From the NCBI GenBank assembly GCA_021734525.1, contig JAIPIW010000009.1, positions 1 through 35,770 of the forward strand: DNA of 35,770 nt. Direction: 5' to 3'. This document shows, piece by piece, positions 1 through 35,770 of the stretch (positions are counted from its first letter, which is position 1; every line of letters starts with the position of its first letter). This stretch comes from Candidatus Altimarinota bacterium. Its GTDB lineage: Bacteria; Patescibacteriota; Gracilibacteria; UBA4473. The position numbers and the translations under genes were made by a program. The notes under the pieces are model-generated. The model was given only the letters and a program-made list of their open reading frames with translations, had not been told where the DNA came from and made no database searches.

Positions 1-663
1 AAGGAGAAATATAAGGATAAGATAGATATTCAGATCTGTTCTCAAGTACTGGAAGGAGCAATGAGTAAAGAGGCGCAGGAATGGGTAGAAAAAGCAGCTC
101 AATATGTAGATGTGCTTGGGGGACTACCTTCAAGAGATCGTCCTCATCAGGAAGCTCATATGGAATTCTTATTTGATGTTGCTCGTCGACATAATAAGAC
201 GATCGATGTGCATGTGGATCAGAATAATGATCCAGATGAGTATGATACGGAGATGCTGGCTAAGATGGTTATTAAGCACAAGATGCAGGGAAAGGTAAAT
301 GCGGTTCATGCCTGTTCCTTATCTGCACAACCAGATGATTATATCCGCGATGTAGCGCAGATGATTAAAGAAGCAGACATGAATGTTATTGTTTGTCCGC
401 GGGCTATGGTGGATAACCAACAGCCGAGACATAAGACCGGACCAATCCATAACTCTATTGCTCCCGTACCACACCTAGTAGAGGCGGGGGTAAATGTTTG
501 CTTGGGAGTAGATAATGTCCATGACTACTTCTGTCCTTTTATTGATGGAGATATCTTTACTGAGCTTGTATTTCTCTTAGAAACTACTCGTTTCTATGAA
601 GTGGATAAGCTCGTAGATATGGCAACAGTTAACGGTCGGAAAGTCTTGGAAATGGCTAAATAG
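1..663 (+). CDS. Cytosine-deaminase-like amidohydrolase, 3' part only
   Basis: The frame is open from the first base, so the N-terminal half, including the first metal-binding HxH, lies outside the window; the ATG at 61 is an internal Met. The 220 visible residues resemble the C-terminal half of CodA-type cytosine deaminases and related Trz/Atz amidohydrolases, which hydrolyse ring amino groups of pyrimidines or triazines using one bound metal. Counting from the Met at 61, HVDQNND (residues 51-57) matches the HCDE metal/catalytic segment of CodA, VHACSLSA matches the next metal-histidine strand, and CLGVDN (147-152) carries the expected catalytic Asp. One oddity: the Glu after H-x-D in CodA, a catalytic residue there, is Gln here. 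The substrate cannot be named. The stop is followed 14 nt later by the first copy of the AT palindrome. Confidence 0.8.
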   Translation, partial: KEKYKDKIDIQICSQVLEGAMSKEAQEWVEKAAQYVDVLGGLPSRDRPHQEAHMEFLFDVARRHNKTIDVHVDQNNDPDEYDTEMLAKMVIKHKMQGKVNAVHACSLSAQPDDYIRDVAQMIKEADMNVIVCPRAMVDNQQPRHKTGPIHNSIAPVPHLVEAGVNVCLGVDNVHDYFCPFIDGDIFTELVFLLETTRFYEVDKLVDMATVNGRKVLEMAK

Positions 664-677
664 TAAACAAAAGTACA

Positions 678-693
678 TTACATTATAATATAA
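678..693. repeat. AT palindrome copy 1 (one mismatch)
   Basis: Reads TTACATTATAATATAA, one base away from the family sequence TTATATTATAATATAA. It starts 14 nt after the amidohydrolase stop codon, and no G+C-rich terminator is visible there. Confidence 0.7.
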
Positions 694-703
694 CAAATAT
701 TTT

Positions 704-730
704 TGAAAGGAATTATTTCCCTCTGCGTAT
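704..730 (+). promoter_or_regulatory. ECF-type promoter before the secreted protein
   Basis: TGAAAG (704-709), a 16-nt spacer and CGTAT (726-730). This matches the known TGAAAC-N16-CGTA layout of ECF sigma promoters such as Bacillus SigW. The same layout recurs before the ECF sigma gene at 1394. The expected transcription start is near 737. Confidence 0.6.
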
Positions 731-781
731 TAGGAGGTGAAGCTTCTAAAATTTATTTCTTATTTTTTAATCAAAAAAACA

Positions 782-1327
782 ATGAAAGTTTCTAAAATCA
801 GTTTCATGTCAGTAGTAGCCCTTATGGCTATGATTATCGTTACTTCTCAGACTTATGCTTTTGGAGGCAAAGGTAGTCACAGGGAAATGACTCAGGAGAG
901 ATTCGAGGAAATGAGACAACTTTTCCTAAATAATGACTTCGAATCATTCAAGAAGGTTATGGAAGAAAAACGTCAGAGTTATATGGAAGATCGACAGACT
1001 TCTCAGGATAGTATTACCCGTGAAGTAATTAGTATAGACAATGGAGTAGAAATGACTCTTACTTCTACAGATCCAGAAGTAGTGGTTAGACTTCAATCCA
1101 GAGAAGAAAGAGCCCCTCGTAATTCAGAAGTTACTAGAGTAAAAGAAAATATTACTAATGGGATCAAAATTACTATTACTTCAGATAACGAAGAATTAGT
1201 GAAAAATATTCAGTCTGGAAAAGAGAAAATGTCTGCTCGAGGTCGTATGGGCCGGGGAGGTCGAGGATTTGTATCTAAATTAGGACGAGGACAGTGGAAA
1301 GGTGAGAAAGAGGGAAATATTCAATAA
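782..1327 (+). CDS. Secreted protein with an internal repeat, linked to an ECF sigma factor
   Basis: No family recognised. From the ATG at 782 the protein has 181 residues. It begins with a typical signal peptide: MKVSK, a hydrophobic stretch of about 18 residues, then a likely cleavage site after TYA-F (residue 26). The mature part has a charged helical segment (REMTQERFEEMRQLF) loosely reminiscent of periplasmic Spy/CpxP-type stress proteins, though that likeness is weak. It is followed by two copies of a module of about 30 residues built on NGVEMTLTSTDPEVV and NGIKITITSDNEELV, and a Gly/Arg-rich tail. An upstream in-frame GTG at 737 overlaps the AGGAGG at 732-737 and would spoil the signal peptide, so 782 is preferred. 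An ECF-type promoter lies upstream and a hairpin terminator follows, so the gene is probably its own unit. Role inferred: envelope stress target or sensor. Confidence 0.75.
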   Translation: MKVSKISFMSVVALMAMIIVTSQTYAFGGKGSHREMTQERFEEMRQLFLNNDFESFKKVMEEKRQSYMEDRQTSQDSITREVISIDNGVEMTLTSTDPEVVVRLQSREERAPRNSEVTRVKENITNGIKITITSDNEELVKNIQSGKEKMSARGRMGRGGRGFVSKLGRGQWKGEKEGNIQ

Positions 1328-1351
1328 GTACTTTTATTCTCGTCTAATTAA

Positions 1352-1382
1352 GGGCTCCCTATAAAATAGGGAGCTTTTTATT
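1352..1382 (+). terminator. Rho-independent terminator
   Basis: GCTCCCTAT pairs with ATAGGGAGC across a short A-rich loop and is followed by TTTTTATTT. It ends the secreted-protein gene 25 nt after its stop. Confidence 0.85.
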
Positions 1383-1393
1383 TGTGATAAAGA

Positions 1394-1420
1394 TGAAAGA
1401 AAATATCATTAATTGCGTTT
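1394..1420 (+). promoter_or_regulatory. ECF-type promoter before the sigma gene
   Basis: TGAAAG (1394-1399), a spacer of exactly 16 nt and CGTTT (1416-1420), 13 nt before the sigma ATG. Hexamer and spacing are the same as at 704-730, which fits autoregulation by the sigma factor encoded here. Confidence 0.6.
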
Positions 1421-1433
1421 AAAGTATTGTTAG

Positions 1434-2000
1434 ATGAAAAGACAGGATTTTACAGATGAGCAGTTAGTGGGAAAATCTCTAGAAGACATAGATTTCTTTG
1501 GTTCTTTGGTAGAACGCTACGAAAAACGATTATTGAATTATGTTTTTAGAATATCTGGGTTTAGTCCCGAGATTGCTGAAGAGATCCTTCAGGAGGTTTT
1601 TCTCAAGGTCTGGAAAAATTTGAATGATTTTTCGGCACCGATGAAATTTTCTAGTTGGATTTATAGAATAACGCATAACGAAACTATCTCCACTTTCCGG
1701 AAAATGAAATCTAGGGGAGAACCAGAACAAGTAGAACTAGATGAGAACTTATTCCTGCCGGATAAATCTGATTTCGTGGAGGAGTTTGACCAAGAGATTT
1801 CTTCTTTGGCTATCAAGAAGGTTTTAGCAGTTTTAACCGAGAAATATCGGGAGGTGCTAGTTCTACGTTTTTTTGAAGATAAGAGCTATGAGGAAATATC
1901 TGATATTCTTCAAGTTCCTTCTGGAACCGTTGCCACCCTTATTGCTCGATCTAAAAACAGCTTTCGGGAAGCATCTTCTCGTCTTAATTTGAATTTTTAA
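1434..2000 (+). CDS. ECF (extracytoplasmic function) RNA polymerase sigma factor
   Basis: At 188 residues this has the two-domain ECF layout. Sigma-2 spans about residues 27-90: helix ERYEKRLLNYVFRISG, the core-binding IAEEILQEVFLKVWKNL, and FSSWIYRITHNETISTFRK for -10 recognition. A variable acidic linker follows. Sigma-4 spans about 131-180: LTEKYREVLVLRFFEDKSYEEISDIL, then the helix-turn-helix VPSGTVATLIARSKNSFRE that reads the -35 element. It directs RNA polymerase to a small promoter set in response to envelope signals. The next gene, a membrane protein, starts 9 nt after the stop and is the natural candidate for its anti-sigma partner. The promoter-like element upstream has the ECF layout, so the gene is probably autoregulated. 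Confidence 0.93.
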   Translation: MKRQDFTDEQLVGKSLEDIDFFGSLVERYEKRLLNYVFRISGFSPEIAEEILQEVFLKVWKNLNDFSAPMKFSSWIYRITHNETISTFRKMKSRGEPEQVELDENLFLPDKSDFVEEFDQEISSLAIKKVLAVLTEKYREVLVLRFFEDKSYEEISDILQVPSGTVATLIARSKNSFREASSRLNLNF

Positions 2001-2009
2001 TTTATTATA

Positions 2010-2813
2010 ATGAACCCTACCAAAATATCCGCTTCCGTCCTCAAAAAAATAAAAACCCAAAACATAGTTCCTAAGAGTAAATGGCAATTCTTATTCAAAA
2101 ATGTTCTGCTCTGGATACTATTTGGTTTTTCGGTACTACTTAGTGCTATTGGGGTCTCTGTGATTATCTTTGCTTTTAGGGAAACTGATTTTGATCTTTT
2201 CTCTTACTTAGATGGATCTGCTCTACAAAGATTCTTGAGTTTACTGCCAATTTTCTGGCTTTTATTTTTTGCGGTATTTGTTGGAATAGCTTTAATTGGA
2301 CTGCGAAAAACAAAAAGAGGTTATCGATTTTCCGTATCTAAACTTTTACTAGTTAATATGGTTTTAGGAATATTGCTGGGAACTGTTTTTTACAATCTGG
2401 GTGGATCTGAAAAATTTGAAAGTGTTTTTGCAAATAATGTTAGATTCTACCGAGGAATACATAACGAACGCTTAAGACGTTGGGCTCGTCCAAGCCAGGG
2501 AAGACTTGCTGGAGAAATTATAGAAATAAAAAAAGAACAGATCTTTCTTTTAAATGATTTTGACCAAAAAGAATGGCGAGTAGATGCTCGAGATTTAATT
2601 CGGGAACTACCTTTCGAGCTTCAAGTGGGAATGAAAATCAGGATGATTGGTGAGGAGATTTCTAAAAACGAATTTAAAGCAAAGGTGATTCGTCCTTGGC
2701 GAATGGAACCAAGGAGGGACTTGAAGGGGGAGAGACGAAGACCAGAAATGCGCTTTCCTGGTGAACGACCTATGGAAAGAAATGAGTTTCTAAAAAATTC
2801 TATAGAACAATAA
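2010..2813 (+). CDS. Three-TM membrane protein, candidate anti-sigma factor
   Basis: No family recognised. The 267 residues show a Lys-rich N-terminal tail of about 30 residues (probably cytoplasmic), TM1 at about 31-55, TM2 at about 78-98, a basic cytoplasmic loop (RKTKRGYR), and TM3 at about 112-131. A C-terminal region of about 135 residues should therefore lie outside. It contains a beta-rich stretch (GRLAGEIIEIKKEQIFLLNDF...WRVDA...VGMKIRMIGEEI) that looks OB-like, and a basic Arg/Pro-rich end. The gene starts 9 nt after the sigma stop, so the two are co-transcribed. Topology and position fit an anti-sigma factor whose short N-terminal tail holds the sigma and whose outer domain senses the envelope. 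That is inference; no known anti-sigma domain (ZAS, RseA-like) is visible. Confidence 0.75.
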   Translation: MNPTKISASVLKKIKTQNIVPKSKWQFLFKNVLLWILFGFSVLLSAIGVSVIIFAFRETDFDLFSYLDGSALQRFLSLLPIFWLLFFAVFVGIALIGLRKTKRGYRFSVSKLLLVNMVLGILLGTVFYNLGGSEKFESVFANNVRFYRGIHNERLRRWARPSQGRLAGEIIEIKKEQIFLLNDFDQKEWRVDARDLIRELPFELQVGMKIRMIGEEISKNEFKAKVIRPWRMEPRRDLKGERRRPEMRFPGERPMERNEFLKNSIEQ

Positions 2814-2936
2814 TTTTGTTCAAAAAACAAAGATTAAAACAACATGAAATGGTTGTTTGTTCCAGAAGATATTTTTGTTTTCTTTTTTATTTATCCTTTA
2901 CAATACAAGAAGTTTTATTTTCTAACCCATATTAAT

Positions 2937-3326
2937 ATGGAAACTTCTCTATTTCTGGCCAAATTCCTTGGTATTATGTTCACCGTTATGGGATTGGCCA
3001 TACTGTTTAATTTTAAGACCTACCCTAAAGTAATGGGTGATGTGCTTAAAAATTCAGCTTTGGTTTATCTGTGCGGGTTCTTATCTCTCATGATGGGAAT
3101 ACTCTTGGTACTTTTCCACAATGTTTGGGAAGGGGGCTGGGTAGTTCTAATCACCGTTATTGCTTGGATTTCTTTGGTGAAAGGAGTGCTTCTTTTGCTT
3201 TTCCCAGGGTGGATGACAAAGATGAAGCAAACAATGTGTACTAGTACTTGGTGTGGATTTGGATTAGTATTTTGTTTTGTAGTGGGACTTTTCCTTTTAT
3301 CTAAGGGATACGCTATTACATTTTAA
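2937..3326 (+). CDS. Small four-TM integral membrane protein
   Basis: Unrecognised. From the ATG at 2937 there are 129 residues with four hydrophobic helices: FLAKFLGIMFTVMGLAILF, ALVYLCGFLSLMMGILLVLF, WVVLITVIAWISLVKGVLLLLF and WCGFGLVFCFVVGLFLL. An upstream ATG at 2844 would add a Phe/Tyr-rich extension (FVFFFIYPLQYKKFYF) that looks like translated noncoding DNA, so 2937 is preferred. The overall look is that of small DUF2065/DUF308-like membrane proteins, but I cannot assign a family. It lies 123 nt after the candidate anti-sigma gene and is followed by a strong hairpin. Confidence 0.65.
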   Translation: METSLFLAKFLGIMFTVMGLAILFNFKTYPKVMGDVLKNSALVYLCGFLSLMMGILLVLFHNVWEGGWVVLITVIAWISLVKGVLLLLFPGWMTKMKQTMCTSTWCGFGLVFCFVVGLFLLSKGYAITF

Positions 3327-3347
3327 AGTTTAGTTAGAAAAGAATAG

Positions 3348-3379
3348 ATAAGGGTAAAGACTCTGGTCTTTACCCTTAT
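3348..3379 (+). terminator. Perfect 14-bp hairpin, probable terminator
   Basis: ATAAGGGTAAAGAC pairs fully with GTCTTTACCCTTAT across the loop TCTG. The T tract after it is weak. It lies 21 nt beyond the membrane-protein stop. Confidence 0.6.
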
Positions 3380-3400
3380 TGAATAAAAAAAGTGTTCAAT
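3379..3400. repeat. TGAACA-N7-TGTTCA dyad, variant copy
   Basis: TGAATA, seven bases (AAAAAAG), TGTTCA. It differs by one base from the copies inside the dGTPase-like gene and mfd and lies immediately beyond a hairpin. This is the only intergenic copy in the window. Confidence 0.6.
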
Positions 3401-3446
3401 AGTATTAAGCGAACATTAAATTACGAGCAGAGACAGCTGTTTTTTA

Positions 3447-3475
3447 TTGACAAAAATTGTTTTTGAAAGAGAATC
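3447..3475 (+). promoter_or_regulatory. Possible promoter for the amidinotransferase-fold gene
   Basis: TTGACA at 3447-3452, a 17-nt spacer, then AGAATC. The -35 is perfect but the -10 is poor. The leader would be about 45 nt. Confidence 0.35.
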
Positions 3476-3528
3476 TTAGAAGGTTTATTTTAATCTCTCC
3501 CTTTTTGAGTTTATAAAATTTAGATTAG

Positions 3529-4401
3529 ATGAGTGATATTTATGTTTCTAGTGAGACCGGTAAACTTTACTCTGTTATTTTGGGTAGAGCTGAGACTTTG
3601 AATTTAACAGCCGATGATCTAATTTCCTTTCACTTGGAGGAGTCTTTTAAGAATGCAGACTTGCCCAAAAAGGAGAAGGCCATAGCAGAATTTACTGCTT
3701 TAGGAAAAATTCTAAAAGAAAGAGGCGTTGAAGTTTTTCGTCCGGATATTTTAGATACACCAGAGCAACTTAATACACGAGACATTGGATTTGTTATCCA
3801 AGATACTTTTTTTGTATCCCACATGAAAGTGGATACTCGTCAGGATGAAATAGTCGCAATTGAACGTTTTATAAAAAAATTTCCCAAGGTAGTTCGTGTT
3901 CCAGAAGGAGTCATGATTGAAGGTGGAGATATAGTTGTGGATAAAGGGCATGTTTTTATTGGAGTAGGGGTGCGAACCAATGAAGAGGGCATGAAATGGT
4001 TAAAAAATTATTTAGAAGAGAATGGTTTTGCAGAAGAATTTAAAATAGTGCCTGTTTTTATCAAGAAACTTGTCATAGGAGAGATATTGCATCTAGATTG
4101 TGCTTTTATGCCTGTTGGGGAAGATTTGGCTTTAATTTATCTACCGGCTTTTGCAGAGGGAGTTCCAGCGGAAATAATAGACAATTATCGTTTAATTGAA
4201 GTTACAGAGGAGGAACAAAGAAATCTTGGCACTAATGTTTTGAGTCTAGATAAATGCACTGTCATTTCTCGTCCGGAATCTGTCCGGATAAACGGACTAC
4301 TGGAAAAAGAGGGAATAAAAGTAATCCCTCTTTCTTTTAACGAAAACCCCAAAACTGGCGGAAGTTTTAGGTGTGCTACTTTACCTTTGGTAAGAAAATA
4401 A
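3529..4401 (+). CDS. Arginine deiminase / amidinotransferase-superfamily enzyme
   Basis: The 290-residue protein has the motif order of the guanidino-group-modifying superfamily (arginine deiminase, dimethylargininase, glycine amidinotransferase): NTRDIGFV (about 83-90), the Glu/Asp motif IEGGDIVV (about 130-137), the catalytic His in LHLDCAFMPV (about 183-192), and a C-terminal GGSFRCATLPL whose Cys (about 283) should be the nucleophile. Such enzymes attack the guanidinium carbon of arginine or a derivative through a covalent Cys intermediate. The length fits the single-domain dimethylargininase/amidinotransferase type better than full arginine deiminase (about 400 residues), so the substrate is left open. 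No other arginine-pathway gene is nearby. The gene is convergent with tmRNA, leaving only 5 bp between the two ends. Confidence 0.82.
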   Translation: MSDIYVSSETGKLYSVILGRAETLNLTADDLISFHLEESFKNADLPKKEKAIAEFTALGKILKERGVEVFRPDILDTPEQLNTRDIGFVIQDTFFVSHMKVDTRQDEIVAIERFIKKFPKVVRVPEGVMIEGGDIVVDKGHVFIGVGVRTNEEGMKWLKNYLEENGFAEEFKIVPVFIKKLVIGEILHLDCAFMPVGEDLALIYLPAFAEGVPAEIIDNYRLIEVTEEEQRNLGTNVLSLDKCTVISRPESVRINGLLEKEGIKVIPLSFNENPKTGGSFRCATLPLVRK

Positions 4402-4406
4402 TTATC

Positions 4407-4817
4407 TGGTGGAGGTGGCGAGAATTGAACTCGCGTCCAAAGAGGAAACTCATTCCCATCTACGAAGTCTAGTTCAGTTGGTTATTTCTTCTGATCTAAA
4501 CTGAACAAAATACAGAAGAAGATGACCAAATATTTTCCTTAAAAACTAGGTCAAAGTTTTTAAGTAAGGATCTTTAATATATAAAAGTAAGTGACTTAAG
4601 ATCAACATCGCTTACCTTTGGCGAGCAAAAAGGCTCAAGCCGAATTTAGGCATAAGCATAAGCTGGTGCTGGAGCAAAAGCTCTGGCAAAAGCGTTACTT
4701 ACACGTGCAAATAAATTTTTTGCATTTAAGGTTGTTCATCGGATATACCGGCAGATGAACGTGCCGAACTCGCAGAAAACAAACTTCTCAGTCTCTCTGT
4801 CAAAGCCGATCACCCCC
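4407..4817 (-). ncRNA. ssrA: tmRNA (ribosome rescue) with a 25-residue tag
   Basis: Both ends form the tRNA-like domain: GGGGGUG at the 5' end (4817) pairs with CACCUCC at the 3' end, followed by A and an encoded CCA (4407). The 5' arm GAUCGGCUUUGACAGAGAGAC and the T arm GCGAGUUCAAUUCUCGC are classic. The message starts at the resume codon GCA (4723-4721) and ends at UAA (4648-4646): 25 codons. The tag begins AKNLFARVSN, has alternating Ala in the middle (AFARAFAPAPA) and ends AYAYA. It is longer than the 10-11 residues of most model bacteria and does not end in the usual ALAA. A TATAAT lies within the AT palindrome just upstream and may be the -10 box. Confidence 0.96.
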
Positions 4818-4824
4818 ATGTTTA

Positions 4825-4840
4825 TTATATTATAATATAA
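4825..4840. repeat. AT palindrome copy 2
   Basis: A perfect TTATATTATAATATAA. It lies 49 nt past the RelA/SpoT stop and 7 nt upstream of the tmRNA 5' end, so here it could also supply the tmRNA -10 box. Confidence 0.85.
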
Positions 4841-4889
4841 ATACTAGATAAACTTGGATGTTATTTGTGAAAGAGCAGGTTTTCATTAT

Positions 4890-6962
4890 CTATGAAATTT
4901 TGCTTCGTGTCAATGTAGAAGTAGGTTTGATGTGTTTCACGGAGAAAACATTATTTATTTTTTCTAGAGCTTCTAAAAGTCTGTTTAATTCAGAAGGAGA
5001 ATTAGATTCTACTACGAATTTCCAAGTTACCAGTCGACGATTATTTTTGTCATAGTAGTGTTTTAGACCAAACTCACGGATGAAGTTTAGACCGTGGTTA
5101 GCCACGATTGTTGTATAGTCTCTAGAAAGACCAATGCGGTCAAAAGCGTGAATCTCTATTACATTTTCTGCAAAAAAACTAGCTTCCAAAAATCTAGCGG
5201 GGTTTAAACGATTTAGGTGTTTGCATTGTTCGCGGTGGATTGTAAAAACTAAACCTCTTGATTTATAGCCGACAATACTCTGACCGTGCCTTGGTTTACA
5301 GCAGTTAGCTAGACGGTAAGGAATATTCCTTTCTCCGCCAATAATAATATTTAATCCATGATCTTTTTGATTTTGGTGTAGAGAACCATGAACACGCTTC
5401 TTTCTAGCTTCAGCTAAAAGAGAGGATTTGGTTATTTCGGTCGGAGCTTCTGTTTGATTGATACGGTCTTTATTAATCTCTAGTTTAATATGATTACGGG
5501 CAGATGGAGATTTAACGAAATTAAGCCAAGCGGGATTTGGTTTGCGTCCCTTTTTGGTCAGAATTTCTATAATTTCTCCATTTTTTATCTGATAATCTAG
5601 TGGTTTAATAACACCATTAACTTTAGCGCCAATACAGTTATTACCAACATTAGAATGGATAGCATAGGCGAAATCTACTGGAGTACTTCCTAACGGTAGA
5701 TTTTCGATATCTCCTTTGGGAGTTAGAGCATAGATACGATCAGCAAAAACGGAAGTAGAAATTTCTTCAAAAAATTTCTCTGGAGAGGATTTTTCTTGCA
5801 ACATTAATTCTTGCGGAAACCAGCTCATTCTCTTGATGTAATCTGGATCAAAATGAGAATGTCCGGTTTTTTTGTAGGCCCAGTGACTGGCTGGACCAAA
5901 TTTAGCGTCGATATTCATTTCGACGGTACGGATTTGTATTTCTGTGGGTATTTCATTTCCTCCTACCCCAAGCAGAGTGGTGTGGAGACTGCGGTAACCA
6001 TTAGATTTAGCGATAGCGATGTAGTCTTTAAATCTATTGGGAATTGGATTCCAAGCCGAGTGCAGAATTCCTAATGCTTGATAGCAATCTTCGTTGTTTT
6101 CAACAATGACTCTAAAACCTAAAAGATCATATATTTCAGAAACAGAAGTTAAATTCTTTTGTTTCATTTTACTATAAACAGAAGCAATATTCTTTTGACG
6201 ACCGTGAATTTCTACTATTTTTAATTTGGATTTAGCAAAGACGTCTAAAATTGCTTGTTTAGATTTTTCTATAGATTCTAATTTTTCCTTCTTCAAATTC
6301 GTTATTTCTTGTTGTAATTGCTTAAAAATACTTGGTTGAAGTTGTTTTAAACAAAGATCTTCTATTTCATTTTTAAACCTAAATAAACCCAGTTTGGCTG
6401 CTACTGGCGCATAAATATTTTGTGATTCAAGAGCAATGCGATCTCCTTTCTCCTTGGGGAGATATTGGATGGTCCTAAGGTTATGAATTCGGTCTGCTAA
6501 TTTGACAAAAATAACACGAATGTCTTGAGAAACAGCAACAAATAGTTTTTGGATGTTTTCGAAGTGTTGGGAACTATCATGTTTCTTTAGTAATTTAACC
6601 TGGGATATTTTTTTGACGCCTTCGCATAAGAATCTTACTTTGGGGCCAAATTTTTCTTCTAATTCTTCAGCAGTAACATCAGTTTGTTCAATAACATCAT
6701 GCAATAAACAGGCGTAGATAGTTTCTAGATCTGGTAAAATTGAAAGGAGTATTTTGGTGGCCTCTACCCCGTGACTAAAAAAATGTTCACCGGAGGCTCT
6801 TTTTTGTCCTTGGTGAGATTTTTTTCCGAATTCATAAACAACTCGCAATTCTTCCTCCTCTTTTTTTCTAAAGTTAGGATGATAGGCCTGGATAGATTTA
6901 ATAAGATTTTCCAGTTCCTTACTGAAATTATAATTTTGGGGGTTCATTTGCTCTGCAATCAT
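4890..6962 (-). CDS. RelA/SpoT-type (p)ppGpp synthetase/hydrolase
   Basis: The 690-residue protein has the long Rel layout: HD hydrolase (about 45-200), synthetase (about 245-370), TGS (about 410-470) and a C-terminal ACT-like domain (about 610-685). It makes and degrades the alarmone (p)ppGpp and senses stalled ribosomes. The synthetase has RFKD (the RxKD form of bifunctional enzymes), the G-loop NGYRSLHTTLLG and the catalytic EIQIRT. In the hydrolase, Arg-x-Ser-Gly, SHGVEA, HD at 88-89 and LADRIHNLRT are kept, but the usual HDxxEDT reads HDVIEQT, with Gln93 for Asp. That Asp belongs to the catalytic ED pair in studied Rel enzymes, so hydrolysis may be weakened. An alternative start is M6. 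The gene is divergent from the secreted protein at 7051. Confidence 0.93.
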   Translation of the reverse strand: MIAEQMNPQNYNFSKELENLIKSIQAYHPNFRKKEEEELRVVYEFGKKSHQGQKRASGEHFFSHGVEATKILLSILPDLETIYACLLHDVIEQTDVTAEELEEKFGPKVRFLCEGVKKISQVKLLKKHDSSQHFENIQKLFVAVSQDIRVIFVKLADRIHNLRTIQYLPKEKGDRIALESQNIYAPVAAKLGLFRFKNEIEDLCLKQLQPSIFKQLQQEITNLKKEKLESIEKSKQAILDVFAKSKLKIVEIHGRQKNIASVYSKMKQKNLTSVSEIYDLLGFRVIVENNEDCYQALGILHSAWNPIPNRFKDYIAIAKSNGYRSLHTTLLGVGGNEIPTEIQIRTVEMNIDAKFGPASHWAYKKTGHSHFDPDYIKRMSWFPQELMLQEKSSPEKFFEEISTSVFADRIYALTPKGDIENLPLGSTPVDFAYAIHSNVGNNCIGAKVNGVIKPLDYQIKNGEIIEILTKKGRKPNPAWLNFVKSPSARNHIKLEINKDRINQTEAPTEITKSSLLAEARKKRVHGSLHQNQKDHGLNIIIGGERNIPYRLANCCKPRHGQSIVGYKSRGLVFTIHREQCKHLNRLNPARFLEASFFAENVIEIHAFDRIGLSRDYTTIVANHGLNFIREFGLKHYYDKNNRRLVTWKFVVESNSPSELNRLLEALEKINNVFSVKHIKPTSTLTRSKIS

Positions 6963-7002
6963 GTTTTTTTTTCGTGATTTGTCCAGTTTTTTTAATACTT
7001 TC

Positions 7003-7031
7003 TTGCATTTAATTTAAAAATATGATAAAAT
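7003..7031 (+). promoter_or_regulatory. Promoter for the 7051 gene
   Basis: TTGCAT, a 17-nt spacer, TAAAAT; the -10 ends 19 nt before the ATG. Confidence 0.6.
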
Positions 7032-7050
7032 ATCAGGATAAATTATAAAA

Positions 7051-7848
7051 ATGGAACATAAAATAAAGGTTGGATTCTACACTTTAGCTTCTCTAGTGTT
7101 AATCATAAATGGAATATTTACCGATATTTCGGTAGAAGGACTGGCAGCTTCTGTAGTTAAGGTGGATGAAGCTTTCACAGCACTTCCTAAAGAATTAAAT
7201 ATCGACGGCAAACCGGATTTAGTTAAGAACGTAAAGACTTACGTTAATCGTAATGGTTATGAAGTTTTTCATGGTTATGAATACGGAGACTTGACTCCAG
7301 AAGAAACAATAGAGGCTGCTAGAGAATTTAATGCCAAAAGAAGGTATAGAAGTTCTGCAGGAATAAGGGCGCAGAGAACTCCTAATTACCGCTATCTTTC
7401 TGCCTCTGAAAGATTAAAGCAGTCGGATCTTCATGCCTCTGCAACTGCTCAGGAGAAAAAAGGGGTAGCTAGAGTTAGGACTAGACGAGTAACAGATACT
7501 CTTACTGATAAGAAACAGGTTGGTTGGAAGCCGGAAGTTAAGGTGAAAAAGACAGTTAGAGGAAGAATATCCCTACGACAAACAGATAGGCTAGGAACTG
7601 CTTTGAGACATCGTGTTAGTAAACAAAAAACAGAGGAATATCAGGAATGGGCTAGTGAAGTATGGCGACAAAATAGGGTTCTCGATACTTCCGATCCAAA
7701 ATTGCTGAAAGGAATATCTAAACTAAAGATAAAGAATGTTCGGGAAAGTCGGGAGGTTCCTCTTTTCTATGTTCGACCAGAGGAAACGGAAGAAGAAGAA
7801 ACGACTGATGAGACTCAAATAGACCAGGAAGAAAGTAACGAAGAGTAA
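7051..7848 (+). CDS. Secreted or membrane-anchored basic protein before ftsI
   Basis: Unrecognised, 265 residues. The N-terminus (KIKVGFYTLASLVLIINGIF) is a signal peptide or anchor. The middle (about 95-200) is very rich in Arg/Lys (AKRRYRSS, ARVRTRRVT, KVKKTVRGRISLRQT) and has no obvious fold. The end is strongly acidic (PEETEEEETTDETQIDQEESNEE). It sits directly upstream of ftsI, the position that ftsL occupies in many division clusters, but it has neither the small size nor the coiled coil of FtsL. A separate promoter precedes ftsI, so co-transcription is optional. A role in the cell wall or at the septum is only a guess from position. Confidence 0.7.
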   Translation: MEHKIKVGFYTLASLVLIINGIFTDISVEGLAASVVKVDEAFTALPKELNIDGKPDLVKNVKTYVNRNGYEVFHGYEYGDLTPEETIEAAREFNAKRRYRSSAGIRAQRTPNYRYLSASERLKQSDLHASATAQEKKGVARVRTRRVTDTLTDKKQVGWKPEVKVKKTVRGRISLRQTDRLGTALRHRVSKQKTEEYQEWASEVWRQNRVLDTSDPKLLKGISKLKIKNVRESREVPLFYVRPEETEEEETTDETQIDQEESNEE

Positions 7849-7876
7849 TTGCCAATTACACTTAGTTGACTACAAT
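7849..7876 (+). promoter_or_regulatory. Promoter for ftsI
   Basis: TTGCCA, a 16-nt spacer, TACAAT ending 11 nt before the ATG. The start of transcription would fall about 4 nt from the start codon, giving an essentially leaderless mRNA. Confidence 0.6.
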
Positions 7877-7887
7877 CTGAAGGCTGC

Positions 7888-10074
7888 ATGCATTCTGATT
7901 TTCTCATCCGGGTCCGGATTTTAAGATTCATTTTTCTAGGTGTGTTTGTTGTTTTTGTGTTACGACTTTTTGATCTCCAGGTTCTTAAACACGAAGAGTT
8001 TTATGCGGAAGCTAAAGCGCAACACGAGAAGCGTTCTATTTTACCTGCTCAACGAGGAAATATTTTGGTACGGAAAAATCGGTTAACAGAAGAAACTACC
8101 CCTTTAGCGACCAACAATACCCTGAAAATGCTTTTCGTAGATCCAATAATCTTGGCTTATCCTAGCTATAATCCTAATCTAGATTTTATGGATCAAGAGA
8201 AGGGAAATCCAGGACTTGCCGCAGAACTCCTAGCTCCGCTTTTAATTCATGCTCATTGTGAAAAAATAGAAGGCTGTGAAATAGAAACAGAAGCAAGTAA
8301 ATGGACGGAAGCAGAACGCACTGCAATAGATAATTATCGACTGGAATTGGAGAAAATATTTTCAGAAATAGAAAGAAGAAGAGTTGTACTGGCCACAGAA
8401 GTAGCTGAATCTAGATTGAAGACTGTCCAAGATCTTCGTTTACCGGGAATTTGGTTGGAAGATACTTCCATCGTTGCTGATCCCACTAGAATTGATTCCA
8501 TTGATCATACTACCGAACAAATTTCCCCCTTACTTAATATCGACGAAAGAAAATTAAAGAATTTATTGGCTCGTCGTCCGAAACGATACGTAGAAATTAC
8601 TAACAAAATTGTACCAGAGGTGGCAGAGAAGATTTTGGAATTAAAAAATAATCCTCGTTATAGTAGTACATTACGTGGTATACAACTTCGTGATGAACAC
8701 TGGCGTTATTATCCAGAAAGGGAACTAGCAGCGCAGGTTTTGGGGTTTGTGGATTCCAGTAATAAAGGTCAATACGGCATAGAAGGACGTTTTGACCAAG
8801 AACTTGCCGGTCAAGAGGGAGTTATTTTTGGTGCCACTAATACCAGAGGACAAAGAATACTCGGAAAAGGATCAGAAATATTACGAGCCAGAGATGGAGC
8901 AGATGTCTTAATTTCGATTGATCGAGTGATTCAGGGGCGGGTAGAAAGTATTCTAGAAGAAGATGTGAAGAGATTTGACGCTGACTTTGGACAAGTGATT
9001 GTTATTGAACCCAAGACCGGCAGAATTTTAGCTATGGCCCAAGCTCCTTCTTTTGATCCCAATGAATTTGGCAAAGCTTTCCTGCGTTATGAAGTTACTC
9101 CAGAACAGGAAGCTCAAGACCGAGAGGATGAAAATTTTAATCAACGCATCCCCACTGCAGTAGACCGAGGAAGATATTACCGGTATTTCAATAAGTGGGG
9201 ACCAGAAGTATTCCGGAATAAAATAATTTCAGATGTTTATGAACCAGGATCAGTAGTCAAAGCATTAACCATGGCTGCCGCTCTTAATTCAGATGAGGTA
9301 ACTCCACAGACGACGTTTAATGATACAGGTCCTATCGAAGTAGATGAATTTGAAATCCGTAATGCGGATGAAAAATATGAAGGAATTACGACCATGGTCG
9401 AAGTAATTAACCGTTCTCTTAACACTGGTATTGCCTTTATAACCCGTAAAATGGGGGCAAAACTTCTTTATGAATATTTAACTAACTTTGGTTTTGGGCA
9501 GTACACAGATGTAGAGTTGGACGGAGAAGCAGATGGACAATTAGAGTTTTGGAAGGATTGGGAGGAATCTGAGTTGGTGACGAGGGGATTTGGACAGGGA
9601 ATGACGAGTACTGCTCTCCAAATGGCGATGGCTTTTGCGTCTCTAGCTAATGGAGGATATCTTATGAAGCCAATTTTGGTGGAAGAAGTTCGTTATCCAG
9701 ACGGAAATGTTAAGAAATTCCATTCAGAAAAAATTAGAAAAGTTATTTCTGATGAGACTTACAATAAAATTAAAGCGATACTCCTTAATTCTGTTTCTAA
9801 TGGAATTGCTAGAGGAGCTAAAGTTTGGGGATATTCCGTCATGGGAAAAACAGGTACTTCTCAAACGTATAAGCATGGACAGGCATTAGAAGGAGAGGGA
9901 ACTACAATTACCAGTTTCGCGGGATTTGGTCCTTTCGATGATCCAGCTTTTGTCATTCTAGTTAAGTTTGACAGACCGCGTTCTTCCCAATGGGGATCAG
10001 AAACAGCTGCCGGAACTTTCCGGAAAGTAGCGGAATTTTTGTTTCAACATTTGGGAATTCCACCAGATAAATAG
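7888..10074 (+). CDS. ftsI: Peptidoglycan D,D-transpeptidase FtsI (class B penicillin-binding protein)
   Basis: The 728-residue protein cross-links septal peptidoglycan on the outer face of the membrane. It has a short cytoplasmic tail, one TM (FIFLGVFVVFVLRLFDLQVL, about 12-31), a pedestal domain with the typical RGNI(L) segment after LPAQ, and a C-terminal transpeptidase. The three active-site motifs are present: SVVK with nucleophile Ser455, SLN at 510-512 and KTG at 654-656. There is no PASTA domain. An acidic insertion around residues 125-175 makes it longer than many homologues. PBP2-type elongation enzymes share this fold, but N-terminal layout and size favour FtsI. An AT palindrome begins 4 nt past the stop. 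Confidence 0.92.
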   Translation: MHSDFLIRVRILRFIFLGVFVVFVLRLFDLQVLKHEEFYAEAKAQHEKRSILPAQRGNILVRKNRLTEETTPLATNNTLKMLFVDPIILAYPSYNPNLDFMDQEKGNPGLAAELLAPLLIHAHCEKIEGCEIETEASKWTEAERTAIDNYRLELEKIFSEIERRRVVLATEVAESRLKTVQDLRLPGIWLEDTSIVADPTRIDSIDHTTEQISPLLNIDERKLKNLLARRPKRYVEITNKIVPEVAEKILELKNNPRYSSTLRGIQLRDEHWRYYPERELAAQVLGFVDSSNKGQYGIEGRFDQELAGQEGVIFGATNTRGQRILGKGSEILRARDGADVLISIDRVIQGRVESILEEDVKRFDADFGQVIVIEPKTGRILAMAQAPSFDPNEFGKAFLRYEVTPEQEAQDREDENFNQRIPTAVDRGRYYRYFNKWGPEVFRNKIISDVYEPGSVVKALTMAAALNSDEVTPQTTFNDTGPIEVDEFEIRNADEKYEGITTMVEVINRSLNTGIAFITRKMGAKLLYEYLTNFGFGQYTDVELDGEADGQLEFWKDWEESELVTRGFGQGMTSTALQMAMAFASLANGGYLMKPILVEEVRYPDGNVKKFHSEKIRKVISDETYNKIKAILLNSVSNGIARGAKVWGYSVMGKTGTSQTYKHGQALEGEGTTITSFAGFGPFDDPAFVILVKFDRPRSSQWGSETAAGTFRKVAEFLFQHLGIPPDK

Positions 10075-10078
10075 AATA

Positions 10079-10094
10079 TTATATTATAATATAA
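10079..10094. repeat. AT palindrome copy 3
   Basis: A perfect TTATATTATAATATAA 4 nt after the ftsI stop. The next four bases (CAAA) also match those after copy 1. Confidence 0.85.
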
Positions 10095-10107
10095 CAAAGA
10101 AAAGAAG

Positions 10108-10136
10108 TTGAGAACTTAACTATCTCACGCTACAAT
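10108..10136 (+). promoter_or_regulatory. Leaderless promoter for transketolase
   Basis: TTGAGA, a 17-nt spacer, TACAAT ending exactly 7 nt before the ATG at 10144, so the mRNA should begin at or next to the start codon. Confidence 0.65.
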
Positions 10137-10143
10137 TTTGACG

Positions 10144-12051
10144 ATGAATTTCTCAATACCCAGTGATAGTGAAAAGTTAGGCAAGGAGCGCTTAGAATTT
10201 TTAGAGGCCTTTAAAAGGAATTGTAAAAGGACCATACTAGAAATGCTCCGGACTTCTCAGTCTGGGCATCCAGGCGGATCTTTATCTTGTTTAGATTTTT
10301 TAGCTGTTCTTTATGCTTTCCGTATTTCTCATACTCAGGAAAAAATCATAGTTTCCAACGGTCATATTTCTCCGGGGGTATATGCGGTGTTGGCAGAAAT
10401 GGGAGTAGTAGATAAAGAAGAGGTAATAAAAACTTACCGGCAATTTAATTCTAATTTTGAAGGTCATGTTACTCGTCATGTTCCCGGAATATATTATGGT
10501 ACTGGACCACTTGGTATTGGGGTATCAGTAGCCTCTGGACTTGCTTGGGCAGGAAAGAAAAATAAAGAAACAGCGAAAGTTTTTGGTGTTATGGGGGATG
10601 GGGAAATGCAGGAGGGGCAAGTACATGAAATGGCTCTATGGGCTGCTAAAGAGAAGCTAGATAACTTAGTTTTATTTGTAGATTACAACCGAGTACAACT
10701 AACAGATTCTTTAGAAAAAACTTTACCCATAGATGTTGTTGAATTTTTTAAGTCCAAGAATTGGAAAGTAATAGAAATTGACGGACATAATGATGAGCAA
10801 ATCTGGGAAGCAATTCACGGGTCTTGTAAGAAAGGAAGACCCTTAGCCATTATTGGTAAAACAATTATGGGGAAAGGAATTCCTGGTATGGAAGAAGATG
10901 GAGAGAAATTAAGTTCTACTTGGCATGGCAAAGCTCCCAAGCCAGAACAGATAGATGAGATGTTAGGAAAGAAAGAGCTGTTAGTTACTGAAGAAGAGTT
11001 AAAAGTTTTGGAAGACTTTAGAAAGGAACGGAAATTTATTCCCCTTAAACCTTCTTTTGTGGAAAACCTTAAACCAATGAATTTAGATACGGGTGATCCA
11101 ATTCTTTATGGTCTAGACGAAATAACAGATTGTCGTTCTGCTTACGGTAAAGCTTTATTAGACTTAGCGAAACGCAATAAAAATATTGTGGCTTCTACTG
11201 CAGACTTGGGAGGCTCAGTAATGACTAAATTTGTTGCTGCAGAACTACCAGACCAATTTATTGAATTTGGTATTGCCGAACAAAACATGGTTTCTGTTTC
11301 TGGGGGATTATCTTTACTGGATATTGTTCCTTTTTGTTCTACTTTTGGAGCTTTTATGACTTCCAGGGGGCGAGATCAGGCGAGGGTGAATGATATTAAC
11401 CGAACGAATGTGAAGATGGTCTCTACCCACTGTGGACTTTCGGTGGGTGAGGATGGACCAACTCATCAAGCCATAGATGATATGGTTTCAATGTCAGCCT
11501 TACTTAATACTAACGTTATAGAGCCCGCCGATCCCAATCATTGTGATCGGATTATTCGGTATGTAGCTAGTCACTATGGTAATTTCTACGTCCGTATGGG
11601 ACGAGCTAAATTACCAGCTCTAACAAAAGAAGATGGCTCGGTCTTTTTTGATGAAAACTACACTTACAAGTACGGCCAAACAGATATTTTGCGATCGGGG
11701 AGTGAAATAACAATTCTTGCTAGTGGGGCCTGTGTCCACGAGGCACTAAAAGCGCGAGATAAAGCAAAAAATCCTAATAAAATAGAAATAATAATTGTGA
11801 GTTCGAACAAAAAATTTGATCAAACTTTAGAAGACTCCATACGCCGAACGAAAAAAGTTGTTACCGTCGAAGATCATGGTGTTTATGGCGGACTAGGAAT
11901 GTCGGTGGCTAATTTCTGTGTGGAAAAAGGAATTGAACTTCAGAAGTTTAAGTCTTTGGGGGTACGAGAGTACCAGTTGTCTGGAAAACCCGCAGAATTG
12001 TATCGGGCAGCGAGGATAGATAGTGAATCAATTCTTAAAGAGCTTAATTAG
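10144..12051 (+). CDS. tkt: Transketolase
   Basis: This is a full-length single-chain transketolase of 635 residues from the ATG at 10144; a TTG six bases earlier is a poorer start because it lies at or before the predicted transcription start. It moves two-carbon ketol units between sugar phosphates in the non-oxidative pentose phosphate pathway, using thiamine diphosphate. The first domain has SGHPGGSLS near residue 40, the GTGPLGIGVSVASG loop, and the cofactor/Mg motif GDGEMQEG...VDYNRVQLT. The central domain has the catalytic Glu in FGIAEQNMVSVSGG and EDGPTHQAIDD. The C-terminal domain has EDHGVYGGLG. DXP synthase is less likely given the length and SGHPGG signature. The 3' end overlaps the convergent YggU-like gene by 24 bp. 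Confidence 0.93.
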   Translation: MNFSIPSDSEKLGKERLEFLEAFKRNCKRTILEMLRTSQSGHPGGSLSCLDFLAVLYAFRISHTQEKIIVSNGHISPGVYAVLAEMGVVDKEEVIKTYRQFNSNFEGHVTRHVPGIYYGTGPLGIGVSVASGLAWAGKKNKETAKVFGVMGDGEMQEGQVHEMALWAAKEKLDNLVLFVDYNRVQLTDSLEKTLPIDVVEFFKSKNWKVIEIDGHNDEQIWEAIHGSCKKGRPLAIIGKTIMGKGIPGMEEDGEKLSSTWHGKAPKPEQIDEMLGKKELLVTEEELKVLEDFRKERKFIPLKPSFVENLKPMNLDTGDPILYGLDEITDCRSAYGKALLDLAKRNKNIVASTADLGGSVMTKFVAAELPDQFIEFGIAEQNMVSVSGGLSLLDIVPFCSTFGAFMTSRGRDQARVNDINRTNVKMVSTHCGLSVGEDGPTHQAIDDMVSMSALLNTNVIEPADPNHCDRIIRYVASHYGNFYVRMGRAKLPALTKEDGSVFFDENYTYKYGQTDILRSGSEITILASGACVHEALKARDKAKNPNKIEIIIVSSNKKFDQTLEDSIRRTKKVVTVEDHGVYGGLGMSVANFCVEKGIELQKFKSLGVREYQLSGKPAELYRAARIDSESILKELN

Positions 12052-12312
12052 TTTTAAGGAGTTTTTATGTCCAGAAATAATTTCTGTCTGGCAGTTGAAT
12101 TCTTTGCTTAGGAATTTGATAATCTCTTTATTAGCCAAACCTTTGGTAGGAGGGGCTTTGATATTCATCTTAATAGTTAATTCTTCCTCTATTCCTAAAA
12201 CTTCAGTAAAGAAAGTTTTCGGACTATTTGGTTTTACTTTAATCCGGATATAAGAAATATCTTGGGAATCTAATTCTTTTCTGATGTTTTCTAGGAATTT
12301 AGAGGTGTCCAT
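12028..12312 (-). CDS. YggU/DUF167 family protein
   Basis: The 94-residue protein has the small alpha/beta core of the DUF167 (UPF0235, YggU) family: IRIKVKPNSPKTFF, a strand ELTIKMNIKAPPTKGLANKEIIKFLSKEF, and the closing IISGHKNSLKLIKL. The APPxxGxAN segment is the family hallmark. The biochemical role of the family is not established. It is the last gene of the minus-strand operon running down from 14474, two bases after the DsbA-like stop, and its 3' end overlaps the end of transketolase. Confidence 0.85.
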   Translation of the reverse strand: MDTSKFLENIRKELDSQDISYIRIKVKPNSPKTFFTEVLGIEEELTIKMNIKAPPTKGLANKEIIKFLSKEFNCQTEIISGHKNSLKLIKLFKN

Positions 12313-12314
12313 TA

Positions 12315-12932
12315 TTAATCCAACATTTTTTCGACCAGAGTCAGTAAGACTTCTTCGGGAAGAAGGTCAGAGATTTTTACACTTCTATCGAAAACAAAGA
12401 AGGGGGTTTCGGTAACGTTGTATTTTCTTTTTCCCATGGCTTTATCCTGAGAAACCCTATTCCGAGCAGCTTTGTCGGATTCTAGACACATTCGGAATTC
12501 ATTCATGTTTAACTCGGTCATTAGGGCTACTTCCCGAATGGTATCATCGTCATAAAAACCAAATTGGTTTTCAAAATAGTTGGTAAGGAATCCGTCGAAT
12601 TTTCCCTGATTACGAGCACATTCTGCTGCTTCATGAATAGGACGATATCTAGTCTCTAAAGGAAAGTGTCTTCGGTCCACAAGAATTTTGTCGCCAAACT
12701 TATCTTCTAGTTTTTTGGTCACGGCAAAAGCGTCTAAACAATCTGGATTACCAAAATCAAAGAACATAGTTATTTTCAAAGGACCAACTCGTTCAGCAGA
12801 AAAAATATCATCTACCTTATCATGCTCAAAATCTCTACGGTCAGAAACACCAGAGTAATTACTGTTGCGTAATAGAAGTGTTGCGGTTCCAAAAACAATC
12901 ACAACACCGAGAATAATTAGTAGTTTGCGCAT
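12315..12932 (-). CDS. Membrane-anchored DsbA-like thioredoxin-fold protein with a changed CxxC
   Basis: The 205 residues start with an N-terminal anchor (LLIILGVVIVFGTATLLL), then a DsbA-type thioredoxin fold facing outside. After strand LKITMFFDF the active site reads N62-P-D-C65 where relatives have C-P-x-C, so the nucleophilic first Cys is missing. The cis-Pro loop (VTETPFFVF, Pro177) is kept, and two further Cys lie in AAECARN and FRMCLES. Known DsbA proteins oxidise secreted proteins through the CxxC pair; a single Cys would allow at most a monothiol/isomerase-like or structural role. It lies between lgt (21 nt upstream) and the YggU-like gene. Confidence 0.82.
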   Translation of the reverse strand: MRKLLIILGVVIVFGTATLLLRNSNYSGVSDRRDFEHDKVDDIFSAERVGPLKITMFFDFGNPDCLDAFAVTKKLEDKFGDKILVDRRHFPLETRYRPIHEAAECARNQGKFDGFLTNYFENQFGFYDDDTIREVALMTELNMNEFRMCLESDKAARNRVSQDKAMGKRKYNVTETPFFVFDRSVKISDLLPEEVLLTLVEKMLD

Positions 12933-12953
12933 GAATAAATTTAATTAGAGAAG

Positions 12954-13733
12954 TTAATTATTTACATTGTGCCAAAATTTTTGCGACCAAGCCAGTAAAA
13001 ATGAAATGATAATCATAATTACACAGAGAAATTGACCAGTAGTAAGGATACCAACCATTCCATGTGGCTCTCGGAAAAATTCGATAGAAAAACGGAAAAT
13101 TCCGTAGAGGAAGAAAAACATAGCGGTCAAAAAACCAGTCTTATTATTGTATTTTTTGAAGAAGAAAATGGTCAATATTAGAGCCATTATTAGATTTTTG
13201 CCAGCTTCATATAGCTGGCTGGGGTGACGGAGAAGGTTATCTATGTGTGGAAATATTATGCCCCATTCCTGATTGGTTACTCTGCCTACTAGTTCACCAT
13301 TAATGAAATTACTGATTCTTCCCAAGCATAATGCTAGGGAGAGGGGAATTACTAAGGCGTCAAAAAGAGTTAGAAGAGGAATTTTGTTCTTTTTTGACCA
13401 AAAGAAAGCAAAAATAATAGCCCCAATTATTCCGCCATGAATGGACATGCCTCCCTGCCAGATCTTAATAATTTCGGTAGGGTTATCTAGGAAGATATGG
13501 GGACTATAAAAGAGGAAATGGCCAATTCGCCCCCCGATAACTCCAAAAAGAAAAATCCAAAAACAGAGAGTTTCCCAACTCTTTTTATCTAGTGATTTGT
13601 CTTTAAGAACTTTATTTTGGATTCTCCAACCAAGAAATAAAGTAATAAAGAAACCGAGAATGTATGATATTCCATACCAACGGACATCTAAGCCCATGAA
13701 GGAGAATGCAATCGGGTTTAAATTCCAGATCAT
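12954..13733 (-). CDS. lgt: Prolipoprotein diacylglyceryl transferase Lgt
   Basis: Lgt moves diacylglycerol from phosphatidylglycerol onto the lipobox Cys of prelipoproteins, the first step of lipoprotein maturation in the membrane. The 259 residues form about seven TMs and carry the family motifs: VRWYGISYILGF near the N-terminus, GGRIGHFLFY, the substrate-binding WQGGMSIHGGIIG, and the signature LGRISNFINGELVGR. The length is typical. Its start overlaps the stop of the LemA-like gene by 4 bp, so the two are translationally coupled. LspA, the next enzyme of the pathway, is encoded at 33601. Confidence 0.95.
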   Translation of the reverse strand: MIWNLNPIAFSFMGLDVRWYGISYILGFFITLFLGWRIQNKVLKDKSLDKKSWETLCFWIFLFGVIGGRIGHFLFYSPHIFLDNPTEIIKIWQGGMSIHGGIIGAIIFAFFWSKKNKIPLLTLFDALVIPLSLALCLGRISNFINGELVGRVTNQEWGIIFPHIDNLLRHPSQLYEAGKNLIMALILTIFFFKKYNNKTGFLTAMFFFLYGIFRFSIEFFREPHGMVGILTTGQFLCVIMIIISFLLAWSQKFWHNVNN

Positions 13734-14323
13734 TGAAGGTATTGGTATTTAGGAAGACTAATTAAGTTACGTAAAGGAATAACCTTATTATTCCAAATAG
13801 TAACTTCGTTGTTATAAACCTTTTGCAATTCTACTAATTTTTCGTCGATGAATTCTAAATCTGCTACAACATTAGATAACTTAGAATGTGGTTCAATTTT
13901 TCCCTCTTTTTCCATGAAAGAGAAATATTGGAATAGAATTTTAGAAACTTCTTTTTCTAATTGCATTCGTTCGGGGAGATTTTTTTTGAAAGACATTTCT
14001 TTGGCCTTTTCTCTTAGTGTTAGTATTTTAGTCAGGATATTTTCATCTAAAACTTGATCCCTTTTGGCAAAAGTATAGACCAAGGGGAGCATCATTTGTC
14101 TTTTAGATAGGAAGAAAACTAAGAATTTCTTTAACTTTTCTAAACGCATTTTCTCCCGATGGAAACTGTTCCAGATGAGTTTACAAATAGCGCTGATCAC
14201 TATCAGCAAAAAAAACCAAGGTAAATATTCTGCACCTAAATCTTGCAGGTAAAGTAATAGATCGAAGCTTTCTGGGGAATTACTAAAACCACTAGGGAGG
14301 GGGCGGTCTAAGGCTTCATTCAT
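13730..14323 (-). CDS. LemA-like membrane protein
   Basis: From the ATG at 14323 the protein has 197 residues. A TM (AEYLPWFFLLIVISAICKLIW) is followed by a long helical region. The end, FIDEKLVELQKVYNNEVTIWNNKVIPLRNLI, closely follows the last helices of LemA proteins (ENRIAVARKRYNEAVxxYN). Unlike typical LemA, about 35 residues precede the TM. LemA function is poorly known; it is a membrane-anchored helical bundle. Another in-frame ATG at 14332 is possible. The start overlaps the end of a 52-residue ORF by 8 bp, and the stop overlaps lgt, so these genes form one coupled operon. Confidence 0.7.
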   Translation of the reverse strand: MNEALDRPLPSGFSNSPESFDLLLYLQDLGAEYLPWFFLLIVISAICKLIWNSFHREKMRLEKLKKFLVFFLSKRQMMLPLVYTFAKRDQVLDENILTKILTLREKAKEMSFKKNLPERMQLEKEVSKILFQYFSFMEKEGKIEPHSKLSNVVADLEFIDEKLVELQKVYNNEVTIWNNKVIPLRNLISLPKYQYLQ

Positions 14324-14474
14324 TAGTATCAAAAAAATTCATGGAAGTTTCTACACTTTTTTCACCAAACAAGGTTTGGGTGGAACGAAAAAGAATTTCA
14401 TCCCACTCGTAGTCAGAAACGAAGGAGTCGGTCTTAAAGCCAAAATGAGAACTTTTATTATTTTTAATGAACAT
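14316..14474 (-). CDS. Small 52-residue ORF at the head of the lgt operon
   Basis: Unrecognised. It starts MFIKNNKSSHFGFKTDSF, continues with an acidic, aromatic stretch (DYEWDEILFRST) and ends FFDTNE. It fills the space before the LemA-like gene and overlaps its start by 8 bp, the same coupled spacing as the rest of the operon. The composition is soluble and unstructured-looking, with no TM or signal. Support comes from position and overlap only; it could be chance. Confidence 0.45.
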   Translation of the reverse strand: MFIKNNKSSHFGFKTDSFVSDYEWDEILFRSTQTLFGEKSVETSMNFFDTNE

Positions 14475-14526
14475 TGGTAAATAAAGGATGAAAATCTATT
14501 GGATTCATTCTAGAATACTTTTGCTT

Positions 14527-15642
14527 ATGAACCAAAATAATATAGACGGTGCCAACTTATTTAAAACCTATGACGATTTTCTGGCTCCTTTTGCCCAGAA
14601 AAATGCAACTTCACGGGGACGGAAACATCAAGAATTGCCAGATCCAGAAAGATTGCCCTTTCAAAGAGATCGTGGTCGTATCGTGCATACGAACTCTTTT
14701 CGTCGATTAAAAGGAAAGATGCAAGTAGTTCCTCCCCACAAAAGTGATCATTTTCGGAATCGTCTGAGTCATACCTTAGAAGTAGCACAAATTTCCCGAG
14801 ATTTAGCTCGTTCTTTACGTCTCAATGAAGATTTGGCAGAAGCGGTGGCTTTAGCTCATGATTTGGGTCACACACCTTTTGGTCATTCTGGAGAGAAAGC
14901 CTTGGATCTTAAGATGAAGGAACAAGGATCTTTCTTTGAGCATAACCAGCAATCCCTCCGGATTGTAGAGATTTTTGAATCTCGTTACTTAGATTTTCCG
15001 GGATTAAATTTAAGTTTGGAAGTGCTGGAAGGCATCCAAAAACATGAAACCTTTTTTGATCGTTCCAGTGGTAATAAGATTTTTACCCCACATTTAGAAG
15101 CCCAACTAGTAGATATTGCCGATGAAATTGCCTACCTATCTGCTGACTTAGAAGATGGTTTGCGGGGAGAATTCTTTGCGATAGAAGATTTATTGGGATT
15201 GGAAATACCAGCTCAAGCGATAGAGGGGTTGCCACTGGAAGCTAGATCTCACCGACCGGCAATTATCAGAAGAATTATTAAGAACTTTCTCGCCAAAATT
15301 GTAGCAGATACTAAAGACAACTTGAACAAAAAAAGTGTTCAATCTTTACAAGATGTGCAAAACTCTAAAACCAAGATTGTCCGTTTTAATGAAGAGTGGT
15401 CGCAGGGATTTAAGCAGCTTCGTCAGTTTCTTTGGGATCGTTATTATTCTGCTCCAGAAATTTTAGCGGTTAATACTAAGGGACAGGAAATGATAGCCAG
15501 TATTTTTGATTTTCTCTTAATCCATCCCCAAAATATCCCGGATAATTTCATGAAGCAAGAAGATGTGGTTCGAAGAGTTTGTGATTATATTGCTGGTATG
15601 ACCGATGAATTTGCAGAGAAATTTACTAAGGATCTTTGTTGA
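14527..15642 (+). CDS. dgt: dGTPase-like HD-domain triphosphohydrolase
   Basis: The 371-residue protein (from the ATG at 14527; an ATG at 14488 adds an odd MKIYWIHSRILL leader) is a deoxynucleotide triphosphohydrolase of the Dgt family, which cleaves dGTP or other dNTPs to nucleoside and triphosphate. Family features are QRDRGRIVHTNSFRRLKGKMQV, the first HD His in RLSHTLEVAQIS, the HD pair in ALAHDLGHTPFGHSGE, and the distant metal Asp in DIADEIAYLSADLEDGL. The length suits the shorter dGTPase-like subgroup. A TGAACA-N7-TGTTCA dyad is embedded in the coding sequence at 15322-15343, where it encodes LNKKSVQ. The gene ends directly against an AT palindrome. Confidence 0.9.
   Translation: MNQNNIDGANLFKTYDDFLAPFAQKNATSRGRKHQELPDPERLPFQRDRGRIVHTNSFRRLKGKMQVVPPHKSDHFRNRLSHTLEVAQISRDLARSLRLNEDLAEAVALAHDLGHTPFGHSGEKALDLKMKEQGSFFEHNQQSLRIVEIFESRYLDFPGLNLSLEVLEGIQKHETFFDRSSGNKIFTPHLEAQLVDIADEIAYLSADLEDGLRGEFFAIEDLLGLEIPAQAIEGLPLEARSHRPAIIRRIIKNFLAKIVADTKDNLNKKSVQSLQDVQNSKTKIVRFNEEWSQGFKQLRQFLWDRYYSAPEILAVNTKGQEMIASIFDFLLIHPQNIPDNFMKQEDVVRRVCDYIAGMTDEFAEKFTKDLC
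15322..15343. repeat. TGAACA-N7-TGTTCA dyad inside the dGTPase-like gene
   Basis: TGAACA, AAAAAAG, TGTTCA. The 22-bp segment is identical to the one inside mfd at 21852 but is read in a different codon frame. Confidence 0.75.
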
Positions 15643-15658
15643 TTATATTATAATATAA
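15643..15658. repeat. AT palindrome copy 4
   Basis: A perfect TTATATTATAATATAA starting on the base after the dGTPase-like stop codon. Confidence 0.85.
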
Positions 15659-15678
15659 TAGTGATTCTGTTTTTTCTT

Positions 15679-15699
15679 GCTTAAACTCTTTTTTTAAGC
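15679..15699 (+). other. Hairpin between the dGTPase-like gene and murA
   Basis: GCTTAAA pairs with TTTAAGC across a T-rich loop, 16 nt before the murA ATG. It could be part of the murA promoter region (TTGCTT, 17 nt, AGAATA) or a weak terminator. Confidence 0.4.
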
Positions 15700-15715
15700 A
15701 GAATAACGACCGTAA

Positions 15716-16987
15716 ATGGCCCATTTTGAAATTCAAGGCGGTGTAAAATTACACGGAGAGATAAGTATTTCTGGAGCAAAGAATGCTGCCTTGCCCATGC
15801 TTTGTGCCGCTCTACTTACTTCTGAAAAATGTGTGTTTAGGAATGTGCCTCGGATTGGAGATGTTGCCACATTGCTGGAAATTTTTCACGAAATTGGTGT
15901 GGAAATATCTGGCGATCCAGACTCCCAAATTGTGGAGGTGCAGGCCAAAGAAGTTGATTTAGAAAAGTTAAAGACTTGTGAGAAAGTTAGAAAACTCAGA
16001 GCCTCTCTTCTAGTATTGGGACCACTCCTTTCTCGTTTTGGAAGAGTGGAAATTTTCCAGCCAGGAGGGTGTATTTTGGGAGCACGGCCGAATTTTATCC
16101 ACTTAGATGGTCTCAAAACTTTAGGAGCAGAACTTTTAAGGGAAGATGAAAAGATTGCCCTCAAATTTGAAGGTAAAAAGTTAGCGAATAGAAGAATATT
16201 ACTATCTGAAGCATCTGTGACCGGAACAGAGAATCTAGCTATTTTTTTGGCAGGAAAAGGAGAGGAGTCAGAAATCTATTTTGCGGCTGCAGAACCGCAT
16301 GTCCGAGCCACCTTGCAAATGCTTCAAAAGATGGGTGCAGATATTGAAGGAATAGGAACGCACTGCTTAAAGATCAAAGGAAATAAGAAACTTAAAGGAG
16401 GAACTTTTGATATTCCACCAGATGGATTACTAGTTGGGACTTATGCGATAGCTTCTACTTTGACTGGCGGAGAATTATTAATTCGTAATGTCGATCATAA
16501 GGAATTATTTTCTTTCTATGGAGCCTTAAAAAGAGTAGGGGGGAGGTTTGATATGGAAGACAGGGCGCTAAGAGTTTATCCAGCCAATAAATTGAGTGCT
16601 ATTCCAAAATTACAAACAGCAATTTTCCCCGGTTTCTCTACGGACCTGCAATCTCCTTTTGGAGTTCTTTTGACGCAGTGCGAAGGAGATTCAGTGGTTT
16701 TTGAAACTCTTTTTGAAAACCGTTTAACCTATTTGCAAGAATTAAAGAAAATGGGTGCCAAAGTGGAAATATTAAATGCTCATCAGGCTAAAATTACTGG
16801 TCCGGTAAAGTTACAAGGAACAGAGATACAGAGTTGGGACTTACGGGCCGGAGCGGCCATGGTTTTGGCCGGACTAGTTGCTGAAGGTACAACAAAGGTA
16901 ACTAACGTGGATTATATAGATCGTGGTTACGAACGTTTTCCGGAGAATTTAGAGAAGTTAGGGGCCAGAATTAAAAGAATTAAGTAG
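15716..16987 (+). CDS. murA: UDP-N-acetylglucosamine 1-carboxyvinyltransferase MurA
   Basis: MurA carries out the first committed step of peptidoglycan synthesis, transferring enolpyruvate from PEP to UDP-GlcNAc in the cytoplasm. The 423 residues match the usual length. Visible family features are the N-terminal SGAKNAALPMLCAALLT (Lys22-Asn23 bind substrate), the loop QPGGCILGARP with the active-site Cys119 (the fosfomycin target; many lineages have Asp here), GLLVGTYAIA, and the C-terminal TDLQSPFG, DLRAGAAMVLAGLVAEG and DYIDRGYERF. It is the only Mur-pathway gene in the window. Confidence 0.96.
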   Translation: MAHFEIQGGVKLHGEISISGAKNAALPMLCAALLTSEKCVFRNVPRIGDVATLLEIFHEIGVEISGDPDSQIVEVQAKEVDLEKLKTCEKVRKLRASLLVLGPLLSRFGRVEIFQPGGCILGARPNFIHLDGLKTLGAELLREDEKIALKFEGKKLANRRILLSEASVTGTENLAIFLAGKGEESEIYFAAAEPHVRATLQMLQKMGADIEGIGTHCLKIKGNKKLKGGTFDIPPDGLLVGTYAIASTLTGGELLIRNVDHKELFSFYGALKRVGGRFDMEDRALRVYPANKLSAIPKLQTAIFPGFSTDLQSPFGVLLTQCEGDSVVFETLFENRLTYLQELKKMGAKVEILNAHQAKITGPVKLQGTEIQSWDLRAGAAMVLAGLVAEGTTKVTNVDYIDRGYERFPENLEKLGARIKRIK

Positions 16988-17012
16988 TTATTGAAAAAAA
17001 TCCAAAAAATAC

Positions 17013-17061
17013 TTGATATTTTATATTAAATTTTGTATAATATTTAATGTAATATTTAATA
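17013..17061 (+). promoter_or_regulatory. Promoter and repeat operator of the Phd/RelE-type pair
   Basis: TTGATA (17013-17018), a 17-nt spacer and a consensus TATAAT (17036-17041). Two tandem 12-bp copies of TAATATTTAATR (17038-17049 and 17050-17061) overlap the -10 and the start region, the usual place for an antitoxin-bound operator. Confidence 0.7.
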
Positions 17062-17070
17062 TAATAAAAA

Positions 17071-17319
17071 ATGCCTGTTATTATCCCAAAATCAGAATTT
17101 CAGAAAAATATAGGAAAAATTTCTCGCAATATGGAAGCCAAGCTTTATATCATTACTGATAATGGTAAAGCTGGTATGGCGGTTTTGCCTTATTTTGAAG
17201 AAGGTGATGATATAATTGCCAACTATCTGGAAAACTATGAGATGTGGGAAAATCGGGAGAAGCTTTGTAAAAAGTATCGCAAGGCCTCGAAGAGTGGGGA
17301 ATCTGATTTTGTTATTTAG
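17071..17319 (+). CDS. Phd/YefM-like antitoxin
   Basis: The 82-residue protein looks like the antitoxin of a type II pair. The N-terminal IIPKSEFQKNIGKISRNMEAKLYIITDNGKAGMAVLPY follows the Phd/YefM DNA-binding fold (short helix, hairpin, GKpxAVL strand). The C-terminal half is charged and helical (NYEMWENREKLCKKYRKA) and would wrap the toxin. It precedes the toxin gene by 3 bp and has a strong promoter with repeat operators, as expected for autoregulation. Confidence 0.8.
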   Translation: MPVIIPKSEFQKNIGKISRNMEAKLYIITDNGKAGMAVLPYFEEGDDIIANYLENYEMWENREKLCKKYRKASKSGESDFVI

Positions 17320-17322
17320 AAT

Positions 17323-17580
17323 ATGAATGTTTTTGTTTTTTCGCCTCCGGCTAAAAAAACTTTTGAGCATTTAGAATTGGATATTCAGCATCGTATTAAG
17401 ACTAAACTTCAGTTTTTAAAAGAGCATCCGGATATTTTTTGCGTTATTCTTCCTCTTGCTCATTTTCCCCCGGCAACACATAAACTTAGAGTAGGGGATT
17501 ATCGTTTGATTTTAGAAAAAGTGGCGGATGAAAGATTTTTAGTTTTGGATATCGGTCATCGTCGAGAAATTTATAAGTAG
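17323..17580 (+). CDS. RelE/ParE-superfamily toxin
   Basis: The 85-residue protein has the RelE/ParE fold pattern: VFVFSPPAKKTFEHL at the N-terminus, a helical hairpin, then HKLRVGDYRLILE and FLVLDIGHRREIYK, the hallmark K-R-x-G-x-Y-R and the GHRxxxY end. RelE-type members cut mRNA at the ribosome and ParE-type members act on gyrase. The terminal H-R-R-x-I-Y is typical of RelE-type members, but the target is not certain. It forms one operon with the antitoxin. Confidence 0.85.
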   Translation: MNVFVFSPPAKKTFEHLELDIQHRIKTKLQFLKEHPDIFCVILPLAHFPPATHKLRVGDYRLILEKVADERFLVLDIGHRREIYK

Positions 17581-17606
17581 TTTTTTCTATTCGAAAGGAT
17601 TTTTGT

Positions 17607-17634
17607 TTGACAAAAAATAAGAATTTCATACTCT
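17607..17634 (+). promoter_or_regulatory. Promoter for rpmA
   Basis: A perfect TTGACA, a 16-nt spacer and TACTCT, 21 nt before the L27 start. Confidence 0.5.
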
Positions 17635-17655
17635 CTGCGAGCTTTATAAACTAAC

Positions 17656-17934
17656 ATGGCACACAAAAAAGCCGGTGGATCGTCCAAAAATAATAGAGAC
17701 TCGCAATCCAAAAGACGTGGAGTGAAACGTTTTGGTGGACAGCAAGTAGCGGCTGGAGAAATTATTGTGCGTCAAAAAGGAACTAAATTCCGTCCGGGAG
17801 AAAATGTTGGAATGGGAAAAGATTTTACTTTGTTTGCTGAAAAAACAGGTAAAGTTTCTTTTACTGAAAAAGCAGTTACCAGATTTGATGGACGCCGGTA
17901 TGAAAAGAAGTTTGTGAACATTAAGACGGCGTAA
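17656..17934 (+). CDS. rpmA: 50S ribosomal protein L27
   Basis: The 92-residue protein is L27, whose N-terminal arm reaches the peptidyl transferase centre. The start [29 protein letters not shown] is the family signature, followed by [28 protein letters not shown]. There is no cleavable N-terminal extension of the Firmicutes type. The usual partner L21 is not adjacent; the gene stands alone behind its own promoter, after the toxin-antitoxin pair. Confidence 0.97.
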
Positions 17935-17984
17935 ATATCAGGAAATCTAGATTCATAAAAGGTGAGTTAAGCTTTTTTTGTATT

Positions 17985-18012
17985 TTGCAAAATCTATCTT
18001 CTCCGTCATAAT
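17985..18012 (+). promoter_or_regulatory. Possible leaderless promoter for the 18020 gene
   Basis: TTGCAA, a 16-nt spacer, CATAAT ending 7 nt before the ATG at 18020, the same geometry as the tkt, dnaN and CorC-type promoters. Confidence 0.45.
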
Positions 18013-18019
18013 TCCTATG

Positions 18020-18607
18020 ATGGTACAAGAGTCGACGGCAAATTTAGATGATTTAATGCTCGGAAACGTGGGGGAGGAGGTTAGTGAATCAGATGAGCAA
18101 TTTGCAGTTCGATTGGCTGCTGCGCAAGCTAAATTGGCCAAAATTGCCAAAGACGAAGGTCAAGCCAAGAACTTTGATGATAAACTAGCTAAGATTATTC
18201 CTCGTCTTTCTCCGCATACCTTGAAGCTAGTAGTTTTTCTGATTGACCACGATATTCCAAGTCTTACGGTTCTAGCCATTATTGCTTTAGAATCAGATGA
18301 AGCAGCTAAGATTTGTCACGGAGAGTTTTATAAATTTATTTCCGAACCAGCTGATTTCTCTACGGTAAAATTAGCCAAAAAGTTAGAAGAGAAGATGTCA
18401 TTTTGGTGGACTTTTATTTTAGCTGCTAATCAGATATCTATGACCACAAAATTAGAAGAACTAAAGAAAAATGCCTCCTTTACAGAGTTTTTTTCTTTAG
18501 AAATTATTGAAATGGTGAAGAGGTTTATAGTCATAAATAAAGTAGAAGAATTTAATAAATTAGCTTTGGAGAAAGCTTTGGAGAAATATCAGAAAGATCT
18601 TTTCTAA
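18020..18607 (+). CDS. Unrecognised soluble helical protein
   Basis: No family recognised. There are 195 residues from the ATG at 18020; ATG 18017 is equally possible and a TTG at 17978 less so. The sequence begins with an acidic stretch (LDDLMLGNVGEEVSESDEQ), then a helical segment (FAVRLAAAQAKLAKIAKDEG). The rest is mainly amphipathic helices (PHTLKLVVFLIDHDIPSLTVLAIIALESDEAAKIC; LAKKLEEKMSFWWTFILAANQ; FSLEIIEMVKRFIVINKVEEFNKLALEKALEKY). There is no signal peptide or clear TM. It ends 19 bp from the convergent CorC-type gene, with no terminator visible between them. Confidence 0.65.
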   Translation: MVQESTANLDDLMLGNVGEEVSESDEQFAVRLAAAQAKLAKIAKDEGQAKNFDDKLAKIIPRLSPHTLKLVVFLIDHDIPSLTVLAIIALESDEAAKICHGEFYKFISEPADFSTVKLAKKLEEKMSFWWTFILAANQISMTTKLEELKKNASFTEFFSLEIIEMVKRFIVINKVEEFNKLALEKALEKYQKDLF

Positions 18608-18626
18608 ATTGGAAAGAAATTATTTG

Positions 18627-19934
18627 TTATTTAATTTCTACCTCCACGTTTTTGATTTGTTCTCCATCAACTTCTTTAATTTGGAAAGATAAAGTTATTT
18701 CGTCGTTTTTTATTTCAATAGTTTCTTTGCTTACGGGAAAGTGTTCTAATTTTTTTAATAAGAAATAACTGACGCTACGGTTCTCTTCTGTAAGTTTCCA
18801 AGGGAAATTTTCAATCTTTAATTTCATCTTTTCTCTTAAAAAGTTTTCGATATGTTCTAGTTCTGTTTCTGCACTACAGATAATTTTATTCTTTCCAATA
18901 CGACGAATTGAGAATTCTTCTCCATCCGATTCGTCACGAATTTCACCAAATATTTCTTCTAAGATGTCTTCTAGAGTGATAAGTCCAATAAGACCACCAT
19001 ATTCATCATAAATTAAGGCTAAGTGGGTTTTTTCTGCTTGAAAACTTTCTAGTAAAGTATCAATTTTAGTTGTTAGGGGGACACGTAAAGGTTGAAGGAG
19101 AGAGGTATTAGCTACTTTCTTGTTAGCAAAATTCCCCTGAGACATTTCTTTTAGCAGGGTTCTGACGGTGAGAATTCCAATGATTTCATCAAGATTTTGG
19201 TGGTAAATAGGAATACGGGAATAAGCTTCTTCGGAGATGTGTTTTAGGGATTCTTCTATAGGCGTATCATCTGGAAGAGCAAACATTTTTGATCGAGGGG
19301 TCATGATTTGTTCTACCGAATGTTGGTCAAATTCTAAGATTTTTTCGACTAATTTTTTTTCTCCAGTTTCTATCTTTCCTTCTTGTTCTGAAAGTTCTAC
19401 GGCGGCCTTTAGTTCTTCCTCAGTTAAACTTCTTTTAATTTCACTATTTCCAGAAAATTTTCTCACTAGTAGGGATAAGGGAGTGACAACAGGGAAAAGA
19501 ATGACTTGTAAGGAGTGCAGAATTGGAGCACAAAAAAGAGCAAATTTAATAGGATTACGGTGAGCTAAAGATTTAGGAGTAATTTCTCCAAATAGTAGAA
19601 TTAAAAGAGTCATTACCCCGGTCACAATTCCAACAACCATTCCTGTTTTTTCCTCAAATCCTAATTTTATAGCGGTATTTATGGCAATAAGGGTTGCTAA
19701 AGATGCAGAAGCAATATTAACCACATTGTTCCCAACTAAAATTGTTACGAGTAGTCTGTTGGGTTTGGATTTGAGGAGTTCTAGTTTAGCAATGCGCTGT
19801 TTTTGTTTGCGGGAAGAAGTGTTTTTTCGCAGAGCGTGTATTTTTTCGGCACTTAAGGAAAAAAGAGCAATTTCTGCGCCAGAGAAAAAACCAGAAAGGA
19901 TTAACAAGATGATTAATAAGATAATTTCATTCAT
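18627..19934 (-). CDS. CorC/HlyC-family membrane protein (DUF21-CBS-transporter-associated domain)
   Basis: The 435-residue protein has the three-part layout of the HlyC/CorC family. A DUF21 membrane domain (about 1-185) starts with LLIILLILSGFFSGAEIALFSLS and has the loop GEITPKSLAHRNP. A CBS pair (about 200-335) includes IMTPRSKMFALPDDTPIEESL, YSRIPIYHQNLDEIIGILTV and LALIYDEYGGLIGLITLEDILEEIFGEI. A C-terminal CorC_HlyC domain closes it. Relatives include magnesium and cobalt transport proteins (CorC, MpfA, CNNM); transport of divalent cations, probably Mg2+, is inferred. A promoter with a -10 box 7 nt before the ATG suggests a leaderless mRNA. Confidence 0.92.
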   Translation of the reverse strand: MNEIILLIILLILSGFFSGAEIALFSLSAEKIHALRKNTSSRKQKQRIAKLELLKSKPNRLLVTILVGNNVVNIASASLATLIAINTAIKLGFEEKTGMVVGIVTGVMTLLILLFGEITPKSLAHRNPIKFALFCAPILHSLQVILFPVVTPLSLLVRKFSGNSEIKRSLTEEELKAAVELSEQEGKIETGEKKLVEKILEFDQHSVEQIMTPRSKMFALPDDTPIEESLKHISEEAYSRIPIYHQNLDEIIGILTVRTLLKEMSQGNFANKKVANTSLLQPLRVPLTTKIDTLLESFQAEKTHLALIYDEYGGLIGLITLEDILEEIFGEIRDESDGEEFSIRRIGKNKIICSAETELEHIENFLREKMKLKIENFPWKLTEENRSVSYFLLKKLEHFPVSKETIEIKNDEITLSFQIKEVDGEQIKNVEVEIK

Positions 19935-19941
19935 TTTCCTG

Positions 19942-19969
19942 ATTTTAATGTGTAAATCTGTGGAGTCAA
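19942..19969 (-). promoter_or_regulatory. Leaderless promoter for the CorC-type gene
   Basis: On the minus strand: TTGACT (19969-19964), a 16-nt spacer and TAAAAT (19947-19942), with 7 nt to the ATG at 19934. Confidence 0.65.
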
Positions 19970-20029
19970 AAACAAGTGAATAAGTATAAAATTACTTTGT
20001 CATTATAGAAAAAAATACCAAAAAATCTT

Positions 20030-20056
20030 TTGACAACTTACAATTTGGTGTACAAT
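20030..20056 (+). promoter_or_regulatory. Leaderless promoter for dnaN
   Basis: TTGACA, a 15-nt spacer, TACAAT ending 7 nt before the ATG. The short spacer is a little tight; a shifted -10 (CAATTT) would give 17 nt. Confidence 0.6.
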
Positions 20057-20063
20057 TTTACCG

Positions 20064-21167
20064 ATGAAGTTAGTTATCTCCCAGGAGGCGCTTTTGGAAA
20101 GCTTAAAAATTGTCTCACGAGCCGTATCTGGTCAAAACACTTTACCAGTGCTTGGTAATATTTTAATCAAAGCTCAAGGTAAGAAAGTCTATTTTGCGGC
20201 TACTAATTTAGAAATATCTATTTCTACTTCTACTGAGGCCACTGTGAAAAATGAAGGAGCAATTACTGTACCGGCCAAAATTTTGACTTCGTATACTTCA
20301 CTACTTGGTAAAGCAGAAGAAGTAGAGTTATCAGCCACAGCTGGTACTACCCTAGAGATTAAATCCAAGAGTTCTAAAACTAAAATTAAAGGAATTGCTG
20401 CCGATGAATTCCCAGCTATTGCCCGAGTAGAAGGTGGTACGAAGTTAGACCTAGACGGTAAAGAATTCCGAGAAGCGGTAAATGAGGTTGCCTTTGCTGC
20501 CCAAGAAAATTCTTCTAGGCCGATACTCTCAGGAGTATTCTTTAAAACAGAAAAAACAGAACTTAGAATGGCTGCTACCGACTCTTACCGTTTAAGTGAA
20601 AAGGTTTTGAAATTAAAAACTGCTACAGCAGAAACTTCTTGTGTGATTCCGGTGCGAGCTGTTTTTGAAGCAGATCGATTAGCCGGTAGTTCAGATGGTA
20701 TCGGTGTGGCAATTTCAGAAAATCAAGTAATGTTTACTGTTAAAGGAACAGAGCTTACTTCTCGTCTAATTGAAGGACAATTTCCAGATTATCAGCAGAT
20801 TATTCCCAAGAAAAGTTCTACTTCTGCAGAGATAGATCGAGAAGAATTCGAACTAGCGGTACGCAGAGTTTCTATTTTCGCCAAGGAAAATAACCAGCAC
20901 ATGAAGTTAGAGTTTCTGAATGACAATACTTTGACAGTTTCCACTGATGCCACAGAGATTGGAGAAGAAAAGACTACTATTGCAGTTAAGATAACTGGTA
21001 GTACTAACGTTATCGCTCTTAATGCCGATTACGTCTTGGATGTTTTAGGAGCTATGAATAGTGAAGATAAAATAAAAATGGAATTAGAAGGCAAGATGAA
21101 TCCGGCGGTTATTAAACCAGTTAAAGGAAACAGTTTCATTCATCTGATCATGCCTCTTAAAATGTAG
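20064..21167 (+). CDS. dnaN: DNA polymerase III beta subunit (sliding clamp)
   Basis: The 367-residue protein has the standard length and three repeated clamp domains. The N-terminal MKLVISQEALLESLKIVSRAVSGQNTLPVLGNILIKA is the clamp signature; RPILSGVFF and AATDSYRLSEK in the middle domain and the last residues SFIHLIMPLKM are typical. As a dimeric ring it tethers the polymerase to DNA. In many bacteria dnaN follows dnaA; here mfd and a toxin-antitoxin pair lie between them and dnaA points the other way. A strong terminator follows immediately. Confidence 0.97.
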   Translation: MKLVISQEALLESLKIVSRAVSGQNTLPVLGNILIKAQGKKVYFAATNLEISISTSTEATVKNEGAITVPAKILTSYTSLLGKAEEVELSATAGTTLEIKSKSSKTKIKGIAADEFPAIARVEGGTKLDLDGKEFREAVNEVAFAAQENSSRPILSGVFFKTEKTELRMAATDSYRLSEKVLKLKTATAETSCVIPVRAVFEADRLAGSSDGIGVAISENQVMFTVKGTELTSRLIEGQFPDYQQIIPKKSSTSAEIDREEFELAVRRVSIFAKENNQHMKLEFLNDNTLTVSTDATEIGEEKTTIAVKITGSTNVIALNADYVLDVLGAMNSEDKIKMELEGKMNPAVIKPVKGNSFIHLIMPLKM

Positions 21168-21207
21168 GAATTCCCGCTCGACCTCCCCCCTTTTCGAGCG
21201 GGAATTC
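21168..21207 (+). terminator. Strong hairpin terminator after dnaN
   Basis: GAATTCCCGCTCG pairs base for base with CGAGCGGGAATTC (13 bp) around a C/T-rich loop, starting on the base after the dnaN stop. The T tract after it is short. Confidence 0.8.
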
Positions 21208-21250
21208 TTCCATTCTAAGTAGTGGAACATAAATTTTTTGTGTGCAATTA

Positions 21251-24200
21251 ATGACCGAAGCCGACAAACTTAAGTTGCCATTTCAACTTGATTTGGCAGA
21301 ACAAATCGCTCTCCTAGAAGAAACCAAAAATTTGACCTTGGTAAATCTTGGTAATATGCCAGCCAAGTCTTTTGTTATATCCCAGATTTTAGCGAAGACC
21401 AATTTTCAAAACATCTTTTGGGCATCTACCGATGAAAAAGCTGACCAGATTTTCTCTTCGGCGGAGCTGTTTTTTGATGGACATGTCCATCTAGTTCCGG
21501 AAGTAGTTACTACGGCTAAATTTTACGAACTACGAGATCTACTAGCTGAAGAAAAAAATGTCTTGTTTCTTTTTGAAGATTTAGAAAAAGTTTTAGAACA
21601 AAATTTCCCTACCAAGGCAGATATCGAAGCAGATAAGATTGTGCTCAAGAAGGGTGAAAAGATTCAGATTTTTACCCTCTTTGAACAACTAGAGTCACTA
21701 GGATATCGTTCAGCAGAGGATCAGTTAATGAATTCGGGAGAGTTTGTCCGCAAAGGAGAAACTCTTTTTGTGTATCCAGAAAACTACCCCTGTCCGTTCC
21801 GGATAGTTCTCAATGGTAATCAAATAGAAGACATAGATGTTTTTATACAAGTTGAACAAAAAAAGTGTTCAATAGTTAATAAGAAAGATATTCTTAAGAA
21901 TGGAGAGCTAGAGATTTACCCGGTCCGTTTTGATCGAGAACTTACGGGGAAGTTTGTCGATTTAATTGAAGGAACTAAGGATACCCTTTTTATTTCTGAT
22001 GATCTAGATTCAGATCTTTGTCCAAATGGTGATTTCTTCCAAGTAAAATTCACTACTTTTCCAGGAGAAAATGAAAAGTTTTTTCATCTGAACTTCTTTT
22101 CTGTTTTGCCTTTCTATACCGTACCAGATTTTGTTTTAGATATTAAGGAGAGACTACGCAGAGGTTTTGACATTGTATTAATGACTAAGAAGTTTGACGA
22201 AATTACCCGTATTTTTCGAGAAGAGAATGTGATGTTTACGGAAAACTTAGAAGATAAGACTCCATCCACGGTTAAGATCGTCAAAGCAGAAAAAGATGTC
22301 TTCTTGCCTCATTCTTTCCAAAACAATACCAGAAATCTCTTCTTTTTGACGGATCGAGAAATATTTAAGTTTCAACGTTCTTCCCAACAAAAAAGAGCCG
22401 TAGCTGGTGTAAATCTAGACTTAATGACTTCCCTTAAACCAGGGAACTTTGTTGTGCATGTTGATCATGGATTGGCTAAGTTTGATGGTATTGTGCGTCG
22501 AGATTTAGGAGAAAATTTTGGGGGAGTAAGGGAATACTTGAAGTTAGAATATGCTGGGAATGATAAGCTTTTTGTGCCAGTAGAATCGGCAGAAAAAGTC
22601 ACTAAGTTTATTGGTGATGAAGACCCAGTGTTACATAAGTTAGGATCTTCAGAATGGTCTAATGCTCAGAAGAAACTCAAAGTAGAGGCAGAACGAATTG
22701 CGAAAGACCTTCTCAAATTGTATGCCGCCAGAGAGATGGCCAAGGGGCATAAATTTGCGGAAGATGATGAAATGATGAAGGATTTTTGTGCTAGTTTTCC
22801 TTACGAACTAACTCCAGGACAAAGTCAAACTTGGTTCGATGTCCAACGAGACATGGAGTCAGAAAGAACTACAGATAGACTAGTTTGTGGAGATGTTGGA
22901 TTCGGAAAAACAGAAATTGCCATGCGAGCAGCTTTTAAGTGTTTTCGGTCGGGAAAACAGGCGGCAATCCTAGCTCCTATTACGATTCTGGCAGAACAAC
23001 ACTTTCAATCCTTTAAGAAGCGTATTGCTGGTAAGGATTATAATGTCCGCATAGAATTACTTTCTAGATTTCAGTCACCAGCACAACAAAAAAAGATTGT
23101 CTCGGATATAGAACACGGACTGGTGGATATTGTTATTGGAACCCATCGTATCTTGTCAGAGGATATTAAATTCAAGAATTTAGGAGTTATTGTTATTGAC
23201 GAAGAACAGCGGTTTGGGGTTAAACAGAAAGAGAAATTAAAAGAGTTACGGGCGGAAGTGGACATTATTACCATGACTGCTACTCCAATTCCAAGGACTC
23301 TTAATATGTCCCTTAATAAATTAAAGGATATTTCGACTATCACCACTCCTCCCCCGGGCAGATTACCAGTGGTGACGGAAGTCAGAAAATATAATCTTAA
23401 TTTAATTAGAGAAAGAATTTTGTTGGAACTGGAAAGAAAGGGGCAAGTCTATTTCTTACATAATCAAGTGCAAACCATTGAAGCTCAAGCAGAACAAATG
23501 AGAGTTCTTATCCCAGAAGCTAGATTTATTGTCGCTCACGGACAGTTATCTCCCTCGGAACTAGAAGAACGAGTTAGGAAGTTTAAAAATGGAGAAGCAG
23601 ATGTCTTAATTGCTTCGACTATCATTGAAAACGGGATAGATCTTCCCAACGCTAACACTTTACTAGTTAATAGAGCTGAGAAATTTGGTTTAGCACAGCT
23701 CTACCAATTAAGAGGACGAGTAGGACGATCTAGAACGCAAGCCTACGCCTATTTCTTGTACCACGGACAGAAGTTGGAGTTAGAGGCTAAAAAACGTCTC
23801 AGGGCGATTGTAGAAGCTTCAGAACTTGGTTCTGGATTCCAGATTGCGATGAGGGACCTAGAAATTAGGGGCGCGGGAGAAGTTCTGGGAGTTTCCCAGT
23901 CTGGAACAATTAAAACGGTTGGAGTTTCTCACTTTATGAGACTACTTAATAAAACAGTAGAAGAAATGAAGAGTGGGGAAGTAGCTACTGGTATCAAAGA
24001 AGAGGAAACAATTACGGTAGAGATTCCGTTATCTGCCTATATTCCTCCATCTTTCATTCCGAACTCAGAAGAAAAAATCCAGGTATATAAGGAATTAGCT
24101 TCCGCAGAAAACAGTAAAGCTTTGGATGAGTTTAGGCACGACTTACGAGAAGACTATGGAAGTTTGCCACGCGAAGTAGAAAACCTATGTAAGGTTATCT

Positions 24201-24469
24201 CACTCAAGATGTTACTGCGAGAAGTTAATATTTCTGGGGTAAAGATTCACCGTTCTACCCATAAAGATTATGAGATAGTACTACGGATGGGAGGAGAATT
24301 TACACCCGATCAAGTGTTCGGTCTGGTAAAAAACTCCAAAGAGAAATGGGTTATTACAGCCCAAGCACTAAAGCTTTCTCGTGAAAAACTACCCGTTACT
24401 TGGTATGAGGACTTAGTGAAAGAAATTGGGTATTTAAAACTACCAAAGAAGGTGGAAAAGAAAGATTGA
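21251..24469 (+). CDS. mfd: Transcription-repair coupling factor Mfd
   Basis: Mfd pushes stalled RNA polymerase off damaged DNA and recruits UvrA. The chain is 1072 residues from the ATG at 21251; a GTG at 21242 would add three. A UvrB-like N-terminal part is followed by the RNA-polymerase-interacting/CarD-like segment GNFVVHVDHGLAKFDGI...DKLFVPVESAEKVTKF, then a RecG-like translocase: GDVGFGKTEIAMRAAF (Walker A), VIDEEQRFGVKQKEKLK (DEEQ box), TMTATPIPRTLNMSL, IIENGIDLPNANTLLV and GRVGRSRTQAYAYFLY. The C-terminal TRCF domain closes the protein. The N-terminal region is divergent and a little short. A TGAACA-N7-TGTTCA dyad sits inside the gene at 21852-21873, encoding VEQKKCSI. Confidence 0.95.
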   Translation: MTEADKLKLPFQLDLAEQIALLEETKNLTLVNLGNMPAKSFVISQILAKTNFQNIFWASTDEKADQIFSSAELFFDGHVHLVPEVVTTAKFYELRDLLAEEKNVLFLFEDLEKVLEQNFPTKADIEADKIVLKKGEKIQIFTLFEQLESLGYRSAEDQLMNSGEFVRKGETLFVYPENYPCPFRIVLNGNQIEDIDVFIQVEQKKCSIVNKKDILKNGELEIYPVRFDRELTGKFVDLIEGTKDTLFISDDLDSDLCPNGDFFQVKFTTFPGENEKFFHLNFFSVLPFYTVPDFVLDIKERLRRGFDIVLMTKKFDEITRIFREENVMFTENLEDKTPSTVKIVKAEKDVFLPHSFQNNTRNLFFLTDREIFKFQRSSQQKRAVAGVNLDLMTSLKPGNFVVHVDHGLAKFDGIVRRDLGENFGGVREYLKLEYAGNDKLFVPVESAEKVTKFIGDEDPVLHKLGSSEWSNAQKKLKVEAERIAKDLLKLYAAREMAKGHKFAEDDEMMKDFCASFPYELTPGQSQTWFDVQRDMESERTTDRLVCGDVGFGKTEIAMRAAFKCFRSGKQAAILAPITILAEQHFQSFKKRIAGKDYNVRIELLSRFQSPAQQKKIVSDIEHGLVDIVIGTHRILSEDIKFKNLGVIVIDEEQRFGVKQKEKLKELRAEVDIITMTATPIPRTLNMSLNKLKDISTITTPPPGRLPVVTEVRKYNLNLIRERILLELERKGQVYFLHNQVQTIEAQAEQMRVLIPEARFIVAHGQLSPSELEERVRKFKNGEADVLIASTIIENGIDLPNANTLLVNRAEKFGLAQLYQLRGRVGRSRTQAYAYFLYHGQKLELEAKKRLRAIVEASELGSGFQIAMRDLEIRGAGEVLGVSQSGTIKTVGVSHFMRLLNKTVEEMKSGEVATGIKEEETITVEIPLSAYIPPSFIPNSEEKIQVYKELASAENSKALDEFRHDLREDYGSLPREVENLCKVISLKMLLREVNISGVKIHRSTHKDYEIVLRMGGEFTPDQVFGLVKNSKEKWVITAQALKLSREKLPVTWYEDLVKEIGYLKLPKKVEKKD
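21852..21873. repeat. TGAACA-N7-TGTTCA dyad inside mfd
   Basis: Identical over 22 bp to the copy at 15322, in a different reading frame. The bases after it (AATAGT) also match the intergenic copy at 3379. Confidence 0.75.
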
Positions 24470-24493
24470 CAGGAATTTATTAGAAAATAAGAT
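24466..24493 (+). promoter_or_regulatory. Promoter for hicB-hicA
   Basis: A perfect TTGACA overlapping the mfd stop codon, a 16-nt spacer and TAAGAT ending 9 nt before the HicB ATG. Confidence 0.6.
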
Positions 24494-24502
24494 TTCATTG
24501 CA

Positions 24503-24691
24503 ATGATTACTTTTGAAATAAAAAAAGACGGCACAGAGTTTCATGCTTGGAGTCCAGAATTACCGGGATGTCATACGCATGGAAGGACGGTGAAAGAAGC
24601 CCTACTAAACTTAAAAGATGCAGCAGGATTGTATTTAGAGACCGTTATGGAGGAATCAATTGCTAAACAAACTTTAGAAAGTGTTGCATGA
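24503..24691 (+). CDS. hicB: HicB-like antitoxin
   Basis: The 62-residue protein shows the partial RNase H-like fold of HicB antitoxins: ITFEIKKDGTEFHAWSPELPGCHTHGRTVKEALLNLKDAAGLYLETV. The PELPGCHTxGxTxxEAxxN run is the signature. It lacks the C-terminal DNA-binding domain of longer HicB proteins, so autorepression would need another route. The stop overlaps the toxin start (ATGA), so the two are translationally coupled. Confidence 0.85.
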   Translation: MITFEIKKDGTEFHAWSPELPGCHTHGRTVKEALLNLKDAAGLYLETVMEESIAKQTLESVA

Positions 24692-24867
24692 AACCAAGGG
24701 AATTAGTTAAGTTGCTAGAGGAGAATAATTTCTTCTTTGTTCGTCAAACCGGTAGTCATGCTATCTATAAAAAATTTGGTCACAAGTTGATAATAGTTCC
24801 GATTCACAACCGAGATATTCCAACAGGAACCTTGAAGGCTATTTTGAAGGATGCTAGTTTGAAATAG
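24688..24867 (+). CDS. hicA: HicA-like mRNA interferase toxin
   Basis: A 59-residue protein beginning MKPRELVKLLEENNFFFVRQ, followed by TGSHAIYKK with the catalytic His of the HicA double-stranded-RNA-binding-like fold, then LIIVPIHNRDIPTGTLKAILKDASL. HicA cleaves mRNA and is blocked by HicB. It overlaps hicB by 4 bp in antitoxin-first order. The stop codon is the first three bases of a 20-bp AT palindrome shared with the 3' end of dnaA. Confidence 0.85.
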   Translation: MKPRELVKLLEENNFFFVRQTGSHAIYKKFGHKLIIVPIHNRDIPTGTLKAILKDASLK

Positions 24868-24884
24868 TATATTATAATATACTA
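24865..24884. repeat. AT palindrome copy 5, between convergent hicA and dnaA
   Basis: TAGTATATTATAATATACTA, a perfect 20-bp palindrome containing the family core TATATTATAATATA (the outer pair differs from other copies but in a compensated way). It includes the hicA stop and ends 1 nt before the dnaA stop. No promoter is needed here. Confidence 0.8.
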
Positions 24885-24885
24885 T

Positions 24886-26295
24886 TTATTTCACTCCCAA
24901 ATCCTTTCGCAATGCATGAATATGTCTAGCGGTGGTGGAATCCTTTCTTTTTAAGCCAGATATTTTCCTAATCCCATGCATAATTGTGGTGTGATTTTTA
25001 CCACCAAAATCTTTGCCAATAGATTCGTGACTCATACGTAGGATGTCTTTGCAGAGGGTCCAGGCAATTTGTCTAGGGAAAACTATTCCTTGTTTACGGG
25101 AATTACCCAGTAGTTCTGTGGCTGGTACTTGGAAGTATTCACTAACGGCAGTAATGATTTCGTCTGGGCTTTTAGCAAAACCTGCTTTGGCTCCATCAGA
25201 TGTTTCTAATTCTTCAGAAGGATTTAGTTTGCGGAACATTTTTCCTACAGATTGGATAGTAGGGGACATTTCTGATAGTTCTACTTCGGCTGAAATCTGA
25301 TTCAGAATATTTTCTAGTTCCCGCAAACTCTTTCTGACATTTGCCGCAATAAATTCTTGGACATCATTAGGAAGAACAAGCTTTAGTTCTTTGGATTTTT
25401 CCTGGACGATGGCGAGTCTGGTTTCATATCCGGGCATTTGGACATCAACAGACAGTCCCCAGCCCATTCTACTCCGGAGACGGTCAGAAATTCCGACTAA
25501 TTCGGAAGGTGGTCGGTCAGCAGAAAAGATAATCTGCTTGTTGAATTCGAAAAGATCATTAAAGGTATTAAATAACTCTTCCTGAGTTTTTTCTTTACCT
25601 TCAAAAAACTGGACGTCATCTAGAATAAGAGCATCTACCCGACGGTATTTCTTTCGTAATTCATCCCCCTTCCTATTTCGAATAGCATCTACGATTTCGT
25701 TAATAAATCTTTCAGAAGTGGTGTAAACCACAATAGCGTCTGGATTGCGACGGATAATCTCATTAGCTGTTCCCTGCAGGAGATGTGTTTTACCAAGTCC
25801 CACTCCACCATAAACAAAGAGGGGATTGTATTTCTTTTTTTCTTTAGAACCACTCTCTGTAACCGCCATGCAGGCAGCGTGAGCAAGTTTTGTTTCTTCT
25901 CCAACTACGAAATTTCCTAGAGTGAATTTAGAGTGCACAATGCGCGATTTTAAATCACCGGTTAGTTTTACATCTGGTTGATTAGGTAACTTCCGAGGAG
26001 CTTTTGCTTTTTCAAAAGCTTGGGGTGTAGCAGATGGTGAATCAGCTAAAGTAAGATCAACATTAAAAAAGATCTTATCTATTTCTGGCAAAATAGCTTT
26101 AATATTTTGCAGAATCATGCCGTGGTATTTAGTTTCTAACCAGTTCTTATTCATTTCGGTTGGACAGCTAAGTAGAACTGCTCCACCAGATATTTCTGAG
26201 ATTCTGACCTTTTTGAACCAGGTATGAAACTCCATGCGCGAGATTTTCTCGGACATTCTAGTTAAAACGGCATCCCAGACTTGTACTTTGTCCAT
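24886..26295 (-). CDS. dnaA: Chromosomal replication initiator DnaA
   Basis: The 469-residue protein has the four DnaA domains: an N-terminal helical domain (VWDAVLTRMSEKISRMEFHTWFKKV), a linker at about 85-115, the AAA+ domain (about 118-330) with Walker A GGVGLGKT (163-170), Walker B ALILDDVQFFEGKEKTQEELF and RLRSRMGWGL, and the C-terminal helix-turn-helix with GKNHTTIMHGIRKI that reads DnaA boxes. It opens the replication origin. It starts 10 nt after purA and so is probably transcribed with it. No cluster of DnaA boxes is visible beside it, so the origin is not recognised here. Confidence 0.97.
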   Translation of the reverse strand: MDKVQVWDAVLTRMSEKISRMEFHTWFKKVRISEISGGAVLLSCPTEMNKNWLETKYHGMILQNIKAILPEIDKIFFNVDLTLADSPSATPQAFEKAKAPRKLPNQPDVKLTGDLKSRIVHSKFTLGNFVVGEETKLAHAACMAVTESGSKEKKKYNPLFVYGGVGLGKTHLLQGTANEIIRRNPDAIVVYTTSERFINEIVDAIRNRKGDELRKKYRRVDALILDDVQFFEGKEKTQEELFNTFNDLFEFNKQIIFSADRPPSELVGISDRLRSRMGWGLSVDVQMPGYETRLAIVQEKSKELKLVLPNDVQEFIAANVRKSLRELENILNQISAEVELSEMSPTIQSVGKMFRKLNPSEELETSDGAKAGFAKSPDEIITAVSEYFQVPATELLGNSRKQGIVFPRQIAWTLCKDILRMSHESIGKDFGGKNHTTIMHGIRKISGLKRKDSTTARHIHALRKDLGVK

Positions 26296-26305
26296 GAGAT
26301 TAAAA

Positions 26306-27592
26306 TTATTTCTTAAAAATTAAATCCCCCCGGTCAGGTCCTACACCAATTGCGCCAACTTTAGCACCAATGAATTTTTCGATGGCCAAAACATAGTTCT
26401 GGGCATTTTGTGGTAATTTGCTGAATTCAGATATGCCACTAAGATCTTCCTCCCAACCTGGAAAAGTTTCGTATTCGATACGCAATTTTTCGTTGGCTTT
26501 TCTAGTTGTTGGAACGGTAAAAAGCTCGGTGTCATCTAGGAAGTATCTTTGGGCAATTTTCAATTCCTTGAGTCCAGAAAGGACATCTAGTTTGGTAAGA
26601 TTAATGGTATTGATACCATTAGTTTCTACAGCATTACGAACTACTACGGCATCAAACCAACCGCATCGTCTAGGTCTACCAGTTGTAGCGCCAAACTCTA
26701 CGCCTTTTTTCTGTATATATTGTCCAATTTCATCTGTTATCTCTGATGGAAATGGTCCAGAACCAACTCTAGTGGTATAGGCTTTGGTAATTCCAATAAC
26801 GTCGGAAATAGATTTTGGAGAAACTCCAAGTCCAGTACAAACACCACCCAAACAAATAGAACTGGAGGTGACAAAAGGATAAGTGCCGTGGTCGATATCT
26901 AGTTGTTGTCCTTGGGCTCCTTCAAAAAGTACTTTCTTGCCGTCTAGAATAGAATCGTTAAGGAATTTTCTAGTATCGGTTAGCAATGGTTTAATCATTT
27001 CCCGATAAGACATTAGTTCTTCTAATTCTTTGGTGGGATCAAGATTTAAGTCGAAGTTTTTACCATGGAAAGCACAGTTAAATTCCAGCTTCTCTTTTAA
27101 CAGGTCTAGATCCAAAAGATCTTCACAACGAATACCAATACGGGCGAATTTGTCGGTATAAGCAGGACCAATTCCTCTTTGGGTAGTACCGACTTTTTTA
27201 CTACCTTTACGTTCTTCTAAGGCGGCATCTATTTCTTTGTGATAGTTTAAAATTATATGAGCCCTGAGAGACAGTTTTACCCTAGAAGAAATTTCTAATC
27301 CCTTATCTTCTAGTAGTTTTATTTCTTTAGCGAGTTCCGCAATTTCTACCACAGTCCCATTCCCAATAACACCAATGGTGTTAGGGTGTAGCATGGCGGA
27401 AGGTAATAAATGGAAAATAAATTTGTCCCCATTTACTACAATTGTGTGTCCAGCATTTGCTCCTCCGGCACTCCGGCAAACGATATCAAAATGACTACTT
27501 AAAGCATCAACTAGTTTTCCTTTTCCTTCATCTCCCCATTGAGTTCCGAGTATTGCCACATTTTGACCAAGGGAAGCGAGAAAATCTTTCAT
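26306..27592 (-). CDS. purA: Adenylosuccinate synthetase
   Basis: The 428-residue enzyme joins IMP and aspartate with GTP, the first step from IMP to AMP. The N-terminal WGDEGKGKLVD (about 19-29) is the GTP-binding signature with the catalytic Asp; GGANAGHTIV, GTTQRGIGPAYTDK, EGAQGQQLDIDHGTYPFVTSS and TTGRPRRCGWFD follow in order. The length is typical. It has its own promoter and probably carries dnaA behind it. Confidence 0.96.
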   Translation of the reverse strand: MKDFLASLGQNVAILGTQWGDEGKGKLVDALSSHFDIVCRSAGGANAGHTIVVNGDKFIFHLLPSAMLHPNTIGVIGNGTVVEIAELAKEIKLLEDKGLEISSRVKLSLRAHIILNYHKEIDAALEERKGSKKVGTTQRGIGPAYTDKFARIGIRCEDLLDLDLLKEKLEFNCAFHGKNFDLNLDPTKELEELMSYREMIKPLLTDTRKFLNDSILDGKKVLFEGAQGQQLDIDHGTYPFVTSSSICLGGVCTGLGVSPKSISDVIGITKAYTTRVGSGPFPSEITDEIGQYIQKKGVEFGATTGRPRRCGWFDAVVVRNAVETNGINTINLTKLDVLSGLKELKIAQRYFLDDTELFTVPTTRKANEKLRIEYETFPGWEEDLSGISEFSKLPQNAQNYVLAIEKFIGAKVGAIGVGPDRGDLIFKK

Positions 27593-27610
27593 TTTAACAG
27601 ATTAAAAAGG

Positions 27611-27629
27611 GGGAAAACCGTGAGGGGTC
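27611..27629. repeat. 19-bp sequence shared with the LPXTG-gene terminator
   Basis: GGGAAAACCGTGAGGGGTC, identical to 29814-29832. Here it falls in the predicted purA 5' leader and lacks the second arm of the hairpin seen in the other copy. Confidence 0.6.
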
Positions 27630-27639
27630 AGCGAGGGCA

Positions 27640-27668
27640 AATCTAGAGGTTTTGCACCGGGGTGTCAA
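27640..27668 (-). promoter_or_regulatory. Promoter for purA-dnaA
   Basis: On the minus strand: TTGACA (27668-27663), a 17-nt spacer, TAGATT (27645-27640). The leader would be about 40 nt and would contain the 19-bp repeat. Confidence 0.6.
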
Positions 27669-27700
27669 TGAAAAAATGTGGAAAATTTTAGGGGAATGTT

Positions 27701-27720
27701 TATTATATTATAATATAATA
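27701..27720. repeat. AT palindrome copy 6
   Basis: TATTATATTATAATATAATA, a perfect 20-bp palindrome containing the 16-bp family sequence. It lies 3 nt past the stop of the Cys-containing secreted gene (minus strand). Confidence 0.85.
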
Positions 27721-27723
27721 AAT

Positions 27724-28314
27724 CTAGTTTGGATTCTGAATAAAATTATACACTTTAGCTGTAAAATTGCGGAATTGATTTACGGTTTCTCCTAACCAGT
27801 GGTGAAAATAAAACCTATTACGGGTGGCAATGGTACCAAATTTTTGTTTCAAAAGAGAGCGTTCTTTTCTAGCTTGGTTTTCATTAATAATATTAATGAG
27901 TTTGGTTTTACTGACTCTGCTTATTTGGTTGGCTTTAGATTGGCACCACTGGTCCTGACTGTAGTTTTTGGACTTATCTAAATTTTCTCCACACTGGGTA
28001 AAAACTTTTTCACAGATATCTGCCAGACACTGTTCGTGTTGGCGGAAATCATAAATTCCTTTTTCGGCGATGAAGTTGGGGTTGGAGCCATTGTCTTGGT
28101 GAATAATATCTAAAACTTCGGATTGGAAACCATCGGCTTCATCCTTTAGAGCTTCGCTGGCTAGTAGTTCATAGCTACGGAAACTATTATTACAACGGTC
28201 GTCCTCATGGAAATTAGAAATAGAACGAGGGCAAAATAGTTTTGGGGCTTGAGTGAAAGCAAAAACTTCTCCACTCGTAAATAATATCAATCCTAACCAT
28301 AGGAAAATTTTCAT
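27724..28314 (-). CDS. Secreted protein with six cysteines
   Basis: Unrecognised, 196 residues. The N-terminus (KIFLWLGLILFTSGEVFA-F) is a clear signal peptide with cleavage near residue 19. The mature protein has six Cys (LFCPRS, DDRCNNS, EQCLADICEKVFTQCG, DQWCQSK), an even number that could form three disulfides outside the cell. A basic, aromatic C-terminal helix (RNRFYFHHWLGETVNQFRNFTAKVYNFI) follows. It is divergent from the LPXTG surface-protein gene with 162 bp between the two, so the pair may share regulation. Function unknown. Confidence 0.72.
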   Translation of the reverse strand: MKIFLWLGLILFTSGEVFAFTQAPKLFCPRSISNFHEDDRCNNSFRSYELLASEALKDEADGFQSEVLDIIHQDNGSNPNFIAEKGIYDFRQHEQCLADICEKVFTQCGENLDKSKNYSQDQWCQSKANQISRVSKTKLINIINENQARKERSLLKQKFGTIATRNRFYFHHWLGETVNQFRNFTAKVYNFIQNPN

Positions 28315-28476
28315 AATTGAATTCTAAAGCATGTTTTTAGGGGGAGCAAATTAGTAAGTATTACTTAACAATAAAAGCATCTATCTCGCTACGAGAAATT
28401 GGACAAAAAAGTTGCTCATGCACAATAATTTTGTTTCAATGAAAGGTGAATAAATTTTGTATTCTAGTTCACAAAT
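28315..28476. other. Divergent intergenic region
   Basis: No gene, RNA or convincing promoter pair was found. There are AT-rich stretches and a partial resemblance to the TGAACA dyad (TGGACA-N7-TGCTCA), too degenerate to count. Confidence 0.4.
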
Positions 28477-29778
28477 ATGAAACACTTTGGCTGGTCCACT
28501 TTCGTTGTTGGTCTAATGCTCTCTTCTGTTGTTGCCATTGCATTTGCTCTTAATGAAGAACAATGGGATGGTGATACGGGCGGTGACGATTTGGTCTTTC
28601 CGGGGGGAGTGCTTATTGATAATGTGACTTTGCCTTCTAATTTAGGAGATGACATTGGAACTAGTAAAGTATCTACTATTGGTACTGGTAGTGTTACGAT
28701 ATTTAATAGAACTAGATCGGGACTTGCTTTGAGTTTTCCAGGTGGGACAGATATCAGTGTGACGCGAGAATGGGATTCTGAAAGTCCTACTAATCTATGG
28801 TGGGAAGGAGTTCTTAGTGCTCCACAACCAGGCGAAAATCCTATTTATAATGGAGATAACATTTATTTCGATAAAGACGGACTTCATCCTAACAGTAGTA
28901 TTCATGTCGTAAGCACTTTTGGTATGGGATTATCAAACGAAGAATACAAATTTTCTAATCCAGCCACCTTTAATTTCACCGGAATAAATGAAGCTCCTGG
29001 TAAAAAGATTTGGTATGCTATCAAGGAAACAGTTCCCCCAGGAGAAGCGGATGAGGCAGAATGGGAGATTCTTGAGGGAAATTTTTGCGTGGTTAAATCT
29101 GGTGGAATTTGTACGGTGGAATTAGATGCTTTAAATGCAATTACTTTTGTTCGAGAGATTTTTGGTCAGTGTCCGAGAACAGAAGGATCTGATACTACTA
29201 TTAAGAATGGATTAACTAGTGGAGTGCCTTGGTGTGATGTTTCTTGTGATCGTGGGTACGAAATAGATTATGCAGAAATGAAGTGTGTTGCAAAGGAGGG
29301 ATTTATTAACGAAGAGTTACTACCAGAAGAGCCAGAAGTTGTGGAAGAGGTTTACATGGAAGATGAGGGGGTTTTTGTGCCACCAGGATACTTCCGCTAC
29401 ACAGGAAGTGGTGAACAGTATAAAAAAACATCAACAAATGGATTAGTAGGGGAAGATCGATTAAGAGTTCAACGAACTAATGCGGCAGTACGTAAAACGA
29501 TAGGGGATGATCAGCCAGAAGAAGTGGAAGTAGTAGATACCACCAAAGATAGTTTTATGGACTATTTGTGGCGGGTGAGAGATTTCTTTGGAGAACACTC
29601 TAACGTTGTTACCGTATCAGAAGAAGTAGAAACAGGAGAAATGATGGAGGAAGGAATGGAAGAGTCAGAAGTTCATTCTTCAGCTCCATTACTACCTAGT
29701 ACCGGACCTGGTATTTTTGTAGGTCTGGCTGCGGTAGGCCTCGGTCTCATGGTTATTGGAGGCCGACGAAGACATTAA
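28477..29778 (+). CDS. LPXTG cell-surface protein, sortase substrate
   Basis: The 433-residue protein has an N-terminal signal peptide (WSTFVVGLMLSSVVAIAFA) and a complete C-terminal sorting signal: LPSTG at 406-410, a hydrophobic stretch (IFVGLAAVGLGLMVIG) and a basic end (GRRRH). A sortase would cut between Thr and Gly and attach the protein to the cell surface. The ectodomain is beta-rich and Gly/Asp-rich in its first 200 residues, then has a Cys-containing segment (FCVVKSGGICTVE; GQCPRTEGS; PWCDVSCDRGY; MKCVAK), then long acidic stretches (EELLPEEPEVVEEVYMEDEG) as a stalk. No known adhesin domain is recognised, and no sortase gene is in the window. Confidence 0.82.
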   Translation: MKHFGWSTFVVGLMLSSVVAIAFALNEEQWDGDTGGDDLVFPGGVLIDNVTLPSNLGDDIGTSKVSTIGTGSVTIFNRTRSGLALSFPGGTDISVTREWDSESPTNLWWEGVLSAPQPGENPIYNGDNIYFDKDGLHPNSSIHVVSTFGMGLSNEEYKFSNPATFNFTGINEAPGKKIWYAIKETVPPGEADEAEWEILEGNFCVVKSGGICTVELDALNAITFVREIFGQCPRTEGSDTTIKNGLTSGVPWCDVSCDRGYEIDYAEMKCVAKEGFINEELLPEEPEVVEEVYMEDEGVFVPPGYFRYTGSGEQYKKTSTNGLVGEDRLRVQRTNAAVRKTIGDDQPEEVEVVDTTKDSFMDYLWRVRDFFGEHSNVVTVSEEVETGEMMEEGMEESEVHSSAPLLPSTGPGIFVGLAAVGLGLMVIGGRRRH

Positions 29779-29813
29779 TATCGACTTACAGTGGGAATTT
29801 GTGGGTTAAGATT

Positions 29814-29844
29814 GGGAAAACCGTGAGGGGTCGCGGTTTTTCCA
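29814..29844 (+). terminator. Terminator after the LPXTG gene
   Basis: GGAAAAACCG-type hairpin: GGAAAACCG, loop TGAGGGGT, CGCGGTTTTTCC, so the downstream arm carries its own T run. The first 19 bases are identical to 27611-27629. Confidence 0.7.
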
Positions 29845-29869
29845 TATGGGGAGAAATTAGGTAAAAAAT

Positions 29870-29897
29870 TTGACTTTTATCCCTTGTCTCATACAAT
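29870..29897 (+). promoter_or_regulatory. Promoter for rpmE and the downstream cluster
   Basis: TTGACT, a 16-nt spacer and TACAAT, 32 nt before the L31 start. Confidence 0.6.
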
Positions 29898-29929
29898 CTG
29901 CGGGAATTTTTAGAGTTTTTAACGAAAAA

Positions 29930-30190
29930 ATGAAAAAAGATATTCATCCCGAGTCCCACCCCGTAATTTTCCGAGATGCTAGTGCTGGAGCAGACTTTGT
30001 TATGTGGTCAACACTTACATCTAAGGAAATAGAAAAAGTAAATGGTGTAGATCATTATGTAATTCACTTAGATATCTCTTCTGCTTCCCATCCATTCTTT
30101 ACTGGAAAACAGAAGCTAGTAGATACTTCCGGACGAGTTGAGAAGTTCAAAGCTCAGATGGAAAGAGTTAAAAAAACTACTGCAAAATAA
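29930..30190 (+). CDS. rpmE: 50S ribosomal protein L31, type B
   Basis: From the ATG at 29930 the protein has 86 residues. It starts MKKDIHPESHPVIFRDASAG and contains STLTS and HYVIHLDISSASHPFFTGKQKLVDTSGRVEKF, the L31 type-B (YkgM-like) pattern. It has no Cys, so it is the zinc-independent form. In bacteria with both forms the B type is made under zinc shortage; here no second form is visible. An upstream in-frame ATG at 29870 overlaps the promoter and is rejected. Confidence 0.93.
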   Translation: MKKDIHPESHPVIFRDASAGADFVMWSTLTSKEIEKVNGVDHYVIHLDISSASHPFFTGKQKLVDTSGRVEKFKAQMERVKKTTAK

Positions 30191-30193
30191 AAT

Positions 30194-31051
30194 ATGAAAA
30201 AAAGTTCTGCACTTGCGTATGGTAATTGGAAAAAACTTCTTATAGATGCTTTTCATTCCTATCCGGCTATTTGGTGGCGGATTTCGGCCATAAGCGTGCT
30301 GACTATGATCATGATTTTTGCTGGAACAGCCATTTTTTTACAGATTGGGCTCTTTTTCTTCAAAGAGAGTTTTGAAAATTTTATGGCTAACTTGCAGTAC
30401 GGAGGTTCAATTATTAGTTTTACTTCAGTCTTATTCTTATTAGTGCTTTGGGCTCTATTTGTGGTGACATTCTCCATTAATGGTAAGATTGGGAATCTAA
30501 TTACTATGCGGAATTACGTGCACAATAAGAAACAAAATCCTTTTAACATTTATTTTAAAGAAGCTTGGACTTATTTTTGGCGATACGTAGTGACTGGCTT
30601 ACAAATGCTCTACTATATCCTTTGGCCAGTAGCTTTAGTGTTGGTAGTTGTTTTTGCTATTACTTACTTCTTGCCCATAGAATTAATTTCCACTATTGGA
30701 TTTTTTCTGAGTGCAGTATTATTTATTTGGCGGGGACTAAAAGTATTTTTGTCTCAGCTGTTACTAGTAGAATTTAATAAGGATCCTAAAAAAAGTATTG
30801 AAGGAAGCATTAAAGCTGTCCAAGGTAATTGGTGGTCAGTACTACTTTTTCTACTGGGTTGCTTCTTCCTCATTAGTTTAGTAAGAGTCTTATTTATTGG
30901 ACCAGCTATGATTTGGGAGGAAATAGAGACCCTAGTTAGTATTTTAGCTACCGTTGATTTCCTTTTTTCCTTTTTTGTTTTAGCCCCTTTGCTTATTAGT
31001 TTTATGTACTTATTCATGCTTCATCTTACTAAGTTAAAAAATATTAAATAA
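30194..31051 (+). CDS. Multi-pass membrane protein
   Basis: Unrecognised, 285 residues. About six hydrophobic segments are visible, starting at about residue 30 (ISVLTMIMIFAGTAIFLQIGLFFF), 73, 135, 160, 213 and 256. Soluble loops include KNNKK-like basic turns and NKDPKKSIEGSIKAVQGNWWSVL. The alternation of long hydrophobic helices with an amphipathic x-x-S-x-K-A-V-x-G-N-W segment recalls the membrane domain of glycerophosphodiesterase-like (GPDPase_memb/DUF-type) proteins, but the match is by eye only. It lies 3 nt after L31 and 15 nt before L32 and so is co-transcribed with ribosomal genes. Confidence 0.68.
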   Translation: MKKSSALAYGNWKKLLIDAFHSYPAIWWRISAISVLTMIMIFAGTAIFLQIGLFFFKESFENFMANLQYGGSIISFTSVLFLLVLWALFVVTFSINGKIGNLITMRNYVHNKKQNPFNIYFKEAWTYFWRYVVTGLQMLYYILWPVALVLVVVFAITYFLPIELISTIGFFLSAVLFIWRGLKVFLSQLLLVEFNKDPKKSIEGSIKAVQGNWWSVLLFLLGCFFLISLVRVLFIGPAMIWEEIETLVSILATVDFLFSFFVLAPLLISFMYLFMLHLTKLKNIK

Positions 31052-31066
31052 TTAAATTAGAAAAAA

Positions 31067-31312
31067 ATGTCTAAAAAACCCGTCCCTTCCAAAAAACAAG
31101 CCGTAAGTTCTACCAGATCTAGACACGGAGCCTATGTCCGTAAAGTACGAACTAAATTAGCTAATGCGAGTAGCTTGGATACTTGTCCTAAATGTAAGTC
31201 CACCAAAAAGCGTCATTTCGCTTGTCAGGAGTGTGGTACTTATAATGACCGGCAAGTTTTTGAACCGAAAAGCAAAAAATCTGCTGCTCCTATCCAAGAG
31301 ATAGAAGCTTAA
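31067..31312 (+). CDS. rpmF: 50S ribosomal protein L32
   Basis: The 81-residue protein has the L32 pattern: MSKKPVPSKKQAVSSTRSRHG at the start, then a zinc-ribbon-like pair TCPKCKS...HFACQECGTYNDRQV. Unlike the L31 here, it keeps all four Cys. A C-terminal extension of about 15 residues (KSKKSAAPIQEIEA) makes it longer than the usual 56-60. Confidence 0.93.
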   Translation: MSKKPVPSKKQAVSSTRSRHGAYVRKVRTKLANASSLDTCPKCKSTKKRHFACQECGTYNDRQVFEPKSKKSAAPIQEIEA

Positions 31313-31323
31313 TTCTCTTAAAT

Positions 31324-31761
31324 ATGGCTACTGATAAAAAAGCTCGACACGAAAGCCGCGTAACTGCTGTCAAAGTACTTTTTGCTTTTTTAGCGAGAGA
31401 AGAGAAAGTAGAACTCAAAGAGGTTATGGAGCATATAGTTTCCCTAGAAGAAAAGAAGAACGATGATTTTGCGGAATCTTTATTGCAGAATGCTATAGAG
31501 AATTTAGGGAAGATTAGGTTAATTATTAAGGCTTTTGCAGTGGAATTTGCTTTCGAAAAAATTGCCCCAATTAACCGAGCGGTACTTATTTTAGGGATCA
31601 CAGAGCTAAAGTTCTTTGATACCCCTCCTATTGTGGTTATCAACGAATATATTGAGATTGCTAAGGCCTTTGGAGAAGAAAAATCAGCTTCGTTCGTGAA
31701 CGGAGTTTTGGATAGTTTCCGGATAAATATTGGTAAACAAAGAGAAGAGGAACGGGAATGA
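31324..31761 (+). CDS. nusB: Transcription antitermination protein NusB
   Basis: The 145-residue all-helical protein has the NusB features: KKARHESRVTAVKVLFAF at the start (Arg-rich, boxA-RNA binding), a central helical part, and the conserved IAPINRAVLILGITELKFFDTPPIVVINEYIEIAKAFGEEKSASFVNGVLDSF. It works with S10 in rRNA antitermination. It sits 11 nt after rpmF and 39 nt before rnc. Confidence 0.95.
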   Translation: MATDKKARHESRVTAVKVLFAFLAREEKVELKEVMEHIVSLEEKKNDDFAESLLQNAIENLGKIRLIIKAFAVEFAFEKIAPINRAVLILGITELKFFDTPPIVVINEYIEIAKAFGEEKSASFVNGVLDSFRINIGKQREEERE

Positions 31762-31800
31762 TCTTTGATTTTTATCCTAAAAAACGTTAAAAATAGAACA

Positions 31801-32499
31801 ATGAAAAATTTTGAAGACTTATTTGGCAAGATCGGTTTTGGGATAAAAAATCAACAAATCTTGCTAGAAGCTTTTACGCATCGTTCCGCAGTTAATGAGA
31901 ATTCTGACATTGCAGTTCACAACGAGAGACTGGAGTTTTTAGGAGATGCGGTATTAGAACTTATTGCCACAGAATTCCTGTACCAGAAGTTTCCAGATAA
32001 GCCAGAAGGGGAGTTAACCAATCTTCGTTCTGCTCTAGTTAAGGGAGATAATTTAGCAACAGTGGCTAGGAAACTTAATTTAGGAGAATTATTATTTATG
32101 TCGCACGGAGAAGCGAAATCTGGTGGGTCAGACAAAGACTATATTCTAGCTAACACGGTAGAGGCTTTTATTGGTGCTATCTATCTGGATTTAGGGATAG
32201 AAAAGGCCAAGGAATTCATTGAGAAGTGGATTTTGGTGGATTTAGAGGAGATTATAGAACAAGGGAAGCATATTGATGCCAAATCTGAATTCCAGGAGTT
32301 ATCACAGGACGTATTAGGAATTACTCCTCACTACCAAGTTGTGTCAGAAGATGGACCAGACCACGAAAAGATTTTTGTTTTAGCGGCTTTCTTGGAAGAA
32401 CAAAAAGTGGGAGAGGGGACTGGAGGATCTAAAAAAGAGGCTCAAGTGGCAGCAGCAGCAGATGCGCTAGTGCATAAGGAACAGTGGTTAAAACCATGA
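31801..32499 (+). CDS. rnc: Ribonuclease III
   Basis: The 232-residue protein has the catalytic domain with the signature HNERLEFLGDAVLELI (metal-binding Glu and Asp), LRSALVKGDNLATVARKLNLG, and the second metal site ILANTVEAFIGAIYLDLG. The C-terminal dsRNA-binding domain is DAKSEFQELSQDVLGITPHYQV...GEGTGGSKKEAQVAAAADAL. It processes rRNA precursors and double-stranded RNAs. The ATG at 31801 matches the family start; an in-frame ATT-region upstream does not. The stop overlaps the next gene start (ATGA). Confidence 0.96.
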   Translation: MKNFEDLFGKIGFGIKNQQILLEAFTHRSAVNENSDIAVHNERLEFLGDAVLELIATEFLYQKFPDKPEGELTNLRSALVKGDNLATVARKLNLGELLFMSHGEAKSGGSDKDYILANTVEAFIGAIYLDLGIEKAKEFIEKWILVDLEEIIEQGKHIDAKSEFQELSQDVLGITPHYQVVSEDGPDHEKIFVLAAFLEEQKVGEGTGGSKKEAQVAAAADALVHKEQWLKP

Positions 32500-33575
32500 T
32501 AGCAAAGGCCTTTGCTTTATTTACTGATGAAATACTCAAGAGAGAAGAGGGGGTATTTTGGTCAGAAGATAGTGGTGATGGGAAAATAAGATGGATTTTT
32601 GGGTGGGGAAAGAAAGTTAGAGCAGATTTTGAGAAGGGTCCTTTTCCATTTTTTTCCATTACTTCTTTTTTAGGAGAAGAAAATCAGTTCTGGCATTTTG
32701 AGAACTACATTAGTAGTGATGACGGTGCACAAAATGGGGATAAAAGTTTTCCGCAAAGTTTGCAGAATTTACGTATTTTTTCCACAGAAAATAGCTTAAA
32801 ATCCATTTCTAATGAGGATAAAGACAGTTTTTGTCAGAAGGTAGAACAGGTTAGACACTTAGCAGAGGAAGGAGAAATATGGGTTCTCAATCTTGCCCAA
32901 GAACTTAGCGGAAAAGTAGAAGATGAAAAAATATTATTAAGCGCCTTTTGGCGGTTTTTGAAGTCTAAGAAAAGACATGCGGGTGGTGTGGTTTGGACTA
33001 ATGAACAAAAATTTTGTTCATTTTCTCCAGAGGTTTTTCTAATTCAAGATGGGAATATTTTGTCTACTTTTCCAATTAAGGGAACAGGAACGAAAGAGTA
33101 TTTAGAAGATAGTCAGAAAGAGATTGCAGAACTTTCTATGGTTACTGATCTTCTCCGTAATGATTTGGGGCAAATAGCCAAACGTGTTTGGGTAGAAAAT
33201 GAGAGGGTGTTGGTGGATAGAGGTACTCATTATGATGCCCAAGCGCAGATATTTGCCGAACTTCCCGATGCAATTCTTACTTGGGAAGATTATAGGAAGT
33301 TATTACCTGCCGGTTCTATTTCTGGAGCTCCCAAGAAAAGAGTGGTAGAAAATATCCTCTCTCTAGAGGGTTTTGCGAGAAAATGGTACACAGGTACCTT
33401 TGGAGTGAAATTTTCGCCGCAAAACGCCATTTTTAACATTTTGATTAGAACCTTGTTTTTAGAAGACCATAAATGGCGGTTTCCAGTGGGAGCAGGAATT
33501 ACTTTTGAATCTGATCCACTTTCCGAATGGCAGGAGACCTTGCAAAAAGCAGTTATTTTGCGAGAATGTTTATGA
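32496..33575 (+). CDS. Chorismate-binding enzyme, PabB/TrpE family
   Basis: The 359-residue protein has the C-terminal chorismate-binding domain of aminodeoxychorismate synthase (PabB) and anthranilate synthase (TrpE): FPIKGTGTKEYLEDSQKEIAELSMVTDLLRNDLGQIAKRV, PAGSISGAPKKRVVENI, and WYTGTFGVKFSPQNAIFNILIRTLFLE. The N-terminal domain is short. The segment usually ending in HLVS reads DAQAQIFAEL, so that His is missing. These enzymes aminate chorismate toward folate or tryptophan with a glutaminase partner; no partner gene (pabA/trpG, pabC) is in the window. PabB is slightly favoured by length. The ATG overlaps the rnc stop. A TGAACA-type dyad lies in the gene at 33002. Confidence 0.8.
   Translation: MIAKAFALFTDEILKREEGVFWSEDSGDGKIRWIFGWGKKVRADFEKGPFPFFSITSFLGEENQFWHFENYISSDDGAQNGDKSFPQSLQNLRIFSTENSLKSISNEDKDSFCQKVEQVRHLAEEGEIWVLNLAQELSGKVEDEKILLSAFWRFLKSKKRHAGGVVWTNEQKFCSFSPEVFLIQDGNILSTFPIKGTGTKEYLEDSQKEIAELSMVTDLLRNDLGQIAKRVWVENERVLVDRGTHYDAQAQIFAELPDAILTWEDYRKLLPAGSISGAPKKRVVENILSLEGFARKWYTGTFGVKFSPQNAIFNILIRTLFLEDHKWRFPVGAGITFESDPLSEWQETLQKAVILRECL
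33002..33020. repeat. TGAACA-N7-TGTTCA dyad inside the PabB-like gene
   Basis: TGAACA, AAAATTT, TGTTCA; the whole 19 bp is a palindrome except for the central base. It is read in the same frame as the mfd copy (EQK-x-CS). Confidence 0.65.
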
Positions 33576-33585
33576 AGACTTTGTA

Positions 33586-33601
33586 TTATATTATAATATA
33601 A
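33586..33601. repeat. AT palindrome copy 7, touching the lspA start
   Basis: A perfect TTATATTATAATATAA 10 nt after the PabB-like stop; its last A is the first base of the lspA ATG. Confidence 0.85.
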
Positions 33602-34035
33602 TGAAACGAGTTGCTTTTGTGATTATCTTTCTCTTGTTGTTAGACCAAATCAGCAAGATTATGGCGCGGATGTTTTTTACGGTAGATAGGGAAACACTGG
33701 CACCCTTTCAATTCGAATTTACAGAAAACACTGGAATTGCTTTTTCTATTCCCTTTCCACCTTTTCTACTGATTTTACTTACTTTGGTGATTTTAGGTAT
33801 TTTAAGTTGGGCGATGATTAAAGAATCTCTGTTGGAATGGGAAGAAGTAGGAGTGGTCTTTATTTTCTCTGGAGCATTGGGGAATTTAATAGATCGAGTA
33901 TTTTTAGGTTCAGTAACAGATTTTATCAAGATCCTTGGCTTTCCGATCTTTAACTTTGCAGACATTTGGATTACTGCGGGGATTGTAATTCTGTTGTGGT
34001 ACGAATTACTGGTTAAAAGGAAATTGAAGAAATGA
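33601..34035 (+). CDS. lspA: Lipoprotein signal peptidase (signal peptidase II)
   Basis: The 144-residue, four-TM aspartic protease cleaves signal peptides of lipidated prolipoproteins, following Lgt (encoded at 12954). Motifs: LLLLDQISKIMA near residue 14, FEFTENTGIAFSI, SGALGNLIDRV with the first catalytic Asp, and FPIFNFADIWITAG with the second. The ATG at 33601 matches the normal start; an upstream in-frame stretch runs back into the PabB-like gene and is not part of it. A terminator follows. Confidence 0.95.
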   Translation: MKRVAFVIIFLLLLDQISKIMARMFFTVDRETLAPFQFEFTENTGIAFSIPFPPFLLILLTLVILGILSWAMIKESLLEWEEVGVVFIFSGALGNLIDRVFLGSVTDFIKILGFPIFNFADIWITAGIVILLWYELLVKRKLKK

Positions 34036-34036
34036 A

Positions 34037-34064
34037 AAACTCCCTTTTCTGGGAGTCTTAATTT
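34037..34064. terminator. Terminator shared by convergent lspA and rpsT
   Basis: ACTCCC pairs with GGGAGT around TTTTCT; T-rich on the plus side (CTTAATTTG) and A-rich before the stem, so it can work in both directions. Confidence 0.7.
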
Positions 34065-34080
34065 GTTATGTAGATTTAAA

Positions 34081-34458
34081 CTATTTCTTCTTAGTGGTTT
34101 TCTTTGGAGCAGCTTTTTTGGTCTCCTTTTTGACTGGTGCTGGTTTATTTTCTTTCTTTGTAGTTGGTTTAACAGAAGTAGCTTTCACTTTAGAAACACC
34201 GCTTTTAGCAATTAGCTTAGATAAATTAGATTTCTTTCTGGCACCGTTGTTAGCGTGAATAAGATTCTTTTTTACTGCTAAATCAATAGCTTTCTGTACT
34301 TGTGGAAAAATCTTAGCAGCTTCTTCTATTTTCTTTTCTTTCACTAGAGCTAAAAATTCTTTGATTAAAACCTTGAACTGATTTTTAGAGATTAGATTAC
34401 GTTGGGTCTGACGCTTAGTCTTACGTACTCTTTTGATAGCTGACTTAATAATAGGCAT
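34081..34458 (-). CDS. rpsT: 30S ribosomal protein S20 with a Lys-rich tail
   Basis: The first 90 residues follow S20: MPIIKSAIKRVRKTKRQTQRNLISKNQFKVLIKEF, IEEAAKIFPQVQKAIDLAVKKNLIHANNGARKKSNLSKLIA. About 35 more residues form a low-complexity tail of Lys, Pro, Thr and Ala (KPTTKKENKPAPVKKETKKAAPKKTTKKK), making 125 residues against about 87 usually. S20 binds 16S rRNA early in 30S assembly. Confidence 0.94.
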   Translation of the reverse strand: MPIIKSAIKRVRKTKRQTQRNLISKNQFKVLIKEFLALVKEKKIEEAAKIFPQVQKAIDLAVKKNLIHANNGARKKSNLSKLIAKSGVSKVKATSVKPTTKKENKPAPVKKETKKAAPKKTTKKK

Positions 34459-34494
34459 GAGATTTTAGTGAAATGAAGAATATTTTCAGGCGGA

Positions 34495-34522
34495 AAGGTA
34501 CGTATTTTGTTTTGAAAGTCAA
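34495..34522 (-). promoter_or_regulatory. Promoter for rpsT
   Basis: On the minus strand: TTGACT (34522-34517), a 16-nt spacer, TACCTT (34500-34495). Its -35 is one arm of a dyad whose other arm is the -35 of the tRNA promoter. Confidence 0.5.
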
Positions 34523-34524
34523 GT

Positions 34525-34553
34525 TTGACTTTTTAAAAGGCAATCTGTAAAAC
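34525..34553 (+). promoter_or_regulatory. Promoter for tRNA-Val
   Basis: TTGACT (34525-34530), a 17-nt spacer, TAAAAC (34548-34553), 14 nt before the tRNA. Confidence 0.5.
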
Positions 34554-34567
34554 AGATCCGCTTTTTA

Positions 34568-34644
34568 GGGCGGTTAGCTCAGCTGGCTAGAGCGCCTGCT
34601 TGACTTGCAGGAGGCCACAGGTTCGAGTCCTGTACCGCCCACCA
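34568..34644 (+). tRNA. tRNA-Val (anticodon GAC)
   Basis: A 77-nt cloverleaf with encoded CCA: acceptor GGGCGGT/ACCGCCC, D stem GCTC/GAGC, anticodon stem CCTGC/GCAGG with loop TTGACTT (anticodon GAC at 34602-34604), T arm ACAGG TTCGAGT CCTGT. Position 37, just 3' of the anticodon, is U, where nearly all tRNAs have a purine. Confidence 0.93.
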
Positions 34645-34731
34645 TGAAATATTACAAAGTTATTTTGCGCTACTTTAAGGTTTTAATTTAGATAAAGAAA
34701 GCATTAGAAAAAAAATTGGCGCATAAAATAA

Positions 34732-34787
34732 AAGAGAAGGGGGCCTTAGGTATTTCTCCGTTCGGGACCCTTCTCGTCTTTACTTAC
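34732..34787 (-). terminator. Terminator of the 34827 gene
   Basis: On the minus strand GAGAAGGG pairs with CCCTTCTC around a loop of about 30 nt, followed by TTTTATTTTA. It lies about 40 nt past the stop of the minus-strand gene. Confidence 0.55.
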
Positions 34788-34826
34788 TTATAGTAATAGA
34801 TAACTATCTATTTGGTGTCAAATTTT

Positions 34827-35735
34827 TTATTCAGAAGTTTCCACAAAAACGCCAACAGGATGTCCAGAGAGTTGTTTTTTAGGAGGATTACCAATTTCAA
34901 TACGGGTGTTTTTTCTGTTATGTTTTTCAACAAAATCATCAGCGCTTGTTCCTGTAACATGATAAATAAGAGGGGTGAATTCCCCTGTATCAGGCTCAGG
35001 TTTGCTGAGATTTTGGGTAGCATGGAATCCTTCTGTTTCGTTAGATTCAAAACTAATGTTATCAATCATAATTGCGTTTGCTCGACCATTTTTTTGTAAT
35101 GCCAGAGCTCCTTCAGGGGTGAGACCAGGTCTGTTTTTCTGAATTAAAGTGAGTCTTTCGTAATCAGGAAATCCTCTTTTATCTGTAATTTTAAGTACTT
35201 CTTCCATAAGTTTTGTACGAAAGAGAATAATATGTCCTTCTACGGAACTTACTTCTTGATTCTTAAGTAGCTCTAGTATTTCTTCTACTCCATATTGAAC
35301 ATCCTTTATTAAATCAAGAATAAGAAGAGGTCCACGGAGTTTAGTTCGGTCGACAGTATCTAAATTTAATTTTCCACAGTTGTTATCAAATGCTTTGGGG
35401 GTAAGTAAAGCGGTGCCGTTAAACCCAAAAATTTTGATATCTGCACTTTGTTCGTGACTTGCTTCCCCAGTTTCAGGGTTTGTAAAGGGAATCTCTGTAA
35501 GAGCATCAGGACGATTAGTTTCTTTTCCATCAAAGAAACGGGGAGTGACTATGGTTGGTACGTGATCAATAGAGAATTCGTCTGGTGATACAGTGAGGTT
35601 TTTCTCCGGAAACATGATATAAGGATTAGTATTTTTTAACGTTCCTTGAAAAATCCCCGGGTCTACTGACCCGTGGGATGTAGCGCTTCCAAAATCTGTG
35701 GTAAAGTTTGGACATGAAATGTAAAAAACAAACAC
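34827..35735 (-). CDS. Unrecognised protein, possibly continuing past the window
   Basis: No family recognised. A GTG start at 35735 gives 302 residues, but the frame stays open to the window edge (35770). An ATG at 35615 would give 262 residues, starting MFPEKNLTVSPDEFSIDHVP. A terminator-like hairpin at 35650-35677 favours the shorter version. The sequence has no signal peptide in that form and no TM; it is mixed alpha/beta with PRFFDGKETNRPDAL, FGFNGTALLTPKAFDNNCGKLNLD, LLILDLIKDVQYGVEEILELLKN, GHIILFRTKLMEEVLKITDKRGFPDYERL and RANAIMIDNISFES. The alternation of acidic turns and VEGHIILFRT-like strands could be an enzyme core. It ends in its own hairpin terminator. Confidence 0.65.
   Translation of the reverse strand: MFVFYISCPNFTTDFGSATSHGSVDPGIFQGTLKNTNPYIMFPEKNLTVSPDEFSIDHVPTIVTPRFFDGKETNRPDALTEIPFTNPETGEASHEQSADIKIFGFNGTALLTPKAFDNNCGKLNLDTVDRTKLRGPLLILDLIKDVQYGVEEILELLKNQEVSSVEGHIILFRTKLMEEVLKITDKRGFPDYERLTLIQKNRPGLTPEGALALQKNGRANAIMIDNISFESNETEGFHATQNLSKPEPDTGEFTPLIYHVTGTSADDFVEKHNRKNTRIEIGNPPKKQLSGHPVGVFVETSE
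35650..35677 (-). terminator. Terminator-like hairpin inside the 5' part of the last gene
   Basis: On the minus strand CCC-A-CGGGT pairs with ACCCG-GGG (one bulged A) around CAGTAG, followed by ATTTTTC. Either it ends an upstream transcript or it is an attenuator; it argues against coding across it. Confidence 0.45.
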
Positions 35736-35752
35736 ATTGTGTTTATGTGTGC

Positions 35753-35770
35753 GATTACCACATAGTAATC
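35753..35770. repeat. Inverted repeat at the window edge
   Basis: GATTAC and GTAATC flank CACATA. It is cut by the window end, so its extent and role cannot be judged. Confidence 0.35.

Follow-up and report, generated by a model that had tools for sequence, protein, structure and literature searches.

The stretch of DNA analysed here (35,770 nucleotides, hereafter the window) corresponds to contig C11 in a draft genome of 934.6 kb and 43 contigs that is about 90% complete; the standard genetic code is used, the long genes of the window having no in-frame TGA. Near its 5' end the forward strand carries genes for a secreted protein, for an ECF sigma factor and for a protein with three transmembrane helices (three-TM protein), together with two promoters, the gene anatomy and promoter sites being computed here. 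The first promoter (704–731), recognized by the consensus of relatives, presents a −35 element TGAAAGGAA (704–712) beginning with TGAAAG (704–709), which is followed by N16 and a −10 element CGTATT (726–731); a TG dinucleotide lies at the predicted start site (738–739), 8–9 nt after CGTA. This promoter precedes an ATG-initiated gene for a Sec-type protein of 181 aa (782–1327). An intrinsic terminator (1350–1378) with a 13-pair stem and a T tail lies between the secreted gene and the sigma operon and makes them separate transcription units, hence the two promoters. The second promoter (1394–1421), supported by enrichment of such sites upstream of sigma genes in relatives, comprises a −35 element TGAAAGAAA (1394–1402, with TGAAAG at 1394–1399), N16 and a −10 element CGTTTA (1416–1421), and its TG at the predicted start site (1428–1429) lies 5 nt 5' of the ATG, leaving a very short leader. 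The sigma gene (1434–2000, 188 aa) and the three-TM gene (2010–2813, 267 aa), a predicted anti-sigma gene by topology, coevolution and AlphaFold modelling, share one frame. The coordinates (2000 to 2010) confirm the 9 nt between sigma stop and three-TM start given in the initial annotation, and the two matching ECF-type promoters that it described, TGAAAG-N16-CGTAT at 704 and TGAAAG-N16-CGTTT at 1394, are present as such. Further 3' lie a gene for a four-TM protein (2844–3326), with homologues near the module in two other genomes (L164, 58%; L019, 40%), and a gene resembling arginine deiminase and dimethylarginine dimethylaminohydrolase (3529–4401; Pfam ADI 5e-25).

The sigma factor matches Pfam Sigma70_r2 (9.6e-15) and Sigma70_r4_2 (9.2e-15) as well as TIGR02937 above cut-off, and consists of regions 2 and 4 with no further sigma regions in about 190 aa, which places it among the ECF (group IV) factors. 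Its nearest solved structure and nearest model are both SigW. In a sigma tree the factors neighbouring a three-TM gene cluster together, requiring 5 changes compared with 18 after shuffling.

Hydropathy analysis of the three-TM protein gives three transmembrane helices, and the positive-inside rule orients it with a cytoplasmic N-terminus and an external C-terminus. A cytosolic helix (residues 6–16) is followed by TM1 (~36–54), TM2 (~78–96), a basic cytosolic loop (97–108) and TM3 (~109–127), beyond which a predicted extracytoplasmic OB-fold (~165–230) leads into a basic tail. The basic cytoplasmic tail previously ascribed to this protein is therefore partly relocated: the basic N-terminal ~30 residues and the TM2–TM3 loop are cytoplasmic, but the basic C-terminal tail is outside by topology. 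The protein contains no cysteine and one histidine. The proposal that the operon encodes a membrane anti-sigma candidate lacking any catalogued anti-sigma domain, alongside a secreted gene with the same promoter type, is borne out: no anti-sigma family in Pfam or NCBIfam matched the window protein or 25 relatives above cut-off, and a sequence search of the PDB with the family returned no homologue. An 'anti-sigma factor' match to NF052375 (E 8.5e-4; 19 bits, cut-off 100) was set aside, as it is confined to the C-terminal tail of a single relative (L007). Assignment as a transporter was likewise rejected, no family scoring above cut-off. The three-TM protein could instead be an effector or sensor, transporter-like or an envelope protein, which is co-transcribed with the sigma factor or activates it rather than inhibiting it; the missing anti-sigma domain, a cytosolic N-terminal part of only ~30 residues and a weak, sub-cut-off likeness to membrane transporter families are what such a protein would be expected to show. 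The cytosolic helix, however, is conserved and carries residues of a buried type (Ile14 is 91% Ile).

To model the pair, AlphaFold was given window positions 1434–2810 read through the sigma stop, with TAA as Gln and 63 alignment rows. The resulting model has a mean pLDDT of 84.6 and a pTM of 0.68, with the anti-sigma helix 6–16 at a pLDDT of ~97 and a five-stranded barrel for which the Foldseek matches include the OB-fold of IF-1 (4ql5; probability 1.00, TM 0.74 by target, E 0.01). Taken as a whole, the sigma domains of this read-through model fit solved complexes badly on superposition (RMSD >10 Å). Mean-field DCA on 188 sigma/anti-sigma pairs, with 11 re-pairings as control, gave the strongest inter-protein coupling between sigma Val26, in region 2.1, and anti-sigma Val10 (1.47, against re-pairing maxima of 0.83–1.27), and this is the only coupling clearly above the shuffled maxima. 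The second, between Ser67 and Lys102 of the TM2–TM3 loop (1.27), equals the largest re-pairing maximum. All five top couplings involve the membrane protein's cytosolic residues (43 of its 233 columns), and Val10 also couples to Ile51 (0.78); by position Val26 and Ile51 belong to sigma regions 2.1/2.2. These data suggest that the sigma factor and the membrane protein coevolve, a suggestion short of proof since shuffling also removes the phylogenetic signal. In class I anti-sigma domains it is helix 4 that binds to regions 2.1/2.2 and prevents their contact with the RNA polymerase clamp (PMC7406223). By analogy the three-TM protein is likely an anti-sigma factor reduced to the equivalent of helix 4, possibly with the help of the cytosolic loop, and coevolution and, indirectly, the read-through model support its predicted binding to the cognate sigma factor. 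The placing of the top inter-protein couplings on cytosolic segments, the conserved helix and the near-invariant adjacency of the three-TM gene to sigma across the phylum (see below) all argue against a non-inhibitory effector or sensor, which we consider distinctly improbable.

SigW-type promoters have the consensus TGAAA(C/G)-N16-CGTA. Within the window TGAAAG-N15..17-CGTWT occurs only at the two places described (0.17 expected; at least two in 2 of 100 shuffles), and a third TGAAAG, at 3464, was rejected as a promoter for want of a −10 element. The search of the genome for TGAAAG-N16-CGT proposed in the initial annotation has a divided outcome, as the short motif is no more frequent than chance (20 occurrences of TGAAAG-N15..17-CGT in the whole genome and 22 of its reversed control), whereas an extended motif is specific and tracks the module across genomes. 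Allowing at most one mismatch to TGAAAGAAA-N13/14-CGTAT, the genome holds three sites, of which two are those of the window and the third lies on contig C32; scans of the genome at two mismatches returned background only. The complete motif of relatives reads TGAAA(G, less often T)AAA-N13/14-CGTA(TTA). Among 60 relatives the extended motif was counted 72 times, against 13 for the control, in the 32 genomes with a three-TM gene, and 10 times against 10 in the 28 without one (Mann–Whitney p ~2e-7). TGAAA-N16..18-CGTA stands 5' of sigma in 38 of 111 loci (0.35 after shuffling) and directly 3' of the anti-sigma gene in 36 of 110 (0.2 after shuffling), such that a recognizable autoregulatory site is present at about a third of sigma loci only. 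As the extended motif co-occurs with the module, we assign it to this sigma factor, which on this computational ground appears to recognize its own −35/−10 promoter and thus to be autoregulated. The short motif's chance frequency in the genome would also be expected if the promoter motifs were fortuitous matches and the three genes unrelated neighbours; the extended motif, which is linked to the module from genome to genome and sits at the starts of genes, makes that reading disfavoured to the point of being scarcely credible.

The TG dinucleotide, which is carried by both window promoters and was overlooked in the earlier description, recurs at a fixed distance. Among 89 non-sigma sites having A as the third base after CGTA, TG falls exactly 8–9 nt after CGTA in 51, while none of the other offsets from 0 to 29 exceeds 6; in sigma promoters it is found at 8–9 nt in 7 of 32 (Fisher p 8e-4 against the non-sigma sites). 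If the −10 element is taken as CGTATT, the T of TG lies 7 nt from its edge, at the +1 place, and the G at +2. In the core recognition element, +1T is unstacked by residues of the RNA polymerase beta subunit, and +2G is captured in a pocket of the same subunit (PMC5101437; PMC5730371), and the position of the TG fits this element, as which we would read it. The TG element would then be a known preference of RNA polymerase, the new aspect being its enrichment in the effector promoters of one regulon. Counted another way, 40 of 119 non-sigma motif sites have RTG placed exactly 7 nt downstream of CGTA (737–739 in the window), often with short palindromes following it. A leaderless start codon (the window GTG at 737 opens a frame of 196 aa) is disfavoured because most sites open no long frame, any base may precede TG and TTG also occurs. 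The alternative of a 5' mRNA hairpin with RTG at its base was not adopted, the mean folding energy being −4.7 against −3.2 for shuffled sequences, with many sites lacking a stem.

A profile of the three-TM protein has matches in 32 of 60 near relatives, in 110 of 353 genomes of the class and in 89 of 380 sampled across the phylum; in some members of the class the matching frames contain many TGA codons, as TGA-recoding lineages would be expected to show. Of 199 distinct anti-sigma loci all but 7 have a sigma hit next to them, and 5 of these exceptions arise because the retrieved sequence begins at the anti-sigma gene itself. The sigma/anti-sigma module is real and widely conserved. Conservation of the three-gene order in relatives, on which the initial annotation had staked its reading, holds in part: the order of sigma and anti-sigma genes is kept almost everywhere, but the secreted gene lies upstream of sigma mainly in this family and in a few others. 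At other loci no secreted gene accompanies the pair, or one encoding another small secreted protein follows the anti-sigma gene under a promoter of its own. The conserved unit is the sigma/anti-sigma pair, and the three-gene order is a family-level feature. One locus (L026, genome G024) has a truncated orphan anti-sigma gene without sigma, likely a case of module decay. Copies of the module also occur in metagenome-assembled genomes labelled Chlorobiaceae (L174, L176, L181), Atribacterota (L184, L196), Myxococcota (L191), Saprospiraceae (L186) and Micavibrio (L171), through either mis-binned contigs or horizontal transfer.

The 181-aa secreted protein, encoded by a single-copy gene, consists of a signal peptide, a helical hairpin, two tandem beta-beta-alpha repeats (NGVxxTxTSxDxEVVxxLQ) and a basic, Gly-rich tail, and has no cysteine and one histidine. 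It has no match above cut-off in Pfam or NCBIfam, a PDB sequence search with its family gave no homologue, and its model no significant Foldseek match; a CpxP-like feedback or scavenging role is our guess. The third promoter site, a perfect extended motif TGAAAGAAAATATTCTTTTCTTGCGTAT (L047, L106) on the reverse strand of contig C32 (4631–4658), heads an operon that encodes an HlyD/MacA adaptor (HlyD_3 5e-15), an ABC ATPase (2e-34) and a MacB_PCD-FtsX permease (1.7e-49), the set of components of a MacAB-type efflux system, and ends with a DUF5666-like secreted protein (sub-threshold, E 0.04). Contrary to the initial annotation, the cassette is not self-contained, since the same promoter heads this distant operon here and other genes in relatives. 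Regulon candidates from relatives and from the genome itself, 49 genes picked by motif and by eye as a sample rather than a census and including the secreted gene of the window, contain 6 HlyD-family adaptors, small secreted repeat proteins, an ABC ATPase, a polysaccharide deacetylase, and YfdX and DUF2202 proteins. From the efflux, cell-wall and secreted proteins among them we infer an envelope-stress regulon. The module could respond to metal (copper or silver) or oxidative stress instead of to peptides or general envelope damage, with secreted Met-rich and CpxP-like proteins binding metal. Genes for Met-rich secreted proteins that carry this promoter in two genomes (G001 and G012; loci L107 and L103) and the sub-threshold CpxP likeness of the window's secreted protein (E 0.009) point that way; the lack of cysteine and the solitary histidine in both the secreted protein and the anti-sigma of the window, and a pump of MacAB type (MacB_PCD 1.7e-49) rather than a Cus or P-type system, point the other way, and we hold a metal or oxidant signal to be unlikely.

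We consequently favour, with a probability of roughly 0.8, a reading of the module as an autoregulated ECF sigma/anti-sigma signalling system of Patescibacteria (class Gracilibacteria sensu lato) for defence against envelope stress or toxic peptides. Of the earlier interpretation as a whole, the autoregulated ECF sigma factor, the membrane anti-sigma candidate and the co-regulated secreted protein stand, while self-containment does not. The gene anatomy, the promoter sites and their association with the module, the conservation of the pair and the class of fold are computational results. In the mechanism that we infer for inhibition, sigma release, signal and physiological role, the three-TM protein would hold the sigma factor at the membrane, its short N-terminal helix covering the RNA-polymerase-binding face of region 2 and the basic TM2–TM3 loop probably aiding the hold. 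The extracytoplasmic OB-fold would sense envelope damage or a partner, and the signal would release the sigma factor through a conformational change or proteolysis, for which a Peptidase_M50 (site-2-type protease) gene in the genome provides a candidate. The freed sigma factor would direct RNA polymerase to TGAAAGAAA-N13/14-CGTATTA-TG promoters, that is, to its own operon in a positive feedback, to the adjoining gene for the secreted alpha/beta repeat protein and to the distant MacA–MacB operon with its OB-type secreted protein, targets which together may amount to a response against envelope stress or toxic peptides, role and signal being guessed from the content of the regulon.

The module shares with SigW–RsiW of Bacillus and other class I (ASDI) pairs a sigma factor of regions 2 and 4, a TGAAA(C/G)-N16-CGTA promoter and an autoregulated two-gene operon. 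As with ASDI helix 4 (PMC7406223), an anti-sigma helix is coupled to sigma regions 2.1/2.2. However, class I domains are four-helix cytosolic domains of ~100 aa, often with an HxxxCxxC motif, whereas the window protein matches no such family and has one confident N-terminal helix before TM1 in ~30 cytosolic residues, no zinc motif or cysteine, three TMs and an extracytoplasmic OB-fold, and the −35 element is extended to TGAAAGAAA. A short cytosolic N-terminus ahead of the membrane part recalls the class II anti-sigma factor CnrY, but CnrY places two sigma-binding helices around CnrH (PMC7406223), while the window protein has a single confident helix and three TMs, with a cytosolic loop that may contribute. 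The secreted protein resembles CpxP/Spy-type proteins in being small, secreted and furnished with a helical hairpin, in its presumed strong regulation by stress and in a weak likeness to NF009391 (E 0.009, far below cut-off), yet its main body of two beta-beta-alpha repeats has no structural match. The C32 operon has the HlyD/MacA, ABC ATPase and MacB_PCD-FtsX permease genes of MacA–MacB systems but encodes ATPase and permease separately and adds the DUF5666-like secreted gene. The open-access literature searched yielded no papers on ECF sigma or anti-sigma factors of Patescibacteria. A single module of this phylum lets a sigma factor be read side by side with its likely inhibitor, its promoter code and a small regulon; the three-TM protein is a possible minimal form of anti-sigma factor, and the promoter motif offers a testable means of spotting stress genes where hypothetical proteins abound. 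The same genome also encodes a second, distant ECF sigma factor (L002, contig C17; 31% identity), whose gene has no three-TM partner and adjoins a prfA-like release factor gene.
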